A program made the translations under genes and the position numbers. DNA of 64,000 nt from Thermobaculum terrenum ATCC BAA-798 (GTDB lineage Bacteria > Chloroflexota > Chloroflexia > Thermobaculales > Thermobaculaceae), in contig NC_013525.1 of assembly GCF_000025005.1 (NCBI RefSeq), positions 1 through 64,000 of the forward strand, written 5' to 3'. Below the pieces are notes generated by a model that did no database searches, had not been told where the DNA came from, and saw only the letters and a list, made by a program, of their open reading frames with translations. Position 1 is the first letter of the stretch; each line of letters opens with the position of its first letter. This document shows, piece after piece, positions 1-64,000 of this stretch.

Positions 1-84
1 ATTTTATTGTCGAATGGATTGCAAGCCGTAAACACGCATTGCTAATCTGCAAACAAGATGGCAGTTACCAGGAGTACTATTCCC

Positions 85-1455
85 ATGAACCCGAAACAGG
101 TCTGGCAAGCCGTACTTGGAGAACTTGAGGTCAGACTCAATCCTGCACAGTTTGAGACCTGGATCAAAAACACTTCTCTCGTGTCGCTGGATGAGGATGA
201 AGCTGTTATATCCGTCCCCACAAGCTTCGCCCAGATGACTATAGAGAGGAAATTCGAGCCTGAGATAAGAAGATCTCTGAGCAACATATTACATAGACCT
301 GTGCAGGTTAGTTTCGTAGTAAATGGCATAATTTCCTCAAATGAGCGTAGCTCCAGAAGCAATGAGAGCTCTGTGGAAGCCCCCTTACTGAACGCTGCGC
401 AAAACACAAGCACCCAGTTTGGCGCGCCTAACACGCCACTCAATCCCCGCTATACCTTCGAGAACTTCATCGTTGGTAGCAGTAACAGAATGGCTCATGC
501 TGCATGCATGGCAGTAGCTGAACACCCAGCTGAAGCCTATAATCCTTTGTTTCTATATGGAGGCGTAGGGCTGGGTAAAACTCACCTGCTGCACGCAATT
601 GGTAACCATGCTCTGAAGCTGAAACCATACCTGCGGGTGCTATACGTGAGCAGTGAGCAGTTTACCAATGATCTGATTAACGCCATTAGAGAACATAGAA
701 CAGAGGAGTTCAGGGCTCGTTATAGGAGCATCGATATCCTTCTGATCGATGATATTCAGTTTATAGCAGGCAAGGAAAGCACCCAGGAGGAGTTCTTCCA
801 CACCTTTAATCACCTTCATGGGGCAAATAAGCAGATCGTGATGACGAGCGATCGACCACCCAAGGCTATAGCGACCCTACAGGATAGGCTAAGGTCCAGA
901 TTCGAAGGCGGCCTCATGACTGAGGTTAACCTGCCGGACTTGGAGACCAGAATCGCAATACTCCGTATAAAGGCCGAGAACAAGGGTGTAGACCTTCCTG
1001 ATGATGTGCTTGAGCTAATAGCTCGCAAAGTGCAGAGCAATATACGAGAGCTGGAAGGAGCACTGAACAGCATTGTGGCGTTAGCTAGACTTACGGGAGA
1101 ACCTATAACCCTGGCGACCGCTGCAGAAGCACTCAATGACACCACTATGGCCAGGAAGAAGAGACAGATCACTCCTGAGCGTATCCTACAAGCTGTGGCA
1201 TCCTACTACGGCGTAGATGAAAAGCTGCTGAAGGGGAAGACGAGAGCAAGAGAGGTTGTAATACCTAGACAGGTAGCGATGTACATCATGAGAGAGGATA
1301 CTGATCAGTCCCTTTCAGAGATTGGAGCCATCCTAGGTGGTAGAGACCATACAACTGTACTTCATGGTATAACGAAGGTAGAGAAAGATATAGAAGTAGA
1401 CACCAAGCTCCGACAAGATGTCATGACAGTAAGAGAGATGCTCTATAACAACTAG
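85..1455 (+). CDS. dnaA: Chromosomal replication initiator DnaA
   Basis: DnaA is the AAA+ ATPase that binds DnaA boxes and melts the origin. With the chosen start the protein has 456 residues. Domain I is at about 1-80 and a variable linker at about 80-120. The AAA+ core has Walker A GGVGLGKT at about 159-166 and Walker B LLIDD at about 219-223. The C-terminal box-binding helix-turn-helix carries the family signature [11 protein letters not shown] at about 418-428. ATG at 85 is preferred because GGAG lies ten bases upstream. An in-frame ATG at 58 would add nine residues but has no visible ribosome site. birA follows after 12 bases, probably in the same transcript. No clear DnaA box is visible in the 84 upstream bases, so the origin is probably outside the window. 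Confidence 0.97.
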
Positions 1456-1467
1456 TACACAATCCTC

Positions 1468-2256
1468 ATGGACCAGATAGATCTCAATAAGCTCCAGCAG
1501 ATACTATCGCACACAAAAATCCTGAGGGAGATAGCCTTCTTCGAAGAGATAGATTCTACTAACTCGTACCTAAAGAGGATCATCAACAACGTAGATGAGG
1601 GAATAGTAGTAATAGCTGACTATCAAAGTCAGGGTCGAGGACGAAGAGGTAGAACCTGGGTTTCACCAAGAGGGTCTTCTATAAGCTGCTCTATTCTTCT
1701 AAGTCCTCCTTTGACTCCAAACAGGTCCTACATACTAACTGCGGCCTGTGCGCTTAGTATTCGAGACTCCATTACGCCCCTGGTGGATAAACCAGTAAGT
1801 ATCAAGTGGCCAAACGACGTGCTGATAGGCGATCTGAAAGTGTGTGGTATCCTGGCAGAGTCACAGATAAACAGCAATCAGACTACAATTACTACTATAT
1901 TAGGGTTTGGCATTAACGTTTACGAGTATCCTAAGTCTGTAAACGCAACCTGCATAGCAGACCACGCCACTACCCAAATCAGCAGGACAGATCTCCTAGC
2001 ATCTATCTTGGTAAGTCTAGATTCCCGTCTACAGGTAATCTACTCAGGAAACTGGTTACAAGTGTATGAAGAGTGGAAGGACTCTATATCCACAATAGGT
2101 CAGGAAGTAACCGTGATAACGGACAGCTCTAATATCCAAGGAATAGCAATTGGAGTCTCCAAAGAAGGAGGGTTGATTATAAGGACACCAGACAATGAGC
2201 TCGTTACTGTACAAGCTGGCGAAGCCTCTATTAGAAAGCCAAACCCTAAGAGCTAG
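1468..2256 (+). CDS. birA: Biotin--[acetyl-CoA-carboxylase] ligase
   Basis: This enzyme activates biotin as biotinyl-AMP and transfers it to a lysine of biotin carboxyl carrier proteins. At 262 residues it has only the catalytic domain plus the small C-terminal beta domain. The N-terminal DNA-binding domain of bifunctional BirA repressors is absent, so it is a class I ligase without repressor function. Visible motifs are DSTN at 29-32, the biotinyl-AMP loop GRGRRGR at 56-62, KWPNDVLI at 113-120 and KVCGILAE at about 124-131. It lies 12 bases after dnaA on the same strand. The ribosome site is weak. Its substrate is probably the carboxylase that feeds the fatty-acid genes elsewhere in the window, which is inference. 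Confidence 0.93.
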   Translation: MDQIDLNKLQQILSHTKILREIAFFEEIDSTNSYLKRIINNVDEGIVVIADYQSQGRGRRGRTWVSPRGSSISCSILLSPPLTPNRSYILTAACALSIRDSITPLVDKPVSIKWPNDVLIGDLKVCGILAESQINSNQTTITTILGFGINVYEYPKSVNATCIADHATTQISRTDLLASILVSLDSRLQVIYSGNWLQVYEEWKDSISTIGQEVTVITDSSNIQGIAIGVSKEGGLIIRTPDNELVTVQAGEASIRKPNPKS

Positions 2257-2348
2257 CAACCCTCTAAGAGCAAGCAGTCATATAGGCTTATAATCATGTA
2301 CGGAATTCAACAGGGGCGTGATATACACATTGTGAACAATCAACAAGC

Positions 2349-3311
2349 ATGCGCATAAGGCTAGCAAAACTATCTGACTCCAAACAGCTGGTCGATATCC
2401 TCGCATCTTCCTTTGCAGAGGAGATATCGCTTTCTAACCTGAATCGAGATTCGATCAAGGCTCAGGTGTCGCTAGGAACTATCGCCAGCTATCCCTGGTT
2501 ACGACACCTTCTCAGGGTGATGGGGGTAACCCTTGAGTTCTGGGTAGCTGAAGAAGATGGTCAGGTATTAGGTTGCGTGATGCTACATTCTACAAAGAGA
2601 AGGCTCCCTCTGAACATAAGCAGCCTGGCAGTACATCCTGAACACAGACACAAGGGCATCGGAAGGAGCCTAATGAGCGTCATGTTTCAAAGAACAAAAC
2701 AGCTTGGCAGAAATATCATCACCCTCGAAGTCATGACCGACAACACTCCTGCCGTGAACCTATACCGATCACTGGGAATGGAGGAATACGACAGGAGGCT
2801 CAGCTACAGATACATAGTCAATCCTATGACCATTGGTACAGACCTTTCTGGAGTTTCGCTCTCACCCGTAAACAGAGCCGATATACCTCTATGGAGGGAG
2901 ATAATAAACACAAGCCCGAATGTGCCCATCAAGCTAGAGCAAATCATGAGAGTGTACGAAGAGGAATACATCTCCAGAGCTCAGAGAAACTTATGGCTGC
3001 CTTCGATACTTGGCAGATTATCTACTTACCAGCAGTATGCAATATATAACCAGGGGAAAACAGTAGGGTTCGTTGCAGCTAGAAACATGCTACGCGGCAA
3101 CCCCACCGAAAGTCTTCCCCCTTTATGCTTGCCTCAAGCGGGATTGAACATGACAAGCGTTTTTATTAGGTTACAAGAGATGCTACTACAATACGGGTCT
3201 CGGGCTCATCGCTTATACGTCTCGGCTTTTGACGGAAACCAGATAGAAGCCGCTCAGATGCTTGGATACAGATTCGAGAAGAGCTGGTCCTATATGTACA
3301 AGAGGCTCTAA
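2349..3311 (+). CDS. GNAT-family N-acetyltransferase
   Basis: This is a 320-residue cytoplasmic protein with an N-terminal GNAT fold at about 1-150. The acetyl-CoA pyrophosphate-binding segment HPEHRHKGIGRSL is at about 96-108, followed by the usual VNLYRSLGM element. The C-terminal half (about 155-320) is GNAT-like in predicted secondary structure but lacks a clear Q/RxxGxG/A loop, so it may be a degenerate second GNAT domain. The substrate is unknown. There is no strong Shine-Dalgarno sequence before the ATG, and a TATAAT at 2289-2294 could be its promoter. It is convergent with coaD, and the two stop codons overlap by four bases. Confidence 0.8.
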   Translation: MRIRLAKLSDSKQLVDILASSFAEEISLSNLNRDSIKAQVSLGTIASYPWLRHLLRVMGVTLEFWVAEEDGQVLGCVMLHSTKRRLPLNISSLAVHPEHRHKGIGRSLMSVMFQRTKQLGRNIITLEVMTDNTPAVNLYRSLGMEEYDRRLSYRYIVNPMTIGTDLSGVSLSPVNRADIPLWREIINTSPNVPIKLEQIMRVYEEEYISRAQRNLWLPSILGRLSTYQQYAIYNQGKTVGFVAARNMLRGNPTESLPPLCLPQAGLNMTSVFIRLQEMLLQYGSRAHRLYVSAFDGNQIEAAQMLGYRFEKSWSYMYKRL

Positions 3312-3796
3312 GTTTGAGATCTCTTCAGCTTTTCTAGGTACGGTTCCACTTCCTTAGGTACAAGTCCTTCTACGGAACCTCCAAGTATGGACACTTCCTT
3401 GACCAGGCTTGATGAGAGAAAGGAGTACTGCGTGCTGGTAGTAAGAAATACCGTCTCTATCTCAGGACACAACCTCCTGTTCATAAGCACCTGTTGCATC
3501 TCATAATCAAAGTCGGCCACTGCCCGTAACCCCCGAATTATTGCCTTAGCACCTATGGACTTAGCATAATCTACTAGCAACCCATCGAAGCTATCTACTT
3601 CCACATTTGGTATGTGGGCTGTAACCCTACGAAGCATGTCGAGCCTATCTTCCAAGCTAAAGGCAGCTGGTTTCCTTGGATTTACCCCAACAGCTACAAC
3701 AAGCTTCTTAAAAAGGGGACTAGCTCGCTCTATCAAGTCCAGATGACCATTAGTAACGGGGTCAAAAGAGCCTGCATATACAGCTATAGCCTCCAA
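3308..3796 (-). CDS. coaD: Phosphopantetheine adenylyltransferase
   Basis: CoaD catalyses the penultimate step of coenzyme A synthesis, adenylating 4'-phosphopantetheine to dephospho-CoA. The product is 162 residues, the usual family length. It opens with the nucleotidyltransferase signature GSFDPVTNGH, whose TxGH motif is at about 15-18, and ends with the conserved SSSLVKEV region. The start is a TTG at 3796-3794, preceded by AGGAGGGGG on the minus strand. The reading frame stays open about 200 bases further upstream, but that extension resembles nothing and would run into the divergent enoyl-CoA hydratase promoter region. Its product, CoA, is the currency of the neighbouring acyl-CoA gene. 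Confidence 0.95.
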   Translation of the reverse strand: MEAIAVYAGSFDPVTNGHLDLIERASPLFKKLVVAVGVNPRKPAAFSLEDRLDMLRRVTAHIPNVEVDSFDGLLVDYAKSIGAKAIIRGLRAVADFDYEMQQVLMNRRLCPEIETVFLTTSTQYSFLSSSLVKEVSILGGSVEGLVPKEVEPYLEKLKRSQT

Positions 3797-3915
3797 GTTA
3801 GCCCCCTCCTGGCAATATCTGTAGAGATCGTATGAATTATAAGGTATTCGGCGAAACCTGTGGCACAAAGTATGATAGTGGATGCGCAGCGTACATCCAC
3901 AAGGAGGATTAATAA

Positions 3916-4698
3916 GTGGAGGCGGATACTGAGAGATTCCTACAACTACAGCATATGGGGAATACTCTACTAATAACCTTGAACAGGCCACCCGTCAATG
4001 CCATCAACCTTCAGGTAATTGAACAGCTTGAAGAAGCCCTCACATCATACGAGGAAGATAAAAACACCAAAGCAGTAATTATCACTGGCAATGGCAGATG
4101 CTTCTCCGCTGGAGCAGATATAAAGAGCTTTCTAGAGCAAGATCCAGATTCACCAGAGATACCGCTTATAAGAAAAGCAAACGACGTACTTAACTTCATT
4201 GAGTCCTATCCTAAAGTGGTCATAGCAGCTATAAACGGAATATGCCTTGGCGGAGGGAATGAGTTAGCTTTAGCCTGTGACCTAAGAATAGCCTCACAAA
4301 ACGCTATTTTCGGTCAGCCTGAGATCAAGCTTGGGCTACTTCCCGGGTGGGGAGGTATACAAAGGCTGACGCGGCTACTTGGTAAAGCTAGAGCTCTGGA
4401 AATGTGTCTGACGGGCGAGTCCCTAAACGCAGATAGGGCTCTTCAGATAGGACTAGTTAACGAGGTCGTGTCTCCGGAAGGGCTTATTGATAGATCGCTA
4501 GAGATATCTCAAAAACTTTCCAGCCTGCCGACTCTTGCAGTCAATCTTATAAAGCAAAGGATTCACAAAGGGGCAGGAGCTTCCCAAGGGCAAGCCATAA
4601 GAGAGGACGAGTGGGCGTTCCGAGAGCTGCTCAGTTCATCTTATGGTCAGGAAGGGATCAAAGCCTTTCTGGAGAAACGAGAGCCTAGATGGGACTAG
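3916..4698 (+). CDS. Enoyl-CoA hydratase/isomerase (crotonase family)
   Basis: This crotonase-fold enzyme probably hydrates trans-2-enoyl-CoA to 3-hydroxyacyl-CoA in fatty-acid or amino-acid degradation. Its 260 residues match the family length. The CoA/oxyanion segment SAGADIK is at 64-70. Both glutamates used by true hydratases are visible, one in GGGNEL (Glu116) and one in GQPEI (Glu136), which favours hydratase over an unrelated crotonase activity. The start is GTG at 3916, with a strong AAGGAGG eight bases upstream. The FAD oxidoreductase follows 24 bases later on the same strand, so the two may be cotranscribed. The acyl chain handled cannot be told from sequence. Confidence 0.9.
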   Translation: MEADTERFLQLQHMGNTLLITLNRPPVNAINLQVIEQLEEALTSYEEDKNTKAVIITGNGRCFSAGADIKSFLEQDPDSPEIPLIRKANDVLNFIESYPKVVIAAINGICLGGGNELALACDLRIASQNAIFGQPEIKLGLLPGWGGIQRLTRLLGKARALEMCLTGESLNADRALQIGLVNEVVSPEGLIDRSLEISQKLSSLPTLAVNLIKQRIHKGAGASQGQAIREDEWAFRELLSSSYGQEGIKAFLEKREPRWD

Positions 4699-4722
4699 GT
4701 AGCTGAATAAGAGGTAAATGCC

Positions 4723-6393
4723 ATGAGCAGGGACAAAGACTACGATGTCATCGTTATAGGAGCGGGACACAATGGCCTAGTGTGTGCAAACTACCTGGCC
4801 AAAGCCGGCTGTAAAGTAGTTGTCCTGGAGAGAAGGCCAGTCGTGGGTGGGGCATCAGCCACTGAAGAGATGTTTGGAGGGTACAAGATCGATGTAGGCA
4901 GCGCTGTCCACACATTGATTCACGAGACAGGCATCATAGATGATCTCAAGCTTGAAAAGTTTGGACTGAAATATTTGCAGCTCGATCCCTTCGCATTCGC
5001 ACCCTTCCCAGATGGCACGTACCTGCGTTTCTACAGGGATTTGGACAAGACGTGCGAGGAGATAGAGAAAGTATCTCCAAAGGATGCAGAGGCTTACAAG
5101 AAGTTCGTAGAAGACTGGACGGAGCTGAATCGTATCCTTACAGCTACCTTCACATCAAAACCATCAGCCCCGAGTATGTCCTACAAAGCCCTATCAAAAG
5201 ATATAGTGTCCTTGCTGAAGATGACTGCAAGAAGATCCTTGCAGGACAGGATACACCAGTTACTTATGGACTACGGCAAGCTGCTATCTATGACTTTTGA
5301 GAGCGAATATGTTAAAGCCCCCTTGGCTTTTCTTGCTGCACAGGCTGGAGTATCTCCAAGTACTCCCGGAACGGCCAACTTCGCGGGGTGGCATGCACTG
5401 AGCCACTCTACCGGCGTAACTCGTCCCCAAGGAGGTTCTGGCAAGCTATCAGAAGCTCTACAAGAATCTTTAATCAATATGGGTGGAGAGGTACGTTTAG
5501 ACACCGAGGTCACCAGCATACTTATCAGGAACGACAGAGCTATAGGGGTAGAGACTTCTTCCAGGGAGAAGTTTTCCTCCGATATAGTTATAAGCTCAGT
5601 TGCTCCCGTCAAGACCCTATTGGAACTCATCCCATCCGAGGCGCTGAATGACAACCTCCGGAGAAAGATTAGTTCGATCAAGATATCTCCGATAAGCGGG
5701 GTATATATAAGAGGCATAGCAACGAACTTACCTGAGTACAAGGCAGTTGGGGGATCCGATAACAAGGACCACTATATGGGTATGCAGCTGCTTTGCCCAA
5801 CTTTAAGTGGTCTAGAGAAGGGCTTTCAGGAAGCAACTATAGGCAACAAGCCAAGCAAACCGGCAGTGTATCTACTCACTCCTTCAGTTGTAGATCCATC
5901 GCTAGCCCCGGAGAAACACCTGGTCTACATATGGGCGCAGCCGTATCCTCTTCAGCTTGCCGGAGGTCAATCCTGGGATGATGCAACCCAAGATGTAGTT
6001 GCAGATATCTTCAACGCGACATCAGAGTATATAGAAGGATTGGTGGATATCATAACCAAACACAGAGTTATAAGAACGCCCCCTCAGTTGGCGGGTGATT
6101 TGCAACTACCATATAGCAATATAATGCACGGAGATATGACGATAGACCAGCTGTTCTTTATGAGACCAATCCCAGAGCTATCAGGCTACAGGACACCCAT
6201 CAAGGGGTTATATTTGACTGGAGCAGGCACACATCCAGGTGGAGGGGTACAGGGCGCTGCAGGCAAAAACACAGCTGAAGTTATACTGGCGGATATGACC
6301 AAGGCCAAAAGATGGATAAAGCCCGCACTAGTGGTTGCGGGCTCATCTATAGCATTTGCTGTATTGAGGAGGAGCGCTCGTGCCAGCAACTAA
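4723..6393 (+). CDS. Phytoene-desaturase-like FAD oxidoreductase
   Basis: This 556-residue flavoprotein belongs to the CrtI/PYROXD2-like amine-oxidase superfamily (COG1233 type). The N-terminal Rossmann FAD motif GAGHNG is at about 13-18, followed by the GG-doublet in VVGGAS. A C-terminal FAD-binding segment, TGAGTHPGGG, lies near 505-515. A short hydrophobic stretch before a basic tail (about 531-556) could tether it to the membrane. Carotenoid desaturases share this architecture, but PYROXD2-type members have no settled substrate, so carotenoid synthesis is not asserted. It follows the enoyl-CoA hydratase by 24 bases and overlaps the convergent lysS stop by four bases. Confidence 0.85.
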   Translation: MSRDKDYDVIVIGAGHNGLVCANYLAKAGCKVVVLERRPVVGGASATEEMFGGYKIDVGSAVHTLIHETGIIDDLKLEKFGLKYLQLDPFAFAPFPDGTYLRFYRDLDKTCEEIEKVSPKDAEAYKKFVEDWTELNRILTATFTSKPSAPSMSYKALSKDIVSLLKMTARRSLQDRIHQLLMDYGKLLSMTFESEYVKAPLAFLAAQAGVSPSTPGTANFAGWHALSHSTGVTRPQGGSGKLSEALQESLINMGGEVRLDTEVTSILIRNDRAIGVETSSREKFSSDIVISSVAPVKTLLELIPSEALNDNLRRKISSIKISPISGVYIRGIATNLPEYKAVGGSDNKDHYMGMQLLCPTLSGLEKGFQEATIGNKPSKPAVYLLTPSVVDPSLAPEKHLVYIWAQPYPLQLAGGQSWDDATQDVVADIFNATSEYIEGLVDIITKHRVIRTPPQLAGDLQLPYSNIMHGDMTIDQLFFMRPIPELSGYRTPIKGLYLTGAGTHPGGGVQGAAGKNTAEVILADMTKAKRWIKPALVVAGSSIAFAVLRRSARASN

Positions 6394-7883
6394 GGCTGCT
6401 CTTCCCCAATTCTAGTGCGCAAGTGTGGGAAGAGTATCACATCACGTATAGAAGGACGATCGGTGAGTAGCATCACCAGACGGTCTATTCCGATGCCCAA
6501 TCCACCCGTTGGAGGCATACCGTACATGAGGGCTTGTATGAAGTCCTCATCGTAAGGGTTTTCCTCTCCATCCGGGGTTCTGTTCGTAAGCTGTGCTTGA
6601 AAACGCCTGGCCTGGTCGATAGGATCATTCAGCTCGGTGAAAGCATTACCTATCTCCATACCACCGATAAATACCTCGAACCTCTCAGTAAGCTCCGGAT
6701 TATCCTCTTTCCTCTTGGCAAAAGGAGATAGTTCTACTGGATAGTCGATGACAAAAGTAGGCTGTATCAACTCATGCTCTGAGTTATCCAGAAGCTCGTC
6801 TATCATCTGTGCCCTTGTAGCTCCTGGCCTGAGCTCTATACCGGCTTTTCGTATGGCTTCAGCCAAATCTGCATCATCCCTGAGGGCATAGAAATCTATG
6901 CCTGTCGCATTAAGTACTACATCCCTGAGGGGCAACCTACGCCATGGAGGTGTTAGATCAATCTCATGCCCCCTATAGGTTATCTTTAGGGTTTGAAGGA
7001 CATTGCTGGCCGTAAAGGTTATAAGCTTCTCGACCAAGTCCATGATGGAGTTGTAATCTGCGTAGGCTTGGTAAAGCTCCATCATGGTGAACTCAGGGTT
7101 ATGCTTGGTACTCAACCCTTCGTTTCTGAAGTCCTTGCCTATTTCATAAACCTTTTCAATGCCACCAACGAGTAGGCGCTTAAGGTAGAGCTCTGTAGCT
7201 ATCCTCAGGTAAAACGTCTGATCCAGCGCATTATAGTAGGTAGTGAACGGTTTGGCGCTAGCACCACCGTACAGGGGTTGGAGGACAGGCGTTTCAACCT
7301 CTATAAAGCCAAGATCATCTAGATATCTGCGAACGCTAGAGATTATCTTAGCCCTCTTGATGAATACGTCCCTAACCTCAGGATTAACCATGAGGTCTAG
7401 ATAGCGTTGCCTATAGCGTTTCTCCACATCCTCCAGACCATGCCATTTATCTGGAAGGGGATTAAGCACCTTTGCGAGTATGCGCACGCTCTTGACGTCG
7501 ACAGTAGGCTCGCCAGTACGAGTCCTCATCGGAGAGCCCGTGGCCTCTACTATATCACCCAGATCTATAAGCTCTTTGAAGAAGCTGAGGGTATCAGGTC
7601 CAGCAGTATTAAGGCGAACAAGCAGCTGGATCTTACCTGAAGCATCCTCGAGATCTGCAAACACGGACTTACCCATGTCTCGCCTGGCGGTCAGACGCCC
7701 AGCCACAGTAACCTCTTGTCCCTCGAGACTGTCGACAGAGGAATACACCTCATGCGCTGTATGGGTCCTGTAGGACCTAGGGGGATATGGGTTTATACCC
7801 ATATCCCTCAGCTTGCGTAGCTTTTCCAAGCGTATCTGTTGCTGATCATTCAGATCCTGTAGTATCGAGCCTGCTAGATCCAT
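6390..7883 (-). CDS. lysS: Lysyl-tRNA synthetase, class II
   Basis: LysS charges tRNA-Lys with lysine. The 497-residue protein has an N-terminal OB-fold anticodon-binding domain (about 55-165) and a class II catalytic core. Motif 2 contains FRNEGLSTKHNPEF, and motif 3 GIGIDRLVMLLTDRPSIRD falls near 463-481. It is full length with an ATG start. It lies five bases downstream of greA on the minus strand, a pairing I recall from several phyla. No T-box-like leader can be seen, because the gene is fused to the greA transcript. Its 3' end overlaps the convergent flavoprotein gene. Confidence 0.97.
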   Translation of the reverse strand: MDLAGSILQDLNDQQQIRLEKLRKLRDMGINPYPPRSYRTHTAHEVYSSVDSLEGQEVTVAGRLTARRDMGKSVFADLEDASGKIQLLVRLNTAGPDTLSFFKELIDLGDIVEATGSPMRTRTGEPTVDVKSVRILAKVLNPLPDKWHGLEDVEKRYRQRYLDLMVNPEVRDVFIKRAKIISSVRRYLDDLGFIEVETPVLQPLYGGASAKPFTTYYNALDQTFYLRIATELYLKRLLVGGIEKVYEIGKDFRNEGLSTKHNPEFTMMELYQAYADYNSIMDLVEKLITFTASNVLQTLKITYRGHEIDLTPPWRRLPLRDVVLNATGIDFYALRDDADLAEAIRKAGIELRPGATRAQMIDELLDNSEHELIQPTFVIDYPVELSPFAKRKEDNPELTERFEVFIGGMEIGNAFTELNDPIDQARRFQAQLTNRTPDGEENPYDEDFIQALMYGMPPTGGLGIGIDRLVMLLTDRPSIRDVILFPHLRTRIGEEQP

Positions 7884-7888
7884 AACAA

Positions 7889-8368
7889 CTACTCTACAGA
7901 TAATATCTTGAAGGTTAGCTTGCCCGCGGGCACCTCGACCTCCACTGAGTCGCCCACCCTACGGCCGAGCAGAGCTGACCCTACTGCAGACTTACTAGAT
8001 ATTCTAACCTCCCCATCTCTACCCCGACCAGCTTCAGCACCGTCAACGATGGTATAAGTATATGTTCTACCATTCTCTTCAACGGTAACCTTAGAACCAA
8101 GCCCAACGGTGCCTGCTGGTTGGGCACTTCTATCTATAACCTCAGCATTAGCCAGAAGCTTCTCAAGCTCCTTTATACGACCTTCAAGAAAAGCTTGACT
8201 GTGCTTGGCGTCCTCATACTCACCACTTTCAGAGATATCACCGCCCTCCTTAGCTTCCCTAATGCGGGCGGATATCTTTGCACGCTCAACCGTACGAAGA
8301 CGTTCCAACTCTTCTCTCAATTCCTTCAATCCCTGTTCTGTCAGACGGACACGCTCATTTGTACTCAC
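7889..8368 (-). CDS. greA: Transcription elongation factor GreA
   Basis: GreA rescues backtracked RNA polymerase by stimulating cleavage of the extruded RNA. It has 159 residues, the standard size. An N-terminal antiparallel coiled coil (about 8-75) carries the acidic tip Asp44/Glu47 in GGDISESGEYEDA, equivalent to the catalytic pair of other GreA proteins. A globular FKBP-like C-terminal domain follows. The start is the second of two in-frame GTG codons (8368-8366), because AGGAG sits eight bases ahead of it. A longer frame to 8434 adds residues not found in the family. lysS follows after five bases. Confidence 0.95.
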   Translation of the reverse strand: MSTNERVRLTEQGLKELREELERLRTVERAKISARIREAKEGGDISESGEYEDAKHSQAFLEGRIKELEKLLANAEVIDRSAQPAGTVGLGSKVTVEENGRTYTYTIVDGAEAGRGRDGEVRISSKSAVGSALLGRRVGDSVEVEVPAGKLTFKILSVE

Positions 8369-8443
8369 TTTCACCTCTCCTGCAAAACACCATAGGGTGA
8401 GTTTTGGACTTTTCTTTTGTATAACCTCATACACAATAAGAAA

Positions 8444-8474
8444 GGAACTGAGGGCTGTCAGGCACCTCAGTTCC
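8444..8474 (-). terminator. Rho-independent terminator of the amidase gene
   Basis: Perfect ten-base arms GGAACTGAGG and CCTCAGTTCC enclose an 11-base loop. On the minus strand the hairpin is followed by the T-rich run TTTCTTATT. It lies between the amidase stop and the greA start, so it should separate the two transcripts. Confidence 0.75.
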
Positions 8475-8526
8475 GCTCTGCCAAGAATTATATGACAACT
8501 GCTTGGGATTGTAAAGTGAGCCTAAA

Positions 8527-10581
8527 CTATTTACGCTTCCTCCACTTACGGAATCGCAATGCAGGTAGTATTGCAGCACCAGCCAGACCTAAGGCTCCGG
8601 CGGTAGCTCGAGCAGAGCGATCAGTAGATATATATTCTCCCCAAGCCCAACCCTGGAAGGATCGACCGAAACCATCCTTATAGATGACCGGTACCCAACC
8701 ATTCACGCTCTTGCCGATTATCTGGACCGGCATACCTTCCCACATCTTAGTCACAACCTGATACTGCATACCTGGTCCCTTGCGCAGATTCAGTGCTCCA
8801 GGGGTACCCCTTATATATGCCTGTACAGGGTTTGTCTGCGCAAAACTACTATTAGAGCCTGAGCCCCCCGATCCGCCACTAGCGGGTGCAGAATCTGGGC
8901 GCCTGATGACTCTCAAGTTTTCATACCATATGTAACCTGTATACCCGCCATAGACAGTCTTGACCCAACCATCAATCTTGCTCGTGATCTCTTGAATTAC
9001 AGCTCCTTTTGGAACTGTGCGCAACACTTTGTACTTCATACCTGGACCAGCCCTCAGATTGACCGCAGGAGCAGTTACCACATATGTAGGCTCCTTATTA
9101 ACACTCGTACTACTTGGATTACTAGGCTCTACTGGTGGTATAACCTTCAAGTACCCATGCCATAAATAACCAGTCTTACCCTTGTAGGTAGTCTTGACCC
9201 AACCGTCGATGGGGCTAGGGATCTCCTGGACGATGGTCCCATCCGGCAGGATAGCTAGTATTGGAGATCTATCATCTGGTCTGGCTCTTAGGTTCAATCC
9301 AGTGCCACGAGTATTCACAACCTCATAAGTCAATCCTGGCCCCCATGCTTTAGGAGTCCCCCTGGAGTTATTACTGCTACTACCAGTATCGTTGCTAATA
9401 GTAGAGCCCTTGATATAACCCAACCTTACAGCTATATCCCGCCTAATCTGAGGTAGAAGCCTACGTAGATAGTACCCAGGATCTCTGTGTGTATTACCGC
9501 AACTACCCATGAGGTCATAATGAGTTGCTATATTTGGGATATCGTAAGGGGCGTACGAACCAAGACTACCATGACCCAAAGGATTGATGTGGTTCTTGCT
9601 AAATATCCATGCTATCAGATCCTCCAGGGCACCAACCATCTTAGATGAGGGTGGCATTAGGGAGTGATCTCCAAGAGCTGCTATTCCCACCGTACCCCAG
9701 TTATAGCAGCGCGCATGGCCTCCTACTACATTCTCTCCTCCAGCTCTACCCTCGTAGATATTCCCCTGCTCGTCTACCAAGTAGTTGTACCCTATATCTC
9801 CCCACCCACGTATAACAGCGTGGTAGTAGTAGATAGCCCTGATGGTAGCTGCCGGATTAGGATCATTATTAATAGTCACAGTATCATGCAGTATTACCTT
9901 CCTGGGGGTGGTGTACTGTCGAGGCCATATCTCATGCCCTTGACTGTCAAACCTAAGGCTCTCGTCTGCCCCCCACTCCGCTCTGGTTATAATCCTAGGT
10001 CTGGGCTCAGCGGCCATAGCAACACCGGAACGAGATGCGGACATATTGGCAGGGTTAGGTCCATTTTCTGAATCTATAAACGTCAGCCTGATCCAGTTTA
10101 ATTTGGGCATCTGCCCACCAACCTTACCAACTAGCTGTACCCTCAGCTGAGCCTCATCGCCCCGCTGCACTACTAGCGCACCGTAATTTGTGCCGCTATT
10201 CATGCCATCATTATCGTCCGGCTGCAGACTAGTCCATTGACTCCAATTACCATCATGATTTCTAGATCGCACAAATATCCTGACTACGGAGCCTTCTGTA
10301 AGCTCCATGTTCCATGAAGGAGCTATTGCATTAAAATGGACATATGCATTCCGGACAGCAGAATCATAGGTTTCCGTGCGATAACCGTTACGCTCTCTCC
10401 AGCTATAAGCAGCTGCGGACGACTTAGTTGCAGGGCTCCTCACAAACCAGTCCTTAGCAACTATAGTAGCCCTATTCGGAGCTCCTGTTGCTGGCAATAT
10501 TGATGGATTGATGATAGCCATGAACATAGCTAACAAAGGTAAAAGCCTAATGCTTAGATGCATACTAGCTCTCAAAAGCAT
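8527..10581 (-). CDS. Secreted PGRP-type N-acetylmuramoyl-L-alanine amidase with three SH3 domains
   Basis: This protein is predicted to cleave the amide bond between muramic acid and the stem peptide outside the cell. It has 684 residues with a signal peptide at about 1-34 and an uncharacterised beta-rich region to about 190. An amidase_2/PGRP domain at about 196-385 has a candidate zinc ligand His232 in VILHDTV and further candidates in ATHYD and CGNTHRD. Three SH3b repeats at roughly 410-480, 505-570 and 595-665 probably bind wall peptides. It ends in a hydrophobic helix and a basic tail, RKWRKRK, which suggests membrane retention. The start is ATG at 10581, with GGAGG five bases upstream. 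A GTG at 10593 is too close to that site. Confidence 0.88.
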   Translation of the reverse strand: MLLRASMHLSIRLLPLLAMFMAIINPSILPATGAPNRATIVAKDWFVRSPATKSSAAAYSWRERNGYRTETYDSAVRNAYVHFNAIAPSWNMELTEGSVVRIFVRSRNHDGNWSQWTSLQPDDNDGMNSGTNYGALVVQRGDEAQLRVQLVGKVGGQMPKLNWIRLTFIDSENGPNPANMSASRSGVAMAAEPRPRIITRAEWGADESLRFDSQGHEIWPRQYTTPRKVILHDTVTINNDPNPAATIRAIYYYHAVIRGWGDIGYNYLVDEQGNIYEGRAGGENVVGGHARCYNWGTVGIAALGDHSLMPPSSKMVGALEDLIAWIFSKNHINPLGHGSLGSYAPYDIPNIATHYDLMGSCGNTHRDPGYYLRRLLPQIRRDIAVRLGYIKGSTISNDTGSSSNNSRGTPKAWGPGLTYEVVNTRGTGLNLRARPDDRSPILAILPDGTIVQEIPSPIDGWVKTTYKGKTGYLWHGYLKVIPPVEPSNPSSTSVNKEPTYVVTAPAVNLRAGPGMKYKVLRTVPKGAVIQEITSKIDGWVKTVYGGYTGYIWYENLRVIRRPDSAPASGGSGGSGSNSSFAQTNPVQAYIRGTPGALNLRKGPGMQYQVVTKMWEGMPVQIIGKSVNGWVPVIYKDGFGRSFQGWAWGEYISTDRSARATAGALGLAGAAILPALRFRKWRKRK

Positions 10582-10709
10582 ACAAACCTCCACAAACAGT
10601 TGTGCTAACTACAACTTTTCTAGGAGGTTACACTCTGGAGCTAAAAGACAACGTAAAAAGCTTTCGGTCAGCGTAAAGTTGATGTAAACCAAAAACAGGG
10701 AGGTTGGCT

Positions 10710-11282
10710 GTGAACAGACAAGAGGCATGGGAACTGTTGAATGAGTACGTAAAATCTCCGAATCTTATAAGGCATTGCTTGGCTGTGGAAGCAGCAGTAA
10801 GAGGCTACGCTCGTCTGTATGGCGAAGACGAAGAGTTATGGGGATTGGCAGGGTTGCTACATGACTTCGACTACGAAATACATCCTACGCTTGACCAGCA
10901 CCCATCGATGGGCAAGCCAATACTCGAAGCCAGAGGCGTGCCTCAGGAAGTTATATATGCCATTCAAAGCCACTCCGACTTCACGGGAGTACCTCGAGTA
11001 CACCTATTAGATAAAGTACTCTATGCTTCTGATGAGATCTCAGGCTTCATAGTAGCTGTAGCACTCGTTAAGCCCTCCCGCAGCATCCACGAGGTAGACG
11101 TCAAATCGGTCAAAAAGAAGTTGAAGGACAAGGCTTTCGCACGCAATGTGAACCGAGATGACATATATAGAGGAGCTGAAGAGCTGGGAGTAGACCTAGA
11201 CACTCATATTGCTAACGTCATTGAATTCCTGAAACCCATCTCAGATGAGCTTACTCCAAAGGAACAAAATGTCTCTCGCTAG
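10710..11282 (+). CDS. HD-domain phosphohydrolase
   Basis: This 190-residue soluble protein has an HD metal-dependent phosphohydrolase fold. A first histidine lies in RHCLAVE (His22), the HD doublet is His51-Asp52 in GLLHDFDYE, a further histidine is in IQSHSDF, and an aspartate is in YASDEISG. Such stand-alone proteins often act on nucleotides, but the substrate is unknown. The start is taken as GTG at 10710, six bases after GGGAGG. The TTG at 10704 touches that site. It faces away from the amidase gene and precedes a small unknown gene and the fab operon on the same strand. Confidence 0.85.
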   Translation: MNRQEAWELLNEYVKSPNLIRHCLAVEAAVRGYARLYGEDEELWGLAGLLHDFDYEIHPTLDQHPSMGKPILEARGVPQEVIYAIQSHSDFTGVPRVHLLDKVLYASDEISGFIVAVALVKPSRSIHEVDVKSVKKKLKDKAFARNVNRDDIYRGAEELGVDLDTHIANVIEFLKPISDELTPKEQNVSR

Positions 11283-11352
11283 CATTAGGACTCAATCCTA
11301 GGCACAGGTCTTGAGGATATATCTGGAGAAAAAACTGTCCAGGAGGAGTAAC

Positions 11353-11622
11353 ATGATCATACGTGGCAAATCTGAGATGGGCGAAGCTGAGATCATCGAA
11401 CACGCCATGAAGTACTTCATAGGAGATCACAACCTAGAAGTTGTATCACAAACAGTTAATGCCATTAGCTTCTCGGGGAGCAAAGGCACAGTAAATATTA
11501 CCGTGGATGAACAGGGGCCAGATAGCGAGGTGCAGATAATCACGGAAGGTCTAGAAGCTGAGAGCAAGGCATTCCTTCAGAGCGTAGCATACGAGGTTAC
11601 TCAAGGGGAAACATCTTCTTGA
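11353..11622 (+). CDS. Small acidic protein of unknown function
   Basis: I do not recognise this 89-residue protein. It is acidic, has no signal peptide, membrane segment or cysteine, and its pattern reads as one or two helices around a central beta-rich stretch (about 29-60). The gene looks real. It has AGGAGG ending six bases before the ATG and typical codon use. It sits between the HD protein and fabG on the same strand, 70 bases after the former. An upstream in-frame start at 11311 has no ribosome site. Confidence 0.7.
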   Translation: MIIRGKSEMGEAEIIEHAMKYFIGDHNLEVVSQTVNAISFSGSKGTVNITVDEQGPDSEVQIITEGLEAESKAFLQSVAYEVTQGETSS

Positions 11623-11638
11623 TGCAAGATCAAATTTG

Positions 11639-11658
11639 CTAAACTATGTCCAGTTTAG
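11639..11658. promoter_or_regulatory. Inverted repeat upstream of fabG
   Basis: Perfect seven-base arms CTAAACT and AGTTTAG are separated by six bases. The repeat is centred about 56 bases ahead of the fabG start and overlaps TGCTAAACT, which has the form of an extended -10 element. A position over a promoter suits an operator for a lipid regulator. The sequence does not match the FapR or FabT consensus as I know it, so the regulator is unknown. Confidence 0.4.
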
Positions 11659-11704
11659 TCGGACAGTGTAAGCTGGCTAATGCTTGCATTATATGGAGGA
11701 ATGA

Positions 11705-12451
11705 GTGGATCTAGAAGGTAAAGTGGCCCTGGTGACAGGAGGATCCAGGGGGATAGGACGAGCCACCGCCATTAAGTTGGCATCACTTGGTGCTAGGGTA
11801 GTGGTCAATTACAACCGCAGCAAGGAAGCTGCGGAGGAGGTAGTGCGCGCGATCTCAGAAGCCGGTGGTGAAGCAGTAGCCTCGCCTGGAGATGTAAGCA
11901 CCAAGGAAGGTGCCGAAAATGCGGTCAACACAGCCCTTAACACCTGGGGAAAGATCGATATTCTGGTGAACAACGCCGGCATCACTCGCGATACCCTCCT
12001 AATGAGGATGTCCGAAGAGGACTGGGAAGCTGTAATAGACACTAACCTAAAAGGGGCCTACCTATGTAGCAAATTGGCCGTACGGTCTATGCTACGTAAC
12101 AGGTGGGGCAGGATCATCAATATATCATCGGTCGTGGGCCTGGTAGGAAACGTGGGACAAGCCAATTATGCCTCCGCAAAGGCAGGATTACTCGGCCTGA
12201 CGAAATCTATAGCCAGAGAATTTGGCAGTAAAAATATAACCGCCAATGCCATCGCACCAGGATATATAGAGACTGACATAGTGGCTGTCCTCTCCGAGGA
12301 CATAAAGAAAGCCATTCTGTCACAGATACCAGCGGGGCGCTATGGCAAGCCTGAAGAGGTAGCAGAGTTGGTTGCCTTCCTAGCTAGTGATAAAGCAGCT
12401 TATATAAATGGCCAGACCATCAACATTGATGGTGGGATGGTCATGATATAA
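11705..12451 (+). CDS. fabG: 3-oxoacyl-[acyl-carrier-protein] reductase FabG
   Basis: FabG reduces 3-oxoacyl-ACP with NADPH in each round of type II fatty-acid elongation. It is a short-chain dehydrogenase of 248 residues. The cofactor motif TGGSRGIG is at 11-18, NNAG lies at about 89-92, and the catalytic Ser142, Tyr155 and Lys159 are in place (SSVVG and NYASAK). The start is GTG at 11705, with TGGAGG five bases upstream. It heads the operon with fabD (20 bases on) and fabF. No acyl carrier protein gene lies among them, which is unusual for a fab cluster. Confidence 0.95.
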   Translation: MDLEGKVALVTGGSRGIGRATAIKLASLGARVVVNYNRSKEAAEEVVRAISEAGGEAVASPGDVSTKEGAENAVNTALNTWGKIDILVNNAGITRDTLLMRMSEEDWEAVIDTNLKGAYLCSKLAVRSMLRNRWGRIINISSVVGLVGNVGQANYASAKAGLLGLTKSIAREFGSKNITANAIAPGYIETDIVAVLSEDIKKAILSQIPAGRYGKPEEVAELVAFLASDKAAYINGQTINIDGGMVMI

Positions 12452-12471
12452 CCAACGGAGGACCAACGATA

Positions 12472-13434
12472 ATGAAACTACTAGACCCCGCTGTAATAGG
12501 TACTATTATCGGCATGTCATCCAGGAGGATAGCCCTCGTCTTCCCTGGTCAAGGCTCCCAGTACGTAGGTATGGGCAAGGCCCTACACGACGCCTCCGAG
12601 GCAGCTAGAGAAGTCTTCAAAAGGGCTGATGAGATACTGGGGTTCCGGCTCTCACATCTTTGTTTCTCAGGACCAGAGGAAGACCTACAGGACACGATCA
12701 ACGCGCAGCCAGCGATATTCACTGTCAGTTTGGCAACTCTTGCGGCGATAAAAGAAAAATTACACGAAGCAGGCGTAAAGCTGAATCCATCGTTCGTAGC
12801 TGGTCACAGCCTAGGAGAGTACACAGCGTTGGTAGCAGCCAACGTTATAGACTTCGAGGATGGTCTGCGCCTCGTCCGTGAGAGAGGAAGACTAATGAAA
12901 GAGGAGGGCGAGAAGATCCCAGGCGGGATGGCAGCCGTTATTGGCCTTGATGAAGAGGTCATCCAAAGAGCATGTGAAGAAGCATCAAGTGAGGGGATAG
13001 TAGGTATTGCCAACTCAAACTCGCCGGGGCAGATAGTGATCTCAGGGGAGCTAAAGGCGCTGCACAGAGCTATGGAACTCCTGCAACAACAGGGGGCCAA
13101 GAAAGTGATCAAACTCCCTATAAGCATAGCCTCCCACTCACCGGTCATGCAGCGTGCAGCTGCCCAATTTGCTGAGATCGTGAGTCATATGAAGCTTCGA
13201 GATCCACAGATCCCCATAGTCGCTAACGTGACTGGTCAGATATTGACTAATGTAGAGGACATAAGACGAGAACTATCTCATCATATAACTGGTCCAGTAC
13301 AGTGGACGAAGAGCATTCGGGAAATGCTATCACATGGTACAAATGGCTTCATTGAGCTGGGGCCCAAGAGAGTCCTAACTGGACTCATCCAGAGGATAAG
13401 CCCCGGCGTAGATACCATCAGTACCGATTCCTAG
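12472..13434 (+). CDS. fabD: Malonyl CoA-acyl carrier protein transacylase FabD
   Basis: FabD loads malonyl groups from CoA onto acyl carrier protein. It has 320 residues, with GQGSQ near the N-terminus at 26-30, the nucleophile Ser113 in GHSLGEY (111-117) and the catalytic His222 in SIASHSP. The start at 12472 has GGAGGA nine bases upstream and adds about 14 residues before the usual family start. An internal ATG at 12514 is the alternative. It sits between fabG and fabF, 15 bases from the latter. Confidence 0.95.
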   Translation: MKLLDPAVIGTIIGMSSRRIALVFPGQGSQYVGMGKALHDASEAAREVFKRADEILGFRLSHLCFSGPEEDLQDTINAQPAIFTVSLATLAAIKEKLHEAGVKLNPSFVAGHSLGEYTALVAANVIDFEDGLRLVRERGRLMKEEGEKIPGGMAAVIGLDEEVIQRACEEASSEGIVGIANSNSPGQIVISGELKALHRAMELLQQQGAKKVIKLPISIASHSPVMQRAAAQFAEIVSHMKLRDPQIPIVANVTGQILTNVEDIRRELSHHITGPVQWTKSIREMLSHGTNGFIELGPKRVLTGLIQRISPGVDTISTDS

Positions 13435-13449
13435 TGAGAGGGAGCCAAG

Positions 13450-14691
13450 TTGTTTGATAGAAGGGTAGTAGTAACAGGACTAGGAGCGATAACACCTGTA
13501 GGCAACAATTTAGAAGATACATGGAAAGCCTTAGTAGAAGGCAGATCGGGAATCTCTTATGTAACCAGATACGACCTGGGCGATATCCCAGTCAAGATAG
13601 GTGGGGAAGTAAAGGGCTTTGATCCTGCATCGGTAGTAGATCCCAAGGAAGCTCGTTACATGTCCAGAGCTACTGTTTTCGCAATAGCTGCAGCAGACGA
13701 AGCCATAAAGCAGGCAGGGCTGCAGATTACTCCAGAAAACGCCGAACGTGTAGGCATTTATATGGGTAGTGGTGCAGGTGGTATAGAATTGCTCCTGGAG
13801 CAGCAAAAGGTCTTAGAACAGAAAGGTCCCAGAAGGGTTAGCCCATACCTGATGCCCAACTTCATTGTGGACTCTGCCAGCGGCCACATGGCAATAAGGT
13901 ACGGAGCTCAAGGACCTAATATGGCTCCAGTATCCGCCTGTGCAACCGGAGGCCACTCCGTGGGTGAGGCCTACGAGACAATCAGGCGAGGAGATGCTGA
14001 TGTCATGATAGCCGGAGGTACTGAGGGCGGTAGTCACCTACCAATTATGTTTGCCGGCTTTAGCGTGATCAAAGCGTTAGCTAACGATGATCCTCCAGAG
14101 AAGGCATGTAAACCATTCGACCTCAACAGATCGGGCTTCGTGCTATCCGAAGGAGCGGCAGTGCTAGTACTTGAGGAGCTGGAGCATGCTCTATCAAGAG
14201 GTGCCAAGCCTCTGGCTGAGATAATAGGCTATGGCACTGGAAACGACGCTTTCCATATGGCAAGCCAGCCCGAGGGCGGAGCGGGCGCAGCCAGGGTAAT
14301 GCGCATGGCAATTCGTAAGGCCAACATAGCTCCTGAAGAAGTCGACTATATCAACGCCCATGGGACAGGCACTCAGATAAACGACAAAGGGGAAACCGCA
14401 GCCATTAAGGAGGTGTTTGGCGACCACGCTTATAAGCTCGCTATCAGCTCCATCAAATCCATGATAGGGCATACCATGGGAGCGGCAGGCGCAATAGAAG
14501 CAGTAGCATGCGTCAAGACTATCATCGAAGGGTGTATCCCCCCTACAATAAATTATGAGACACCGGATCCCGAATGTGATCTTGATTATGTCCCCAACAC
14601 AGCAAGATCTGCTGATGTAAGGGTAGCACTATCTAACTCCCTAGGGTTGGGAGGTCATAATTCCTGTCTTATCTTTCGAAAGTTCGAGTAG
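13450..14691 (+). CDS. fabF: 3-oxoacyl-[acyl-carrier-protein] synthase II FabF
   Basis: This is the condensing enzyme that elongates acyl-ACP with malonyl-ACP. It has 413 residues, the usual size. The Cys-His-His triad is visible, with Cys164 in SACATGG, one histidine in NAHGTGTQ and the other in KSMIGHTMGAAG. Translation starts at TTG 13450 after GGAG. It is the last gene of fabGDF and is followed by a palindromic terminator. A second FabF-like protein is encoded at 21634-22881. This copy, inside the fab operon, is the likely housekeeping one. Confidence 0.95.
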   Translation: MFDRRVVVTGLGAITPVGNNLEDTWKALVEGRSGISYVTRYDLGDIPVKIGGEVKGFDPASVVDPKEARYMSRATVFAIAAADEAIKQAGLQITPENAERVGIYMGSGAGGIELLLEQQKVLEQKGPRRVSPYLMPNFIVDSASGHMAIRYGAQGPNMAPVSACATGGHSVGEAYETIRRGDADVMIAGGTEGGSHLPIMFAGFSVIKALANDDPPEKACKPFDLNRSGFVLSEGAAVLVLEELEHALSRGAKPLAEIIGYGTGNDAFHMASQPEGGAGAARVMRMAIRKANIAPEEVDYINAHGTGTQINDKGETAAIKEVFGDHAYKLAISSIKSMIGHTMGAAGAIEAVACVKTIIEGCIPPTINYETPDPECDLDYVPNTARSADVRVALSNSLGLGGHNSCLIFRKFE

Positions 14692-14754
14692 GTATACATA
14701 TTCGGCATTGGAGCGAGGAAGCCTACCTGACAAACAGCTAAGGATTTCTAATCG

Positions 14755-14776
14755 GGGCTGAGTACGTACTCAGCCC
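14755..14776. terminator. Palindromic terminator between fabF and the CorC-like gene
   Basis: The 22-base perfect palindrome has eleven-base arms, GGGCTGAGTAC and its complement, with no free loop beyond the turn. It lies between two convergent genes. On the plus strand CTCACTCTTT follows, a weak T-run, so it may stop both transcripts. Confidence 0.65.
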
Positions 14777-14870
14777 TCACTCTTTAAGGACTTACTATAA
14801 TCAACGCAAAAACTCCATTCTGCTCTAGTAGAAGCCTCGGTCTTAACTCAAAAAGTTCAAAAGGCCAGCA

Positions 14871-16175
14871 TTAAGACTCATCAGCTTCTTCCTGGTTTTC
14901 GGAGGTGGTAGGCACTGGCAGCCTCTTCACGAGTACCCTCCCCACCCTTCTCTTCTCTATATCAAGCACCTTCATCAGTACGCCTTCCACTTCCACCTCA
15001 TCACCGGGCACTGGCAGTCTCTCGAGCTGGGCAGTAATAAAACCTCCAAGCGTGTCGTACTCTTCTGCCGGCAGATGGATCCCTAATAGCTCATTAACAT
15101 CATCCAGATCGATCTTCGCCCGGATTATCCATTCATCCTCAGATATCTTCTCTATATCTGGAAGCTCGACATCATACTCATCCTGTATCTCACCCACTAT
15201 CTCCTCAAGAATATCTTCTATAGTAATTAGCCCCGCGGTACCACCGTACTCATCCACCACGATCGCCATGTGTACCTTGCTGCTCTGAAATTCCTGCAAT
15301 AGCTCACCCAGCCTCTTGCTCTCAGGGATAAACACGGCTGGCCTGGCCAAGTCGCGGAGACTCACGTTGCTAGAGGATACAATCGCCCTTGCCAAGTCCT
15401 TCAGATATACTATGCCCACCACATTGTCGAGACTCTCCTCGTAAACTGGTAGTCGAGAGTGGCCCTTCTCCAACGCAAGGTCAAGCGCCGTCCTGAGATC
15501 TGTATTGACGTCCACAGCTACTATATCTGGCCTTGGAACCATCACCTCATGGGCAGCTATATCCCCGAACCTCAGGATACCAGCTATCATATCGCGTTCT
15601 TCCTGCTCTATCACGCCTTCCTCTTCACCCGCATTCACCAGCATACGCAGGTCATCTTCAGTGATGAATGGGTTGCGAGGCATATCCTTTACACCGAAGA
15701 TACCCAGAAAGGTATTGGTCACCCACTCTGCTACTCGTGCAATCGGGCTTATGAAGAAATACGCTACACTCAGCATACGGGTGATACGCAGAGCTGTCCT
15801 CTCAGGTCTTCTAATAGCTAGAGATCTAGGGACAAGCTGACCAAAGATAAGCACAAAGAGAGCTAGCACGATAATAGTAAGAGTTATCAACCACCACTGA
15901 GCACCATTGTTTGACAACTGAAGCGCGAGGATAGCCGTGAGGGCTGATAATCCCGCCAATGCAAAAGTGTTGATTATGAGGGTCGTTGCTGTGATCCTAT
16001 GCGGATACTCCAGCAGCCTATCCATAGCCTCTGCTCTACCGAAGCCCTGCTCGATCAGCGCCCTTAACCTTACCTGGTTTAGCGCGCGCAATGCTGCATC
16101 AGCCATAGATGAAAACACAAGTAGGCAGAACAAACACACACCCACTAGGCCAGAAAGCCATAATGAGCCGCTCAC
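14871..16175 (-). CDS. CNNM/CorC-type membrane protein with CBS domains
   Basis: This 434-residue inner-membrane protein has an N-terminal CNNM (DUF21) domain with about four hydrophobic helices in the first 160 residues. A CBS pair (about 205-325) contains VMVPRPDIVAVD and IVDEYGGTAGLITIEDILE. A C-terminal CorC_HlyC domain (about 345-425) follows. Relatives are linked to Mg2+/Co2+ efflux, with the CBS pair binding adenosine nucleotides. The old name hemolysin is misleading. The start is GTG with GGAG upstream. It follows prs by 112 bases and is convergent with fabF. The transported ion is inferred from the family only. Confidence 0.88.
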   Translation of the reverse strand: MSGSLWLSGLVGVCLFCLLVFSSMADAALRALNQVRLRALIEQGFGRAEAMDRLLEYPHRITATTLIINTFALAGLSALTAILALQLSNNGAQWWLITLTIIVLALFVLIFGQLVPRSLAIRRPERTALRITRMLSVAYFFISPIARVAEWVTNTFLGIFGVKDMPRNPFITEDDLRMLVNAGEEEGVIEQEERDMIAGILRFGDIAAHEVMVPRPDIVAVDVNTDLRTALDLALEKGHSRLPVYEESLDNVVGIVYLKDLARAIVSSSNVSLRDLARPAVFIPESKRLGELLQEFQSSKVHMAIVVDEYGGTAGLITIEDILEEIVGEIQDEYDVELPDIEKISEDEWIIRAKIDLDDVNELLGIHLPAEEYDTLGGFITAQLERLPVPGDEVEVEGVLMKVLDIEKRRVGRVLVKRLPVPTTSENQEEADES

Positions 16176-16287
16176 TTTGCTTTCTCCAGGAGATAGGTAT
16201 ATGAAAGATGGAAGTTCAGGTAGGTACTTGAGGGAGGTTCATCCTCTTGGGGTATAGTAAACATCGGTTAAGACCTTCCTAGTAGCG

Positions 16288-17238
16288 TTATCGAAATAGC
16301 TCGCTGACAGAGAGATCTTTGTGAATCCTCATGATAGCCTCTGCCAGCAGAGATGCTACCGATACTATCTCGATCTTGGAATCAACTTCCTCTGGCGGTA
16401 TGTATATCGTATCAGTCACTACTATCTTCTCTATAGTATTGCCTTCTAGGATCTTCTTCACCTCCTCGGCAGCTGGTGATCCTACAAAAGCTGCATGGGT
16501 GGCAACAGCATGCACCGACTTGGCGCCTCTAGAAAGGAGCATATCGGCAGCCTTTGCCAAGGTACCACCAGTACCGATTAGATCGTCCACGATAATGGCA
16601 TTCTTGCCCTGCACATCCCCCACCATATCTAGCACTTCGGCGGTGTCGGGCCTAGGACGTTGCTTAGCGATTATCGCAAGGGGCACACCAAGCCTGAACC
16701 TGAAATCATTAGCCCTCAGCACCCCACCAGGATCTGGAGACACCACTACAGCATCGGGGAGAGGATTTCTCTTGTAATAGTCGACCAGCAACGGAGCAGC
16801 ACGCAAGTGGTCCACTGGAATATCGAAGAAACCCTCTATTGCGGGCGCATGCAGATCTACTGCCAAAACTCTATCCGCCCCAGCTTGCATGATGATGTTA
16901 GCCACTAACTTAGCGGATATGGGCTCGCGACCAGTAGTCTTCTTCTCTTGCTTGGCGTAACCATAGTATGGGATGACTGCGGTGATCCTGCTTGCGGATG
17001 CCCTGCGAGCAGCATCTATCATCAGCAGGAGTTCCATAATATGGTGATCGACAGGCATTGAGGTACTCTGGATTATAAATACGTCGCACCCTCGGACGTT
17101 CTCCTCAAGCCTTACCCTCGTTTCACCATTTTTGAAGGTGGTTACAAGCGCATCTCCGATCTCTATATCGAGGTTGCGGGCGATATCGCAGGCCAGCTTC
17201 CTGTTTGCATTACCAGTAAAGATGCGCAAGCGATTCAT
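16288..17238 (-). CDS. prs: Ribose-phosphate pyrophosphokinase
   Basis: Prs makes PRPP from ribose-5-phosphate and ATP for nucleotide, histidine and tryptophan synthesis. At 316 residues it is a typical class I enzyme. It shows PVDHHIMELLLMIDA, a flexible catalytic loop region around PYYGYAKQEKK, and the PRPP-binding site AIIVDDLIGTGGTL. Its ATG begins directly at the last base of the glmU stop codon, so the two are translationally linked. The pairing glmU-prs is common in many bacteria and supplies UDP-sugars and PRPP together. Confidence 0.97.
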   Translation of the reverse strand: MNRLRIFTGNANRKLACDIARNLDIEIGDALVTTFKNGETRVRLEENVRGCDVFIIQSTSMPVDHHIMELLLMIDAARRASASRITAVIPYYGYAKQEKKTTGREPISAKLVANIIMQAGADRVLAVDLHAPAIEGFFDIPVDHLRAAPLLVDYYKRNPLPDAVVVSPDPGGVLRANDFRFRLGVPLAIIAKQRPRPDTAEVLDMVGDVQGKNAIIVDDLIGTGGTLAKAADMLLSRGAKSVHAVATHAAFVGSPAAEEVKKILEGNTIEKIVVTDTIYIPPEEVDSKIEIVSVASLLAEAIMRIHKDLSVSELFR

Positions 17239-18696
17239 CTATTTCTCATCCTCCAGTTCTTCTGAAGCCTCATCTTTGCGAGCATGTTGAGGTACTTGTC
17301 TAGCAGGTACACCTACCACGAGCTTGCCAGCAGGTACATCCTTGGTGACAACTGCTCCAGCTCCTGTCTTAGCACCTTCTCCCACCTCTACAGGCGCTAT
17401 GAGCATAGTGTCGACACCTATGAATGCCCTTCTACCAATCTTTGTAGGGTTCTTGTTCACACCGTCGTAGTTAGCAGTAATCGTTCCTGCGCCAATGTTA
17501 GCCTCCTCACCAACCTCGGCATCCCCAAGGTAGCTAACGTGACCACACTTGACCCCGGCATGAAGCACCGTGTTCTTCGTCTCCACAAAGTTGCCTATAT
17601 GGACGCCAGCTTCCACACGCGTTCCAGGCCTCAGATGCGAGAACGGGCCTACATCCGACTTCACACCAACGTACGATTCCTCCACCACTGACATCTGTAC
17701 TCTGCAGTCCTCATCCAAATAAGAGTCCCTTATAAACGAATAAGGACCAACCACGGCTCCTCTAGACACCTTTGTCTTACCAGTAAGATGGGTTCCTGGT
17801 AACAAGACCGCATCTACATCTACCCGTACATCCACATCTACGTATGTACTCTCAGGATCGGTCACAGTTACACCTGAGAGCATGAGAGACTCAAGTATAC
17901 GCTGCCTCATAATCTTCTCTGCAATCGCCAGTTGCAGTCGGTTGTTGATCCCCATGGCCTCGCTGGGATCCTCGACTACCACGTACTGCACGGGCCATTT
18001 GGTATCTACAGGTTCAGAGATCTCTTGAGAAGCTGTCTCGGGAGTGTATGCACTCCAATGTCCACCTATATCCTCTCGTACGGCTATATTTACCAAATCA
18101 GTAAGTTGGTACTCGCCTGATACAGGGGAAGGCTGGAGGCTCTCAAGGTGCTCCCACATCCAGTCTGCTTGAAACACTGCTACACCGCTATTGCGCTCCC
18201 TTATCTTGAGTTGCTCTTCTGTAGCTTGCTTTTCTTCCACAACAGCAATCACTCTACCCCGCTCATCCATCAGCACCCTACCGGGATCATGCGTCTCACC
18301 GATCAAGATCGTAACTCTTGGGCTTTCAGCAATGTGGTGATCGATCAGTCTACGCAGCGTCTCTGGCCTGATAAGGGGAGTGTCTCCATACAGTACCATT
18401 ACATGCTCCACGCCATCCATCGCTGGCCTGCTAACTCTCACGGCATCGCCTGTGCCTCGAGGGGGATCTTGGAGCACAAAATCTACTTGATACTTGCGCT
18501 TTATCACATCAGCTACCTGATCTGCGTTGTGTCCCAACACAACTGCTAATTTGGAGGGTTCTAACTGGAGGGCGCTGCGAAGCACATGCTCGATCATGGG
18601 GATGCCGGCTACAGTATGTAGCACCTTGTGAATGTGCCCCTTCATCCTAGTGCCCTGACCAGCAGCAAGGATGACGATGCCTAATGATTCGGGCAA
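17239..18696 (-). CDS. glmU: Bifunctional GlmU: GlcNAc-1-P uridyltransferase and GlcN-1-P acetyltransferase
   Basis: GlmU makes UDP-N-acetylglucosamine, the first committed sugar of peptidoglycan. In its 485 residues the N-terminal uridyltransferase (about 1-235) opens with LAAGQGTRMKG, and the C-terminal left-handed beta-helix acetyltransferase covers about 255-460. HLRPGTRVEAGVHIGNFVE and ANYDGVNKNPTKIG are characteristic helix-coil segments. The start is TTG at 18696, nine bases after GGAGG. A lysine/glutamate-rich tail closes the protein. prs starts immediately at its stop codon. Confidence 0.96.
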   Translation of the reverse strand: MPESLGIVILAAGQGTRMKGHIHKVLHTVAGIPMIEHVLRSALQLEPSKLAVVLGHNADQVADVIKRKYQVDFVLQDPPRGTGDAVRVSRPAMDGVEHVMVLYGDTPLIRPETLRRLIDHHIAESPRVTILIGETHDPGRVLMDERGRVIAVVEEKQATEEQLKIRERNSGVAVFQADWMWEHLESLQPSPVSGEYQLTDLVNIAVREDIGGHWSAYTPETASQEISEPVDTKWPVQYVVVEDPSEAMGINNRLQLAIAEKIMRQRILESLMLSGVTVTDPESTYVDVDVRVDVDAVLLPGTHLTGKTKVSRGAVVGPYSFIRDSYLDEDCRVQMSVVEESYVGVKSDVGPFSHLRPGTRVEAGVHIGNFVETKNTVLHAGVKCGHVSYLGDAEVGEEANIGAGTITANYDGVNKNPTKIGRRAFIGVDTMLIAPVEVGEGAKTGAGAVVTKDVPAGKLVVGVPARQVPQHARKDEASEELEDEK

Positions 18697-18821
18697 GACA
18701 ATAAACCTCCGGGCACGGTATAACTATATGTTATTTTGGATTCTTCCACGGATTAATTATTACAAAAAGATACTAAAGACAAAAGTAGCACATGTCAACA
18801 AAGCGCAGTCGGGTAAATACC

Positions 18822-18830
18822 TGCTAGAAT
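18822..18830 (+). promoter_or_regulatory. Extended -10 promoter of the ROK kinase gene
   Basis: TGCTAGAAT has the form TGn plus a -10 hexamer matching TATAAT at five of six positions. It lies 45 bases ahead of the start codon, with a good ribosome site in between. No clear -35 is visible, as is usual for extended -10 promoters. The same nine bases precede glyA. Confidence 0.45.
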
Positions 18831-18875
18831 GTCCGCTGGATCATATTTTCGATCCTAAAGTGCACAGGAGGATTC

Positions 18876-19841
18876 ATGAGCAATAGATACGTTATAGGTG
18901 TAGACCTCGGAGGTAGCCGAGTAAGAGCAGTATTGGCCAACGAGAAGGGAGAGTTTCTGGATCGTTGTGAGTTCCCTACGCTAGCAGACAAGGGGCTCTA
19001 CTTTGTGCTAGAGAGGATCTTGGAGTGCGTCCGATCTGTATCCTCCAATGCCCCTAGAATAGATGCTATCGGCGTTGGAGCACCTGGACCCATCAACTCC
19101 AAGGAAGGTGTGGTGAGTAATCCTCCAAACCTGCCTGGGTGGGTCAATGTACCGCTTGCAAAACTCATAGAAGAGAAGACAGGCATCCCCACTTTCTTGG
19201 GTAATGATGCTAACCTTGCAGCACTTGGAGAGTTCACTTATGGCTCTGGTAAGTATGTACAGCACCTGATTTACATCACCGTCAGCACAGGTGTAGGTGG
19301 CGGCATCATTATAGACGGGCAGCTACTGGAGGGACACAACGGTGCTGCTGGGGAGGTAGGCCACATGGTCGTCCAGCCCGGAGGACCTAAGTGCTCCTGC
19401 GGAGGATACGGTCATCTCGAGGCGCTCTCTTCGGGTACAGCCATAGCCAAACGGGCCAGGGAGGCCGCGTCCCTTAACAAAGACACGATCATGATCGAGC
19501 TTGCAGGCTCCGTAGACAAGATCAATGCCAAGATCGTGGATGAGGCTGCCAAGAAAGGCGACCCACTTGCCCTCAAGCTTCTGGAGCAAGCAGGACAATG
19601 GCTAGGATATGCACTCATCAACCTGATACACATCTTCAACCCTCAAATGATCTCCATAGGGGGAGGTGTATCCGAAGCTGGCGAGCTGCTGCTAGGGCCC
19701 GCCAGAAAGGTCGTATTCGAAGGACTAATGCCGGTCTTCAAGCAGGACCTACAGATAGTTAAAGCTAGTCTGGGAGGTGATGTAGGTTTGGCGGGGGCAG
19801 TAGCCCTGGCTCTTCAGGAATCTGCCAAATCTAAGGTCTAA
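18876..19841 (+). CDS. ROK-family sugar kinase (probable glucokinase)
   Basis: This cytoplasmic kinase of the ROK family probably phosphorylates glucose or a related hexose with ATP. It has 321 residues, with a phosphate-binding loop GVDLGGSRVRA at about 8-18. The ROK signature holds the zinc site, a histidine in GEVGHMV and cysteines in KCSCGG, followed by GHLEALSSG. It has no N-terminal helix-turn-helix, so it is a kinase rather than a ROK repressor. AGGAGG precedes the ATG. It is divergent from glmU. A perfect hairpin begins one base after its stop codon. The exact sugar cannot be read from sequence. Confidence 0.9.
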   Translation: MSNRYVIGVDLGGSRVRAVLANEKGEFLDRCEFPTLADKGLYFVLERILECVRSVSSNAPRIDAIGVGAPGPINSKEGVVSNPPNLPGWVNVPLAKLIEEKTGIPTFLGNDANLAALGEFTYGSGKYVQHLIYITVSTGVGGGIIIDGQLLEGHNGAAGEVGHMVVQPGGPKCSCGGYGHLEALSSGTAIAKRAREAASLNKDTIMIELAGSVDKINAKIVDEAAKKGDPLALKLLEQAGQWLGYALINLIHIFNPQMISIGGGVSEAGELLLGPARKVVFEGLMPVFKQDLQIVKASLGGDVGLAGAVALALQESAKSKV

Positions 19842-19878
19842 GATAGTTGTGTCAGGAGGTATTCCTGACACAACTATC
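19842..19878. terminator. Bidirectional hairpin between ROK and Dph6-like genes
   Basis: Perfect 16-base arms enclose a five-base loop. The left arm begins GATAGTTGTGTCAGGA. It starts directly after the ROK stop codon and contains the stop codon of the convergent minus-strand gene (19874-19876). There is no T-run, so termination would rely on the long stem, or the structure may protect 3' ends. Confidence 0.65.
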
Positions 19879-20545
19879 CAGCAGGAACAAGGTCGCAGTA
19901 ATAGAACCTGTTGTCCCGAACTACTACTTCTCCCTTCTTGAAGGAAACACTGCGGCTGAAGATAGGACCATCGTACACAAATGAGTGAAACTCTCCATTC
20001 TCCCCTGCAGGATCGACTCTTTCAGGTAAAGAACTTAGAAACCCTAGATCAATATCGCTACCCAAGAAGGAAGGATCTAGTAGGGTAGAATCCACACAAA
20101 CTACTACAGATCTAAAGCCATACTTACAAAGGCTAAGCGTGATGTCCTTCGAACTCCTCCCCCAAAGCGGAAACAGCGCCCTTACACCAACCTCTGACAA
20201 GCGGGATTCCCTATAGGCTCTTATATCCTCCAAGAATATGTCACCAAATGCGACTGTATTTATACCTAGGCTCATCAGCTCAGAGAGGGCATATCTCATT
20301 CTATCGTCATACACTTGGTTTGAGCAGTTCTGGGGAATATAGATCCTGTAAAGCGGAATACCTAGAGAAGCTGCTTGTGCCTCTATCAATTCTACTCTCA
20401 CCCCATGCATGCTCACTCGTTCGTAGCCTTCGGTCACAGTACAGATGAGTCTCTCTACAGAGAATCTATCATCCCTTAGGAGCTTGTATAGTGCTAGGCA
20501 GCTATCCTTACCACCACTCCAGCTAAGTGCCACCCTACTTTTCAT
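19874..20545 (-). CDS. Dph6/MJ0570-like ATP pyrophosphatase, function unknown
   Basis: This 223-residue protein of the PP-loop ATP pyrophosphatase superfamily has SGGKDSCLALYKLL near the N-terminus. It also has the diphthine-ammonia-ligase-type C-terminal motif, an acidic patch and ENGEFHSFVYDGP at about 182-194. Eukaryotic and archaeal relatives amidate diphthine on elongation factor 2. Bacteria lack diphthamide, so the bacterial substrate is unknown, although an adenylating amide-forming reaction is likely. It is 12 bases downstream of the THUMP methyltransferase, ends the long minus-strand cluster, and its stop codon lies in the terminator stem. Confidence 0.82.
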   Translation of the reverse strand: MKSRVALSWSGGKDSCLALYKLLRDDRFSVERLICTVTEGYERVSMHGVRVELIEAQAASLGIPLYRIYIPQNCSNQVYDDRMRYALSELMSLGINTVAFGDIFLEDIRAYRESRLSEVGVRALFPLWGRSSKDITLSLCKYGFRSVVVCVDSTLLDPSFLGSDIDLGFLSSLPERVDPAGENGEFHSFVYDGPIFSRSVSFKKGEVVVRDNRFYYCDLVPAG

Positions 20546-20557
20546 TACGAGTTGCTC

Positions 20558-21637
20558 CTATCTCCTCTCCATAGCAAATATAGTGGCTCTCATACCTAGC
20601 ACCCACACCTTAACTGTGACTAACTCCCGCCAATCTTGCCCGATCAAGTGACGCATCAGCTTATCCTCCGTAGTCACCACTACCAGCCTGCCATCAGGCT
20701 TGAGTATTCTACCAGCCTCCTGCAGAAAAGCTGGGTAGAGCTCTTTATTACTCTCTTTGGATCCATAGCGGTAACCAAAGGGCGGATTAGTTACTATCGC
20801 ATCCACAGAATCGTGTTCAAGAGGTATGCTGGTAGCATCCCATTGATGAAGCTCTATTGGTTTATATCTTGGCCCTATGTTAGAACTGGCAACCTCAATA
20901 GCTTCTCTAGATTTATCACTACCTATGATAAGCCGGTATCTACCAGCCAGAGCCCGTTCTATCAGTATGGTACCGGCCCCACAGAACGGATCAAGGAACA
21001 CGTCATCGTTTCTCGGGCAAGACAACCACACCATAGCCGCGGCTATCGATGGTCTTAGTGATGCCTCCACATGATACTGTTTGTAAGCGTATCTTTTCGA
21101 ATAGTCAGGAGTAAGCCTTACACCTCCCCAGACCTCATTGTCTATGACAGTAATCCAAACTTCTACAAGGGAATTGTCCTTAACTAGTCTCCAATTTCTA
21201 GGCAAAGTTGAGACCAGGATTTCTTCTGCAGTAGCCCTGAGCTGAGATCTAGTGAAAACATGACTGCCTTGGAGTCGAACTACTGGGCGAAAGGTAACTA
21301 CTCTATGTTTTCTACGGCTTGCAGGCAGTTGATCAAATCTGTACCTAATGGCTTCTTGCCATCTGTCTGTTTTGATGGCTGACGCCAGGACTCGACCTAA
21401 ATCCCTTAGGCCCTGCATGTTAGGGCTTATGTTATCCCTGTAGAGGAACAAGAAGAACGCATCCTCTACGACCCTGGATGTCAGGACCTCCTGCAGAGAT
21501 TCAGCATCGACTACCAATAGGTCGTTTTTATCGCTAACAAATCTTCTGGAGAGAAATCTAATATTCCCTGCAGACGACTGAAGCTGTTTCTGAAGAATTC
21601 CACCAAGTCCTGGCGCTGTATGTAGCAGAAGTCTCAT
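20558..21637 (-). CDS. THUMP-domain RNA methyltransferase, Trm14/TrmN-like
   Basis: This protein probably methylates a guanine base in tRNA or rRNA using S-adenosylmethionine. It has 359 residues, with an N-terminal ferredoxin-like/THUMP region at about 1-160. A Rossmann methyltransferase domain follows, with the SAM-binding DPFCGAGT and the base-flipping NPPFGYR catalytic motif typical of N2-guanine methyltransferases. Thermus TrmN and archaeal Trm14 (m2G6 in tRNA) have this layout, and RlmL is the alternative. Its ATG overlaps the fabF-like stop by four bases, so expression is coupled to the lipid-type genes upstream. Confidence 0.85.
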   Translation of the reverse strand: MRLLLHTAPGLGGILQKQLQSSAGNIRFLSRRFVSDKNDLLVVDAESLQEVLTSRVVEDAFFLFLYRDNISPNMQGLRDLGRVLASAIKTDRWQEAIRYRFDQLPASRRKHRVVTFRPVVRLQGSHVFTRSQLRATAEEILVSTLPRNWRLVKDNSLVEVWITVIDNEVWGGVRLTPDYSKRYAYKQYHVEASLRPSIAAAMVWLSCPRNDDVFLDPFCGAGTILIERALAGRYRLIIGSDKSREAIEVASSNIGPRYKPIELHQWDATSIPLEHDSVDAIVTNPPFGYRYGSKESNKELYPAFLQEAGRILKPDGRLVVVTTEDKLMRHLIGQDWRELVTVKVWVLGMRATIFAMERR

Positions 21638-22881
21638 GTTTCAAAGCGCCTAATCACAATCGAAGCATTTATTCCGCCAAAGCCGAATGAATTACTCAAT
21701 ATTGTATCGACCTTGGCTTTACGCCCTCTATTTGGCACATAATCTAAATCACAATCATCCGATGGAGAGATCAAATTTACAGTAGCAGGTATATAGTCAC
21801 ACGCTAGTGCCATACAGCATATAGCGATTTCTATAGCCCCACTAGCTCCGAGAGCATGTCCGTGCATAGACTTAGTAGCGCTTACTGGTATCTTATATGC
21901 TCGTTCTCCAAACACCTTCTTGATAGCCAAGGTCTCAGTAGAATCATTAAGCGGTGTGGAACTGCCGTGAGCATTTATATAATCTATCTCATCGGTCGAG
22001 CAGCCGGCATTAGCTATTGCTAAGGCCATACACCTCGAAGCTTGCTCTCCCGTAGGCAGAGGAGCAGTCATGTGATATGCATCACTGGTGCTGGCATAGC
22101 CTATAATCTCACCCAGTATCTGGGCATTACGCCTAAGAGCATGCTCTAGGGACTCTAGCACCAGCACGGCTGCGCCCTCACCCATGACAAAACCATCTCT
22201 ATCTCGATCAAACGGTCTACAAGCCGTCTCAGGGTCATCATTACGTGCGCTCATCACCTTGATCAAGGAGAAAGCTCCAAAGGTAAGAGGATACAAAGGA
22301 GCCTCTGCACCACCTGCCAGGATGACATCTGCTCTACCAGATCGTATCGCCATAAAAGCTTCCCCTATGGCGATAGTGCCGCTGGAACATGAATTAGCAT
22401 TGGAAAGCTGGGGACCAGTGATACCAAAGTGCATGGATATATTACTACTGCTGGCTCCTCCAAACACGGAGAGTGCAAGGGAGGCACTTACAGCCCTCAA
22501 CCCCTTTTCCACAAATATGGAGTGCTGTTCCTCAGCATAACCTACTCCCCCTAAAGCACTACCTATGAATATGCCAACTCTATCCTTATCTAGGGCATCA
22601 ATATCCAATCCAGCATCATCTACCGCCTGCATAGCAGCTACTATTGAGAACTGTGAGAACCTGTCCAGCCTGGCAAGTTTCTTAGGAGGTAAATAAGTCG
22701 CAGGGTCGAAGTCTTTGATCTCAGCAGCCACTTGTGACCTGAACTGTGAAGGATCGAAACGAGTTATCCTATCAACTGCGGACTTCTCCTTGCACACCCC
22801 CGACCATAGGCCCTGGCGCGTAGTTCCAATAGGTGTGACTGCGCCTATACCGGTTATAACCACACGCCGATCAGTTTTCAT
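21634..22881 (-). CDS. Second beta-ketoacyl-ACP synthase II (FabF-like ketosynthase)
   Basis: This 415-residue condensing enzyme has an intact Cys-His-His triad, with Cys165 in NSCSSGT, one histidine in NAHGSSTP and the other in SMHGHALGASG. The nucleophile context differs from the ACATG of the fab-operon copy, which suggests another acyl substrate. The start at 22881 (ATG) gives the family N-terminus. A TTG at 22914 would only lengthen it. It overlaps the SRPBCC gene by 11 bases and the THUMP gene by four. No acyl carrier protein, acyltransferase or ketoreductase lies beside it. It may serve a secondary lipid or polyketide pathway. Confidence 0.88.
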   Translation of the reverse strand: MKTDRRVVITGIGAVTPIGTTRQGLWSGVCKEKSAVDRITRFDPSQFRSQVAAEIKDFDPATYLPPKKLARLDRFSQFSIVAAMQAVDDAGLDIDALDKDRVGIFIGSALGGVGYAEEQHSIFVEKGLRAVSASLALSVFGGASSSNISMHFGITGPQLSNANSCSSGTIAIGEAFMAIRSGRADVILAGGAEAPLYPLTFGAFSLIKVMSARNDDPETACRPFDRDRDGFVMGEGAAVLVLESLEHALRRNAQILGEIIGYASTSDAYHMTAPLPTGEQASRCMALAIANAGCSTDEIDYINAHGSSTPLNDSTETLAIKKVFGERAYKIPVSATKSMHGHALGASGAIEIAICCMALACDYIPATVNLISPSDDCDLDYVPNRGRKAKVDTILSNSFGFGGINASIVIRRFET

Positions 22882-23338
22882 TCTGGCTATGCCTTTCTTC
22901 GCTCGACTCGGCAAGTTCCTTAAATCTTCTCAAAGTCCTGGAAGCTATATGCTCTATAAATAACTTGGTTATGACCAACTCACCGATCTGCCTAAACACC
23001 GGCGGCCACCTTAGTCGCAGGTCGTGGTAAATCTCCACGTTAGTGCCTCCTTTTGACGGCATCAAACGCCACTCCACGTACATCCCCTTGGTGATACCCC
23101 CTACATGGGTAAACCTGAGTTTATGGGACTCAGGGAAAGCTTGAAACTCAGCCACCCATGATACAGGTATGCCACTTCTGGAAGCCCCCATCTCAAAAGT
23201 TCTAACGCTTCCATCATCTCCAAGAGCTCTTACATACCTGTAATGCGGTAAATACTCCTGCCACCGCTGAACATTACCCACCAAATCCATTATCTTCTCT
23301 GGGGGTGCTTTGATAAATATGCTGTTAGTTGCTTGCAT
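22871..23338 (-). CDS. SRPBCC / polyketide cyclase-dehydrase family protein
   Basis: This 155-residue protein has a START/SRPBCC fold. It opens with the characteristic SIFIKAPPEKIMDLV strand-helix, has VEWRLMPSKGG in mid-chain, and a long C-terminal helix that would close a hydrophobic ligand pocket. Family members act as aromatase/cyclases in polyketide synthesis or as lipid carriers (the COQ10-like group). AAGGA precedes the ATG. It sits between the FAD-dependent gene and the ketosynthase and overlaps the latter, which supports a role on the ketosynthase product. No catalytic residues can be assigned. Confidence 0.83.
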   Translation of the reverse strand: MQATNSIFIKAPPEKIMDLVGNVQRWQEYLPHYRYVRALGDDGSVRTFEMGASRSGIPVSWVAEFQAFPESHKLRFTHVGGITKGMYVEWRLMPSKGGTNVEIYHDLRLRWPPVFRQIGELVITKLFIEHIASRTLRRFKELAESSEERHSQNEN

Positions 23339-23366
23339 AGCTTACATCCTTCAGTTACTAAAGTAA

Positions 23367-24563
23367 TCAAGGTCGGAGCAATCCGAAGAGAAACCTGAGA
23401 TTCAGATTGTACAGTGGATCTTGTAGATCTCCAATACCACGACTAAGTGACAAGCGAAGCGCTTCTCTATCCTGCAGCTTATTCGCTACATACTCCAGCA
23501 TATAAGGATAGGAAATAAAGATCTGTATCAGAGATACAAGCAAAGACTTGCGCCGAAAAACACGTGCCCTTTCAGTCGCATACCTTTCCAGACCTTCTTT
23601 AATCCTGCCAACCTTTAGGTAAGGGGATACTACCTCCCCCAACAAGATCCCACCCCTAACAGCTTTGTATATTCCCTCCCCAGTGAAAGGATCAAAGAAC
23701 CCTGCTGCATCACCTACTAGCGCCCAATTACGACCATGTACTTCTTTGACTCCGTGTCCAATAGGCGATATGCCCATGATACGATCAAAGCTAGCAGCTC
23801 CACATATCTGCTTATGGGCCTTAGGAAAAAGCTTGAGAGAATCCTCAAAAATGGCTTCTCTACCACGCGTAAGCGCCATCCGTCTCAAGTCAAGCACTAT
23901 CCCCACGCTAGCACTTGACTTACCAGTTGCCGCCACACCACAGTACCCCCATGGATGCACATACATATCTCCATAGTCTGCATCTATCCCTGGAAGGTTG
24001 ATATGAGTAACAAGTCCCATTCGTTTGGGCCAGATGAGAGGATATCTCCTGGACAAATTACGCGCCACCACTGACCTGAGACCATCTGCTCCTATCACCA
24101 GCTTGGTTCTTATATCCATCTGCGCTCTGTCCGGAAGTTGCACCCTAAGGATGGAATAATTATCTTGGGATACAACTGACATCACTTTGGCCTGATATCT
24201 AACCTCTACACCCTTATGAGCAGCATGATCAAGGAGCATCTTATCGAAAACATGCCTCTCCATAGTGGGGGCATAATACCTTCCATTATGCTCATCCACG
24301 TACTCAATAGTTATCTGGCTTCCTGCAGGGGTGTGTATCCTCATACCCTTTAGCATGTGCATCCCCGAGAGATCAGCGTCTATCCCAAGATTCGAGAGCA
24401 AAGGAAGGATTCCAGGGCTCATGTATTCGCTACAGGGCTTTGGTCTAGGGAATCTAGACTTATCCAGGAGCAACACGTCATGCCCAAGAGAAGCTAATAC
24501 GTTCGCGACCGAGGACCCTGCAGGCCCACCCCCAACAATAACTACTTCTCGTTCCTCTATCAC
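23367..24563 (-). CDS. Geranylgeranyl-reductase-family FAD oxidoreductase
   Basis: This 398-residue flavoprotein has an N-terminal Rossmann motif, VGGGPAGSSVA, at about 10-20. The segment KPCSEYMSPG follows at about 41-50, a DG motif lies in VIGADGLRS, and the second FAD motif is in LVGDAAGFFDPFTGEGI. This is the para-hydroxybenzoate-hydroxylase/geranylgeranyl-reductase fold. It could reduce prenyl double bonds or hydroxylate an aromatic ring, and sequence alone does not decide. The start is GTG, with AAGGAG six bases upstream. It lies between the EamA transporter and the SRPBCC gene in the same transcript direction. Confidence 0.86.
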   Translation of the reverse strand: MIEEREVVIVGGGPAGSSVANVLASLGHDVLLLDKSRFPRPKPCSEYMSPGILPLLSNLGIDADLSGMHMLKGMRIHTPAGSQITIEYVDEHNGRYYAPTMERHVFDKMLLDHAAHKGVEVRYQAKVMSVVSQDNYSILRVQLPDRAQMDIRTKLVIGADGLRSVVARNLSRRYPLIWPKRMGLVTHINLPGIDADYGDMYVHPWGYCGVAATGKSSASVGIVLDLRRMALTRGREAIFEDSLKLFPKAHKQICGAASFDRIMGISPIGHGVKEVHGRNWALVGDAAGFFDPFTGEGIYKAVRGGILLGEVVSPYLKVGRIKEGLERYATERARVFRRKSLLVSLIQIFISYPYMLEYVANKLQDREALRLSLSRGIGDLQDPLYNLNLRFLFGLLRP

Positions 24564-24583
24564 GGGGAACTCCTTAAGGGCCG

Positions 24584-25477
24584 CTAGGCTGATAAGTCTT
24601 TCTCACTAAGTGTCTCACCTAGCCGCTGAGACATTGAAACACGATGCTTCAGATAAGGCAAGATCTCAGCTACAAACAGACCCGCCATCATGAAAGCAGC
24701 ACCGAACCACTGAAGTATAGTCATCCTGTCGCCTGCAAAGGTATATCCACCGATGGCAGCAAACACCGGCTCCATCGCCATTATGACAGCAGCCCTAGCA
24801 GCAGACATCCTTTGCTGAGCATAAGTTTGCATCCAGAAACCAAAGGCGCTTGCCCCAAGACCTGTTATCAACAGGGCTAACCATACATCCAAGTCGTTAG
24901 TTATCAATGGAGTCCTAGTCAAAAAAACAACTGGTAAGTACATGAACACTGAGGTGACTGTTTGTATGAATGCTAGTGCTGCAGAGTCCAGACCAGGGGA
25001 GTATCTACTAAGTAGTGCTATCTGGATACCAAAGAGCACAGCACACCCTAATGTCAAAGCATCTCCAGGATTCACACCATAGAGCCCGGCTTTACTTACC
25101 AGGAATAATCCTATGGTACTCAGTATCACAGCCACCCATATTCTAGGATGAAACCTACTGCGAAAGCAGAGGGCAGATATTATCGGTGCAAACACCACAT
25201 ACAGGCTTGTGATAAACCCCGAGTTTGTAGCAGTTGTAGAGCGAAGACCAACAGTCTGAAGCAGCATACCTAGCCCCAAGGTGGCTCCTACGGGCACGCC
25301 CACAAACAACTCCTTCTTGCCGATACGGTTTGCTGAGAAGGGAAGTAATGCTAAAGCTGCCAGAGCAAACCTCAGGGTAAGGAAAGAGAAAGCGCTGTAA
25401 TCAGCTACAGCACTTTGTACTGTAACAAAGGTCAAACCCCATATGGCGGTGACAATCAACAAGCCAACCGTTACCAA
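24584..25477 (-). CDS. EamA/DMT-family transporter
   Basis: This 297-residue inner-membrane protein has about ten hydrophobic helices in two EamA repeats (about 1-135 and 140-280). Conserved marks include the N-terminal AIWGLTFV and the second-repeat MAMEPVFAAIGG. Family members export metabolites or amino acids, and the substrate here is unknown. The start appears to be TTG at 25477, two bases after the recF stop. The charged tail is cytoplasmic. Its place ahead of the flavoprotein, cyclase and ketosynthase genes hints at export of their product, but this is inference. Confidence 0.88.
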   Translation of the reverse strand: MVTVGLLIVTAIWGLTFVTVQSAVADYSAFSFLTLRFALAALALLPFSANRIGKKELFVGVPVGATLGLGMLLQTVGLRSTTATNSGFITSLYVVFAPIISALCFRSRFHPRIWVAVILSTIGLFLVSKAGLYGVNPGDALTLGCAVLFGIQIALLSRYSPGLDSAALAFIQTVTSVFMYLPVVFLTRTPLITNDLDVWLALLITGLGASAFGFWMQTYAQQRMSAARAAVIMAMEPVFAAIGGYTFAGDRMTILQWFGAAFMMAGLFVAEILPYLKHRVSMSQRLGETLSEKDLSA

Positions 25478-25479
25478 CT

Positions 25480-26700
25480 CTATCTTTCTCCACCAATTTT
25501 CCAGGTTCTCTTCATGGGCTGTAGAAGTCCCGTCGATGTAGTTTCAAATAGAGAAGCCTCAGCAAGAAACTCTCTGCCTATAGTCAGCAGGTCTGTGGTA
25601 GTCACCAATGCCTGTTGTGACAGCTGTAGCACGTTCTGGAGCAGGTATCTCCTTCTCTCAGGATCAAGCTCAGACACCACATCATCCAGTAGCAAGATAG
25701 GAAGGTCTCCAGTAATGCTCTTCATAAGATCAACCTCAGCAAGCTTTATAGCCAGTATCACAGAGCGCTGCTGCCCTCTCGAACCATAAACCCCAACATC
25801 AACGCCTCCCACAAGAAAGCTTATGTCGTCTCTATGGGGGCCAACCAACGTCATGCCGCGCCTAAGCTCCTCCCGACGCAGATCATGAATCTTCTTTATG
25901 TATAGATCCCTTATTTCCTCCTCGCGTGGATTATCTAACTGTAAGGGCAGTGAGTCGAATAGTGTGGATTTATAAGCAATACTCAGCTCCTGAGAGGATC
26001 CGGTCAGCTTGCTATGTACCATACTGGCTAGCTCATTCATCCTACTCAGGATCTCCAAGCGCCTGGCAAGTAGGTATGACCCTTGATTGACTAGCTCATT
26101 GTCCCAATAGGCAAACTGGTCGTTTATAGACTCATCTCTCAGCTTAAAGGCTCTATCTGAAAGAGCCTTGATTAGGGTGTTACGCTGGAGCACTACACGC
26201 TCATAGGTCTGCAACGTCCTTACGTACTGGTGATCCAACTGCGAAATTGTAATGTTAAGATAACGCCTTCGGAGGCTGGGAGCTCCGACTATAAGGTCGA
26301 GGTCCTGGGGCCCGAACATAACCACGTTCACCTGTCCTATAAGGTCTATAGCCCTCTTATTTACACCGTTGACACGTATACGCTTGCGTACGTTCTCGCC
26401 CTGTGCGGTAGATTCCTTCAGGATAGTGATCTCCACCTGTATTGGGCTACGCCTTCTCACCTCTGCTGCCACGCGTGCGAAAGCCGGCACACCCTCTTCG
26501 CTCTCCGTGTTCCAATTGATGAGCTCTCGATCCGAGCCAGCCCGATGTGATTTAGTGGTAGCGAGTAGATATATGGCCTCAAGCAACGTAGTCTTGCCAC
26601 TCGCGTTGGGACCAAGGACGAGTATAGGGCCGTTGGGCAAATCGACCTGCAGGTTAGTGTAGTTTCGAAAGTTGGTAAGACTTATAGAGGAGCAATACAC
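25480..26700 (-). CDS. recF: DNA replication and repair protein RecF
   Basis: RecF is an SMC-like ATPase that loads RecA at single-strand gaps with RecO and RecR. In its 406 residues the N-terminal LTNFRNY leads to Walker A GPNASGKT at about 30-37, the ABC-type signature GSRGQQRS lies in the C-terminal third, and Walker B is LPILLLDDVVSELD. It starts with GTG and has no ribosome site, but a perfect extended -10 lies just upstream, so its message is probably leaderless. It is not next to dnaA, dnaN or gyrB as in many genomes. The EamA gene follows after two bases. Confidence 0.95.
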   Translation of the reverse strand: MYCSSISLTNFRNYTNLQVDLPNGPILVLGPNASGKTTLLEAIYLLATTKSHRAGSDRELINWNTESEEGVPAFARVAAEVRRRSPIQVEITILKESTAQGENVRKRIRVNGVNKRAIDLIGQVNVVMFGPQDLDLIVGAPSLRRRYLNITISQLDHQYVRTLQTYERVVLQRNTLIKALSDRAFKLRDESINDQFAYWDNELVNQGSYLLARRLEILSRMNELASMVHSKLTGSSQELSIAYKSTLFDSLPLQLDNPREEEIRDLYIKKIHDLRREELRRGMTLVGPHRDDISFLVGGVDVGVYGSRGQQRSVILAIKLAEVDLMKSITGDLPILLLDDVVSELDPERRRYLLQNVLQLSQQALVTTTDLLTIGREFLAEASLFETTSTGLLQPMKRTWKIGGER

Positions 26701-26708
26701 ACTCAGGG

Positions 26709-26717
26709 ATTATACCA
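26709..26717 (-). promoter_or_regulatory. Extended -10 promoter of recF
   Basis: On the minus strand TGGTATAAT is a consensus extended -10 element. It ends eight bases before the recF GTG, so transcription should begin at or within a base or two of the start codon. No Shine-Dalgarno sequence is possible in that distance. Confidence 0.6.
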
Positions 26718-26736
26718 TTGAGATGATATCGATACT

Positions 26737-27093
26737 CTATACCCCTACAAAAAGGATGAGCAGTAGAATGGCCACGAATAACACCCAGCCTACAACGATG
26801 CTGGCAAAGGCTTTCTCTACCCCTTTCACCTTACGACTGCGTACCTTTTCATCAGCAAAGGCTATCAGTCCAAGTACGTGCCCGGTCACAGCTGAAAGTG
26901 CAAGGATTATCAGTACTATCCAACCAAACGTCGAGAAGGTTCTGCCATAACCCTTGGGAACTACGAGGATTTCATTAGTTATAGCCCCACTGATCAACAA
27001 TATGGCGCAAAATATACCAACTAACAGACTACTGAAAGCATAGCGAGCCAGGTTACTCTCGTTACCTTTATTAGACTGCATATCTGCTGACAC
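26737..27093 (-). CDS. Small membrane protein of unknown function
   Basis: This 118-residue protein has three predicted membrane helices (about 18-38, 55-77 and 95-117) and a basic loop, RSRKVKG, between the second and third. It resembles DUF4190-type small membrane proteins in layout but has no decisive motif. Translation starts at GTG 27093 or ATG 27081. It lies 14 bases after ispG and 36 before recF, all on the minus strand. Confidence 0.65.
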   Translation of the reverse strand: MSADMQSNKGNESNLARYAFSSLLVGIFCAILLISGAITNEILVVPKGYGRTFSTFGWIVLIILALSAVTGHVLGLIAFADEKVRSRKVKGVEKAFASIVVGWVLFVAILLLILFVGV

Positions 27094-27107
27094 CCACCAG
27101 GGAAAAT

Positions 27108-29180
27108 CTAGGAGTCATGCATAGAGGAGTTATTGTCTGGAGGATCGATCCACCTGCCATGAGCCTTGATCAAATCCACCAGTTTGTCTGCAGCTATTTC
27201 TTCCGGCACATTCTTCTCAACGCAGGTCTTGCCCACAAATAGATTTACTTTACCCTCGCCGCTTCCCATATAGCCGAAGTCAGCATCTGCCAGCTCCCCA
27301 AGGCCATTCACGATACAACCCATCACAGCTATTTTGACGCCTTTCAAATGACCAGTCTTACTCTTGATCTTTTCGGTGGTCGTCTGTAAATCAAAGAGCG
27401 TTCTACCACAGCTAGGGCAGGCTATAAACTCCGCCTTGCTGATCCTAGCACCAGAAGCCTGGAGGATATTGAACACCAAGCTTATCTTTTCCTCATAGGG
27501 TTTATTGCCTTCTATAGAAACCATAGAGCCTATACCATCGCACAATAGAGAACCGAGGCCAATCGAGGCATCTATCAGGTCATCTTCGGTGACCGTCAAA
27601 AGGAGGTTCCAATCTTTCCCTAGCTCCCTTAGCCTCGAATCTAGTAGCCTATAGGCCCTGATACGGTAAGATCTATCAGGTATTCTCAGGGCAAGGATAA
27701 GATCATTTACCCCAAACTGCTCGACCTTCAGTGCATAACTTATCAGCTCATCAACCACAGAATAATCATGCTTACCCTCAAGATCGCGCGCTTGATCATG
27801 GGCAATATTAGCGATAAGTTCTAGAACAAGCGGACGCTTGTGCTCAACGGCAAGCCGTGCAACCGTAGACAACCTATCCTCTTGTCCCCGTTCTATAGAA
27901 CACATGTAGGCCGCGGCTTCAATATCTCTCACATCCACAGGGAATCGAAGGGTAGCGATCAAGGCTGGCTTGTTGGATGCGAACTGTAAACCACTAGCTG
28001 ACGTCTGAAAAACGTCCCTGTCCTTCTCAGATACCACCTCCAGAGACAATGCATCTGCCCTCAGGCTATCGCGACCAACGGGCCTATTTATGCTGACTAC
28101 CCCGTTAATTGATAGAGGAGACGACTGCTTGTAGAGCACTAGAGGAGGATTATTAGCTCCAAGCACGTGCTCTCCCAGGAATATTTTCCTGGTCGGTCTT
28201 GGAGAATAGTCAAAAGGTGACCTAAGATCCGGCAGAGGATCTATAGATGTGGCTTCATCACTGTCTGGGACTATACCATAAGCATATCGCTTGACTAGTT
28301 CGTAGGCGAATGGGATCTCGTTTTCAGGGTCTTCAGTAAGGGAAACCCTTACAGTGTCACCTATCCCATCCTCAAGCAAAGTACCTATACCAATAGCTGA
28401 CTTGATGCGTCCATCTTCACCATTGCCAGCCTCTGTGACACCCAAGTGGAAGGGATAAGTCATGCCGTACTCGAGCATCCTGGCAGCGAGAAGCCTATAG
28501 GCAGCTATCATTACCTTTGGATTAGAGGCTTTCATAGAAAGTATTATGTCCTTGTATCCCCACTCTTCACACATACGCACAAACTCGAGGGCGGACTCCA
28601 CCATGCCCAGCGGGGTATCACCATACCTGGACATTATCCTGTCGGAGAGGGAACCATGATTAGTGCCAATGCGCATCGATATTCCCCTCTCCTTACAACG
28701 CATCACCAGAGGATATAGCTTCTCAGCTATCTTCTCCAGATGCTTAGCATACTCCTCATCGGTGTACTCTTTTATGTGAAAGAGCTTAGTGTCCGCAAAA
28801 TTACCCGGGTTGATCCTTACTTTGTCCGCCCATAGCGCAGCCTCCATCGCTGCATGAGGACTGAAATGAACATCAGCCACTATAGGAATGTGTATATTCT
28901 TGGACTGAAGCTCCTTCTTGATATCCTTTATGGCCCTGGCATCAGCAGGCGTGGGAGTAGTAACTCTCACTATCTCGCAGCCCACTCTCGCCAAGGACAC
29001 GATCTGATTAACAGTCGATTCCACATCCTTTGTCCTGGTTGTGGTCATCGACTGAACTCTTATTGGATTATTTCCCCCAACTCCCACATTACCAACCATT
29101 ACCTCATGAGTACACCGCCTCTTGTAGGAGTAAGGGTCTACGCAATACCTGTTGCTAGTAACTTCCTGACTTTTCACCAT
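27108..29180 (-). CDS. ispG: 4-hydroxy-3-methylbut-2-enyl diphosphate synthase, long three-domain form
   Basis: IspG (GcpE) reductively converts MEcPP to HMBPP in the MEP isoprenoid pathway using a [4Fe-4S] cluster. The N-terminal TIM barrel starts around 25-300 with RVQSMTTTRTKD and LGVTEAGNGEDG. The C-terminal cluster domain has CPSCGRT and GCIVNGLGE. With 690 residues it is far longer than the roughly 360-400 of the two-domain bacterial enzyme. The extra 250-300 residues (about 330-600) form the insertion domain known from plant, Chlamydia and Bacteroidetes enzymes. The C-terminus is short. It leads the nine-gene minus-strand cluster. Confidence 0.95.
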   Translation of the reverse strand: MVKSQEVTSNRYCVDPYSYKRRCTHEVMVGNVGVGGNNPIRVQSMTTTRTKDVESTVNQIVSLARVGCEIVRVTTPTPADARAIKDIKKELQSKNIHIPIVADVHFSPHAAMEAALWADKVRINPGNFADTKLFHIKEYTDEEYAKHLEKIAEKLYPLVMRCKERGISMRIGTNHGSLSDRIMSRYGDTPLGMVESALEFVRMCEEWGYKDIILSMKASNPKVMIAAYRLLAARMLEYGMTYPFHLGVTEAGNGEDGRIKSAIGIGTLLEDGIGDTVRVSLTEDPENEIPFAYELVKRYAYGIVPDSDEATSIDPLPDLRSPFDYSPRPTRKIFLGEHVLGANNPPLVLYKQSSPLSINGVVSINRPVGRDSLRADALSLEVVSEKDRDVFQTSASGLQFASNKPALIATLRFPVDVRDIEAAAYMCSIERGQEDRLSTVARLAVEHKRPLVLELIANIAHDQARDLEGKHDYSVVDELISYALKVEQFGVNDLILALRIPDRSYRIRAYRLLDSRLRELGKDWNLLLTVTEDDLIDASIGLGSLLCDGIGSMVSIEGNKPYEEKISLVFNILQASGARISKAEFIACPSCGRTLFDLQTTTEKIKSKTGHLKGVKIAVMGCIVNGLGELADADFGYMGSGEGKVNLFVGKTCVEKNVPEEIAADKLVDLIKAHGRWIDPPDNNSSMHDS

Positions 29181-29291
29181 ACCTCTAATCCAGAATCACA
29201 TTGAAAAAGAATCTTAATAAGTTGTTTCAATCTTATTGTACCAAGGTGGATAATTAGGATCGTCTCGCGCCTATGAATTAGCACTTTTAGT

Positions 29292-29323
29292 TTGACAAAC
29301 ACTAATATAAGTAGCACTATAGT
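29292..29323 (+). promoter_or_regulatory. Candidate thyX promoter
   Basis: A consensus -35 hexamer, TTGACA, stands at 29292-29297. The best -10 candidates are CACTAT (spacing 17) and TATAGT at 29318-29323 (spacing 20), both imperfect. They lie 30-60 bases ahead of the thyX start. Confidence 0.4.
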
Positions 29324-29351
29324 ACCATAGAGTTCAAAAAGGGATCGCAAA

Positions 29352-30197
29352 ATGGCACAGCAGTCCACCAATAATGGCATAGCCCTTACAAGAGGAGAAA
29401 AAACTAATATCAAGGTCAAGCTGTTGTTCCCAACTAAGGAGATAGCTGAACAGTATTACCTGCCGATCGCTTACACTGCAGCCAGGACCTGCTATTCTGA
29501 GAAATACCCGGAGGATATATGGGAAGACGCTCTCTCAGGCAAGATTCCACAAGAGAAGATGCAGAAGCTCATCGAGAGCATAATAGAGAGCGGACATGGC
29601 ACAGTAATAGAACACCTGTGGTTCACATTCGCAATATCCGGAGTGTCGAGGTCCTTATCTCACCAACTAGTACGCCACAGAATGGGCGTGAGCTTCGACC
29701 AGCAATCTCAAAGGTATGTCCGTTACAAACACCCACAGTATACAGTGCCTGAATCCATAGCCGAAGATTCAGAGCTCTTGGAGAAGTTTGTCCAGGCTAT
29801 AGAAGGTAATATGGAGCTTTACTCCGAGATGCTATCACAAGGTGTGCCTGCAGAGGATGCACGCTTTCTATTCCCCAACGGCATACAGACCAATCTTGTA
29901 ATGACTGTCAATCTACGCGAGCTGATACACATGAGTGGATTGAGGCTGTGCACCATGGCACAGTGGGAGATCCGCAAGCTGTTCGCACTCATCAAGGCTG
30001 AGGTGCGCAGGACACATCCCTTCCTAGCGCAGTTTCTAGTAATAAAATGCGTCAGGATGGGTTACTGTGATGAGGCCCGTAACGCAGATGAGCATTGCAA
30101 AGTGCGACCTCATAAGAATACAGTCTTCAAACTAATAGACGAATACAGGCACTCACAGAGGACCAATTCAACCAGAGCTCAGAATACCAACGAATAA
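29352..30197 (+). CDS. thyX: Flavin-dependent thymidylate synthase ThyX
   Basis: ThyX makes dTMP from dUMP with methylenetetrahydrofolate, FAD and NADPH. It has 281 residues. The ThyX motif appears as RHRMGVSFDQQSQRY, in which eight residues rather than the usual seven separate RHR from the conserved serine. Other conserved parts are ESGHGTVIEH and NLRELIHMSGLRLC near the C-terminal half. The start is ATG after AAGGGA. No ThyA is in the window. Downstream glyA makes methylenetetrahydrofolate, the one-carbon donor. It is divergent from ispG. Confidence 0.95.
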   Translation: MAQQSTNNGIALTRGEKTNIKVKLLFPTKEIAEQYYLPIAYTAARTCYSEKYPEDIWEDALSGKIPQEKMQKLIESIIESGHGTVIEHLWFTFAISGVSRSLSHQLVRHRMGVSFDQQSQRYVRYKHPQYTVPESIAEDSELLEKFVQAIEGNMELYSEMLSQGVPAEDARFLFPNGIQTNLVMTVNLRELIHMSGLRLCTMAQWEIRKLFALIKAEVRRTHPFLAQFLVIKCVRMGYCDEARNADEHCKVRPHKNTVFKLIDEYRHSQRTNSTRAQNTNE

Positions 30198-30201
30198 AGC
30201 T

Positions 30202-30405
30202 CTATCTGACTGGGGAGTTGTAGATCACGCCCGGATCAACGACTGTGCCAGTGGGTATAGGAATCACCTTACCCGGGGCTGGCGATACCACTGGGGGAGT
30301 GTTGCTAACAGTTGGCTGTGAAAGGAAATATCCGAACACAAACCAGGCAGCTACAGCAGCCAACAGCATCAATCCTACAACGAACAGTACAATACTGCCT
30401 CTCAT
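30202..30405 (-). CDS. Small single-pass membrane protein
   Basis: I do not recognise this 67-residue protein. It has one N-terminal hydrophobic helix (about 4-28) and a proline-rich outer tail. GGTGAGG four bases ahead of the ATG supports translation. It converges on thyX with four bases between stops and follows the 115-residue membrane protein gene by 26 bases. Confidence 0.55.
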   Translation of the reverse strand: MRGSIVLFVVGLMLLAAVAAWFVFGYFLSQPTVSNTPPVVSPAPGKVIPIPTGTVVDPGVIYNSPVR

Positions 30406-30431
30406 CTAACCTCACCTAAGGTTGTTTTGTT

Positions 30432-30779
30432 CTAATTTCTAGGGTGTTTCTTGGCGTTTATAGCACCCTTATCTTCTTCCTCCTCAGGAAGGAGACCTTC
30501 TTCTATGAGTAGCTTACGCCTCAAGGCATTCCTCTTAGCTTCTCGTCTATCAAATACCCAAAATCCAAGAAACACAGCGAGAATATCAAGTACTACCCAA
30601 CCTATGATCAGAGCAGCGGGCAGAAAAATAAGTTCAGGTTTATTTATGCCTATACCTTTGAGGATACCAGCACTAAGAAAGAGAATCTGAGCTCTAGTCT
30701 GGGGAACTATGCAAAGTGCTACGGATGCTATGCCTATCGAGAGGGTAACAATAAGCCTTATCAAATGGAACTTTCTCAT
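30432..30779 (-). CDS. Small membrane protein with charged tail, unknown
   Basis: This unrecognised 115-residue protein has membrane helices at about 7-25 and 52-75, and a hydrophobic stretch between them. An arginine/lysine-rich segment and a glutamate run, EEEE, near residue 100 form a charged cytoplasmic tail. The ribosome site is weak. It is divergent from glyA and probably cotranscribed with the 67-residue protein. Confidence 0.55.
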   Translation of the reverse strand: MRKFHLIRLIVTLSIGIASVALCIVPQTRAQILFLSAGILKGIGINKPELIFLPAALIIGWVVLDILAVFLGFWVFDRREAKRNALRRKLLIEEGLLPEEEEDKGAINAKKHPRN

Positions 30780-30869
30780 GATACAGCCCCAAAAGTCTCC
30801 TTCTTCTCCCTCTGCATTCTACGTCAAAAAGTATTATGAGTAAACTAGATGCGTTTGGATAACGATAAA

Positions 30870-30878
30870 TGCTAGAAT
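30870..30878 (+). promoter_or_regulatory. Extended -10 promoter of glyA
   Basis: TGCTAGAAT, identical to the element before the ROK kinase gene, lies 42 bases ahead of the chosen glyA ATG. This spacing argues for that start rather than the ATG at 30891. Confidence 0.45.
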
Positions 30879-30920
30879 GCTCAGAAGAAAATGAAAACAG
30901 ATACTCCAAAGGTGGATCAT

Positions 30921-32183
30921 ATGGCAATAAGCGAAAGCAAAGTAAGATTTCCCTCTCTGGCAGAATTTGATCCCGAGATCTATGAGGCTATACAGAACGA
31001 AAAGCACCGCGAGATGAGCACTCTGGAGCTCATAGCTTCAGAGAACTTCGTTTCCAAAGCGGTGATGGAGGCTCAAGGCTCTGTACTTACTAATAAGTAC
31101 GCCGAAGGGTTGCCAGGCAAAAGATACTACGGCGGCTGCAAATATGTGGACGTTGTGGAGAGCTTGGCTATAGAGAGGGCTAAGCAGCTCTTCGGCGCCG
31201 ACCACGTTAACGTACAGCCTCACAGCGGTGCGCAAGCAAATACCGCTGTATATCTGGCTACCCTTAAGCCCGGGGATACAGTGCTCGGCATGGACCTTAC
31301 TCATGGTGGCCACCTTACGCATGGGCACCCAATTAACATATCAGGCATGTACTTCACTTTTTTCCGTTATGGAGTCTCGAGAGAGACTGGATACATAGAC
31401 TATGACCAAGTAAGGGCCCTTGCTAAGCAGCACAATCCCAAAATGATTATTGCTGGCGCTAGCGCTTACCCAAGAGAGATAAGGTTTGACATCTTCAGAG
31501 AGATAGCCGACGAGGTCGGAGCCTATCTATTCGTTGATATGGCCCACATAGCAGGGTTGGTAGCAGCTGGACTGCATCAGTCACCCATTCCATACGCCGA
31601 TTTCGTTAGCACTACCACCCACAAAACCCTTCGTGGACCAAGAGGCGGGCTAGTCTTCTGCAAGGCAGAACATGCCAAGGCCCTTGATAAAGCTGTATTC
31701 CCTGGTGTACAGGGTGGACCGCTAATGCATGTCATTGCTGCCAAGGCTGTGGCCCTCAAGGAGGCTCTGCAGCCTGAATTCAAGGAGTATCAGAGACAGA
31801 TAGTGAAGAACGCCTCAACTCTTGCTCAATCCCTAACAAAGCATGGGTTTAACCTCGTCAGTGGTGGAACTGATAACCATCTGATGCTCGTGGATCTAAG
31901 GAATAAGAATATCACTGGCAAGGAGGCTGAATCCCTTCTAGACGAGGTGGGAATCACTGTTAATAAAAACACCGTGCCTTACGATACACAGTCCGCCTTC
32001 GTCACTAGTGGTATAAGAATAGGTACTCCTGCAGTGACGACTAGGGGGATGAAGGAACCAGAGATGGAGGAGATCGCCGATATAATCTCTACGGTAATAG
32101 ATGCAAGGCAGGGTGAAGCGCTCGACGAAGCGCGAGAAAGAGTGAAGACCCTAACAGACAGGTTTCCTTTCTACACAGACTAG
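30921..32183 (+). CDS. glyA: Serine hydroxymethyltransferase
   Basis: GlyA is a PLP enzyme that converts serine and tetrahydrofolate to glycine and methylenetetrahydrofolate. The chosen ATG at 30921 follows AGGTGG and gives 420 residues. An ATG at 30891 would add ten and lacks a ribosome site. Signatures include LIASENFVS, the aspartate of [10 protein letters not shown] and the PLP lysine in [14 protein letters not shown]. It supplies the cofactor used by the neighbouring ThyX. A perfect palindromic terminator follows 21 bases after the stop. Confidence 0.96.
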
Positions 32184-32204
32184 CTAATTAGTTTTAGACA
32201 CATG

Positions 32205-32234
32205 ATAAGAGGGCCAGCTAGCTGGCCCTCTTAT
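32205..32234. terminator. Palindromic terminator between glyA and the KimA-like gene
   Basis: The 30-base perfect palindrome has 15-base arms, the left one beginning ATAAGAGGGCCAGCT. It fills the space between convergent stop codons and reads the same on both strands, so it should act in both directions. Confidence 0.75.
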
Positions 32235-32237
32235 TGC

Positions 32238-34319
32238 TTACTTCAAGTGATAAGGCACGTTTATTACTACCGTGCCAGGCCTAAATAACAGCGCTGCTTT
32301 CAACCTGAGTGCAGTCTGGTTATGTAGCAATCTTTCCCACCAATGCTTGGGCACGAACTCGGGCAGTACTACAGTTATGGTATCATCTGGTCTCTTTCTG
32401 TCTACCGCGTCTATGTAAGCCAATATCGGACCAACGAGAGACCTGTAAGGAGACTCCATGATAACCAGGCTACATGGGCTGCCAAACTTTTCCCATTCTT
32501 TTCTAAACTCTTCCGCCTCTTCCTGATTCTCCACTACGTGTATAGCTGTGACGTTCGGGCTTATAGACTTAGCATATGCAAGACTTTGCAGAGCTACTTT
32601 ATTCAGGCTGGCTACCGGTACTATGATCGTGTGCTTGATATCAGATGGATTAATTGGGATCTCAGGTTGTAGCTCCCTCTGCGCCCTCTCGTAATGGCTA
32701 CGAATTGACATCAGCATTAATATCATGAGAGGTACGAGCACGAGAACTATCCAAGAGCCTGCATGTACGGTAAAACTGCCTATGTTGAACAGAGGGACAC
32801 CACTGGAGAACTTGGTCACAGCCACTATCACAGCAACTATGCCAGTAATAGTTGCACCCACACCGTTTACGGCGGCTTTTACTCTCCATCCTTTCCCTCT
32901 CTGCCTGCGCCAATGAGCAACCATTCCAGATTGGGAAAGAGTGAAGGCCACAAACACACCAACCGTATACAGAGGAATTAGAGCCGTCACGCTACCGCCA
33001 AATATTATCAGCAGTAGGGACGCTATTACTGACAAGGAAATTATCCCCACAGAAAATGCCAGTCTATCACCTCTATGCAAGAACTGGTGAGGCATGTAGC
33101 CATCGCGCGCCAGGAAATAAGCCAACCTGGGGAAATCGGAGAAAGCTGTATTAGCAGCCAACACCAGTACTACTGCAGTAGCTGCCTGAACTAGCAAGTA
33201 ATAAGGACCTGTACCCACGAGGGTACGAGCCAGTTGGCTGAGAACTGTCTCTTGTTCCTCAGGAGCAGGAATTATGTGCAGTTGACCCGAAAGGAAGCTT
33301 ATACCTAGGAATAGTATTCCGAAAGTTCCTGCCATGAATATGAGGGTTATCCTAGCATTTTTCCATTCAGGCGGTTTGAAGGCTGGCACACCGTCCGAAA
33401 TGGCTTCAGTACCGCTTAGACCCACAGAACCTGAAGCGAAAGCCCTCAGTATTAGCAATATACTCAGTGCTCCTAGAGATCTATGCTGCCATTCCTCCAC
33501 CCAGCCAGGAGGCGGGTTATACTCAGGAAGGTCACCACTGGCAAATCTATAAAAGCCATAAGCTAAAAGACCGAGGATAGAGATTATATAGATATAAGTA
33601 GGAGCTGCAAAAATCGTCCCGGCCTCTCGGACTCCCCGTAGATTGCCTATCATGATGATCATTATCAACACAATTGATACAAGCACTCTGTGGTTATAGA
33701 AGAAGTCACCAGCGCTTGATCCCAGGAAGAACGGAGCCGCAGACCCTAAGGCAGCCACACCAGCAGCAATAGATACTGAAACCGTAAGCACATAATCGTT
33801 GAGAAGAGATGCTGCTGCTGTCAGTCCAGGAAGCTTACCTAACTCGTTGGATGCTACTATGTAGGCACTAGCGCCATGAGGATAGGCCCTTATTGTCTGT
33901 TGGTAGGAGATGACGACTATTATGAGGACACATATAACCGCTAATGTTATAGGTAGGGTTAGAGATAACGCAGATATCCCCCCCAGCAATAGAATCCTCA
34001 TGATTTCTTCAGTAGCATACGATGAGGAGGAGATATTATCCGAACCCAGGATAGCCAGTGCCTTTATCTTCGTAAGGCGTTCGTGAACTTCCCTTGCGGT
34101 CTCTATTGGTGAACCAATTAGAAACCTTCTAACACTCCTTAGTGCCTTGCCAACGAAAGTCTTGGGTTCAGTTGCTCTGGGAGTAACCGATATATATCCA
34201 CGGCCAACTTTTTGAAATCCCGGAGTATGCTGGACTCTTACATACCTATCACCCGGATGCCTACCACGCCTGACTTCCTTTACATCTAACTCTGAGCTGG
34301 GATCATGACCGTTAGTCAT
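32238..34319 (-). CDS. KimA-like potassium/amino-acid permease (APC superfamily)
   Basis: This is a 693-residue inner-membrane transporter. The N-terminal 80-90 residues are hydrophilic, about twelve hydrophobic helices follow, and a soluble domain of about 150 residues at the C-terminus looks like a universal-stress-type fold. The first helices carry TKIKALAILGSDNISSSSYA and AYPHGASAYIVASNELG, the pattern I know from Bacillus KimA (YdaO), a proton-driven K+ importer inhibited by c-di-AMP. An amino-acid substrate remains possible. ATG at 34319 is chosen because GGAGG precedes it by eleven bases. ATG 34340 is the alternative. hpt lies upstream on the same strand. No c-di-AMP riboswitch fits in the short leader. 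Confidence 0.8.
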   Translation of the reverse strand: MTNGHDPSSELDVKEVRRGRHPGDRYVRVQHTPGFQKVGRGYISVTPRATEPKTFVGKALRSVRRFLIGSPIETAREVHERLTKIKALAILGSDNISSSSYATEEIMRILLLGGISALSLTLPITLAVICVLIIVVISYQQTIRAYPHGASAYIVASNELGKLPGLTAAASLLNDYVLTVSVSIAAGVAALGSAAPFFLGSSAGDFFYNHRVLVSIVLIMIIMIGNLRGVREAGTIFAAPTYIYIISILGLLAYGFYRFASGDLPEYNPPPGWVEEWQHRSLGALSILLILRAFASGSVGLSGTEAISDGVPAFKPPEWKNARITLIFMAGTFGILFLGISFLSGQLHIIPAPEEQETVLSQLARTLVGTGPYYLLVQAATAVVLVLAANTAFSDFPRLAYFLARDGYMPHQFLHRGDRLAFSVGIISLSVIASLLLIIFGGSVTALIPLYTVGVFVAFTLSQSGMVAHWRRQRGKGWRVKAAVNGVGATITGIVAVIVAVTKFSSGVPLFNIGSFTVHAGSWIVLVLVPLMILMLMSIRSHYERAQRELQPEIPINPSDIKHTIIVPVASLNKVALQSLAYAKSISPNVTAIHVVENQEEAEEFRKEWEKFGSPCSLVIMESPYRSLVGPILAYIDAVDRKRPDDTITVVLPEFVPKHWWERLLHNQTALRLKAALLFRPGTVVINVPYHLK

Positions 34320-34407
34320 GTTGTAGAAATCCTCCAGCATGTATAAAGTTCATCTAAAAGTCACACAACAGTATAGCCTTTTATGAGTCAAGCATACAGA
34401 TCATTTG

Positions 34408-34968
34408 TTATATATCGTTATCTCCGGTTATTCCTTCATAAAGATAAGGCTTAAGTACCCCTATATAGGGAAGGTTTCTATATAGGTCTCTAAAGTCCAA
34501 CCCATATCCAACAACAAATTTGTCTGGTATCTGAAATCCCAGATAATCTATAGGTACATTCACGCGTCTTCTGCTAGCCTTATCTAGCAAAGCGCATACC
34601 TTGATGCTAGCTGGATGCCTGGCTTGCAAAGTCTCAAGCAGGTAGGATAAGGTCAAACCCGTGTCGATTATGTCCTCAACAATCAATATGTGCCTACCGC
34701 TGATATTACGATCTAGATCCTTGATGATTTTCACTACACCGCTACTTTCAGTGCTATCCTGATAAGAGCTGACTGCCATAAAATCTATGTTGAGCTGTAT
34801 AGGGCAAGCTCTTATCAGGTCAGACACAAACATAACTGCTCCATTGAGTACGCCTATCAACACTGGTATCTTATCTTTATAATCCTCAGCTATCCGGCTA
34901 CCAAGCTCCTTGATCTTGGCCTGGAGTTCAGACTCGGTTATGAGTATCTGCTCTATATCGGAATTCAT
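34408..34968 (-). CDS. hpt: Hypoxanthine phosphoribosyltransferase
   Basis: Hpt salvages hypoxanthine, and usually guanine, with PRPP to the mononucleotide. It has 186 residues, near the usual 180. The PRPP-binding loop is visible as ILIVEDIIDTGLTL. IGVLNGAVMFVSDL and the C-terminal VGYGLDFRDLYRNLPYIGVL are hallmarks of the family. The start is ATG at 34968 after GGGGGA. The frame to 34998 adds residues unlike the family. PRPP comes from prs in this window. It is divergent from yqeC. Confidence 0.95.
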   Translation of the reverse strand: MNSDIEQILITESELQAKIKELGSRIAEDYKDKIPVLIGVLNGAVMFVSDLIRACPIQLNIDFMAVSSYQDSTESSGVVKIIKDLDRNISGRHILIVEDIIDTGLTLSYLLETLQARHPASIKVCALLDKASRRRVNVPIDYLGFQIPDKFVVGYGLDFRDLYRNLPYIGVLKPYLYEGITGDNDI

Positions 34969-35035
34969 TAAGTATCCCCCGTTGGAATCTAAGTACAATT
35001 TTTACCATAATAAGGATACTAGAACCATAAGTAAG

Positions 35036-35800
35036 ATGCCTTACAAAATGATCAGCAACAACCTTAGCTCGTATCTCGAAATAGGACCTTCTAGCTTCGT
35101 GTCCCTAGTAGGCGCTGGCGGGAAAACCACCACTATGTTCCGACTAGCTCATGAGCTATCGGACAGGGGACTAAGAGTCATAACCACTACTACAACTGCT
35201 ATACAGATGCCTTCCAAAAATCAAACACCGTTGGTACTGACGCGTGAGGAAATTGAGCAGAAGGCTGATTACTTATCGGAAGCTTTAGAGAAGTACCGAC
35301 ATGTAACTATAGTTGGCACAATAGCACGCAAGGACAAATTATTGGGGGTAGATTTTGATTTTCTTCAGCGTGTCAAAGATATCGCTGACTCAGTGATAGC
35401 TGAAGCCGATGGGGCCAGGCACAAACTCATTAAGGCACCCGCTGAGCATGAACCTGCCGTGCCTCCGTACACTACTCACTTCGTTGCCATAGCGAGTCTT
35501 AAAGCTTTAGGCATGCCTCTATCAGAAGCGTGTCACCGACCTGAGGAGGGTCAGAAACTAGCTTGTATGGATCCTTCATTACCCCTTACCGTTGAAGCGT
35601 TTGCAAAGATACTAGGATCCCCTCTAGGCATACTAAAAGGCAAGCCTGAAGTAATCAGAAGCTATCTCCTGCTCACGGCGTTATCCCAAGACAATAAGTT
35701 GGAGGCTGAGGAGATCGCTCGAAGAGTAGTCTCCACTAACAGGAATGGTTTTGATCTTATTATCGGAGTAGATAAAGAAGGAGGACTGGTGGTCCTATAG
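35036..35800 (+). CDS. yqeC: YqeC-like selenium-dependent hydroxylase accessory protein
   Basis: This 254-residue protein begins with a P-loop, GAGGKTTTMFRLA, at about 26-38 and contains TTTTAIQMP and ADGARHKLIKAP. The pattern matches the YqeC family linked, by genome context, to maturation of selenium-dependent molybdenum hydroxylases. No other gene of that system (yqeB, selenophosphate synthase or a molybdenum hydroxylase) is nearby, so the role is uncertain. The ribosome site is weak. ATG 35048 is an alternative start. It abuts the convergent pdxT stop without a gap. Confidence 0.75.
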   Translation: MPYKMISNNLSSYLEIGPSSFVSLVGAGGKTTTMFRLAHELSDRGLRVITTTTTAIQMPSKNQTPLVLTREEIEQKADYLSEALEKYRHVTIVGTIARKDKLLGVDFDFLQRVKDIADSVIAEADGARHKLIKAPAEHEPAVPPYTTHFVAIASLKALGMPLSEACHRPEEGQKLACMDPSLPLTVEAFAKILGSPLGILKGKPEVIRSYLLLTALSQDNKLEAEEIARRVVSTNRNGFDLIIGVDKEGGLVVL

Positions 35801-36427
35801 TCAAGATCTATTGGTTACCAGATCTTCCTTTGCCATAGAGATGAAGTAAAGGTGCATGGTGGGATCTTGAGTAAGCTCTGGGTGAAAAGACGTCGCTAGT
35901 ATATTACCTTGCCTCACAGCGACTATAGTACCATCCTGAAGCTTACCCAATACCTGTACCCCTGGCCCAACGGATTCCACTATCGGAGCTCTTATAAACA
36001 CGGCGTGTACAGGGCGTTCGCTAACCTCCGGCATTTCTATGTCAGCTTCGAAGGAATCAAGCTGCCGGCCAAACGCGTTTCGGCGTACCTTTACGTCGAG
36101 CAGCCCAAGTAAAGGCTGCTCCATACCAACATCTTTTGATAGGAAAATCATACCTGCACAGGTACCCCACACAGGCTTCCCCTGAGCGGCAAAATCTTTC
36201 AATGGCTCCATCAGGCCATAGTTAACAGCCAGCTTCCCGATAGTAGTGCTTTCTCCCCCAGGGATGATGATCCCATCTAGTCCGTAGAGGTGTTCGGGCT
36301 TCCTAACTTCAACAGGAACAATACCTATCCTATGAAGCATCTGCTCATGCTCTCTAAAGTCCCCCTGCAGGGCCAGAACACCTATTTTCAAGTCCCTATG
36401 ATCTCCGACGCTTGCGATGTCTTCCAC
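35801..36427 (-). CDS. pdxT: Pyridoxal 5'-phosphate synthase glutaminase subunit PdxT
   Basis: PdxT releases ammonia from glutamine and channels it to PdxS for PLP synthesis. Its 208 residues form a class I glutaminase. The nucleophile Cys90 is in WGTCAGM, and the other triad members, His182 and Glu184, lie in SFHPEL. PGGESTT is the PdxT-specific oxyanion region. It starts with GTG, with AGAGG seven bases upstream. pdxS lies 23 bases upstream in the same direction. Confidence 0.96.
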   Translation of the reverse strand: MEDIASVGDHRDLKIGVLALQGDFREHEQMLHRIGIVPVEVRKPEHLYGLDGIIIPGGESTTIGKLAVNYGLMEPLKDFAAQGKPVWGTCAGMIFLSKDVGMEQPLLGLLDVKVRRNAFGRQLDSFEADIEMPEVSERPVHAVFIRAPIVESVGPGVQVLGKLQDGTIVAVRQGNILATSFHPELTQDPTMHLYFISMAKEDLVTNRS

Positions 36428-36450
36428 CTCTGAACCTCTACGATGAGCTG

Positions 36451-37332
36451 TTACCAGCCTCTAGGAGCCATCAGCTCTTCCTGAGATAAAGTCCTAATAT
36501 CGATGCCGTGCATGGCTTCGCCAAGCCCTTTACTGACTCTAACCAGCACTTCTGGATCATTATAGTGGGTAGTAGCTTCCACTATAGCTTTAGCCCTCTT
36601 GTAAGGGTCGCTTGATTTGAATATCCCACTACCTACGAAGATACCATCCACCCCTAGTTGCATCATGAGTGCAGCATCCGCAGGCGTAGCAATACCACCA
36701 GCAGCAAAGTTAACTACTGGGAGCTTACCAGTACGTGCCACCTCAGCAACTAGCTCATATGGCGCCTGAATCTGCTTAGCATAAGCCATCCATTCATCTT
36801 CAGGCATAGTAGATAGTCGACGAACCTCGCTGTATATAAGACGAGCGTGCCTGACTGCCTCTACTATGTTGCCAGTACCTGCTTCCCCCTTGAGCCTCAG
36901 CATACTAGCGCCTTCGCCCACACGTCTTAGAGCCTCGCCAAGGTCTCTAGCCCCGCAGACAAAAGGCACCTTGAATTTCTTTTTGTCTATATGGTGCATC
37001 TCATCAGCGGGCGTCAACACCTCACTTTCATCTATGTAGTCAACTCCGAGAGCCTCCAGGATCTGAGCTTCTACAAAATGGCCTATCCTAACTTTGGCCA
37101 TTACTGGGATAGTAACCGCGTTCATTATCTCCTCTATGAGAGCAGGGTCGCTCATTCGAGCCACGCCACCTTGCGCCCTTATATCCGCTGGTACCCTTTC
37201 TAGGGCCATGACTGCGACAGCACCAGCGGCTTCTGCAATGCGTGCCTGCTCAGCATTTACGACGTCCATTATGACGCCGCCCTTCAACATCTCCGCCAAA
37301 CCACGCTTGGTTAATTCCGTAGACTTTTCCAC
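36451..37332 (-). CDS. pdxS: Pyridoxal 5'-phosphate synthase synthase subunit PdxS
   Basis: PdxS builds PLP from ribose-5-phosphate, glyceraldehyde-3-phosphate and ammonia. The 293 residues match the family. Conserved are [19 protein letters not shown] near the N-terminus, [13 protein letters not shown] with an active lysine, and [20 protein letters not shown]. The start is GTG at 37332, eight bases after AGGAGG. The frame stays open another 400 bases upstream, but that part is not PdxS-like and would overlap the cysH leader. Confidence 0.97.
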
Positions 37333-37353
37333 TTCAATAGCCTCCTGAATATA

Positions 37354-37437
37354 TGGAGTATTAGGGTTACTCCAATAGATCATTTTAGCGCATACAAACA
37401 CAGGTGTCGCAGAAAAGTTTTTATAAGAAACTCTTAT
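37354..37437. promoter_or_regulatory. Two inverted repeats in the pdxS-cysH spacer
   Basis: The first repeat (37354-37374) has perfect seven-base arms, TGGAGTA and TACTCCA, with a seven-base loop. The second (37423-37437) has arms ATAAGA and TCTTAT three bases apart, followed by TATGCTAGTGAT. The spacer of 208 bases between divergent genes is otherwise AT-rich. They could be operators for the sulfur or B6 genes, but no known consensus is met. Confidence 0.35.
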
Positions 37438-37540
37438 GCTAGTGATAAAAGTAATTACGCAAACTATAACCATTTTAGTAGCTACATATAAGTTGTATTT
37501 AGTAAAGTGTTTACGGTATATGGTCAATGGGAGGTTAACC

Positions 37541-38287
37541 TTGAGCTTAGTTGATAAAATCGTTGAAGAGCCAGCAAAAGAAGAGTTGGATAGAATAAAT
37601 GCTGAGCTAGAAGATGCAACACCACAAGAGATCATCAAGTGGGCCGTGGATAGGTTTGGTGATGGCTTGATCCTAGCGTGCTCCTTCGGGGGCATCTCTG
37701 GTATGGCCATTCTAGATATGGCTGTGAAGATCAAGCCTGATATAGACGTCTTCTATATAGACACTGATTTCCTGTTTCCAGAGACTCATCAGACAAAAGA
37801 GGAAGCGATCAAGCGCTACGGCATAAAGCCAATAGCTTTCAAGACAAAACTCACGCCAGAAGCCCAGGCTGAAAAGTATGGTGACGAGCTTTGGAAGAGA
37901 AATCCAGACCTCTGCTGCCACATTAGGAAGGTAGAGCCAACTCGAGAGGCACTCAAAGGCAGGTCTGCATGGATAACAGGACTTAGAAGGGATCAGTCTT
38001 CAACGCGACGAAACGTACGGCCTGTGGAGTGGGATTACAAGTTTGGACTCTACAAAATAAACCCATTGGCCTATTGGAACGAGAGGGAAGTGTGGAGATA
38101 TATCTTTAAACACAACGTTCCATATAACCCTCTACACGACCAAGGGTACCCGAGCATAGGATGCACCCACTGCACCTCGCCTGTTTATGGCTCAGAAGAT
38201 AGCCGTGCTGGCAGATGGGCAGGTACTGGCAAGGTGGAGTGCGGGCTGCATATCAAGCTGCCTCAGACGGAATCTTCCAGCCAGTAA
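37541..38287 (+). CDS. cysH: Phosphoadenylyl/adenylyl-sulfate reductase CysH (Fe-S type)
   Basis: CysH reduces APS or PAPS to sulfite. Its 248 residues contain the cysteine set of the [4Fe-4S] class, Cys125-Cys126 and Cys208/Cys211. The catalytic Cys234 is in the C-terminal ECGLH, and CSFGG marks the nucleotide site. The Fe-S type usually prefers APS. The start is TTG at 37541, six bases after GGGAGG. A longer frame back to 37436 includes that site itself. It opens the operon cysH-cysC-sat-tauE-yeiH. The presence of APS kinase makes PAPS also possible as substrate. Confidence 0.93.
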
Positions 38288-38299
38288 GAGCAAAAAACG

Positions 38300-38318
38300 A
38301 GGTGAGAGCATCTCACCT
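38300..38318 (+). other. Hairpin in the cysH-cysC spacer
   Basis: Eight-base perfect arms AGGTGAGA and TCTCACCT surround a three-base loop, 12 bases after the cysH stop. No T-run follows, so it is more likely an mRNA-processing or 3'-stabilising structure, or a partial attenuator, than a full terminator. Confidence 0.45.
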
Positions 38319-38398
38319 TGTGAGTATTGGCACTGAGAAAACTTTTCAAAAACTTCGCATAATCTATAAACTTACAAAACAAAAGGAGGAAGCGCATT

Positions 38399-38956
38399 TT
38401 GGATCAAAAAGGCTTTACGGTTTGGTTTACTGGACTTTCAGGTGCTGGCAAGACTACCCTTGCTGATCGCCTTGAGCCAATCCTCAGGGAAAGAGGACTC
38501 AAAGTTGAGAAGCTAGATGGGGATGTGGTTAGGACCCACCTATCAAAGGGACTGGGCTTTTCTAAAGAGGATAGAGATACCAACATACGTCGCATAGCCT
38601 TTGTGGCACAACTGTTGACTAGGAACGGCGTAGCAGTTATAACCAGCGCTATATCTCCTTACAGAGAGACAAGGCAAGAAGCTAGAGAGATGATAGGTAA
38701 TTTCGTGGAAGTGTACGTCAAGTGCTCCATAGAAGAACTCGCTAGAAGAGATGTAAAAGGTCTATATGCTAAGGCTCTGAGAGGAGAGATCCCCAACTTT
38801 ACTGGCATATCCGACCCCTACGAGGAACCTCTAAATCCTGAAATAGTCGTAGATTCGGAGAAAGAAACCGTTGAGGAAAGCCTCAATAAGATAGTAACCC
38901 GCCTTGAAGAGCTAGGATACCTCCCTAAGGTAGATGTTGCCGTAGGGGCAAAGTAG
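38399..38956 (+). CDS. cysC: Adenylyl-sulfate kinase
   Basis: CysC phosphorylates APS at the 3' position to form PAPS. It has 185 residues. The P-loop GLSGAGKT is at 12-19, and [20 protein letters not shown] is the APS/ADP-binding segment, followed by [14 protein letters not shown]. It is a single-domain kinase, not fused to ATP sulfurylase. The start is TTG at 38399, with GGAGG about ten bases upstream. sat follows after 37 bases. Confidence 0.94.
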
Positions 38957-38993
38957 TTTTCAAGAGCGAGATTTTACTCCAGGAGTTGTTCGA

Positions 38994-40172
38994 ATGCAGC
39001 AAGAGCTGATAGATCCCCATGGTGGAAAGTTGATCAACAGAATGGCACCGCAAGAACTGCTGGAAGACTTGCGGGCTGAAGCTGCAAACCTCCCTAAAAT
39101 CCCTATAAATGCTAGAGAGCAGTCTGACCTCGATCTAATAGCAGTAGGCGCATTTAGCCCACTTGAGGGCTTTATGAGCTCGGATGATTACAGGAGCGTA
39201 GTAAATAACATGCGGCTCTCCAATGGGTTGCCATGGAGCCTGCCTGTCACGCTTTCGACCACTGAAGACGTCGCAAGATCCCTAAGTATAGGGTCAAAGG
39301 CCGCTCTAACTAGAGATGAGAAAATCGTAGCGACAATAGAAGTCCAAGACATATTTAGCTACGACAAGGTCTCTGACGCAGAAAAAGTGTTTCGTACATC
39401 AGAAGAAGCCCACCCGGGCGTGAGGGCTATGTACGCCCAGGGAGAGATACTTATCGGTGGGCCAGTCACTGTTTTCGAACGGGCTCCACTACAGTTCCCT
39501 AAATACAATCGAACTCCTGCAGAGACCAGAAAGCTAATCCAGGAGAAAGGATGGAAGACCGTTGTAGGATTCCAGACTAGGAATCCAGTCCATAGAGCTC
39601 ACGAATACATACAAAAATGCGCCCTAGAGACAGTAGATGGACTACTGCTTCACCCCCTAGTAGGGGAAACCAAGAGTGATGATGTACCAGCAGATGTAAG
39701 AATGAAGTGCTATGAGGTGCTGCTGGAAAATTACTACCCACGCGATCGGGTCATCCTTGGCGTGCTGCCAGCAGCCATGAGATATGCCGGGCCTAGGGAA
39801 GCTATCTTCCATGCGCTCATACGCAAGAACTATGGATGTACACACTTCATAGTAGGCAGAGATCATGCTGGTGTAGGTAACTACTATGGCACCTACGATG
39901 CTCAAAAGCTATTTGATGAGTTTGAGCCTTCCGAGCTAGGCATTACGCCAATGAAATTTGAGCATGCTTTCTGGTGCAATCAATGCGAGGCCATGGCATC
40001 AACTAAGACATGTCCACACCCTGAATCCAGCAGGGTCGTACTAAGTGGTACTAAGGTAAGGAATATGTTGGCCTCTGGGCAAATGCCTCCTAAAGAGTTC
40101 AGTAGGCCCGAGGTGGCGCAAATACTAATCGAAGCTTACAGATCTCGACAATCGGTCGCGGATCTAGCATAA
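38994..40172 (+). CDS. sat: Sulfate adenylyltransferase (ATP sulfurylase)
   Basis: Sat forms APS from ATP and sulfate. At 392 residues it is the homomeric, prokaryotic-lineage type rather than CysD/CysN. Active-site signatures [12 protein letters not shown] and [12 protein letters not shown] are intact. A cysteine/histidine group, [15 protein letters not shown], probably binds zinc, as in thermophilic enzymes. AGGAG lies nine bases before the ATG. It shares the operon with cysC and cysH. Confidence 0.96.
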
Positions 40173-40191
40173 ATCAAAAGCATAATACCTT

Positions 40192-41121
40192 ATGAAAAAC
40201 CTGGCCAGACGCTCAGAAGAGTGGCATTTGAATAGAGATTGGGTAGTATTCCTGCTATCAGCACTCTTCCTGATAGCAATCAAGCTTGGTTTGGCGATAC
40301 CTTGGAATGAGCTGTTGCCAGCATGGGCACAAGGGGGTGCACACTTTCAAATAAGAATAGCCCTTGCGGGGCTTCTTGTTGGCATACTTGTTGGCATGAC
40401 AGGAATGGGGAGCGGGGCTCTCATGGCTCCGCTCCTAATACTTATCCTTAAAGTAAAACCTTCACTGGCTATCGGCTCAGATCTTGTATACGCTACTATC
40501 ACCAAGGTATTTGGTGCTTTCCAGCACTATAAACATGGATCAGTGCATGTCCGACTAACGGCCTGGTTAGCTATAGGTAGCGTTCCAGGAGCACTTCTAG
40601 GAGCTGAATCAGTAGAGCTGATCCATAGATCTTATGGAGATGACGCTGAACACTTTATAACTAAAGTGCTGGCTATAACTTTCATGTTAGTTAGCACATC
40701 AATAATCTTGCGGACATTTCTCCCCATAAAAAGTTACTCTAAAGCCAACATGGAGAATTTCTCGCTAACCAGGAAGATCTTAACACCTATCCTGGGATTC
40801 TTTGTTGGATTTCTTGTTGGTCTGACCAGTGTAGGCTCAGGTAGTCTCTTGATGCCCATCCTGATAATGTTCTACCCGATGCCAACATCTACGTTAGTAG
40901 GAACTGATATATTCCACGCCGTGCTGTTGACCGGAGCCGCTGGCGCTTCCCACTTCATGGCAGGTAATGTCGATCTAATACTCGTCAGCAACCTGCTAAT
41001 TGGATCAGTGCCAGGTATAGTTCTGGGTAGCAGACTTGTGAAGGTAGTACCCGAAAGACTACTACGAACCATCTTGGCTATAGTACTATTTCTAACTGGC
41101 TGGAAGCTATGGCTGAATTGA
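40192..41121 (+). CDS. TauE/SafE-family sulfite/sulfonate exporter-like permease
   Basis: This 309-residue inner-membrane protein has about eight or nine hydrophobic helices in two halves. Each half carries the family's glycine-rich hairpin, GMTGMGSGALMAP in the first and GLTSVGSGSLLMP in the second. TauE/SafE proteins move sulfite, sulfonates or related anions. Its place between sat and yeiH argues for an inorganic sulfur anion, either sulfate uptake or sulfite export. The direction cannot be told. Its last 13 bases overlap yeiH. Confidence 0.88.
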   Translation: MKNLARRSEEWHLNRDWVVFLLSALFLIAIKLGLAIPWNELLPAWAQGGAHFQIRIALAGLLVGILVGMTGMGSGALMAPLLILILKVKPSLAIGSDLVYATITKVFGAFQHYKHGSVHVRLTAWLAIGSVPGALLGAESVELIHRSYGDDAEHFITKVLAITFMLVSTSIILRTFLPIKSYSKANMENFSLTRKILTPILGFFVGFLVGLTSVGSGSLLMPILIMFYPMPTSTLVGTDIFHAVLLTGAAGASHFMAGNVDLILVSNLLIGSVPGIVLGSRLVKVVPERLLRTILAIVLFLTGWKLWLN

Positions 41122-42176
41122 CAGAGATACATCCTCATATCGAAGCTGTTAGTCAGGAGATTAAGGAAACTCCCATACACTTGTTTATATGGAGAAGAGT
41201 TCAAAGATACGCTCCCGGAATACTTTTACTGGTGGCTGTCGGCTACTTTGCGCTTGTGTGTTCATACTTTCTGACAGGGCTAAGCTATATCCCTATGTCA
41301 ATACTCCTTGGAGCGTTCATAAGTAATAGTTTCGGGTTGCATCCGGCATTGGAAAAAGGAATTAGCACTTACGAGCTATGGCTCAAGGTGGGCATAGTCC
41401 TGCTTGGAGCTCAGGTTGCCTTTACGCAGTTGGGTATCTACTGGCTAAAAGTTCTGCCTTTAGCAATACTCATAGTGCTATTAGGTTTCTTCATAACTCT
41501 AGCCATAGGTAAATGCTTTAGGTTACCAAGACCTCTAACTATTCTTATAGCTGCCGGTTCCGGTATATGCGGAGTCTCAGCAATTATAAATACGTCCAAA
41601 CGGATAGGTGCCAGCGAAGAAGAAACAGAATACGCAGTAGGTACAGTACTGGTTTTTGGAGCGTTAGCTATAGTCTTATATCCAATATTAGGAAGACTCC
41701 TGGGGCTATCAGAGCAGATTTACGGTACATGGACCGGACTATCCGTCAACAACACTGCGGAGGTAGTTGCTACTGGCTACACCTTAGGTGCAGTGGCTGG
41801 CACTATAGCTATAGCGACTAAACTATGTCGTATACTCACGCTTGGAGCTGTGATCTCAATTATCGATCGAATAGATAGCGGGGAAAGCACCCCAAGAGAT
41901 ATAACCATCCAGAACATCTGGAAGCACACGCCCAAATTCATATTGGCCTTTGTGGTTTTATCTATCGTTTCCAGTCTCGGCTTTTTATCGGCAGAAGACA
42001 AAACATCTCTATATAATCTATCTTCATGGTTCTTCCTGATGGCATTTGCGGGAATAGGGTTTAGACTAAAATGGAGCGACTTGAGCAAGGTAGGATACAG
42101 GCCACTATTGGCAGGCGGTATAAGTACGCTTTTTATAGCTTCAATATCACTTGTAATCTCAATGATAATAACCTAA
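41109..42176 (+). CDS. YeiH/UPF0324-family membrane protein
   Basis: This 355-residue membrane protein has about ten helices. It contains the family marks GSGICGVSAIINT and SVNNTAEVVATGY, and a positively charged N-terminus of about 35 residues. The family function is not settled, and bacterial members are often found with sulfur or cysteine regulators. It overlaps the upstream permease by 13 bases, so both are translated together in the sulfate-assimilation operon, and a joint role in sulfur-anion transport is likely. A 42-base palindrome ends the operon downstream. Confidence 0.87.
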   Translation: MAELTEIHPHIEAVSQEIKETPIHLFIWRRVQRYAPGILLLVAVGYFALVCSYFLTGLSYIPMSILLGAFISNSFGLHPALEKGISTYELWLKVGIVLLGAQVAFTQLGIYWLKVLPLAILIVLLGFFITLAIGKCFRLPRPLTILIAAGSGICGVSAIINTSKRIGASEEETEYAVGTVLVFGALAIVLYPILGRLLGLSEQIYGTWTGLSVNNTAEVVATGYTLGAVAGTIAIATKLCRILTLGAVISIIDRIDSGESTPRDITIQNIWKHTPKFILAFVVLSIVSSLGFLSAEDKTSLYNLSSWFFLMAFAGIGFRLKWSDLSKVGYRPLLAGGISTLFIASISLVISMIIT

Positions 42177-42332
42177 TCCAGACCCCTCTATATGTCAGCA
42201 TACATATATTGCCACCGCGATAACAGCATATTCTAAACCTATCACACACAATTGCAGCTCCTTTATGGCAATTTGTTATTTGCCAAAAACAGGGTGCTAC
42301 TAAAGTCGTTGATTTTCTCCAAAGTCCTGAAT

Positions 42333-42374
42333 TTAGCTAAGTGGCACATTAGCGCTAATGTGCCACTTAGCTAA
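42333..42374. terminator. 42-base perfect palindrome, bidirectional terminator
   Basis: Two 21-base arms with no mismatch, the left beginning TTAGCTAAGTGGCACATTAG, meet without a spacer. It sits between yeiH and the convergent L,D-transpeptidase gene, 14 bases from the latter's stop. It could form a long hairpin in either transcript, or a cruciform in DNA. The 156 bases before it (42177-42332) hold nothing I recognise. Confidence 0.75.
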
Positions 42375-42388
42375 GTACAAACCAAGAT

Positions 42389-44989
42389 CTAATAGTGTAT
42401 CAGGACCGGCGTACCCACTTCTGCCCAGGAATACAACCAGGCCATCATGCTATAAGGTACGTTAACACATCCATGAGACCCGGTACGTGCATCGCCTGGA
42501 GGCCCGGATCCGTTAGTTCCTGGTCCATAAACGCTCCTCCATGGTGCATCGTGTATGTAGTAGCCTCCAGATCTAAACAGCAGTGCAAAGTTAGCCTTGG
42601 AAGGTGGATAGTACCATTCGGAATCCTTAGGCCATGGGGATATGAAAACTTTAGGACTAATCTTTGATAGCACATGGAATAAACCAGTGGGCGTAGGCAG
42701 TTCGGGTCTACCACTGGTAATCAGGGATACCTTGACCTGCTTTGATCCCTCATATGCAGCCAAACTTTGAGAGGAAAGATTTATATCTATCCACTTGTCG
42801 GGGAAATCCCCTTTCCAGAATGACTCATAACCTTTGTGTTCCTGATCTGATGTATCGTTCTTGATTGGTTCTGCCACTATAGCAATGTGCCTATTACCAT
42901 TGACGATTGCCTTCATAGCTACCTGAGCGGTAGCTGAATAATTTATGTCCATGTCCGTTACAGAATCCTGAGGCACCCATCGCCTTATCTGCTGCTCCAG
43001 AGCATTCTCGTCCAGGTAGACCACAGTATTTTCACCAGTTCCGTACCATCTCAGGGCCAGCACCAAATCGCTTGGATCCAGCCACCAAGTTCTACCATTC
43101 AAGGACATGTAGAATCTTTCCCCAGTCCAGTAGAGCATCTTATCCAAGGCGGGTTTTAGATCATCCGATGTTACCTGAGGATAAGACGTTGTTACATCCA
43201 GGGTAACATTCCTAGTAGAGGTGGAAGCAGCATTGATTATCTTTTGCGTGGTGGATTCTATATCGACAGTGACCCCAACCGTCTCGGGCACTATATGGGC
43301 ATAACCGCCAGCTACACTGAGATAAGCGTCAGAAGGATCCTTATTAACTTGCTGGGCTATCTGGTAAACAAAGCTTCTCACACTGTCATAATCGAGAACA
43401 GGCGTTATATCCTTCCCATTACCTTCCCAACGAAGCCAGCTTGCAAGCGTTGTTGAATCTATGTTCCAGTTTCCACTAGAGTAGCTAACCGTTATAGGAT
43501 CAGATATAAGCTGGTTGGCAAGATCAACGGCAGGTCTTAGATCTGAGCTCCTGATTTTAGGCTCCCATCTTTGCACCTGAAGAGCAAATTGCCTGGTGTT
43601 ACCAGAGCTAATAGCAGATATCAGAGCCTTCAAGTTGGCATCTATGTCTAGCCTGACGCCTATCCTTGCTGGAATTATTCTTACCTTGCCGTTATCAACG
43701 ATTACTCTAGCGTTTACAGGAGAACGCTCTATGCGCTCAGCAACCCCAGATAACCATGTACGCAACTTATTCCTAGATATATAGGGTGTAGGCGGAGTAT
43801 CGTCTTTATTCCACCTTAGCATCTGAACTAGGTCCTGAGGTTCGAGGGTCCAACTACGATTACGATAGGATACCTCGAAGGGTTGGTTGACCATAGCATT
43901 GGCTTTATCAACTACAGGCTTAAGACTTTCGGTAGTGAGATTAGGGTGGGTAACCTGCACAACCACATCTATAATGCCACTCTTAAATGCCTCTGTCTGT
44001 ATGCGCTCTACAGTTTGATCCTCAAGAAGCGTATAACCATCTTTATGAGGCACTAACTCTACAGACTGCGACAGTACTTTTATCCTGGCATCAACAGGAT
44101 CAGAATCTATCTCCTGGCTAATATCCTCCAGCCAGTTCCTAATTGGAGCTTCAAGTAGATATGGCTTAGGCAACTTACCTGAAGTATCCAACCGCAGCAG
44201 CTGCCTAACCTCAGATACCGGCATAGCCCATTGCTTATCACCAAACTTCAGAGTTAGAGGTCTGTTCCAAGCGGCTACCAATCCTTTATAGATTGGTTGT
44301 AAATCGCTGTCCTCAATAGAAGGACGTGTGTATATGACCTTAAGTGATACAGTTGTGCTCTTTTCGTATGCTCTCGGGATGGAATTAGAGAGACTCTTGA
44401 GGTTGGAGTCTATATCTAACTTGACTCCCACTTGTGAAGTAATAAACCTGGGACCATCCTCGCCCAGTATGATTTTGGCATTCCTAACTGGGCGATCAAC
44501 AGTAGAAGCTATAGATTCCAGAGTATCTCTGGTCTTGGCATTATTAAGGGATACAACAGGAGCTACCTCATGATCACTAAAAGGTGCCATGAAACGCTGG
44601 AGCCACCTTGAGGCAAAGGCATCCGAACGGCCAAACTGGTAGGCTGAGTCAACCATTGCCTGGATATCAAATCTGACTCCGAGATCTGAAGACTTTACCT
44701 GGAATCTATGTTTGTCAGCAGTGAGAACTACTGGCGACTCTAAGAGTTTATCTGCCCTAGATTGTAGTAATCTTGCAGCTTCCTGCTTAGTCTTTCCAGA
44801 GAGATCAACCCCAAGGACTTTTACCCCTGGGTAAATCTTGCCAGAATAAGCAATAGCATATATACCTGAAGCAGCTAGCAAGAGCAGTATAAATGCTAGC
44901 ATTCCAGCTAGTAACAACCTGTTACGATTCCAGGACAACTTAGCTAGTCCGAAGGCAGAGGGCAGAGTTCTTACCTGACCAGTTTCCAT
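42389..44989 (-). CDS. L,D-transpeptidase with four repeated wall-binding-like domains
   Basis: This 866-residue membrane-anchored enzyme is predicted to make L,D (3-3) cross-links or attach proteins to peptidoglycan. A short cytoplasmic segment precedes one helix at about 25-49. The outer part is made of about four repeats of the PG_binding_4/VanW-associated type. A repeated phrase is SDLGVRFDIQAM-like, seen as VGVKLDIDSNL, IGVRLDIDANL and VGVTVDIESTT. A C-terminal YkuD domain has IHDAPW and the catalytic SHGCVNVP (Cys841). The ATG follows AGGGG. tsaD lies upstream after a 186-base AT-rich spacer. Confidence 0.9.
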   Translation of the reverse strand: METGQVRTLPSAFGLAKLSWNRNRLLLAGMLAFILLLLAASGIYAIAYSGKIYPGVKVLGVDLSGKTKQEAARLLQSRADKLLESPVVLTADKHRFQVKSSDLGVRFDIQAMVDSAYQFGRSDAFASRWLQRFMAPFSDHEVAPVVSLNNAKTRDTLESIASTVDRPVRNAKIILGEDGPRFITSQVGVKLDIDSNLKSLSNSIPRAYEKSTTVSLKVIYTRPSIEDSDLQPIYKGLVAAWNRPLTLKFGDKQWAMPVSEVRQLLRLDTSGKLPKPYLLEAPIRNWLEDISQEIDSDPVDARIKVLSQSVELVPHKDGYTLLEDQTVERIQTEAFKSGIIDVVVQVTHPNLTTESLKPVVDKANAMVNQPFEVSYRNRSWTLEPQDLVQMLRWNKDDTPPTPYISRNKLRTWLSGVAERIERSPVNARVIVDNGKVRIIPARIGVRLDIDANLKALISAISSGNTRQFALQVQRWEPKIRSSDLRPAVDLANQLISDPITVSYSSGNWNIDSTTLASWLRWEGNGKDITPVLDYDSVRSFVYQIAQQVNKDPSDAYLSVAGGYAHIVPETVGVTVDIESTTQKIINAASTSTRNVTLDVTTSYPQVTSDDLKPALDKMLYWTGERFYMSLNGRTWWLDPSDLVLALRWYGTGENTVVYLDENALEQQIRRWVPQDSVTDMDINYSATAQVAMKAIVNGNRHIAIVAEPIKNDTSDQEHKGYESFWKGDFPDKWIDINLSSQSLAAYEGSKQVKVSLITSGRPELPTPTGLFHVLSKISPKVFISPWPKDSEWYYPPSKANFALLFRSGGYYIHDAPWRSVYGPGTNGSGPPGDARTGSHGCVNVPYSMMAWLYSWAEVGTPVLIHY

Positions 44990-45175
44990 AAATCCAACCC
45001 CTACTCAAACACCAACAAGAGTGAAAATAAAATATGTTACTTTATAAGACAAACCAATAATAAATATTTGTTGACTAATTGGGTACTTCCGCTTGAAAGC
45101 TATGGTTATACCAGTAGTTAAAACTACATGAATAACAGGAAGTTACGATGCAATGAAGCAAGATTTATTCCAAAA

Positions 45176-46183
45176 TTATGCATCTACGACTAAGTCAAGA
45201 TTAGGATCAACATCTAGATCTAACTGGTCCGTCTTGCCTCGAATGTACCTATAGTAGGCCAATCCCCCTATCATCGCAGCGTTATCCGTACAGTACTCAA
45301 ACTTGGGAACACGCACCTTTTCCCCAAGCTCCTGCTTTATCCTCTCCCTCAGCCTTGTGTTGGCCGCTACACCGCCGGCTATGACTACCTCCTTTGCAGC
45401 GGTCTGCTCGGCTGCAGCTACAGTTTTGCGAACGAGTATATCAACTACTGACTCCTGGAACCCATTAGCCAAAGCATACACATCTACATTCTCAGAAGAC
45501 TCAACGGCCCTTAGCAGGGCTGTTTTCAGACCGCTAAAGCTGAAGTTAAAAGTTCCCGGTAACTCTGCTCTCGGTAATACAAACTCTCTTCCCTCTGCTT
45601 TCTCAGCCGCCTTCTGAATTGCTGGCCCTCCTGGAAATCCTAGGCCCAAAATCCTTGCGGCTTTATCAAAGGCTTCACCTGCAGCGTCATCAAGAGTGCG
45701 TCCTAGCCTTTCATAGACTCCATGATCCTTCATTAGGATGAGTTCCGTATGTCCACCCGACACTATAAGAGCAAGCAGTGGAAATTGTGGTATATGTCGA
45801 GGAGCGTTGGGATCTTCCTGCAACCAGTTGGCGTATATATGCCCTTCTATATGGTTGGAGCCTATAAGAGGCAAATCTCTAGCCCAGGCTATACCCTTAG
45901 CCGTGTTAACACCAACCAGTAAGGACCCCACTAATCCTGGTCCCTTAGTTACTGCTATTGCATCTATATCTTCCCATCCTACTTGAGCTTTAGATAAAGA
46001 CTCCTCTATGGTAGGCAGTATTGCTAATACGTGCTGCCTACTAGCAACCTCTGGGAAAACCCCCCCAAAGCGACGGTGTATATCTATCTGAGAAGCCACT
46101 ATGTTTGACTTGACTAAGTAACCATCCGCAATTACCGCCGCGCTAGTCTCATCACAACTTGTCTCTATAGCCAATATGTTCAT
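45176..46183 (-). CDS. tsaD: tRNA N6-adenosine threonylcarbamoyltransferase TsaD
   Basis: TsaD transfers the threonylcarbamoyl group to A37 of ANN-decoding tRNAs (t6A), with TsaB and TsaE. The 335-residue ASKHA-fold protein has the N-terminal ETSCDETSAA. The metal ligands His111 and His115 are in HIEGH. FSGLKTAL and GGVAANTRLRE complete the signature. AAGGAGG lies four bases ahead of the ATG. It is last in the minus-strand series tsaE-tsaB-rimI-tsaD, 22 bases after rimI. Confidence 0.97.
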   Translation of the reverse strand: MNILAIETSCDETSAAVIADGYLVKSNIVASQIDIHRRFGGVFPEVASRQHVLAILPTIEESLSKAQVGWEDIDAIAVTKGPGLVGSLLVGVNTAKGIAWARDLPLIGSNHIEGHIYANWLQEDPNAPRHIPQFPLLALIVSGGHTELILMKDHGVYERLGRTLDDAAGEAFDKAARILGLGFPGGPAIQKAAEKAEGREFVLPRAELPGTFNFSFSGLKTALLRAVESSENVDVYALANGFQESVVDILVRKTVAAAEQTAAKEVVIAGGVAANTRLRERIKQELGEKVRVPKFEYCTDNAAMIGGLAYYRYIRGKTDQLDLDVDPNLDLVVDA

Positions 46184-46205
46184 GGTACCTCCTTATCTGA
46201 AAGAG

Positions 46206-46901
46206 CTAAGGAGACTCCCTATCTACATGCTCTATATGCTCTCCAACATGTCTATGGGAGGCATCTTCCATAGAATCATCCTCCAATAGCAGCTGTCCAT
46301 TCAGCTTTTCAAAAAGCTCGCGCTTGAGACTTTCAAACTTATTGGCAAACTCATCTGTATCTATACGGTCCGACCACATTACAAGAGCATCTTCCCCATT
46401 GTCGCTGTAATAGCGCCTTCTGTAGCCAGCATTTTTGAAGGTGTACTTGCGATACAGGGTCTGAGCTACGTGATTCGAAACCCTGGCCTCAAGAGTCATC
46501 CTATGAACACCATTCTTCCTAGCATAGTCTATAAGACTAACTAACAATAGCTCACCTAATTTCTTTCCTCTGAACTGGGGAAGAACGGCTATAGTCGTCA
46601 CGTGCGCCTCCTCCCCAATGATCCAAAGCCCCGCGTACCCAATAATGGGATTGGGATTAGGCTCTAACTTCTCATCCTTTAGAAAAGGCAGGATATTCGC
46701 TAGTACACCATGCCTGCTCATATCCTTGTCCTTAAGGGGCCCTTCTCCGACTCTGCGAAGCACTATGTAATAATTCCTATCCGGGTGCTCTATCTCTCTT
46801 CTGTAAGCACTAGGAGGCCAGGGAGTTGAAAAAGATATACGATCTATTTCAGCCACTTCAGGGATATCTTCAACCTTCATGCGCTCGATTTTGAAGGGCA
46901 T
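46206..46901 (-). CDS. rimI: RimI-like GNAT acetyltransferase with insertion and tail
   Basis: Position between tsaB and tsaD points to RimI, which acetylates the N-terminus of ribosomal protein S18, although many such genes act on other proteins. The 231 residues exceed the usual 150. A GNAT core holds the acetyl-CoA loop VLPQFRGKKLGELLL at about 118-132 and LYRKYTFKNAGYR. It has an insertion of roughly 40 residues at about 52-90 and an acidic, histidine-bearing tail from about 180. Both extras look unstructured. The ribosome site is modest. Confidence 0.8.
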   Translation of the reverse strand: MPFKIERMKVEDIPEVAEIDRISFSTPWPPSAYRREIEHPDRNYYIVLRRVGEGPLKDKDMSRHGVLANILPFLKDEKLEPNPNPIIGYAGLWIIGEEAHVTTIAVLPQFRGKKLGELLLVSLIDYARKNGVHRMTLEARVSNHVAQTLYRKYTFKNAGYRRRYYSDNGEDALVMWSDRIDTDEFANKFESLKRELFEKLNGQLLLEDDSMEDASHRHVGEHIEHVDRESP

Positions 46902-46947
46902 AGCTCTACAACCTTTGCCTTTTCTTTGCTGTCATACTTGTAGAACC

Positions 46948-47622
46948 CTACTTACGATCAAGATATTCCGCTTGTAAAGTGGCCGGATTATCCACAGACC
47001 CCAATCTAAATCTCTGCCAGGCGATCTCAGCAAGGACTGCCAGACGCCTGCTAGACTCTGCTGGGGATAGCAACAAATACCTAGTACTATCTTTCAGATT
47101 CTCCTTCAACTCAACTGGAATATCCCCACACAGTAGAACCCTATCGTAAGGCAGAGAATCTAATTCGTTAGCTAGCTCCTGCAAGGATAAACTCCTGCAC
47201 CATTGTAAGCTAAGGTTTCCCCCATCTTCAGATGCATAAAGCGCAGCAGCCAGCCTACCTCTACCTAGCACAAGACAGGCCACAATATGCTTACAGAAGT
47301 ACCTGTAGGGCCATGCGGCGTAGAGGAGAGTAGGCACGCCTATGATGGGTACACCTAGAGCCTTACATATGCCCTTAGCGGTTGCCATGCCCACCCTCAT
47401 GGCAGTGAACGACCCCGGACCAGTAGTTACAGCAACCGCAGATATGCTCTCCTTGGAGAGCCTCAATTGCTTGAAGGCGTAATCTAGCCAAGGCATAAGT
47501 TGAACAGTATGCGACCTGCCCGAATCCCAGGATAAATCAAGCAAATTCTCACCGTTGCGGTTAATAGCCAATCCACATCTACGATCAGAAGTATCCAGAG
47601 CAAGTATTAGATCCTTTGCCAA
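46948..47622 (-). CDS. tsaB: tRNA threonylcarbamoyladenosine biosynthesis protein TsaB
   Basis: TsaB is the inactive ASKHA partner that holds TsaD and TsaE in the t6A complex. It has 224 residues. LALDTS at the N-terminus and TTGPGSFTAMRVGMATAKG are the standard marks, and the metal-site histidines of TsaD are absent. The start is TTG at 47622, with AAGGAG upstream inside the tsaE end. The tsaE stop codon is directly adjacent, so translation is probably coupled. Confidence 0.94.
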   Translation of the reverse strand: MAKDLILALDTSDRRCGLAINRNGENLLDLSWDSGRSHTVQLMPWLDYAFKQLRLSKESISAVAVTTGPGSFTAMRVGMATAKGICKALGVPIIGVPTLLYAAWPYRYFCKHIVACLVLGRGRLAAALYASEDGGNLSLQWCRSLSLQELANELDSLPYDRVLLCGDIPVELKENLKDSTRYLLLSPAESSRRLAVLAEIAWQRFRLGSVDNPATLQAEYLDRK

Positions 47623-48147
47623 CTAACTCTCCTTATCAAAGGCAACTTTATCCTGCCTGAGTTTATCTTCCAGGGCAGTTAGCAGCGTCAAGAACCTTTT
47701 ACCACTAGCAGCAAGCGTTATCCTGCGGTTGTTTTCATCAATCCATTCAAAGTTTACATCTAATTTCTCTGGAGGCAACAAATCCTTTATGACCTCAGGC
47801 CATTCTACAAGAGCAACGCCTTCATCCATTATGAGCTCATCAGCTCCAAATCCTTCTGCTTCCTGCCTGCTACTTATTCTGTATAGGTCCAAGTGATAAA
47901 GGGTTATCTCCGGCCTTTTAGTACTGTGGTAGATATTCACCAGACCAAAAGACGGACTAACTACAGCCTCTCGTACTCCGAGCCCCTCTGCCAAGCCCTG
48001 AGTAAAAGTGGTCTTTCCCACTCCGAAACCACCCCATAGTGGTATCACATCGCCAGGCTGCACTAGCTGTGCTAGAGTTCTACCTAAGTCTTTCGTCTCT
48101 TCGGCGTTATGAGTCAGTAGTACAAGCCTATCTAACTGCTGCAGCAT
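47623..48147 (-). CDS. tsaE: tRNA threonylcarbamoyladenosine biosynthesis ATPase TsaE
   Basis: TsaE is the P-loop ATPase that resets the TsaBD complex in t6A synthesis. It has 174 residues. Walker A GGFGVGKTTF is at about 39-48, SPSFGLVNIY is the switch-like segment, and HLDLYR and VEWPE complete the family pattern. The C-terminal 25 residues extend beyond the usual 150. It leads the minus-strand series and is divergent from the 70-residue protein gene. Confidence 0.94.
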   Translation of the reverse strand: MLQQLDRLVLLTHNAEETKDLGRTLAQLVQPGDVIPLWGGFGVGKTTFTQGLAEGLGVREAVVSPSFGLVNIYHSTKRPEITLYHLDLYRISSRQEAEGFGADELIMDEGVALVEWPEVIKDLLPPEKLDVNFEWIDENNRRITLAASGKRFLTLLTALEDKLRQDKVAFDKES

Positions 48148-48271
48148 TAGTATCCACTCGACTTCCGCTCTAAGGTTTATAACTACGGCTAGGTTAGCCT
48201 ATCATCATAGTTAGACTATCATAAATGATAAATTACAGCTGACTACTTGATCAAACAGGAGAAGGCAAATT

Positions 48272-48484
48272 ATGAATCATAGTCCAGAAGACAGAATTCT
48301 TGAGGAAACCCTAAGTAAACAGAAGGAACTGATTGAATTCTACAAAAAGGCTATAAAGCAATCCGCAGATCAAGAATGCAAAGATCTATTCAAGAGTTTG
48401 GCAAAATCACTGGACTCGGATATGACCTCAGTAGCTGAAGAGATAGCCAAGCACAGGATGGAGAGAAAGTTGAGAGAGCAATAG
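48272..48484 (+). CDS. Small charged helical protein, unknown
   Basis: This unrecognised 70-residue protein is predicted all-helical and rich in lysine and glutamate, with one cysteine (in DQECKDL). The spacing suggests a two-helix hairpin. AGGAG lies ten bases before the ATG, and codon use fits the neighbours, so the gene is probably real. It is divergent from tsaE and 62 bases ahead of nrdR on the same strand. Confidence 0.65.
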   Translation: MNHSPEDRILEETLSKQKELIEFYKKAIKQSADQECKDLFKSLAKSLDSDMTSVAEEIAKHRMERKLREQ

Positions 48485-48485
48485 G

Positions 48486-48533
48486 GCCTTTTATGTTGTA
48501 TGTGATTACAGCCTCTACTACAATATATTGTTA
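48486..48533 (+). promoter_or_regulatory. NrdR boxes upstream of nrdR
   Basis: CTACAATATATTGTTA at 48518-48533 has a perfect match to the NrdR-box core CWATATATWGT. A half-preserved copy with the right half TATGTTGTAT starts 32 bases upstream at 48486. NrdR binds pairs of boxes about three helical turns apart, so nrdR is probably autoregulated. The good box lies just before the ribosome site. Confidence 0.65.
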
Positions 48534-48546
48534 GTGGAGGATTCCT

Positions 48547-49023
48547 GTGCGTTGCCCTAAATGTGGATCTACCAGGACTAGAGTAACCGACTCTCGAGAG
48601 ACTACTAACGCGATCCGACGCAGGAGGAAGTGCGAGGATTGTGGCTACCGTTTCACGACGTACGAGAGGATAGAGCAAGTCATGCCTCTAGTTGTGAAGC
48701 GAGATGGCACTCGAGAAGAATGGGATAGAAATAAGCTACTCACAGGAATAAGACTGGCATGCAACAAAAGACCAGTATCCTACTCCACTATGCAGCAGAT
48801 AGTAGATGAAATCGAAGAACAGTTCTCCGGACGCCAGGAAGTAGACAGCTCAGAGATAGGCCAAGCTGTAATGAAAAAGCTCCGGGTGTTGGATGAGGTG
48901 GCATACATAAGATTTGCATCCGTATACCTTAGATTCCACGATGTAAACGGCTTCATCGAGGCAGTAGAACAAGTAAGACGTCCACAGAAACCACCAGAAG
49001 AACAGATCCCTATGAACATATAA
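48547..49023 (+). CDS. nrdR: Transcriptional repressor NrdR
   Basis: NrdR represses ribonucleotide reductase genes when dATP is high. It has 158 residues. A zinc ribbon uses Cys3, Cys6, Cys29 and Cys32. An ATP-cone domain (about 45-140) contains VVKRDGTREEWDRNKL and senses ATP/dATP. The start is GTG at 48547, six bases after GGAGG. It is followed by nrdJ, with paired NrdR boxes in the spacer and one strong box in front of nrdR itself. Confidence 0.96.
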   Translation: MRCPKCGSTRTRVTDSRETTNAIRRRRKCEDCGYRFTTYERIEQVMPLVVKRDGTREEWDRNKLLTGIRLACNKRPVSYSTMQQIVDEIEEQFSGRQEVDSSEIGQAVMKKLRVLDEVAYIRFASVYLRFHDVNGFIEAVEQVRRPQKPPEEQIPMNI

Positions 49024-49075
49024 AATCTTTTGCTTATATCCCTCCTGCCTGTTGCAACCAAGCACCACCAGTGAT

Positions 49076-49123
49076 ACACTATACTTAGTATTATAAACAG
49101 AGAGCCACTACTATATGTAGTAT
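49076..49123 (+). promoter_or_regulatory. Tandem NrdR boxes upstream of nrdJ
   Basis: Two 16-base palindromic boxes, ACACTATACTTAGTAT at 49076 and CTACTATATGTAGTAT at 49108, match the known NrdR-box pattern acaCwATATaTwGtgt at about 13 and 12 positions. Their starts are 32 bases apart, three helical turns, which is the usual geometry. The second ends 36 bases before the nrdJ start. Confidence 0.8.
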
Positions 49124-49159
49124 ATAGATGGCTCGGGTGGGAACAACAGGAGGGTCAAA

Positions 49160-51595
49160 TTGAGTGGGACAACATATATAGATACAAGCAGCATACACAC
49201 CATAGAGGACCTGGAGCGAGAAGTGCAGGCCCTGATCGACTCCGGTAGGGCAACGAAGCTTGAGGGCTATCGCGAGAAGATCTTTCTGGACAGGTACGCT
49301 CGTAAGGACCCTAACGGTACACCTCTGGAACATTACCCAGAGGAGATGTGGCTCAGGGTAGCTAAGGCCATAGCCGCCGTAGAGCCCAATCCAGAGGCAC
49401 AGCGACAGTGGACACTCCGCTTCTATGACATCCTGCAGGGCTTCAGGTTCGTACCAGGAGGCAGAATACTCTCCGGTGCAGGTTCCGGTGCCGAGGTTAC
49501 CTACTACAACTGCTTCGTGATTCCCTCACCAGAGGACTCAGTAGAAGGCATATTCAGGAACATAACCACCGCAGCTCATATCATGCGTCGCTCCGGGGGA
49601 GTGGGGGTAAACCTCTCGAGCCTCCGCCCGCGCGGAGCTTACATCAAGACCGTCAACGGCACCTCCAGCGGGCCATGCTCCTGGGCGATCCTGTACTCCG
49701 ACATGACGGGGAAGGTCATCATCCAGGGGGGTAGTCGTCGAGGTGCCCTGATGATCATGCTCGATGACGATCACCCCGACATCGAGGAGTTTGTGGAATA
49801 CAAGCGTAAGAACCCCGGACATATAGATCATGCCAACCTCTCAGTGGCAGTGTCCGATGCCTTCATGGAAGCGGTCAAGAAAGATCTGCCCTGGGATCTC
49901 AAGTGGCAGGGCAAGGTCTGGAAGACCATACGAGCCCGAGACCTCTGGAGGAAGATCGCGGAATCAGCGTGGGCATATGCGGAGCCTGGACTGGTATTTA
50001 TAGATCGTTATAACAAGCGTTCCAACACCTGGTACTTCGAGAACATCCGCTGTGTCAACCCGTGTGGTGAGCAGGGATTGCCTCCCTGGGGCGTCTGCAA
50101 TCTGGGGGCACTCAACCTACTGGCTTTCGTCAAACACATAGATGGAGAGACCTACTTTGACTTTGAGGATCTGGCAAATACCGCCAGGGTAGCTATTAGG
50201 TTCCTGGATAACGTCATAGATGCCACGGTATATCCCTTCCCAGAAAACGAAGAGGCGCAAAAGCATGGTGCCCGAAGGACAGGGCTGGGTACCATGGGCC
50301 TTGCAGATGTGCTAATCAAGTTGGGAGTCAAGTACGGCTCGCCTGAGGCTGAACCCCTGGTGGAGCGCATCTATCGCACGATCCGGGATGCAGCCTACGA
50401 TGCTTCCGCAGACCTTGCGGCTGAGAAGGGGCCATTTCCCAAGTTCGATCGCGACAAGTACATGCAAGGTGAGTTCATCCGCGAGCTTCCAGAGGAGATA
50501 CAGGCCAAGATCCGCAGACAAGGTATACGCAATGCCGTGCTCCTCACACAAGCTCCAACCGGTACAACCTCGTCCCTGGCGGGCGTCAACTCCGGTATAG
50601 AGCCTGTGTTCGCCTTCGTTACCAAGAGGCGAGATCGCCTGGGAGAGCACCTTCTCTACCATCCTCTGGCTCAGGAATGGATGGACGCTCATCCTGGAAA
50701 GCCTCTCCCCGACTACTTTGTCTCCTCGGCCGACCTAACCCCGGAGGAGCATATCCGCATCCAGGCCGTAGTGCAGAAGTACACAGACTCCTCCATCTCC
50801 AAGACGGTCAACGGTCCCGAGGATAACACTGTAGAGGATGTAGAGAGGCTCTACATGCTGGCCTACGACACAGGCTGCAAGGGCATCACCTACTACAGGC
50901 AAGGATCTCGAGATGCAGTCCTCGAGGCCGTGGACACCAAGCCCAAGGAGAAAGCGGAGAAACCCGAGGAAGCCCCCAAGGCCTCGCATCCAGAAGTTCA
51001 CAGATCCACACTCAAGAAGAGGCCCGATGTCGTCTCTGGTTACACCAGGCAGATACGTGCTCCAGAGGGGAAGGTGAACATCACCCTCAACTCGGATGAC
51101 GAAGGGTTGCTTGAGGTCTTTATCAACCTGGGCAAGGCAGGTTCTGATATAGCGGCCATGGCTGAGGCCCTCGGCAGGCTGATATCCTTCGCGCTACAGA
51201 TGCCGTCCCCGATGTCTCCCAACGAGCGCGCTGCCGAGATAGCCGACCAGCTAAGGGGCATAGGAGGCTCCAGATCTGTAGGTTTTGGTCCAGGTCAGGT
51301 CAAGAGCCTACCTGACGCGGTCGGGCAGGCATTGCTCAAGCACCTACAATCTGAAGGAATAGCCCTAAGCAACGGGAATGGAAACGGGCACGCGGATGTC
51401 GAGAGCAAAGAGCTAGTAGCGGTCGTAGCCCAAAATGGTAACCATGGTGAGGAGACCCCAGAGAGCATAGCTCAAAAGTTACTCGAGAAGACTTATCAGT
51501 TGACAGGTAACCTATGTCCTAGCTGTGGCTGCAATAGCCTTATAGCCCAAGAAGGTTGCAAGAAGTGTTACACTTGCGGTTACTCTGAGTGTTAG
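49160..51595 (+). CDS. nrdJ: Class II (B12-dependent) ribonucleotide reductase
   Basis: NrdJ makes deoxyribonucleotides using adenosylcobalamin. It has 811 residues and no N-terminal ATP cone. The redox cysteines lie in YYNCFVIP and WGVCNLGAL, and the radical cysteine and glutamate are in NPCGEQ. APTGTTSSLAGVNSG is the substrate-binding loop. After a lysine/glutamate-rich linker and a TSCPD-like segment, the C-terminus has CPSCGC and CKKCYTCGYSEC, a zinc-like and redox tail. It starts with TTG, six bases after AGGAGG. The core has visibly higher GC than all neighbours. Confidence 0.96.
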   Translation: MSGTTYIDTSSIHTIEDLEREVQALIDSGRATKLEGYREKIFLDRYARKDPNGTPLEHYPEEMWLRVAKAIAAVEPNPEAQRQWTLRFYDILQGFRFVPGGRILSGAGSGAEVTYYNCFVIPSPEDSVEGIFRNITTAAHIMRRSGGVGVNLSSLRPRGAYIKTVNGTSSGPCSWAILYSDMTGKVIIQGGSRRGALMIMLDDDHPDIEEFVEYKRKNPGHIDHANLSVAVSDAFMEAVKKDLPWDLKWQGKVWKTIRARDLWRKIAESAWAYAEPGLVFIDRYNKRSNTWYFENIRCVNPCGEQGLPPWGVCNLGALNLLAFVKHIDGETYFDFEDLANTARVAIRFLDNVIDATVYPFPENEEAQKHGARRTGLGTMGLADVLIKLGVKYGSPEAEPLVERIYRTIRDAAYDASADLAAEKGPFPKFDRDKYMQGEFIRELPEEIQAKIRRQGIRNAVLLTQAPTGTTSSLAGVNSGIEPVFAFVTKRRDRLGEHLLYHPLAQEWMDAHPGKPLPDYFVSSADLTPEEHIRIQAVVQKYTDSSISKTVNGPEDNTVEDVERLYMLAYDTGCKGITYYRQGSRDAVLEAVDTKPKEKAEKPEEAPKASHPEVHRSTLKKRPDVVSGYTRQIRAPEGKVNITLNSDDEGLLEVFINLGKAGSDIAAMAEALGRLISFALQMPSPMSPNERAAEIADQLRGIGGSRSVGFGPGQVKSLPDAVGQALLKHLQSEGIALSNGNGNGHADVESKELVAVVAQNGNHGEETPESIAQKLLEKTYQLTGNLCPSCGCNSLIAQEGCKKCYTCGYSEC

Positions 51596-51610
51596 TTAGA
51601 TGGGTCCTAA

Positions 51611-51641
51611 TTTTGGGAGGAGCAATTAGCTCCTCCCAAAA
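51611..51641. terminator. Bidirectional terminator between nrdJ and the K+ channel gene
   Basis: Thirteen-base perfect arms, the left one TTTTGGGAGGAGC, enclose a five-base loop. The flanking T and A runs give both strands a U-tract. It ends directly at the channel gene stop codon. Confidence 0.85.
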
Positions 51642-52760
51642 CTATTTCTTCAATGGGTGAGCAGCCAGCTCTAATTTACTCTCCACTTCGCTTGTAGTGT
51701 ATCCAGAATGTTCTCTGTACGCATTTATATATGGATCTACGCTTAGTCTAAATCGAACATACTCTTCCTCTGCACCATCATCTGCAGAAAGTACCAGACC
51801 GAGATCATGTAACCTATGTCTCAATGATCTATAGTCCTTTCTCAGATACTCTCTTACTTCTTCTTCAGAGTATTCTGATTGCCTAGAGGCTACATACACG
51901 GACTCAGCAAACATAGCTAACGCATATGTAAACGAATCTTCCAGTACCAATATTCTAGGGTCATTCCAGGGTTGCCCAACCTTCCTCGATTGGTCATACA
52001 AACCAAAGCGCAAGGCGGTTATGATTCCTCTTATTATGAGGAGCACTCTAACTAAGCTTCTATCAGGCTCGAAAGGGTGAGCATAATATAAAGCACTATG
52101 TACTCTATGAGCTTCAATTACTTCTAGTAGATCCTTATTGATGTCCGCGATTCTTGTGTACAAAGCTTCAAGATTGCCCGCGTCTATGTATCTAGCAATC
52201 ATAGGAACAGCTGATATATCTCCATCAACTTCCCTGTTGAGGGCTGAAGCAAGGCTACTCTTCTTGAGTAAGCTGGGATACACAGATAATAGAAAGGTAA
52301 CGGACATAGTAATTACAACAAATCCGCTGAAACCTTCTGTGACTGCTACGAAACCCAACAGCGTAGAACGTGGATGAATATCCCCATAGCCTATTGTCGC
52401 CAGTGTGACACCACTGAAATATAAAGCTCCCCCAAAACCCTGATGATACTGAGTTTGAGAGAAATAAGCATCGTTAGAAATAAAAGGCCAGTATATAAGG
52501 GAATAGCCCACTACAAGAAGACACACCCAAATCCCAATCAATCCAGCAATCATCAGAGGGAAACCCCATGAAAGCACGTGATGCCTAGCTCTTCCTGGGA
52601 GTGGAGATGCAATCGCTCTTAGCAGAGACCACAAAGATCTTGTAAACAACCACTCTATTAGACTACGCCCCTGTATATGCAGCACAGTGAGAACTATATC
52701 TGTTATTGCAAGCAAGATGATACAAACACCTAAAACAATGCTAAAGACTTCCATAAGCAT
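51642..52760 (-). CDS. Ion-channel protein with potassium selectivity filter
   Basis: This 372-residue inner-membrane protein has two helices (about 3-28 and 68-92), then a pore region with the filter TIGYGD at 122-127 and a further helix at about 135-160. The C-terminal 200 residues are soluble and mostly helical, without an RCK/TrkA Rossmann motif, so the gating ligand is unknown. It is probably a two-helix K+ channel of the Ion_trans_2 family. It is convergent with nrdJ. There is no ribosome site before the ATG. Confidence 0.82.
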   Translation of the reverse strand: MLMEVFSIVLGVCIILLAITDIVLTVLHIQGRSLIEWLFTRSLWSLLRAIASPLPGRARHHVLSWGFPLMIAGLIGIWVCLLVVGYSLIYWPFISNDAYFSQTQYHQGFGGALYFSGVTLATIGYGDIHPRSTLLGFVAVTEGFSGFVVITMSVTFLLSVYPSLLKKSSLASALNREVDGDISAVPMIARYIDAGNLEALYTRIADINKDLLEVIEAHRVHSALYYAHPFEPDRSLVRVLLIIRGIITALRFGLYDQSRKVGQPWNDPRILVLEDSFTYALAMFAESVYVASRQSEYSEEEVREYLRKDYRSLRHRLHDLGLVLSADDGAEEEYVRFRLSVDPYINAYREHSGYTTSEVESKLELAAHPLKK

Positions 52761-52810
52761 TCTAAATAATCATCAAAGTTGCATTAACAAGGAAGGCCAA
52801 TCGAGCAAGC

Positions 52811-52829
52811 TTATCATTAAATATGATAA
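52811..52829. promoter_or_regulatory. Dyad overlapping a -10-like element before gyrB
   Basis: TTATCAT and ATGATAA arms surround a five-base spacer. TATGAT within it (52822-52827) would serve as a -10 hexamer, but no good -35 is seen. A similar TATCAT/ATGATA pair with a two-base spacer lies at 48217-48230, ahead of the 70-residue protein gene. Function is unproven. Confidence 0.35.
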
Positions 52830-52848
52830 AATCTAAGGTAGTACCTAG

Positions 52849-54816
<1,968 letters not shown>

Positions 54817-54842
54817 AAACTAAGGATTCTTATAGAGGAAAG

Positions 54843-54878
54843 GAATAGCCCACCAAAAGCATTCTAGGTGGGCTATTC
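54843..54878 (+). terminator. Rho-independent terminator of gyrB
   Basis: Perfect 12-base arms, GAATAGCCCACC and GGTGGGCTATTC, enclose a 12-base loop and are followed by TTATTT, 26 bases after the gyrB stop. Confidence 0.8.
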
Positions 54879-54945
54879 TTATTTGGCATCTGAAGCTGGA
54901 TAATAGCGTTAGCAGAAAATTCTCATCTACAGGAGGAATATATAC

Positions 54946-55962
54946 TTGCGAGTAGCTGTCGATGCTATGGGAGGCGATAAGGCCCCGGACGAGATAGTCG
55001 AGGGAGCTCTAAGAGCGTCAAATGAGCTAGGGATAGATATTACCTTGGTAGGGAAAGAAGACGTAATAGCGCCACTACTGAGCAGTAAGCCTTCCCAAAG
55101 ACATATAGAGATCATACATACACCTGAGATCATAGCTATGGACGAACACCCCGCAACGGCGGTGAGGAAGAAAAAGGACTCAAGCATCGTTCGGGGGTTG
55201 GAGCTGCTCAAAGAAGGTAAGGCTGATGCTTTTGTTTCAGCTGGCAATTCTGGGGCTGTGATGGCTGCTTCCCTATTCGTGCTTGGGAGATGTACGGGCA
55301 TAGACCGCCCTGCTATCGGGACGATAATACCCGGGAAAGAAGGCCCGGTGCTGCTCATAGATGCGGGGGCAAACGTAGATCCTGAGCCTGTACACCTTCT
55401 ACAATTTGCGTTCATGGGAAGTATCTATGCTAGAGAAGTTATGAGGATTGGTAACCCTAAGGTAGGATTACTGAGTAATGGAGAAGAGGAAACTAAAGGC
55501 AACAAACTAACTTTACAGGCTCACAAGTTACTCAAAGGATCTAACCTAAATTTTCAAGGTAATGTAGAAGGTAGAGACGTCACAAAAGGAACTGTGCATG
55601 TCATAGTGACTGATGGCTTTACGGGGAACGTGGTCCTGAAAACTGTAGAGGGTGTCGCTGAGGACCTGGTTAGTATTATAAGAGAAGAGATAACATCCGG
55701 CATACTGAACAAGGTGGGTGCATTAATACTTCAGGGAGCCTTTAGAAAGGTAGCCCAAAAGCTCGATTACGCAGAGTATGGCGGCGCCCCATTACTTGGA
55801 GTCAGAGGGAACGTCTTTATAGCCCATGGGCGTTCTAACGCTAAAGCAATAAAAAATGCTATCAGGCTGGCACATGAAGCAGCTTCCCATAGGATACCCA
55901 AGTTGATAAGTGACAACAATATAATAGTTACGGGTAAGGAGATGTTCCAACAGGATTTGTGA
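54946..55962 (+). CDS. plsX: Phosphate acyltransferase PlsX
   Basis: PlsX converts acyl-ACP to acyl phosphate for glycerolipid synthesis. It has 338 residues. The N-terminal VDAMGGDKAP is diagnostic, and SAGNSGAVMAAS and FTGNVVLKT are conserved later. It starts with TTG at 54946, nine bases after AGGAGG. fabH, which often follows plsX, is missing, and a C26 peptidase gene starts one base after the stop instead. Confidence 0.95.
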   Translation: MRVAVDAMGGDKAPDEIVEGALRASNELGIDITLVGKEDVIAPLLSSKPSQRHIEIIHTPEIIAMDEHPATAVRKKKDSSIVRGLELLKEGKADAFVSAGNSGAVMAASLFVLGRCTGIDRPAIGTIIPGKEGPVLLIDAGANVDPEPVHLLQFAFMGSIYAREVMRIGNPKVGLLSNGEEETKGNKLTLQAHKLLKGSNLNFQGNVEGRDVTKGTVHVIVTDGFTGNVVLKTVEGVAEDLVSIIREEITSGILNKVGALILQGAFRKVAQKLDYAEYGGAPLLGVRGNVFIAHGRSNAKAIKNAIRLAHEAASHRIPKLISDNNIIVTGKEMFQQDL

Positions 55963-55963
55963 G

Positions 55964-56734
55964 ATGTCAGCAGTAATCGGAATAGCACTGTCTCTGGATA
56001 CGGGCAAGAACAAGATCGCAAGATTTTATGGAGGGCTTCAATACTTTAGGGCAATCAGATCGGCAGGAGGCGTGCCAGTAGGATTACCATTGTTGGATGA
56101 GCATACACTACGTCAAGCATACGACAGGATGGATGGGATACTCCTTATGGGGGGAGGGGATGTAGCTCCTCAGAGATACGGTGAAAAGCCTATCCCAGAG
56201 TTAGGAGATGTAGAAGAGTACCGAGATGAGCTTGAGCTAGCACTCATAAGGTGGGCACGAGAGGACAATAAACCTCTGCTAGCTATATGCCGTGGCATAC
56301 AGATCTTGAATGTAGCATATGGTGGAACTCTCTACCAGGATATAGATGCTCAAAATCCTACAGGCTTAGATCACAGGCTATCAACCAAGACAGGGAAAAG
56401 AAGTTACATCGCCCACAAAATGTCGATACAAGAAGGTACAAGGCTTTATAGAAGCATCTTAGAGAAAGAGATTCCAGTAAATTCCATGCATCATCAAGCT
56501 ATAAAAGATGTGGGCAAAGGACTGGCTGTCACGGGCTGGAGCGAGGATGGGATAATAGAGGCCGTTGAGGATGAGAGCAACTCTTGGATAGTGGGTATAC
56601 AATGTCATCCTGAAGAGCTATGGGAGGAACACCTGTGGGCAAAGCGCCTGTTTGAGTCCTTCATCAGAGAAGCTAGCTTCCAAGCTAATAGGCGCAACCC
56701 TGACAGAACAATTGGAGCGTTAGTCAAGGATTAG
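55964..56734 (+). CDS. Gamma-glutamyl-hydrolase/glutamine amidotransferase, C26 family
   Basis: This 256-residue class I glutaminase-type enzyme has the nucleophile Cys109 in AICRGIQIL and His215/Glu217 in QCHPEEL. The LMGGGDVAPQRYG oxyanion region and the phrase VNSMHHQAI resemble PuuD, which cleaves gamma-glutamyl-GABA. The true substrate is unknown, and no other putrescine-pathway gene is nearby. Its ATG is one base after the plsX stop, indicating translational coupling, and it is convergent with the CinA-domain gene. Confidence 0.87.
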   Translation: MSAVIGIALSLDTGKNKIARFYGGLQYFRAIRSAGGVPVGLPLLDEHTLRQAYDRMDGILLMGGGDVAPQRYGEKPIPELGDVEEYRDELELALIRWAREDNKPLLAICRGIQILNVAYGGTLYQDIDAQNPTGLDHRLSTKTGKRSYIAHKMSIQEGTRLYRSILEKEIPVNSMHHQAIKDVGKGLAVTGWSEDGIIEAVEDESNSWIVGIQCHPEELWEEHLWAKRLFESFIREASFQANRRNPDRTIGALVKD

Positions 56735-56738
56735 CTTG

Positions 56739-57230
56739 CTAGTCTGGATTTATTTTCTGGGCCAAATATTCTATTAGCAAGCTCAATGCTGCAGCGTTAG
56801 TGGATGCTATATTTTGGGCTCGTGTACCTCGCCAAATCCTTCGTATATACCAAGATCCCTCAGGTGTAGATATTGCTACATACACTAAACCCACTGGTTT
56901 TTCTTCAGTTCCGCCTTCAGGCCCGGCTATACCGGTAGTCGACAGGGCGATATCAGCACCCATAAGTTTTCTTACGTTATTAGCCATCTCAAGCGCACAA
57001 GCCGAGGAGACAGCACCGTGGATGCTAATTGTACGCTCCGAGACACCAAGTATCCTAATCTTTATGTCGTTTGAATAAGCTACTACACCACCGAGAAAAA
57101 ATCTGGAACTACCTGGAATCGATACTATAGACGAAGCCAGTGATCCTCCGGTACAACTCTCAGCTACAGAGAGGGTCAAATTCCCAATCATTCGGTAAAC
57201 TTGAAAAGCAAGAGATATTGAATTAGCCAT
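56739..57230 (-). CDS. CinA C-terminal domain nicotinamide-nucleotide amidase
   Basis: This protein is predicted to deamidate nicotinamide mononucleotide to nicotinate mononucleotide (PncC activity). The stand-alone 163-residue domain lacks the N-terminal molybdopterin-binding part of full CinA. Diagnostic segments are SVAESCTGGSLAS near the N-terminus and STTGIAGPEGGTEEKPVGLVY. It is divergent from eno, and its stop lies four bases from the C26 gene stop. Confidence 0.93.
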   Translation of the reverse strand: MANSISLAFQVYRMIGNLTLSVAESCTGGSLASSIVSIPGSSRFFLGGVVAYSNDIKIRILGVSERTISIHGAVSSACALEMANNVRKLMGADIALSTTGIAGPEGGTEEKPVGLVYVAISTPEGSWYIRRIWRGTRAQNIASTNAAALSLLIEYLAQKINPD

Positions 57231-57255
57231 ATCTTGCGGTGTATCTTACCTCCCC

Positions 57256-58607
<1,352 letters not shown>

Positions 58608-58632
58608 ACTAGCCTGGTATCAGGAAATCTCA

Positions 58633-58666
58633 TAGTAATAGGCCACCAGTTGGTGGCCTATTACTA
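58633..58666. terminator. Terminator between eno and the membrane protein gene
   Basis: Perfect 16-base arms, the left beginning TAGTAATAGGCCACCA, surround a two-base turn. It is 25 bases after the eno stop and 134 before the convergent gene's stop. The remaining spacer (58667-58800) shows nothing. Confidence 0.75.
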
Positions 58667-58800
58667 CTGGTGTTGATCATCTCCAGAATTAGCATCATTA
58701 CAAAAGACCAATCAAAGTTAGGAGTCGTAGCATTTACCAATACTCGACAGGGTTGGCTTAGATCTACAACTAATAAAGTTGAGTTTCAGCTATAACACAC

Positions 58801-59109
58801 CTATTGGTGGCTATTACCTGGAATACAGAAAGTCAATATACCTGCTAACAGGACCATTGCCAGCCACAAAAAGTACAATAAGTCATGCCCCACCGATCCT
58901 GAAGTAAGTATATAAGTCAAGCCAAGGCCAGCGAATGATACTCCTAGTATACAGGTAGCAAGAGCTGCATTGTTGTTGGCTATCTCTAGATCCCAGATAA
59001 GTTTACGATAACCCAAAAGATATCTAACCCCACAAAAAATTAGGATTATGCCGCCTACAAGGGATATCAGAGGAGCTAAAACCAGCAGCAGAGTCGTGAC
59101 AGCCGTCAT
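58801..59109 (-). CDS. Small membrane protein, possibly DUF350-like
   Basis: This 102-residue protein has three hydrophobic helices (about 5-28, 42-68 and 76-97). The phrase EIANNNAALATCILGVSFAGLGL recalls DUF350 proteins, but the match is weak and the function unknown. It starts four bases after the ftsB-like gene and ends the mreB-to-gatA series on the minus strand. Confidence 0.6.
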   Translation of the reverse strand: MTAVTTLLLVLAPLISLVGGIILIFCGVRYLLGYRKLIWDLEIANNNAALATCILGVSFAGLGLTYILTSGSVGHDLLYFLWLAMVLLAGILTFCIPGNSHQ

Positions 59110-59113
59110 AATC

Positions 59114-59590
59114 TTACTTTAAGAGTACAGAAATCCACTGCCGCCATACTGGTATATCAGATTGCCTGTTTGTACCAGTTTGTTCTTCACCTGCAGTGAG
59201 CACCTTTTGTTGTCGCTTAGGCGCTTGTGGGTTCGGAACTACAAATACCGGAATGTCGCCTGGTTTCACCATACCTAGCTTTTCTCGTGCTACTCTCTCT
59301 ACGTATACGGAATATTCCTTCCCGGACAACATTTCCAGCTGTTCTTGAAGCTCCCTGTTCCTAGCCTCCTGCTGTTCTAGCTTGGCCCTCTCTTGAACCA
59401 GAACCTGATTAAGGTTCCTAGCCTTCCATGCCTGCGCAACAAAGGCCAAAGCAAAGTAAGCAGCACAGAGCAGAAGGACTAATCTGGCAATCTGAGAACG
59501 TCTATCTCTTATCAGGTCTAGGTTCAGCAATCCCAGACTTCCCCTTTCTTCGTGTAGTCTAGTGTAAACAGGGAAAGAGACAAGTATCAA
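59114..59590 (-). CDS. FtsB/DivIC-like septum formation initiator
   Basis: This 158-residue protein has one membrane helix (about 36-52), a coiled coil at about 58-92 rich in glutamine and glutamate, and the family phrase EYVERVAREKLG-like VERVAREKLGMVKPGD. The proline-rich tail is variable. FtsB/DivIC proteins join FtsL and FtsQ in the divisome. The start is uncertain. TTG 59590 directly follows gatA, while TTG 59530 has a better ribosome site and would give 138 residues. Confidence 0.85.
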   Translation of the reverse strand: MILVSFPVYTRLHEERGSLGLLNLDLIRDRRSQIARLVLLLCAAYFALAFVAQAWKARNLNQVLVQERAKLEQQEARNRELQEQLEMLSGKEYSVYVERVAREKLGMVKPGDIPVFVVPNPQAPKRQQKVLTAGEEQTGTNRQSDIPVWRQWISVLLK

Positions 59591-59591
59591 C

Positions 59592-61076
59592 CTATAAGTA
59601 AGCCAGGATCTGCGGACGCTTCAAGTGCCACTCGGTGCTCTGTTGGTAGGCATAACCCACTTTCAGTAGTGTAGATTCATCAAAAGCCTTACCAAGAAGC
59701 TGGAGTCCCACTGGTAGATCATCACTAAACCCACAAGGGATGCTTAAGCCTGGTATTCCAGCCATGTTAGCAGGAATCGTAAACAGGTCAGATAGGTACA
59801 TGGATAATGGGTCCTGTAACTTGGATCCAAGCTTGAAGGCTACTGTAGGGCTTGTAGGAGTTGCTATAACATCACACTCCTTGAATGCCGCATCAAACTC
59901 TGATTTGATAATAGTTCGAACCTTCTGAGCTTTGAGGTAATAGGCATCATAGTAACCAGCGGACAGCACATAAGTACCAAGCATGATACGCCTCTTAACC
60001 TCAGGGCCGAAGCCTTCCTCTCTAGTCTTCATATACATATCGATTATGTCTTCAGCATCAGGAGCCCTATGACCATACTCCACCCCTGTATATCTGCTCA
60101 AGTTCGACGATGCTTCGGCAGGGGCAATGATGTAATACGTAGCTAGAGCGTAATCAGTGCTAGGTAGAGATATATCTACTATTTTAGCTCCTAATGATCC
60201 AAGCTTATCTATGGCCTCTCTTACAGCCCTTTCTACTCCAGGCTCCATGCCTTCAACAAAGTATTCTTTCGGAACTCCGATTCTTATACCTCTAATATCC
60301 TCACTCAATGCATCCCCATACTGAGGAACATCTATTGGAACACTAGTAGAATCTTTGGGATCATAACCAGCTATAACCTGTAACACATCGGCCAGATCTT
60401 CTACCGTCCTTGTGATAGGACCTATCTGATCAAGAGAGCTGGCAAAAGCCACAAGACCATAGCGAGACACCCTACCATACGTAGGTTTAAGTCCCACTAC
60501 ACCACACAATGCAGCTGGTTGCCTGACACTTCCACCTGTATCTGAACCTAGAGTAAAAGCTGCCTCGCCTGCTGCAACCGCCGAGGCAGAACCTCCACTG
60601 CTACCGCCGGGAACAGTTGTAAGATCCCAAGGATTTTTTGTAGGGCCATAAGCAGAGTTCTCAGTACTGCTCCCCATGGCGAACTCATCCATATTCAGCT
60701 TGCCCAATAGCACACAGCCAGCTGCGCATAGCTTTTCGTAAACTGTGGCATCATATGGGGGTATATAGTTCTCAAGCATCTTAGAACCACAAGTGGTCTT
60801 TATGCCCTTTGTAGATATTATGTCCTTTAGGGCCATGGGGATACCTAGCAGAGGGGATTTCTCCCCAGAAGCCAGCTTTTTATCTGCCTCTTGGGCTTGC
60901 TGAAGAGCTAAGTCCGCAGTAACAGTTAGGTAAGATCTGATCTGAGGATCAACTTGTTCTATTCTTCTAAGGTAAGCTTCTGTAAGTTCTACAGAGCTTA
61001 CATGCTTATTATCAAGAAGCTTTCTAAGTTCTCTAATACTCAGATCTACCAAATCTCTATTATCTCTATGTTTCAT
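59592..61076 (-). CDS. gatA: Aspartyl/glutamyl-tRNA amidotransferase subunit A
   Basis: GatA is the glutaminase/amidase subunit that provides ammonia for converting Glu-tRNA-Gln or Asp-tRNA-Asn. It has 494 residues. The Ser-cisSer-Lys triad corresponds to Lys84 in ALKDI, Ser159 in PGGSSGGSA and Ser183 in DTGGSVRQP. Its ATG overlaps the gatC end by 11 bases. gatB is not in the window. Confidence 0.96.
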
Positions 61077-61362
61077 ACCCCAACACCGTTATAACTTTGA
61101 AGCAGTTTTCTTCTTTTTCTGGTGCATTAGCTAGCATCTCATCCGTGGAGTAGCTAGTTGAAGGCTCATCCTTAGCAAAGACATCCAGAAGCTCAATGAC
61201 TTGAGCAGTAGGAGGAATAGCTTCTGTATCTAGCTCAGAAAGCTTATTTACATGCTCAATTATCGAGGATAGTTGATCACGGAAAAGCTCTACCTCGGCA
61301 TCCGTCAGGCCCAAGCGAGCCAATCTGGAAATGTGTAATACCTGCTCACTACTAAGCCCCAT
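61066..61362 (-). CDS. gatC: Aspartyl/glutamyl-tRNA amidotransferase subunit C
   Basis: GatC is the small subunit that stabilises GatA on GatB. It has 98 residues with the typical opening [17 protein letters not shown] and the conserved PPTAQVI segment. It overlaps gatA by 11 bases and lies 45 bases after rodA on the minus strand. Confidence 0.94.
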
Positions 61363-61407
61363 GTGACTCCCTTAGAGAATGTTTTTGACACGCAAATTAT
61401 ACCAGTC

Positions 61408-62529
61408 TTACAGATTAACTTTCTTATGCCTGAGTATGATGCTTTGAAGTATTCCTTCCGATGTGAGCAAAGTTACTAGAGAGCTGCCTCCATAAGATAT
61501 GAAGGGAAGAGGTATACCTGTCACTGGCATGAGTTGTATATTCATCCCTATGTTTACAAAAACCTGAAATAGTATGATTGCAGCAACACCTACAGCTATC
61601 AACTCACCGTACTTGTCTCGAGCCTTGGAGGCTATCCTTATAATCCTCCAAAGAAGAAGACCGTAGACTACTAGTAATGCCATCATGCCAATAAATCCAA
61701 ACTCTTCCCCAATTACAGATGCTATGAAATCTGTGTGTTGTACTCTCAGATAGTGCAACTGACTTTGAGATCCGCTCATGAACCCTTGTCCCCAAAATCC
61801 CCCAGATCCTACACTGATGGTCGCCTGGATAATGTTATATCCTGAGCCAAAAGGGTTATCCTCTGGTCTCAGAAATATAGCTATACGCTCAATCTGGTAG
61901 GGCTTGAGCAGGAACCTACCACCAATCACAGCAAATGGAATCAAGAGCAGGAAAAGCCTCATCAGGTACTTTACAGGTATGCCTCCAAACAACACTAAAG
62001 ATACCCACGCTGCTCCCAACACCATCGAAGTACCTAAATCCGGCTGTAGGAACACCAGGGCTGTTGGGGGAGCAATAATACATATAGAAATTATCAAGCG
62101 CTTTAGGTCCCGCTCACCTCTTTTTTTCTCGCAAAGAAACCCTGCTAATACCAGGACCATTAGCAGCTTGGCTAACTCGCTAGGTTGCAATGGGAACGGT
62201 CCTAGGTCTATCCACCTAGTCGATCCGTATGCCGTATGGCCTATAACAAACACCAAAGTGAGGAGAAAAAGCACCAAGCCATATATTACCCATTTCCAGT
62301 TGAGCAGGAACCTGTAATCTACGGTGGCCATTATGCTCATAAAGAGCAAACCAACTATCAGGTATATAAACTGTCTAATCACTAGGGGATTTAGAGTCAG
62401 CGGCCCTGGGTCGCTGGTAGCACTATAGATCATTACAAGTCCAAAAGAGCTAAGAGCCAAGGTACATAACAGAAGTACCCAGTCGAATTTACGCCACCAA
62501 GGAGTTGTGATCTCCTCGCGAGAGTTCAA
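61408..62529 (-). CDS. rodA: Rod-shape peptidoglycan polymerase RodA
   Basis: RodA is a SEDS-family glycosyltransferase that polymerises lipid II for sidewall growth. The 373 residues form about ten membrane helices. Signatures include STRWIDLGPFPLQPSELAKL, FLQPDLGTSMV and the C-terminal PVTGIPLPFISYGGSS. The closely related FtsW is excluded by the position just after mreB. The start is taken as TTG 62529, eight bases after GGAG. TTG 62535 is too close to that site. Confidence 0.92.
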   Translation of the reverse strand: MNSREEITTPWWRKFDWVLLLCTLALSSFGLVMIYSATSDPGPLTLNPLVIRQFIYLIVGLLFMSIMATVDYRFLLNWKWVIYGLVLFLLTLVFVIGHTAYGSTRWIDLGPFPLQPSELAKLLMVLVLAGFLCEKKRGERDLKRLIISICIIAPPTALVFLQPDLGTSMVLGAAWVSLVLFGGIPVKYLMRLFLLLIPFAVIGGRFLLKPYQIERIAIFLRPEDNPFGSGYNIIQATISVGSGGFWGQGFMSGSQSQLHYLRVQHTDFIASVIGEEFGFIGMMALLVVYGLLLWRIIRIASKARDKYGELIAVGVAAIILFQVFVNIGMNIQLMPVTGIPLPFISYGGSSLVTLLTSEGILQSIILRHKKVNL

Positions 62530-62566
62530 GGGCAACTCTCCTTACTAATCGCATGGAAAAGGTGTA

Positions 62567-63580
62567 TTAGTCTTCTATCAAGCTATCACGGAGCACATCC
62601 AAATGCTCAAGGGCCATACCAGTTCCAATAGCAACGCAATCCAGAGGATTCTCAGCTATGCAGCAAGGAATCCCGGTTCTTTCAGCCAGAAGCTTATCCA
62701 TACCTCTTAGCAACGCACCTCCGCCAGCCAGCACCATCCCTTTGTCAATTATGTCCGACATTAATTCTGGCGGAGTCTCCTCGAGGACGACTAAGACAGC
62801 ATTGACTATACTATCCAAGGGCTCAGCTATGGCCTCCGTTATCTCATCTGAGGTCACAGTTACCGTTCTTGGTAGGCCAGTAACCTGATCCCTTCCTTTG
62901 ACATTCATAGTCTTCTTTTCTTCTTCTGGGAGAGGCACCGCGCTTCCGATCTCAATCTTGATCTCCTCTGCAGTACGATCACCAATTATAAGGCCGTAGC
63001 TGCGCTTCATATAGTTCATAATCTCTTCATCTATATGATTGCCCCCAAGGCGCACAGAGTTACCTACCACTATTCCATTGAGAGAGATAACCGCAACTTC
63101 GGTAGTGCCCCCACCTATGTCTATAACCATATTGCCACTAGGGGCAGATACTGGGATACCTGCGCCCAAGGCTGCAGCTAAAGGCTCCCTGATAAGCCAG
63201 GCGTGTTTGGCCCCAGCATTTAGGGCAGCATCCCTGACCGCACGCATCTCAACTGTAGTGACCCCCCCAGGCACACACACCATTACTTCTGGACCGCCAA
63301 GAGAGAACCTACCTGCAGCCTTACCTATGAAGTGTCTAAGCATCTCCTCGGTAATGACGTAATCAGCTATCACGCCATCTTTCATAGGCCGCACAACTTC
63401 TATGGTTTCTGGCGTTCTACCGAGCATATCTCTTGCTTCGGCCCCAACTGCCTTTATGGAGCCATCTTTAGTACTCACGGCAACTACAGAAGGCTCCTTG
63501 ATAACTATGCCTCTACCCTTGACGTAAACCAGCACGTTAGCCGTTCCCAAGTCTATCCCTATGCGCTTTGAGAATACCAA
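62567..63580 (-). CDS. mreB: Cell-shape actin homologue MreB
   Basis: MreB is the actin-like filament protein that directs cell-wall insertion in rod-shaped cells. It has 337 residues. The phosphate-1 loop is IDLGTANVLVYVKGRG, phosphate-2 is VIDIGGGTTEVAVISL, and LAGGGALLRGMDKLL forms the adenosine pocket. It starts with TTG at 63580, seven bases after GGAGG. mreC and mreD are not next to it. rodA follows after 37 bases, and an ATP-operon terminator precedes it. Confidence 0.96.
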   Translation of the reverse strand: MVFSKRIGIDLGTANVLVYVKGRGIVIKEPSVVAVSTKDGSIKAVGAEARDMLGRTPETIEVVRPMKDGVIADYVITEEMLRHFIGKAAGRFSLGGPEVMVCVPGGVTTVEMRAVRDAALNAGAKHAWLIREPLAAALGAGIPVSAPSGNMVIDIGGGTTEVAVISLNGIVVGNSVRLGGNHIDEEIMNYMKRSYGLIIGDRTAEEIKIEIGSAVPLPEEEKKTMNVKGRDQVTGLPRTVTVTSDEITEAIAEPLDSIVNAVLVVLEETPPELMSDIIDKGMVLAGGGALLRGMDKLLAERTGIPCCIAENPLDCVAIGTGMALEHLDVLRDSLIED

Positions 63581-63625
63581 ACCCTATCCTCCACTAGATA
63601 GCTTCGCATTACTATAGGCATAAAA

Positions 63626-63661
63626 TCTCGATCCCGTAGATTCAGCCCTACGGGATCGAGA
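63626..63661 (-). terminator. Terminator of the ATP synthase operon
   Basis: Perfect 14-base arms, TCTCGATCCCGTAG and its complement, surround an eight-base loop. On the minus strand the stem is followed by TTTTA. It lies 41 bases past the atpC stop and ahead of mreB. Confidence 0.8.
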
Positions 63662-63702
63662 CTATATGTCATGAAAATTATAGCGGTAGCACAAAGGCAT
63701 TT

Positions 63703-64000
63703 TTAGGGTATAGGTTGACCAGTTCTACGGCGTCTTCTGGCCACTTTTAGACGAACTTGCGCTCTACGCAGGGCCAGATCCATAGCCGCTCTAGTTTCAG
63801 CCGAGGGTCTCTCTGCCAAAAGCCTTTGCGCCCGCTGCTGAGCCTCCTCAGCCCTAGCGATATCTATCTCCTCTGAGCGTTCGGCGGTATCAGCCAACAC
63901 TGTGACGCGATCGTTGAGTACTTCCATGAAGCCCCCGCCTATAGCTATCTCATCTTCCTGATTGCCCTTTCTGTACTTGAGGGGCCCCACATCCAGTACA
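63703..64000 (-). CDS. atpC: ATP synthase epsilon subunit, 5' end outside the window
   Basis: The visible 99 codons are the C-terminal part of the F1 epsilon chain. GPLKYRKGNQEDEIAIGGGFMEVLNDRVT matches the end of its beta sandwich, and an alanine/arginine-rich helical hairpin follows with the pattern RAEEAQQRAQ. About 35 N-terminal residues, and the rest of the atp operon, lie beyond base 64000. A GTG at 63990 is inside the conserved part and is not the true start. The RRRRR-containing tail is notably basic. Confidence 0.9.
   Translation of the reverse strand, partial: VLDVGPLKYRKGNQEDEIAIGGGFMEVLNDRVTVLADTAERSEEIDIARAEEAQQRAQRLLAERPSAETRAAMDLALRRAQVRLKVARRRRRTGQPIP

Follow-up and report, generated by a model that had tools for sequence, protein, structure and literature searches.

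Predicted NrdR operator before the class II ribonucleotide reductase gene nrdJ and an operator-like site before nrdR in Thermobaculum terrenum

The stretch of DNA analyzed here (the window) is 64,000 nucleotides long and forms positions 1 to 64,000 of NC_013525.1 from Thermobaculum terrenum ATCC BAA-798. The genome comprises 3,101,581 bases; of its two contigs, the second has 1,074,634 bases. As shown in Table 1, nrdR is followed in the window by nrdJ, the gene for a ribonucleotide reductase (RNR). The two genes are on the same strand, and the nrdR stop is separated from the nrdJ start by 136 bp. A preliminary description of this DNA had placed NrdR boxes at 48486, 48518, 49076 and 49108, and all four are present at these positions. 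They form one pair before nrdR and one pair before nrdJ. In both pairs the boxes are 32 bases apart from start to start, which corresponds to 16-bp boxes and a 16-bp spacer.

Table 1 Features of the nrdR–nrdJ locus (window coordinates) and of the nrdAB locus (L007 coordinates) of T. terrenum. PWM, score with the matrix from E. coli boxes.
Feature	Position	Strand	Description
Small gene, 70 aa	48272..48484	+	no family match; ends just 5′ of the nrdR site
nrdR site, distal (upstream) box, degenerate	48486..48501		GCCTTTTATGTTGTAT; PWM 6.6 bits, rank 60
nrdR site, proximal NrdR box	48518..48533		CTACAATATATTGTTA; PWM 12.4 bits, rank 4 in window
nrdR	48547..49023	+	repressor NrdR, 158 aa, GTG start, Zn-ribbon and ATP-cone
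Predicted nrdJ operator, distal NrdR box	49076..49091		ACACTATACTTAGTAT; PWM 12.7 bits, rank 3 in window
Predicted nrdJ operator, proximal NrdR box	49108..49123		CTACTATATGTAGTAT; PWM 18.5 bits, best single site in window
nrdJ	49160..51595	+	adenosylcobalamin-dependent (class II) RNR, 811 aa, TTG start
nrdA NrdR box pair	L007 3070-3117, contig 2		32-base spacing, 26.0 bits
nrdAB cobalamin riboswitch	L007 3108-3301		120.8 bits; one of two matches in the genome

The product of nrdR is a member of the NrdR family. It matches TIGR00244 over its full length with 174 bits (curated cut-off, 124.65), and this is the single TIGR00244 match in the T. terrenum genome. PF22811 (Zn-ribbon) was found at residues 1–40 and PF03477 (ATP-cone) at residues 48–132, and the protein aligns from residue 1 to the solved NrdR chains 9fvr, 9fzf, 9fxk, 9gex and 7p37. 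C3, C6, C29, C32, R12, D15, S16, R17 and R24–R27 (RRRR) are invariant in the five aligned members of the order, including T. terrenum. T. terrenum NrdR thus carries the zinc motifs (two CxxC) and the D15, R17 and RRRR of the DNA-contact face by which membership was judged. According to PMC9110341, the CxxC motifs, R12, D15, R17 and RRRR are tied to zinc or DNA binding. Separately, we observed that the Zn-ribbon loop between DSR and RRRR (window 48589–48627, residues 15–27) has 6 residues in all seven members of the order, two fewer than in E. coli NrdR, and 8 residues in all 70 other NrdR proteins of the class that were sampled. The short loop was considered as a mark of the self-operator and rejected because it is not unique: at least 4 of the 72 parsed loci of other groups also have 6 residues (8 of 80 loci fell outside the pattern).

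The product of nrdJ matches TIGR02504 (NrdJ_Z) with 583.6 bits (curated cut-off, 399.95), contains PF02867, PF00317 and PF12637, and is a class II RNR. A search for the ATP-cone PF03477 in nrdJ gave no match at E values up to 0.001, whereas nrdA, the class I gene described below, has an ATP-cone match. Because nrdJ is without this match, transcription may be the chief level of dATP feedback for nrdJ.

The boxes were scored with a symmetric matrix of 16 positions, which was built only from six published E. coli boxes (the oligonucleotides of PMC12176259). A second matrix was built from 10 boxes that precede nrdJ or nrdA in relatives; these boxes were chosen for good scores with the E. coli matrix, and therefore the two matrices are not fully independent. 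Among all pairs in the window with spacings of 30–33 or 40–43 bases, the nrdJ pair ranks first (31.2 bits) and the nrdR pair ranks second (18.9 bits) with the E. coli matrix. Such a scan, together with a comparison with shuffled intergenic sequence, had been suggested as a check in the preliminary description. In this comparison, which used dinucleotide shuffles, the score of the nrdJ pair was never reached when its intergenic region was shuffled 5000 times. The score of the nrdR pair was reached twice in 5000 shuffles when 150 bp upstream were used and once in 5000 when 300 bp upstream were used. The two boxes before nrdJ had been called good, and their ranks as single sites (third and first) bear this out; with the matrix from relatives, the distal box ranks second in the window. 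When whole windows were shuffled, 31.2 bits was reached by the best pair in none of 200. Thus, the nrdJ pair stands by itself against chance. The best pair reached the score of the nrdR pair in 31 of the 200 shuffled windows, which is not significant for a blind scan; the significance of this pair depends entirely on the search having been directed at the sequence immediately 5′ of nrdR.

We also searched with sequence patterns. A 13-base consensus with up to three mismatches has 47 matches in the window, below the shuffle mean of 63.5, and the single-box scan was dropped as evidence because it gave no excess over shuffles. The published regular expression for box pairs fits neither the nrdR pair nor the nrdJ pair, and at the 32-base spacing it has 26 matches in the whole genome and 26 in the reversed control. 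It was dropped for a palindromic mismatch pattern and the matrix, with nrdA as its only meaningful match. CWATATRTWG, repeated at the 32-base spacing with up to two mismatches, occurs at three places in 3.1 Mb, namely at nrdA, nrdR and nrdJ; its half-site equals the E. coli box consensus, but the sites were already known when the pattern was chosen. At three mismatches there are eight further places, on a par with the reversed control (3 forward, 5 reverse); six of the eight lie inside ORFs of at least 80 amino acids. The genome-wide pair scan covered the 32- and 31-base spacings, and spacings of 30, 33 and 40–43 bases were scanned in the studied loci. The 31-base version of the pattern has one place, C1:1289280–1289320, where there are only short ORFs and one of the boxes is without the conserved G; we took this pair as chance. 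The idea that the studied sites themselves are chance AT-rich palindromes without a regulatory role would agree with the lack of excess of single boxes and with the frequency of pairs equal to the nrdR pair in shuffled windows. However, we consider it extremely improbable, given the shuffles at nrdJ, the position of the three best pair matches of the genome, all of which precede nrdR or RNR genes, and the conservation at fixed positions across the order (see below).

The two sites differ in quality. Both boxes of the nrdJ pair have C4 and G13, the spacer is 16 bp and an RNR gene follows, and these are the features of an operator. In the nrdR pair, the spacer is also 16 bp and the proximal box has C4 and G13, but in the upstream box, which keeps G13, the conserved C4 is replaced by T. 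Therefore, we describe the site before nrdR as NrdR-operator-like and not as a full operator. The word "half-preserved", which had been used for this upstream box, is accurate, and its partner is a strong box as had been stated. A score of 6.6 bits is reached at 0.094% of window positions, and the chance of finding a partner as good as the upstream box in the 16 allowed positions is about 1.5%. The only promoter match at the nrdR pair is weak (9 of 12) and ends inside the upstream box.

Relatives were compared in a sample of seven genomes of the order, including T. terrenum; these represent five genera and are not independent. An NrdR match is present in all seven, and six pass the cut-off (that of G002 is cut by a contig end). 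In all seven, the highest-scoring pair within 300 bp 5′ of nrdR starts 56–61 bp before the start codon, with scores of 12.6–25.3, and the second matrix picks the identical pairs. The position of the upstream box in T. terrenum matches that of the distal box in the six relatives, where C4 and G13 are kept in both boxes. These six also have a TATAAT at a constant offset between the boxes, which T. terrenum lacks. With both matrices, the proximal box outscores the upstream box in 7/7 genomes. A pair before nrdJ, with 25.9–31.2 bits, was found in all five loci that hold the nrdR–nrdJ junction (the loci of G002 and G003 do not contain it and are outside this count); there, the upstream box is weaker in three loci and stronger in two. 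The identical 32-base spacing that had been claimed holds within T. terrenum, for nrdR, nrdJ and also nrdA, and does not extend to the nrdR pairs of the six relatives, which are all at 31. The nrdJ pairs of four relatives are at 31 in three and at 32 in one.

From these results, NrdR in all likelihood represses nrdJ through the predicted operator at 49076–49123. The repression of the class II reductase, which had been predicted in the preliminary description, is strongly supported at the level of sequence by the quality of the boxes, their spacing, the nrdJ pairs in 5/5 loci of the order and the zinc and DNA-contact residues of NrdR. Autoregulation, the other prediction, has a divided outcome. 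For the order of Thermobaculum it is likely, as the pair before nrdR in 7/7 genomes suggests. For T. terrenum itself it is doubtful, and may be weak or lost, because the upstream box has lost C4 and NrdR needs two good boxes (PMC12051234).

One alternative follows from this: the operators of nrdJ and nrdAB are real, and the T. terrenum nrdR pair is a decayed relic, with autoregulation kept only in other members of the order. Among the seven genomes, loss of the TATAAT and of C4 in the upstream box is confined to T. terrenum, and tight binding by E. coli NrdR requires two intact boxes, as described in PMC12051234. However, the nrdR pair is still the second pair of the window, it has kept the 32-base spacing, its score is rarely reached by upstream shuffles (2 of 5000), and its last ten bases, TATGTTGTAT, are the last ten of box 2 in the E. 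coli nrdDG oligonucleotide. We consider the decayed relic unlikely. Another, tentative reading, which we consider somewhat less likely than not, is that the self-operator of nrdR is built leaky throughout the order, its upstream box being the weaker one in 7/7 genomes and that of nrdJ in only three of five loci, and that NrdR would repress the reductases before itself; T. terrenum would then have gone furthest, with its upstream nrdR box nearly gone.

The third predicted NrdR target, which was absent from the preliminary description, is nrdA, and it is on the other chromosome than nrdR and nrdJ. The RNR barrel family has three genes in the genome: nrdJ (403 bits), the class I gene nrdA (649 bits), which is followed by nrdB (L007), and a gene for an enzyme of 616 residues (L006). 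The box pair before nrdA runs into the cobalamin riboswitch (L007 3070–3301, corresponding to contig 2, 797069–797300), and a promoter, TTGACA-17-TATATT (11 of 12), overlaps the predicted operator. The nrdA start is probably the ATG at 3460 of L007; a longer in-frame ORF begins at 3352. The pair and the riboswitch are present in all three loci of the order. In G004, the pair scores 32.9 bits and the riboswitch 108 bits, and in G005 the values are 13.7 and 88.3 bits, with the same order of parts; these two genes were taken as nrdA from their barrel-family scores alone (630 and 626 bits). The other relatives have one RNR match of the barrel family each (G001, G002 and G006) or none (G003). As a side observation, the gene for the 616-residue RNR large subunit (L006 3850–5700, contig 2) is without an ATP-cone match. 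No good NrdR pair was found near it, the best in the 9-kb stretch having only 8.2 bits.

At nrdJ, a promoter scan found none. An Rfam search of 45000–54000 gave no riboswitch match at or above the cut-offs, and a B12 riboswitch at nrdJ was rejected on this result. The 70-amino-acid gene before nrdR had no match in Pfam and NCBIfam searches at E values up to 0.001; tblastn found matches with 45–50% identity 5′ of nrdR in three of the six loci of relatives that were searched (L025, L026 and L028). Read-through from this gene into nrdR is possible. We considered that nrdR and nrdJ may form one transcript, which starts before nrdR, as in the nrdRJ unit of S. coelicolor, or before the 70-amino-acid gene. 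The short gap on one strand, the lack of terminator-like sites on the nrdR/nrdJ strand in 48150–49250 and the presence of the small gene before nrdR in half of the relatives' loci are consistent with this idea. In contrast, the full-strength predicted operator that nrdJ has of its own in 5/5 loci of the order suggests a promoter of its own. A single transcript is rather unlikely in our estimate, as is its corollary, in which the nrdJ pair would be an internal roadblock or would act on a second promoter; it is compatible with the explanation that we prefer (see below).

Outside the order, we sampled 70 of the 91 other NrdR-bearing genomes of the class (the 30 best by score and 40 picked across families). 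In 67 of these, no pair within 300 bp 5′ of nrdR exceeds 10.4 bits, and the remaining three (17.8–26.5) all come from one family, f6. Among RNR loci of the class, 8 of 28 have a pair of at least 18.9 bits, where the upstream stretch covered does not always reach the promoter. From named genomes, we took the best 80 nrdR loci by similarity to the NrdR of the order, among the matches listed; 14 of the 78 with enough upstream sequence have a pair of at least 12.5 bits before nrdR, and all 14 are at 31–33 bases. Such a putative self-operator of nrdR is widespread but patchy, in agreement with the statement in PMC9110341 that NrdR represses also "often, its own" gene. Two further observations were made. 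In family f6, four boxes stand before nrdR, at 217/175/134/102 bp in L097 (spacings 42-41-32), at 234/192/149/117 bp in L120 (42-43-32) and at 272/242/210/169 bp in L098 (30-32-41). These boxes have 5.6–16.5 bits, one of them lies by eye between TTGACA and the -10, and each promoter has one extra out-of-register site of 6.9–8.6 bits; in L099, also of this family, the array is not clear. Three- and four-turn spacings are thus mixed in one promoter, which is worth a closer look. Moreover, MAG contigs with archaeal titles (L168, L176 and L224; two Woesearchaeota and one Nanohalarchaeota) have box pairs at nrdR with the 32-base spacing and 31.5, 26.5 and 25.7 bits, respectively.

The mechanism of NrdR is already well known, and T. 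terrenum would be a new example. The NrdR tetramer loaded with dATP and ATP is described as binding two boxes that are an integral number of turns apart and bending the DNA; tight DNA binding as a tetramer with dATP plus ATP (or ADP) is described for the proteins of S. coelicolor, E. coli, L. monocytogenes and S. pneumoniae (PMC9110341, PMC12176259 and PMC12051234). A spacer of 15–16 bp is given as the commonest in bacteria, and mutation of one box costs E. coli NrdR 530- to 1000-fold in affinity (PMC12051234). For S. coelicolor, inversion of both GC pairs of box 1 caused an approximately 50-fold loss (PMC9110341). From this, nrdJ and nrdAB of T. terrenum are expected to be repressed strongly, and autoregulation to be weak at most.

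The closest parallel is S. coelicolor, where nrdR adjoins a class II nrdJ, paired boxes are approximately three turns apart, and NrdR has R12, D15, R17 and RRRR as in T. terrenum (PMC9110341). Both organisms have a class I operon in which NrdR boxes are combined with a cobalamin riboswitch. Reportedly, a B12 riboswitch on S. coelicolor nrdABS was the subject of work by Borovok et al. in 2006. Unlike S. coelicolor nrdRJ, T. terrenum nrdJ has its own predicted operator besides the nrdR site; moreover, nrdAB is on another chromosome and the upstream nrdR box is degenerate. The E. coli operons nrdAB, nrdHIEF and nrdDG have two 16-bp boxes with a spacer of 15–16 bp, as in T. terrenum; these boxes overlap the polymerase site, and the matrix derived from them finds the T. 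terrenum sites. However, the three E. coli operons described in PMC12176259 are of class I and III, and nrdR is not among them.

We propose that NrdR represses nrdJ and nrdAB and, weakly, its own gene, and that B12 also shuts off nrdAB; as a whole, this reading is likely. Of its parts, nrdJ and nrdAB are very probably switched off by NrdR, and its own gene is perhaps weakly repressed. When dATP is high, NrdR would be loaded with dATP and ATP and form the tetramer, whose two Zn-ribbon pairs would grip a pair of boxes separated by three helix turns. The gripped DNA would be sharply bent, and RNA polymerase would be shut out. Nucleotide sensing, tetramer binding and repression are assigned here by analogy with S. 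coelicolor, E. coli and Listeria; the sequences, spacing, conservation, rarity in the genome, gene families and riboswitch match were observed directly. By this mechanism, nrdJ would be repressed strongly and nrdR weakly, because the upstream nrdR box is poor, and owing to this weak repression the repressor would stay available while its targets are off. We infer this weak autoregulation, as well as the promoter positions at nrdR and nrdJ. Through the predicted nrdAB operator on chromosome 2, the same repressor would act there too. Because a riboswitch precedes nrdAB and no match reaches the cut-off near nrdJ, B12 should shut off nrdAB only, and nrdJ would be the working enzyme. Thus, B12 would silence the class I enzyme under conditions in which the B12-dependent one can function.

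RegPrecise 3.0 lists NrdR for over 25 taxonomic groups and includes a collection for Chloroflexi (PMC3840689). A literature search for Thermobaculum terrenum together with ribonucleotide reductase, which left most subscription journals outside its range, found no paper. The present analysis predicts a regulon that can be tested; it concerns the synthesis of DNA precursors in a thermophile that is distant from the models studied so far. In this regulon, a single repressor has three sites that share their spacing and differ in quality, a further reductase gene has no site, and one of the operons also carries a B12 riboswitch. If the self-operator of nrdR is indeed leaky, the response would be tiered: nrdJ and nrdAB would be controlled tightly, nrdR loosely, and nrdAB also by B12. 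The weak upstream box of nrdR throughout the order may serve as a natural series to study how much of a second NrdR box cells need.
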